Part shown: one piece after another, positions 1-8,414 of the stretch
How positions within the stretch are numbered: position 1 is the first letter of the stretch
Layout of the letters: every line of letters begins with the position of its first letter
NCBI GenBank assembly: GCA_030595925.1
Contig: JAUVLC010000103.1
Coordinates: 1 to 8,414 of the forward strand
Direction of reading: 5' to 3'
Source: Clostridia bacterium
GTDB lineage: Bacteria; CBDUZB01; JAGLHV01
DNA length: 8,414 bases
Translations under genes and position numbers: made by a program
Notes under the pieces: generated by a model
What the model saw: only the letters and a program-made list of their open reading frames with translations
The model's database searches: none
Told to the model about the DNA's origin: nothing

Positions 1-108
1 GTCTTTGTCTTTGTCTTTGTCTTTGTCTTTGTCTTTGTCTTTGTCTTTGTCTTTGTCTTTGTCTTTGTCTTTGTCTTTGTCTTTGTCTTTGTCTTTGTCT
101 TTGTCTTT
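1..108 (+). repeat. Perfect GTCTTT hexamer array (18 copies), truncated by window edge
   Basis: Eighteen uninterrupted copies of GTCTTT run from the first base; the array may continue outside the window. No substitutions are present, which suggests recent expansion or active homogenisation. It lies downstream of the leftward SurA-like gene, so a transcript of that gene would read it as AAAGAC repeats. Reading it as protein gives only alternating Ser-Leu or Phe-Val, so it is not coding. It is followed directly by the heptamer clusters. Copy number may be inaccurate if the assembly came from short reads. Confidence 0.97.
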
Positions 109-268
109 GTCTATGGACTATCGACTGTGGACTATGGACTGCCTTTATTCTTTATCTATGGACTATCGACTGTGGACTATGGACTGCCTTTATTCTTTGT
201 CTTTGTCTATGGACTATCGACTGTGGACTATGGACTGCCTTTATTCTTTATCTATGAACTGTCTTTAT
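109..268 (+). repeat. Site 1: three ATGGACT-type heptamer clusters in a 45-bp higher-order repeat
   Basis: Three clusters of four 7-bp units begin at 113, 158 and 209. Each has the unit order ATGGACT, ATCGACT, GTGGACT, ATGGACT. Clusters are separated by a GCCTTTATTCTTT-type spacer; the second spacer carries extra GTCTTT-like hexamer sequence, so the period is 45 then 51 bp. A decayed fourth unit (ATGAACT, 254-260) followed by one GTCTTT ends the block 10 bp before the stop of the SurA-like gene. On that gene's sense strand the units read AGTCCAT. Function is unknown. Any ORF through it is low-complexity translation. Confidence 0.93.
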
Positions 269-277
269 AACTTTATA

Positions 278-1132
278 TTAAAAATCCAACCCTTCCAGCA
301 TTTTTCTATTTTGAATAATTATTGCCTGTTCATCTAAATCATTTAACCAGTCTTCCATTTTTTCGGTCTCTTTCAGTTTTTTTATAATCATGGAAATCTC
401 ATTATCGGATAATTTTTCTACTTTCAATTTTTTTCTTTTTTTTCCTACTTTCATTACTGCCCATTTAGAATATACCTTTATTGGTCGACTTATTTCTCCT
501 CCCGACAAGGAAAATAACGCTTTTTCTATCCGCCAATCCAAATCTCCCACGTTATACCATTGCCACTCCTCATTATCTAAAACAAATTTTTTTAATTTTT
601 CAATTCCTTTTTGCATATCCTCTTCTTCAATCAACTGTTTAGTGGCTCGATTACTACTTAATAACACTACTTTTGCCCAAACTTCTTCTTGTGTGTTTAA
701 ACGATAACCTTCTATTTCCTGATTACTAACCCGCACTGTCTCAACAATTTCCTTACTTTTTTTCTTTAACAGCGTTTGAAGTAAAGCCTGCTCCCAGTAT
801 TTTTCTATTGTTTTCATAAAATCTTTATCTTTGTCCAACTCTTGTCTTTGGGCTTCCTGTAATAAAACCTCTCTTTTTATTATGGTATCTAAAAACTCTT
901 TTTTTCCGTCATAAGTAGCAAGTTTTTTCCTTTCAATAGCTGACAGAATTTCTGCTTCGTCCTTAAATTCTTCTACTGTCATCCAATAATCATTTATTTC
1001 CACTAAAACACCTTCTGTTCCAATTTTGAAAGGGTGCATTCTTTTTTTTCCAAACATATCAATCAATAAATAACTGGAAGTTATTAATAAAACAATAACC
1101 GATATACCAAAAAGTATCTTTATTTTTAACAT
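278..1132 (-). CDS. Membrane-anchored SurA/PpiC-like protein with a degenerate parvulin domain
   Basis: Predicted 284-aa envelope folding factor of the SurA/PrsA/PpiC class. Residues 5-26 form one hydrophobic segment after a short basic N-terminus, so it is an N-terminal anchor or uncleaved signal; the rest would face the periplasm or exterior. Residues about 42-135 resemble the helical SurA N-terminal chaperone domain (INDYWMTVEEF, then a charged helical stretch). Residues about 149-231 keep a parvulin-like outline: VWAKVVLLSS strand, GDLDW, the FSLSGGEISRPI motif, and a final KWAVMKV strand. Both histidines usual in active parvulins, in the HIL and YHI motifs, are replaced here, so isomerase activity is doubtful and a chaperone role more likely (inference). 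The ATG at 1132 was chosen because AGGAGGG lies 4 nt upstream; an in-frame GTG at 1168 would add 12 residues and lacks such a site. It has its own promoter. Confidence 0.82.
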   Translation of the reverse strand: MLKIKILFGISVIVLLITSSYLLIDMFGKKRMHPFKIGTEGVLVEINDYWMTVEEFKDEAEILSAIERKKLATYDGKKEFLDTIIKREVLLQEAQRQELDKDKDFMKTIEKYWEQALLQTLLKKKSKEIVETVRVSNQEIEGYRLNTQEEVWAKVVLLSSNRATKQLIEEEDMQKGIEKLKKFVLDNEEWQWYNVGDLDWRIEKALFSLSGGEISRPIKVYSKWAVMKVGKKRKKLKVEKLSDNEISMIIKKLKETEKMEDWLNDLDEQAIIIQNRKMLEGLDF

Positions 1133-1136
1133 TTTA

Positions 1137-1143
1137 CCCTCCT
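1137..1143 (-). promoter_or_regulatory. Ribosome binding site deciding the start of the SurA-like gene
   Basis: AGGAGGG on the minus strand, 4 nt before the ATG at 1132. This near-perfect Shine-Dalgarno favours the ATG over the in-frame GTG at 1168. Confidence 0.85.
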
Positions 1144-1166
1144 GGTTATAAAAAAACAAAGCCTGC

Positions 1167-1202
1167 ACTTTTGGACATCAAAAGTATAAGACAATGCCTC
1201 CT
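1167..1202 (-). promoter_or_regulatory. 5' leader of the SurA-like gene: small hairpin plus a second AGGAGG
   Basis: The predicted leader, about 85 nt, holds a 7-bp perfect stem (ACTTTTG/CAAAAGT, 1167-1185) with a 5-nt loop, and upstream of it a second AGGAGG (1197-1202, minus strand). No convincing ORF starts at a normal distance from that second site: a TTG is only 2 nt away and the nearest ATG is 18 nt away. It may be a decoy or standby ribosome site, or chance. The stem is AT-rich and weak. No known riboswitch class was recognised. Confidence 0.3.
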
Positions 1203-1223
1203 TTTTTTCTTCTACTCAAAATA

Positions 1224-1252
1224 ATTTTAATATAACTTAAATACAAAGTCAA
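1224..1252 (-). promoter_or_regulatory. Sigma70-type promoter for the SurA-like gene
   Basis: On the minus strand TTGACT (1247-1252), a 17-bp spacer, then TAAAAT (1224-1229). Each box matches consensus at five of six positions and the spacing is optimal. Transcription would start near 1217 and leave a leader of about 85 nt. The -35 box sits immediately after the U-tract of the terminator of the upstream dehydratase, so the two transcription units are separated within a few bases. Confidence 0.75.
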
Positions 1253-1253
1253 T

Positions 1254-1288
1254 AAAAAAGATAGGGAACAAACAACTTCCCTATCTTT
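1254..1288 (-). terminator. Rho-independent terminator after the dehydratase gene
   Basis: A perfect 12-bp inverted repeat, AAAGATAGGGAA (1257-1268) and TTCCCTATCTTT (1277-1288), has an 8-nt loop. Read on the minus strand, the 3' arm runs into a T-tract (complement of 1254-1259). It lies about 105 bp after the dehydratase stop codon and would end that transcript before the SurA-like gene's own promoter. On the plus strand no T-tract follows beyond the stem, so it is one-directional. Confidence 0.88.
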
Positions 1289-1392
1289 ATGTTTGATTTC
1301 TTTAGGTATCTATTCGTCAAAGACATTAATAAACTTTTGTTTTCTTCTATTAATACTACTTTGAAATTTTAAGAAATGTACCGGTCAAACCA

Positions 1393-3258
1393 CTATATTT
1401 TTGGACAAAAAACACCTCCCTTTTTATTTTCCATATTCCATTCCGGAACAAGTTGTTTCAATTTAGTCATAGCCACATCCAAATTTTGCTTATCAGCTAA
1501 ATGCCAGAGTTTTTCAATTTCTTCAAATAATGGTTCTTTTCCTACTTCGGCAGAAAAAGTTGTAAAAATCTTATCATTTTCCGTTTTCTTCACATTTTCT
1601 TTCTCAGTCAAAAGTTCTTCGTATAATTTTTCCCCTGGCCTCAATCCGATAAATTTAATATCGATATCTTTATACGGACGCAAACCGGACAATCTAATCA
1701 AAGATTCCGCCATATTAAGAATTTTCACCGGCTTTCCCATATTAAGCACAAAAAGTTCTCCACCCTTACTTATACTCCCTGCAGTTAAAACTAAATGAAC
1801 TGCTTCGGGAATAGTCATAAAATACCTGATTACTTCCGGGTGGGTCACTGTCAAAGGCCCCCCTTGTGCTATTTGTTTCTTAAACAAAGGTAACACACTT
1901 CCACTACTATCCAAAACATTGCCAAATCGGACTGCACAAAAGCATGTCTTAGACCCCTTATCTAATGATTGGACTACTTTTTCAGCAACGCGTTTAGTAA
2001 CCCCCATAATACTGGTGGGATTAACCGCTTTGTCTGTAGAAATCATTACAAACTTTTCTGCCTTGTACTCAACGGCCAAAGTAGCTACATTTTTCGTTCC
2101 ACAAATATTATTTTTAATAGCCACATCCATACTTTCTTCCATTAAAGGAACATGTTTGTAAGCTGCCGCATGAAAAACAATCTGAGGAATATGCTCTCTA
2201 AAAACATCTTCCATCTTGGTTTTATGTTGAATATTAGCAATCACCGGCTTAAGTGTCAACGAAGAACATTTATTTAGCAATTCCATATATATTACATAAA
2301 GGGCATGTTCGGAATTTTCCAATAATATTAAATGACGTGGTTTAAAATCAATAATCTGTCTGCACAATTCCGCCCCAATAGACCCTCCCGCCCCGGTTAC
2401 CATCACTATTTTACCTTCCAGAAACTTAGCTGTTTCAGCAATTTCCTTGAAATGCACTTCCCGATCTAAAACATCTTCCGGTTTAACATCTCCTACCTGA
2501 CTAACCTGCAAAGAACCATCCAGGATATTGAAAACAGAAGGAACTCTTTTCAATTCCACCTCTGCTTTTTCACACAGAAAAATAATTTTTTTCATCTGTT
2601 CAACAGGTATCGAAGGAATAGCAATAACAATCATCTCTGCTTTCTTTTCCCTAACCCATCTTTTTACTTCCTCAATCTTTCCTAAAACCGGAACCTCACG
2701 AATAATTATTCCTTTTTTAGCCAAATCATCATCAAGAAAACCCACCGGACGGTAAGGAACATATCCATTTTTTTCCATATCCCTCACCAATAACTCCCCA
2801 CAACTACCTGCACCGATAATAATCGCTTTCTTACAACGGCAATTTCTCATATTATTTAATTTTTTCCAATAAGAACAACTTAAATAAATTAATAATCTAC
2901 TCCCCCCAACCAAACCGGTAGTAATAATAGAAGTCATTATTGTCACTGTCCTCGGTAAAGAAAGATTATTGATAAAATAAAGACAAATGATATATATAGC
3001 AATGCTTATGTTTACCGAAGCAAAAATCCTGAAAATATTACGCACCGTCATATATCGCCAATCATGATGATAAAATTCAAAAAAATAAAACACACCAATA
3101 GTCATAAAAGAATAGAGCCAAAAACTATGCACATATAAACCCCAATAAAGAGGTGGAATATGAGTATCAAATCTCAAAAAGAAACTAAATACCAAAGCAG
3201 CATTAATAAAAATCAAATCAGTTATCACCAAAAAAATTCTTGTTCTTAACTGTCTCAC
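1393..3258 (-). CDS. Membrane-bound nucleotide-sugar 4,6-dehydratase (CapD/WbpM/PglF-like polysaccharide biosynthesis protein)
   Basis: A 621-aa protein of the large membrane-anchored short-chain dehydrogenase/reductase family that makes UDP-4-keto-6-deoxy sugars from UDP-GlcNAc (or a related substrate) for surface polysaccharide or glycoprotein glycans. Four hydrophobic segments lie at about 10-29, 42-61, 77-97 and 103-125. A first Rossmann-like domain follows, with IIIGAGSCG (146-154). The catalytic domain has the NAD(P)-binding TGAGGSIG (288-295), FHAAAYKHVPL (362-372), and STDKAVNPTSIMGVTK (407-422). Met418 and Lys422 replace the usual Tyr-x-x-x-Lys pair, as in the Ser-Met-Lys type dehydratases. 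RPGEKLYEELL (540-550) is the conserved C-terminal signature. Full length for the family. The start is GTG at 3258, with AGGAGGG 6 nt upstream. A hexamer repeat array begins about 50 bp upstream of the start and no clear promoter lies between, so its promoter is within or beyond the repeat block, or it is co-transcribed with sixA. The exact sugar cannot be told from sequence. Confidence 0.93.
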   Translation of the reverse strand: MRQLRTRIFLVITDLIFINAALVFSFFLRFDTHIPPLYWGLYVHSFWLYSFMTIGVFYFFEFYHHDWRYMTVRNIFRIFASVNISIAIYIICLYFINNLSLPRTVTIMTSIITTGLVGGSRLLIYLSCSYWKKLNNMRNCRCKKAIIIGAGSCGELLVRDMEKNGYVPYRPVGFLDDDLAKKGIIIREVPVLGKIEEVKRWVREKKAEMIVIAIPSIPVEQMKKIIFLCEKAEVELKRVPSVFNILDGSLQVSQVGDVKPEDVLDREVHFKEIAETAKFLEGKIVMVTGAGGSIGAELCRQIIDFKPRHLILLENSEHALYVIYMELLNKCSSLTLKPVIANIQHKTKMEDVFREHIPQIVFHAAAYKHVPLMEESMDVAIKNNICGTKNVATLAVEYKAEKFVMISTDKAVNPTSIMGVTKRVAEKVVQSLDKGSKTCFCAVRFGNVLDSSGSVLPLFKKQIAQGGPLTVTHPEVIRYFMTIPEAVHLVLTAGSISKGGELFVLNMGKPVKILNMAESLIRLSGLRPYKDIDIKFIGLRPGEKLYEELLTEKENVKKTENDKIFTTFSAEVGKEPLFEEIEKLWHLADKQNLDVAMTKLKQLVPEWNMENKKGGVFCPKI

Positions 3259-3264
3259 TATTAA

Positions 3265-3271
3265 CCCTCCT
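3265..3271 (-). promoter_or_regulatory. Ribosome binding site for the GTG-started dehydratase
   Basis: AGGAGGG on the minus strand, 6 nt before the GTG at 3258. It supports this GTG as the true start. Confidence 0.82.
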
Positions 3272-3308
3272 CTTTTATTGTCGTCTCTGTTTTTATTTCT
3301 TTAACTTT

Positions 3309-3410
3309 GTCTTTGTCTTTGTCTTTGTCTTTGTCTTTGTCTTTGTCTTTGTCTTTGTCTTTGTCTTTGTCTTTGTCTTTGTCTTTGTCTTTGTCTTTGT
3401 CTTTGTCTGT
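3309..3410 (+). repeat. GTCTTT hexamer array (16 perfect copies plus one GTCTGT)
   Basis: Sixteen exact GTCTTT copies (3309-3404) are followed by one variant unit (3405-3410). On the sense strand of the leftward genes it reads AAAGAC and ends about 50 bp before the dehydratase start codon. As a hexamer it cannot shift reading frame, but changes in copy number would alter leader length or promoter spacing. It has the same unit as the array at 1-108. It translates to Ser-Leu or Phe-Val repeats in this orientation and is not a gene. Confidence 0.97.
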
Positions 3411-3413
3411 TAT

Positions 3414-3525
3414 CTATGGACTATGGACTATCGACTATGGACTTTCGTTTCTTTTTTTAATCTATGGACTATGGACTGTCGACTATGGACTTTCGTTTCT
3501 TTTTTTAATCTATGGACTATGGACT
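3414..3525 (+). repeat. Site 2: ATGGACT-type heptamer clusters in a 48-bp higher-order repeat
   Basis: Clusters begin at 3416 (four units), 3464 (four units) and 3512 (two units), exactly 48 bp apart. They are separated by a nearly identical spacer of TTCGTTTC, a T-run and AATCT. Units are ATGGACT with one TCGA-bearing unit (ATCGACT or GTCGACT) in third place in each full cluster. The block lies downstream of sixA and upstream of the dehydratase; on their sense strand the unit is AGTCCAT. It directly adjoins the hexamer array, the same arrangement as at the left end of the window. Confidence 0.93.
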
Positions 3526-3542
3526 GTTTTTTGCTTTTTCTC

Positions 3543-4016
3543 TTACCCGGGAATTAATTCCGGTATTACTTCCCAAAGCAAATACCACTTATCCCCTTCT
3601 CTTTTGAAACAAACAACCCCTCCCGAAGGAAATTTAATTAATTCTTCATATTCAGAATTAACCAGCAATAAGGAACTAATCTTCTGCAAAAAAGGAAGAT
3701 GCCCTACAATCATTAAATTAGTATTTCCTTTAATTATTTGCTTTAACAGATTATTTGCCGGAGCGGTAGGAGAAAGTTCTTCTTTTTCGACAACCTTTTC
3801 TTGGTCAATCTTTATGATTTTTGCCAGAATTTGTGCGGTTTGAACAGCCCGAACCTTTCTGCTATGCCAAAGAACATCTATTTTGACTTTGACATCCGCA
3901 CCTTTCAAAAACTTACCTATCTTAAACACATCTGCTTTACCTTTTTGACTAAGCGGACGGTTGGAAAATACCTCTCTATTGCTTACTTCCCCGTGCCGTA
4001 CTAAATATAATTTCAC
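3543..4016 (-). CDS. sixA: SixA-type phosphohistidine phosphatase (histidine phosphatase superfamily)
   Basis: A 157-aa cytoplasmic protein of the phosphoglycerate-mutase-like histidine phosphatase clan, with the length and layout of SixA, which removes phosphate from histidine in phosphorelay or phosphotransfer proteins. Visible motifs are VRHGE with nucleophile His8 and Arg7; RPLSQKG (20-26); SRKVRAVQTAQIL (52-64), the Ser-Arg-Thr phosphate pocket; EELSP (79-83); and VGHLPF with second catalytic His106. The start is GTG at 4016: an overlapping ATG at 4018 is followed at once by TGA, whereas the GTG frame begins KLYLVRHG as in the family and has AAGGA 6 nt upstream. It is transcribed leftward from its own promoter, divergent from the amidase. 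Related phosphatases acting on small molecules cannot be excluded, so the specific substrate is inferred. Confidence 0.85.
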   Translation of the reverse strand: MKLYLVRHGEVSNREVFSNRPLSQKGKADVFKIGKFLKGADVKVKIDVLWHSRKVRAVQTAQILAKIIKIDQEKVVEKEELSPTAPANNLLKQIIKGNTNLMIVGHLPFLQKISSLLLVNSEYEELIKFPSGGVVCFKREGDKWYLLWEVIPELIPG

Positions 4017-4022
4017 ATTTTT

Positions 4023-4027
4023 TCCTT
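4023..4027 (-). promoter_or_regulatory. Ribosome binding site for sixA GTG start
   Basis: AAGGA on the minus strand, 6 nt before GTG 4016. Moderate strength, but correctly placed for the GTG and not for a productive ATG. Confidence 0.6.
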
Positions 4028-4051
4028 TTTATTTTTTTTAATGCTTAAATA

Positions 4052-4070
4052 TTGGATTCATTATATCCAA
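4052..4070. promoter_or_regulatory. Inverted repeat over the sixA -10 box (possible operator)
   Basis: TTGGAT (4052-4057) and ATCCAA (4065-4070) form a 6-bp inverted repeat around a 7-bp centre that contains most of the -10 box and lies next to the expected start site. This is a typical place for a repressor dimer to bind. No regulator gene is visible nearby and six-base arms could be chance. Confidence 0.3.
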
Positions 4071-4088
4071 CGAATAAACAAAAATCAA
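4060..4088 (-). promoter_or_regulatory. Sigma70-type promoter for sixA
   Basis: On the minus strand TTGATT (4083-4088), a 17-bp spacer, and a perfect TATAAT (4060-4065). Transcription would start near 4053, giving a leader of roughly 37 nt. It is back-to-back with the amidase promoter; the two -35 boxes are about 40 bp apart. Confidence 0.78.
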
Positions 4089-4127
4089 GAATTAATTTGA
4101 AATCATTAAAAAATTACTAAAAATTGT

Positions 4128-4156
4128 TTGACTTTTTCCTGTTTTTGGTATACGAT
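4128..4156 (+). promoter_or_regulatory. Sigma70-type promoter for the amidase-murI unit
   Basis: TTGACT (4128-4133), a 17-bp spacer, and TACGAT (4151-4156), which matches the -10 consensus at four of six bases. The expected start is near 4163, giving a leader of about 37 nt before ATG 4200. The overlap of the TTG at 4128 with the -35 box argues against that upstream codon being used as a start. Confidence 0.68.
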
Positions 4157-4199
4157 ACATACCGTCGTAATTAATAGAGTCAGAGGAACCTGTATAAAA

Positions 4200-5834
4200 A
4201 TGATAAAAAAGATAAAATTTTTATTTTTCCTTTCTATAGTCAGTATTCTAACCCTTGCCGGTTATTCTCAAAGGAGAATACAGATATTTTCCGATAACCA
4301 ATTAACTATTCAACCCGTTTTGACTTTAATTGATGGAAAAGGGTATTTACAGGCAACTGATGTGGCCGAAATGTACAATCTCAAATTAGATTGGTATGCC
4401 ATTTCTAAGAAACTAACTTTCTCCAAATATAACAAAAAAGTCATCATTTTCATAGATAGCACCGAAGTAATTACTGATAACATAAAAAGAAAATTAACCA
4501 AATCCCCTTTTTTAGATAAAAACATGGTAATGGTTCCTTTGGAATTGCTTCTCACCCGTGCTTTTAATGGACCATTTCAAAATTCTACTTTATGGGACAG
4601 AGAAACAAGAACTTTAACCATCACCGAAAAAAACGAAAACAGAGAAAAAACTAAAGAAGAAGATGATGATTCAATAAACATTCTTCCTCCCTGTATCTTT
4701 ACTTATCCGGATTATACTAAAATTTTAATCGAAACAATTATCCCTTTGAATTATACAGTAGAAAAAGACACAACAACTACTTCTATATTTTTAAACATTT
4801 TTGATGGGAAACTTGATATTATAAAATCTGCCTCGATGGTTAAAAATGGTGTAATAAAAAATATTTCCGCACAACAGGAAAAAACAAAAGCTTCTTTAAA
4901 TATAGAATTTGATAAATTTGCAGGCAACTTTGAGGTATTAAAATCGTCAAATCCTATAGGAATAATTGTAAAAATAAAAAATCTTCTCCATCAATCTCCC
5001 TCCACCGAAACATCCCTTCCCCGGCCTCTTACAGCACAACCAAAACCTTTACCCAAAATTACCATACCTGCTATCCAACATCTGCAGACAATAACCAAGG
5101 AAAAAATAATTCCTTTAGAAAAAATAATAAACAATCTTCCTGCTCATCTAAAAATAAAAACTATAGTTATTGACCCCGGACACGGAGGAAAAGATCCCGG
5201 AGCTATTGGGACTAACGGCACAAAAGAGAAAGACCTGGTTTTGGATGTGGCCAAAAGATTAGCCAAAATAATTAAAAAAAGGATGCATGTCAAAGTAATA
5301 CTAACCAGAAATGATGACACCTTTATTCCCTTAGCTGTCCGAACCCAAATGGCTAATGAAAAAAAAGCAGATCTCTTTATCAGCATCCATGTTAATGCCT
5401 CTCTTTCCCCTAAAACAAAAGGATTCGAAATTTATTTTCTCTCGGAAAAAGCATCTGATAAAGAAGCAGAAGCAGTAGCTAATATGGAAAATTCCGTAAT
5501 TGCCATGGAAGAACAGTCTCCAAAATTAAATGAATTAACTTCTATTCTCTGGTCAATGACCCTTAATAAATACATGAACAACTCTTCATTATTGTGTTCT
5601 TTAATCAGCAGAGAAGTAACGCTAATGCACTTAGGCATACAAAATCGTGGTGTAAAACAGGCAGCATTTCATGTTCTGCGCGGAACAAAAATGCCTGCGG
5701 TTCTGGTGGAATTAGGATTTCTCTCTAATAAAGGAGAAGAAAGAAAACTTAAAAACAGAAATTTTAGAAAAAAAATGACCGAAGCAATATATAAAGGAAT
5801 CTTTCGTTATAAAAAACAATTAGCGAGTAAATGA
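4200..5834 (+). CDS. N-acetylmuramoyl-L-alanine amidase with AMIN-like domain (Amidase_3 family)
   Basis: A 544-aa exported zinc amidase that cuts the bond between N-acetylmuramic acid and L-alanine of peptidoglycan, as in AmiA/B/C-type cell separation. Residues 1-23 are a signal peptide (KKIK, then a hydrophobic run). Residues about 30-145 look like a copper-amine-oxidase-N-type envelope domain, about 163-262 like an AMIN domain that targets cell wall, and about 265-310 are a Pro/Lys-rich linker. The catalytic Amidase_3 domain runs from about 318 to 540. Zinc and catalytic residues are intact: His328 in DPGHGG, Glu343, His397 in SIHVNAS, and Glu504 in VELGFLSN. ATG 4200 was chosen because it opens the signal peptide and has AGAGGA 12 nt upstream; the longer frame from TTG 4128 starts inside the promoter. 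A long insert at about 415-470 (EAEAVANMEN onward) is typical of the AmiC-like subgroup. murI follows closely. Confidence 0.93.
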   Translation: MIKKIKFLFFLSIVSILTLAGYSQRRIQIFSDNQLTIQPVLTLIDGKGYLQATDVAEMYNLKLDWYAISKKLTFSKYNKKVIIFIDSTEVITDNIKRKLTKSPFLDKNMVMVPLELLLTRAFNGPFQNSTLWDRETRTLTITEKNENREKTKEEDDDSINILPPCIFTYPDYTKILIETIIPLNYTVEKDTTTTSIFLNIFDGKLDIIKSASMVKNGVIKNISAQQEKTKASLNIEFDKFAGNFEVLKSSNPIGIIVKIKNLLHQSPSTETSLPRPLTAQPKPLPKITIPAIQHLQTITKEKIIPLEKIINNLPAHLKIKTIVIDPGHGGKDPGAIGTNGTKEKDLVLDVAKRLAKIIKKRMHVKVILTRNDDTFIPLAVRTQMANEKKADLFISIHVNASLSPKTKGFEIYFLSEKASDKEAEAVANMENSVIAMEEQSPKLNELTSILWSMTLNKYMNNSSLLCSLISREVTLMHLGIQNRGVKQAAFHVLRGTKMPAVLVELGFLSNKGEERKLKNRNFRKKMTEAIYKGIFRYKKQLASK

Positions 5835-5881
5835 TAAAAAATATTTCTTTTTTAAAATCTCTTAAACAGGACATTTCTCTT

Positions 5882-6679
5882 ATGAAAAAAGCAATTGGTG
5901 TTTTTGATTCAGGGGTAGGCGGATTAACAGTTACTTCACGAATTATCAACTATCTACCAAGAGAAAACATTATTTATTTTGGCGATACGGCCCATCTTCC
6001 CTACGGTTCAAAATCAAAAAAAACAGTTACCCGTTTTTCATTAAAAATTACTCATTTTCTAATTAAACACAATATTAAATTACTTGTAGTTGCCTGTAAT
6101 ACAGCTTCTGCTTTGGGACTTAATACCCTTAGACAGAAATTTTCCATACCTATTGTAGGAGTCATCAAACCAGGAGCTAAAGCAGCAATAAGTGCAACTA
6201 AAAACAAAAAAATAGGAATAATCGGAACTGATGCTACTATAAAAAGTGATGTTTATAAAAAAGCTTTACAAAAATTCGATCCAAAAATAAAAGTTTATAA
6301 TCTTTCCTGTCCCTTATTTGTTCCTCTGGTAGAGGAAGGCTGGATTAATAATAAAATTACTCATCTCGTAGCTACCCAATACCTTAAATCTTTAAAAAAT
6401 AAAGCTATTGATACCCTTATTTTAGGCTGTACTCATTATCCCTTACTTAAAGGCGTAATCACTCGGGTAATGGGGAAAAAAGTTACTTTAATCGATTCTG
6501 CCGAGGAAACAGCTAAAGAAGTAAAATATTTATTGCATAAACAAAATAACCTTATTATTCAAAACAATCATAAACCTCAACACAAATTTTTTGTAAGCGA
6601 TGCACCATTAAAATTTAAATGTTTAGGTGAAAAATTCCTAAAACGTAAAATAGCATCCGTAAAAAAGGTAGAGTTGTAA
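5882..6679 (+). CDS. murI: Glutamate racemase
   Basis: A 265-aa cytoplasmic enzyme interconverting L- and D-glutamate, supplying D-glutamate for peptidoglycan stem peptides. Hallmarks are IGVFDSGVGGLTV (5-17, Asp9), YFGDTAHLPYGSKS (32-45), VVACNTASA with catalytic Cys72 (69-77), FVPLVEEGW (146-154), and LGCTHYPLL with catalytic Cys183 and His185 (181-189). The ATG at 5882 gives the standard family length and N-terminus and has AGGA 10 nt upstream. An in-frame ATG at 5831 overlaps the amidase stop by ATGA and would add 17 residues unlike the family; coupled translation from there is possible. It is co-transcribed with the amidase. No terminator hairpin was found after the stop; a repeat block begins within 20 bp. 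Confidence 0.95.
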   Translation: MKKAIGVFDSGVGGLTVTSRIINYLPRENIIYFGDTAHLPYGSKSKKTVTRFSLKITHFLIKHNIKLLVVACNTASALGLNTLRQKFSIPIVGVIKPGAKAAISATKNKKIGIIGTDATIKSDVYKKALQKFDPKIKVYNLSCPLFVPLVEEGWINNKITHLVATQYLKSLKNKAIDTLILGCTHYPLLKGVITRVMGKKVTLIDSAEETAKEVKYLLHKQNNLIIQNNHKPQHKFFVSDAPLKFKCLGEKFLKRKIASVKKVEL

Positions 6680-6697
6680 TAAAAGACAGACAACAGA

Positions 6698-6739
6698 CAG
6701 TCCATAGTCCACAGTCGATAGTCCATAGACAAAGACAAA
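6698..6739 (-). repeat. Site 3: four heptamers plus hexamer remnant; exact inverted copy of 196-237
   Basis: On the plus strand the units are AGTCCAT, AGTCCAC, AGTCGAT and AGTCCAT (6699-6726), followed by AGACAAAGACAAA. Read on the minus strand the whole 42 bp matches 196-237 exactly, including two hexamer-like units. It lies 19 bp after the murI stop, so AGTCCAT is on the sense strand, as at sites 1 and 2. Confidence 0.92.
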
Positions 6740-6859
6740 AAACTGCAAATGGCAAAAATAACAGTCATAAGTAGTCAAAGATAGTCAAAAAAAAGATTGT
6801 GAATGGCAAAAGAAAAGGACAATTTAAAGACGGTTAAAATTGGTTGAAAGACAAACAAA

Positions 6860-6896
6860 AGTCCATAGTCGACAGTCCATAGTCCATAGTCCATAG
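6860..6896 (-). repeat. Site 4: five AGTCCAT-type heptamers
   Basis: On the plus strand the units are AGTCCAT, AGTCGAC, then three AGTCCAT (6860-6894). They are preceded by a GAAAGACAAAC remnant of the hexamer. Sense orientation relative to murI and queD is the same as site 3. As in every complete cluster, exactly one unit carries TCGA. Confidence 0.9.
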
Positions 6897-6908
6897 ATTA
6901 TAACAAAC

Positions 6909-6943
6909 AGTTATTAGTTAATAGTTATGAGTTATAAGTTAAA
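6909..6943 (+). repeat. AGTTATN heptamer series (five units)
   Basis: Units are AGTTATT, AGTTAAT, AGTTATG, AGTTATA and AGTTAAA in exact 7-bp register. They begin 12 bp after the AGTCCAT series ends. The period and the AGT start match the AGTCCAT family, but the remaining bases differ, so it is a sister repeat or an unrelated AT-rich series. Confidence 0.7.
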
Positions 6944-7008
6944 AAAAAATTAAAAAAAAAACAAAAGACAAAAATAAAAGAAAAAAATAATAGTAAAAAG
7001 AGGAAAAA

Positions 7009-7383
7009 ATGTTTGAATTAATGGTTGAAGATCATTTTAATGCTGCCCACAAACTAAGGAATTATAAAGGAAAATGTGAGCAATTACACGGACACAACTG
7101 GAAAGTAGCAGTTTTTCTAAAAGGAAAAAAACTAAACAAAACAGGAATGATTATGGACTTTGGCAAAATAAAAGAACTAATTAAAAAAATAACTAAAAAA
7201 CTCGACCATACTTATTTAAACACCACCCCTCCTTTCAATAAAATCAATCCCACCTCGGAAAACATTGCCCAATACATATTTGAAAAGATGAGTTCTCTTA
7301 TAGAAAAACAACAATGTGAAATATCTAAAATAACCGTTTGGGAAACAGAAAAAAACTGCGCCACATATTATCAAAAGGATTAA
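7009..7383 (+). CDS. queD: 6-carboxy-5,6,7,8-tetrahydropterin synthase
   Basis: A 124-aa cytoplasmic enzyme converting 7,8-dihydroneopterin triphosphate to 6-carboxytetrahydropterin, the first committed step to preQ0 and queuosine. Zinc ligands are His14 (FNAAHKL), His27 and His29 (LHGHNW). The catalytic Cys23 lies in GKCEQLHGH. Further family signs are GMIMDFGKIK (46-55), LDHTYLN (65-71, Asp66/His67), PTSEN (81-85), and VWETEKNCATYY (110-121, with the conserved Glu112). Length is normal for the short bacterial form. AGAGGA lies just upstream of the ATG. It opens the queDCE operon. No preQ1 riboswitch and no clear promoter lie upstream. Eukaryotic-type PTPS activity is less likely because Cys23 is in the QueD context and queC and queE follow. 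Confidence 0.95.
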   Translation: MFELMVEDHFNAAHKLRNYKGKCEQLHGHNWKVAVFLKGKKLNKTGMIMDFGKIKELIKKITKKLDHTYLNTTPPFNKINPTSENIAQYIFEKMSSLIEKQQCEISKITVWETEKNCATYYQKD

Positions 7384-7391
7384 TAGAAAAA

Positions 7392-8081
7392 ATGAAAAAC
7401 AAAAAAGCAGTTGTTCTTTTAAGTGGAGGCATCGATTCCTCTACGACCCTTTATCTTGCCCTAAAAAAAGGGTATATTTGTTTTTGCCTCATTTTTGATT
7501 ATGGACAAAAACACAAAAAAGAAATTGAATGTGCTAAAAAAATTGCTAAAAAGACAAAATGCAAATATGAAATCATCCGTTTCGAACTTCCATGGAAAGG
7601 CACATCTTTATTAGATAAAAAATTAACTATCCCCGAAACCCGTACTACACGGCAAATAAAAAAAGAAATTCCATCTACCTACGTCCCGGCACGTAATACT
7701 ATATTTTTAAGTTTTGCCCTCTCTTTTGCTGAAGCAATAAATGCCGGGGTAATTTTTAACGGGGCAAATGCCATAGATTACTCCGGATATCCCGATTGCC
7801 GGCCGGAATATTTTTCTGCCTTACAAAAAGTTTCCTCTTTAGGAACCAAAAAAGGCATTGAAGGCAAAAGCATAAAATTTCTAACCCCTTTAATAAAAAT
7901 GACTAAAACCGAAATTATAAAAACAGGTATGAAATTAAAAGTTCCCTATCAATTAACCTGGTCCTGCTATCAGGGGGGCAAAAACCCTTGCCAAAAGTGC
8001 GATAGCTGTCTGTTGCGGGCAAAAGGATTTAAGGAATTAGGAATTAATGATCCTTTATTATCCAGATCAACTAAATTATGA
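7392..8081 (+). CDS. queC: 7-cyano-7-deazaguanine (preQ0) synthase
   Basis: A 229-aa ATP-dependent enzyme converting 7-carboxy-7-deazaguanine and ammonia to preQ0. The PP-loop is LLSGGIDSS (9-17). Later motifs are FDYGQKHKKE (35-44), TYVPARNTIFLS (96-107), GANAIDYSGYPDCRPEY (124-140) and the C-terminal zinc site Cys192, Cys200, Cys203, Cys206 (SCYQGGKNPCQKCDSC). All key residues are present. The ATG at 7392 gives the standard N-terminus, 8 nt after queD; AAGGA inside the queD end (7375-7379) is the likely ribosome site, with a long 12-nt gap. A frame extension back to 7338 would overlap queD and does not resemble the family. The stop overlaps the queE start by ATGA. Confidence 0.96.
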   Translation: MKNKKAVVLLSGGIDSSTTLYLALKKGYICFCLIFDYGQKHKKEIECAKKIAKKTKCKYEIIRFELPWKGTSLLDKKLTIPETRTTRQIKKEIPSTYVPARNTIFLSFALSFAEAINAGVIFNGANAIDYSGYPDCRPEYFSALQKVSSLGTKKGIEGKSIKFLTPLIKMTKTEIIKTGMKLKVPYQLTWSCYQGGKNPCQKCDSCLLRAKGFKELGINDPLLSRSTKL

Positions 8082-8414
8082 AAATAAATCAATTTAAAAA
8101 ATTAGATATTCAGGAAGTCTTTTCCAGCATCCAGGGAGAAGGACTTCTTGTCGGAGAAAAACAAATTTTTATCCGGTTTTCAAGGTGTAATTTGCACCCG
8201 GGCTGTAGCTACTGTGACACTAAAATCAAACCACTGAACAATACTTTTTCTTTAAATCCGGCAAAAAATAAAACAGAAGTTCAAAATTCAATCAATCAAT
8301 TAATACAATTAATTAAAAATCTGGAAAAAATTTACGGCCCTCATCACTCAGTATCTCTCACAGGGGGAGAACCCCTGCTATATATTGATTATCTGAATTT
8401 AATCATCCCTCAAA
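8078..8414 (+). CDS. queE: 7-carboxy-7-deazaguanine synthase, partial (radical SAM)
   Basis: The first 112 residues of a radical SAM enzyme that rearranges 6-carboxytetrahydropterin to 7-carboxy-7-deazaguanine, the step between QueD and QueC. The ATG overlaps the queC stop (ATGA), so translation is probably coupled. Visible signs are EVFSSIQGEG (13-22), which binds substrate in the family; FIRFSRCNLHPGCSYCDT (31-48) with Cys37, Cys43 and Cys46; and SLTGGEPLL (93-101), the SAM-contacting GGEP motif. The cysteine spacing is C-x5-C-x2-C rather than the common C-x3-C-x2-C, two residues longer in the first gap. The gene runs off the window end. Operon position makes the assignment firm. Confidence 0.93.
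   Translation, partial: MKINQFKKLDIQEVFSSIQGEGLLVGEKQIFIRFSRCNLHPGCSYCDTKIKPLNNTFSLNPAKNKTEVQNSINQLIQLIKNLEKIYGPHHSVSLTGGEPLLYIDYLNLIIPQ

Follow-up and report, generated by a model that had tools for sequence, protein, structure and literature searches.

In this study, we have found that the AGTCCAT clusters of this genome belong to an abundant family of heptamer repeats, with the unit consensus AGTCNAY, and that the rule that fits the orientation of their arrays is that they read away from the nearest gene edge, whether that edge is the end or the start of a gene. The arrays are confined to intergenic DNA, are typically built as a block of four units, form a sharp boundary on their gene side, and hold the same position in sister species.

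The window analyzed here, 8,414 nucleotides in length, is one whole contig of a 2.6-Mb draft genome in 193 contigs. Three genes lie on the minus strand, a SurA/parvulin-like gene (278-1132; a weak match), a polysaccharide-biosynthesis epimerase gene (1393-3258), and a histidine phosphatase gene (3543-4016), and these are followed on the plus strand by genes for an N-acetylmuramoyl-L-alanine amidase (4200-5834) and an Asp/Glu racemase family protein (5831-6679), a QueD-like gene (7009-7383), and a QueC-like gene (7392-8081); the window also carries a truncated radical-SAM gene. A 12-bp hairpin without mismatches and with T-rich sequence flanking it on both strands (1257-1288) lies between the first two genes and, judged from its sequence, is possibly a bidirectional terminator. 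The phosphatase and racemase genes have no match in either same-genus genome (G001 and G002), and many other host genes match these genomes at about 90% identity; the sister comparisons described below therefore use other loci.

All four AGTCCAT clusters recorded in the initial annotation were found, with 21 matches in the window against 0.72 expected from shuffled sequence: the two leftward blocks supply 14, all on the minus strand, the two rightward sites supply 6, all on the plus strand, and a singleton lies inside queD (7153-7159). AGTCCAT is not the sole form of the unit, which in the window follows AGTC[C/G/A]A[T/C]. Site 1 (113-236, minus strand), 41 bp from the 3' edge of the SurA/parvulin-like gene (278-1132), consists of three four-unit blocks (113-140, 158-185, and 209-236), each with the sequence AGTCCATAGTCCACAGTCGATAGTCCAT; the blocks repeat in tandem in duplication steps of 45 to 51 bp, and a degenerate unit runs on to position 260. 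Site 2 (3416-3525, minus strand) begins 17 bp past the stop codon of the phosphatase gene and carries 10 units in blocks at 3416-3443, 3464-3491, and 3512-3525. Site 3 (6699-6726, plus strand) is a single four-unit block, again AGTCCATAGTCCACAGTCGATAGTCCAT, located 19 bp past the stop codon of the racemase gene and followed on the same strand by an A-rich tail, AGACAAAGACAAAA (6727-6740), a hexamer fragment that was recognized from its sequence and the tail consensus. Site 4 (6860-6894, plus strand), with the five units AGTCCATAGTCGACAGTCCATAGTCCATAGTCCAT, shares both spacer and orientation with site 3. On the interior side of this array lies a second, co-oriented heptamer family, AGTTATN (6909-6943, plus strand). 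This second family, which takes the interior side of AGTCCAT arrays, mostly reads away from genes at gene ends and follows no such rule at gene starts.

The presence of AAAGAC hexamers beside every cluster proved to be a local feature. Within the window, hexamer tracts with 100% matches in TRF, (AAAGAC)18.7 at 1-112 and (AAAGAC)17.3 at 3305-3408, both on the minus strand, lie 3' of arrays 1 and 2, and fragments accompany sites 3 and 4; genome-wide, however, the hexamer is an inconstant partner of the heptamer, since three or more tandem copies occur in only 7 contigs, compared with about 540 tandem heptamer pairs. The start of the contig falls within the first of these tracts and cuts it, and several contigs of the host and sister genomes end at such repeats; because contigs start or end inside them, the repeats appear to break the assembly.

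Across the genome, tandem pairs of AGTCNAY numbered 277 on one strand and 265 on the other, against 0 and 1 for the reversed control. Arrays and genes were compared in 781 kb (60 stretches plus the window, 30% of the genome), a sample that is not random, most stretches having been picked because they hold arrays, and that yielded 127 clusters and 174 arrays. By the rough gene calls made in this sample with a hexamer-trained script, 125 of the 127 clusters are intergenic, and in the window no coding sequence is interrupted, as the initial annotation had stated. Two other species of the host genus carry tandem AGTCNAY; the remaining relatives that were compared share only the domain of the host. 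When one genome per species was scanned for three AGTCCAY units, at least 117 stretches were recovered, compared with a chance expectation that we estimate, from the size of the collection, at about one match. The matches listed include Bacteroidota, Cyanobacteria, Omnitrophota, Verrucomicrobia/Lentisphaerota, WOR-3, and others; among these matches, AGTCCAY arrays occur across many unrelated phyla.

Where an array lies within 60 bp of a gene, all 69 such edges in the 781 kb read away from that gene, 59 at gene ends and 10 at gene starts, with no contrary case, although these arrays share ancestry within one genome, so that the 69 edges are not independent and p values overstate certainty. Two cruder sets of open reading frames gave 64:0 and 63:0 in the same test, and arrays 3 to 60 bp past a stop codon in the host genome gave 49:0. 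The bias was weaker past 120 bp (24:13). Sister species gave 25 outward edges to 1 contrary edge, and the cyanobacterium Anabaena azotica gave 31:4 within 60 bp.

The initial annotation had correctly observed that AGTCCAT reads in sense with the gene upstream at all four window sites and had proposed that orientation follows that gene. A count of strand against upstream gene in the 781 kb does reveal a tendency of this kind: between co-directional genes, 65 of 94 arrays are sense and 29 antisense (P = 0.0003, subject to the same shared ancestry). It is not the rule, however, because the antisense arrays typically adjoin the start of the downstream gene and read away from that start, which rules out sense to the upstream gene as a general description. 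In Anabaena azotica, no operon-sense bias was found (18:15). The warning given at the outset that four sites make a small sample was sound; they were too few to reveal the actual rule, which they hid because each of the four has a gene's 3' end as its nearest gene edge. Orientation tests on such repeats must therefore treat "sense to the upstream gene" and "away from the nearest gene" as two different things.

The arrays have a characteristic anatomy. Four-unit arrays make up 103 of the 174, with two 28-mers accounting for 73, and the units of the genome sample (AGTCCAT, 388; AGTCGAT, 97; AGTCCAC, 94; AGTCGAC, 36; AGTCAAT, 19) vary almost exclusively at positions 5 and 7. A microsatellite growing by slippage would be expected to have broad, decaying unit numbers; the sharp mode at four and the two dominant 28-mers argue instead for dispersal of the block. 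In Anabaena, by comparison, the distribution of unit numbers is broad. In more than 90% of copies AGA directly follows the block and opens an A-rich tail, the constant 3' neighbor of the arrays. After the arrays were masked, a 7-nt autocorrelation persisted in the spacers that contain them, at 0.367 (lag 7), 0.337 (lag 14), and 0.326 (lag 21); array-less spacers gave about 0.30. The array is the outer boundary of a repeat island. On its gene side the DNA is non-repetitive, the repetitive fraction dropping within 40 bp from 0.61 to 0.02; on its 3' side repeats are stacked, and the fraction declines from 0.89 to 0.25 across 400 bp. The spacers that contain arrays are longer, with a median of 460 bp against 75 bp for the rest; in 9 of 77 a plus-strand array is followed by a minus-strand array, forming a convergent pair, and in none of the 77 is minus then plus the sole order. 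The 28-nt block forms no hairpin and folds at 0 kcal/mol, and the window has no match in Rfam at the gathering score; a structured RNA was rejected on these two results. Longer stretches fold somewhat better than shuffled sequences (z scores down to -3.1), with pairing of GUCGAC-like cores. AGTCNAY has no G run and hence cannot form a quadruplex.

Comparison with the sister species showed that array position is conserved. Of 88 shared orthologous spacers, the array was kept in 9 of the 11 that bear one in the host genome, a figure that is biased upward because the sister contigs were chosen for carrying arrays; of the 77 that are array-less here, 1 has an array in a sister. The flanks align up to the array, unit numbers differ, and the interiors are unrelated. 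One spacer is 245 bp long with an array in the host and 37 bp long without one in a sister, which fits gain or loss equally well. Other repeats are present as well: REP-like palindromes, CCCGCCTTACAGACTGGCGG and GTAGGGGTGGGCTTGCCCACCC among them, lie in many spacers, and a MITE-like element of about 170 to 260 bp, with terminal inverted repeats near GAAAATAAAGGCAAAATATGTTT, is present in the 781 kb in 23 paired copies (for example, L031 2686-2921, L035 9645-9814, L037 1961-2153, and L038 4607-4776), none inside a gene and 10 with an internal heptamer array. The internal flank of this element lies beside 12 of the 174 arrays.

Several known repeats resemble these arrays. The closest parallels are the GGGAATC and GGGGA(T/C)T heptamers of Xanthomonas and Nostoc PCC 7120 (Rehm et al. 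2015, PMC4692102): the Xanthomonas GGGAATC arrays share the preference for four units (103/174 arrays here), the outward orientation (69/69 edges within 60 bp here), and the convergent pairs within one spacer (9/77 spacers here). Unlike AGTCNAY, GGGAATC is G-rich and forms quadruplexes, and that paper does not describe arrays as edges of repeat islands. Another family of heptamer arrays that are intergenic and strongly oriented with respect to genes is that of the TAACTGA direct repeats, known from Beggiatoaceae, Cyanobacteria, and Bacteroidetes; when the unit is written as AGTTATC, most of those in Beggiatoa read away from the start codon, whereas in the Microcystis sample orientation was mixed (MacGregor 2015, PMC4679880). 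The AGTTATN family beside the host arrays is related to this heptamer. TAACTGA nevertheless differs in sequence, in copy number (two to six), and in lying mainly just upstream of gene starts (PMC4679880), while the host arrays favor gene ends. The heptanucleotide STRR repeats of Calothrix and other cyanobacteria, as they are summarized in PMC4692102 and PMC4679880, are also dispersed intergenic arrays, and Anabaena azotica shares the AGTCCAT/AGTCAAT alphabet of the host; unit number is broad in Anabaena and mostly fixed at four here. Geobacter metallireducens has 49 dispersed elements, each of four tandem heptanucleotides, but their sequence is GGACCGG and they occur within genes too (PMC2700814). 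Finally, the REP/REPIN elements with RAYT transposases are short intergenic dispersed repeats that sometimes form inverted pairs (PMC3116915, PMC2817692); the Y1 (RAYT-type) transposase family PF01797 is matched 13 times in the host genome (contigs C65, C25, C26, C129, and others), but the palindromic hairpin core of REP is absent from the heptamer block.

We give an even chance to the interpretation that the clusters are a lineage-amplified, STRR-like dispersed heptamer repeat that is polar and probably neutral or selfish, and whose orientation derives from the geometry of the repeat islands. On this reading the element opens with a short lead rich in A, continues with a block of AGTCNAY units, typically four (28 nt), and closes with an A-rich tail in which a 7-nt periodicity persists; the 5' side abuts a gene, and the 3' side looks into the spacer, in whose interior other repeats pile up and turn over. 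The arrays would then owe their orientation to their place at the 5' end of a composite occupying the spacer, and selection at gene edges may reinforce it, since TAG stops lie on the AGT strand and none on the other. Copying was presumably aided by in-place duplication of the block and by carriage in the MITE-like element. This geometric account fits the host genome because its islands are long; it is less convincing for Anabaena, whose arrays face outward even though the spacers are short. The array is kept at the same edge in the sister species while the interior changes, a retention that could also reflect function. A further point against the interpretation is that no mobilizing enzyme was tied to the block. 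No RNA or DNA signaling function is needed to account for the observations, and we favor geometry, with the codon content of gene edges as reinforcement, over a codon filter or an RNA signal as the main cause.

A signal acting at the RNA level is rather unlikely. It would mean that RNA leaving a gene in either direction carries AGUCCAU and an unstructured, purine-rich tail that acts in termination, processing, or stability; at 3' ends it corresponds to the 3'-UTR element of the initial annotation. Such a signal predicts the outward rule at both ends, the preference for 3' over 5' ends (59 to 10), and the conservation of array position in the sisters, and the unstructured 28-nt block would suit a possible protein-binding site. 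On the other hand, there is neither an Rfam match nor structure in the block, placement at gene starts has no evident reason, and the contrast in stop content between AGTCCAT and AGTCCAC or AGTCAAC, discussed below, is not predicted. The narrower 3'-UTR proposal agrees with arrays being sense at 59/59 3' edges within 60 bp, where an RNA role is conceivable, but a sense-strand 3'-UTR element alone does not explain the whole pattern, because the outward rule holds at gene starts too.

Distinctly unlikely as the whole explanation is a filter at coding edges, whereby both orientations arise and selection spares the harmless ones, AGTCCAT supplying TAG stops at the ends of genes and its complement, ATGGACT, supplying ATG and no stop at their starts. 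AGTCCAC contains no stops, and AGTCAAC contains one only on the opposite strand; at 3' ends in mixed genomes, orientation tracked stop content, in that AGTCCAT gave a ratio of 26 away to 3 toward, while AGTCCAC and AGTCAAC together gave 11:15 (P = 0.0004), a comparison in which short loci from many genomes are pooled under rough gene calls, which counts against its weight. Arrays inside open reading frames are always on the stop-free strand (AGTCCAT, 10 antisense and 0 sense; AGTCAAC, 6 sense and 0 antisense), and the array overlaps or supplies the gene end at 10 edges here and 11 in Anabaena. However, arrays 3 to 60 bp past a stop codon are equally biased (49:0), both main 28-mers are stop-free in one frame, and the Xanthomonas GGGAATC repeat has no stop codons on either strand, yet the same orientation was reported for it (PMC4692102). 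The arrays past stop codons and the GGGAATC case contradict a stop-codon filter as the sole cause. Similarly, the idea that gene starts are supplied by the ATG of the array was rejected, since among 19 cases at gene starts here only 6 have an open frame that extends to the array.

It is quite improbable, in our judgment, that heptamers of unrelated sequence from distant phyla (AGTCNAY here, GGGAATC in Xanthomonas, and perhaps GGACCGG in Geobacter and AGTTATC/TAACTGA in Beggiatoa) form one functional class that marks genes on both sides and is read in RNA only as polymerase exits, whichever its direction, independently of quadruplexes and codons. We regard as very improbable a mobile element with insertion specificity for gene edges, for example, one moved by a Y1/RAYT-type transposase that reads the junction of coding sequence and spacer and inserts in one orientation. 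The dispersal of near-identical 28-mers, the 13 Y1 family matches, and the spacer that differs by the presence of an array between host and sister would agree with such an element; against it, the block lacks the hairpin characteristic of REP targets, target duplications were not seen, no transposase gene flanked by arrays was found, and array positions are common to the species rather than freshly scattered. A Chi- or KOPS-like polarity signal or a replication-strand effect, against which the initial annotation had rightly argued, seems most unlikely in this 193-contig draft, given that the strands are balanced (277 versus 265), orientation is set gene by gene, single spacers hold both orientations, and the strands of a related heptamer are mixed along a one-contig cyanobacterial sequence.

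In conclusion, AGTCNAY adds a new sequence family to a kind of repeat that is known but has not been explained. Heptamer repeats fill the spacers of many bacteria, and their abundance and orientation have so far been explained family by family, by quadruplexes or as translational regulators. What is added here is an anatomy that has no need of quadruplexes, together with the finding that the array bounds a repeat island. Because the same four-unit, outward-facing anatomy occurs in a sequence that is unable to form a quadruplex, quadruplexes are unlikely to be its general cause, and the question that these arrays pose is whether their polarity comes from the growth of repeat islands, from the codon content of gene edges, or from an RNA signal at the exits of genes.
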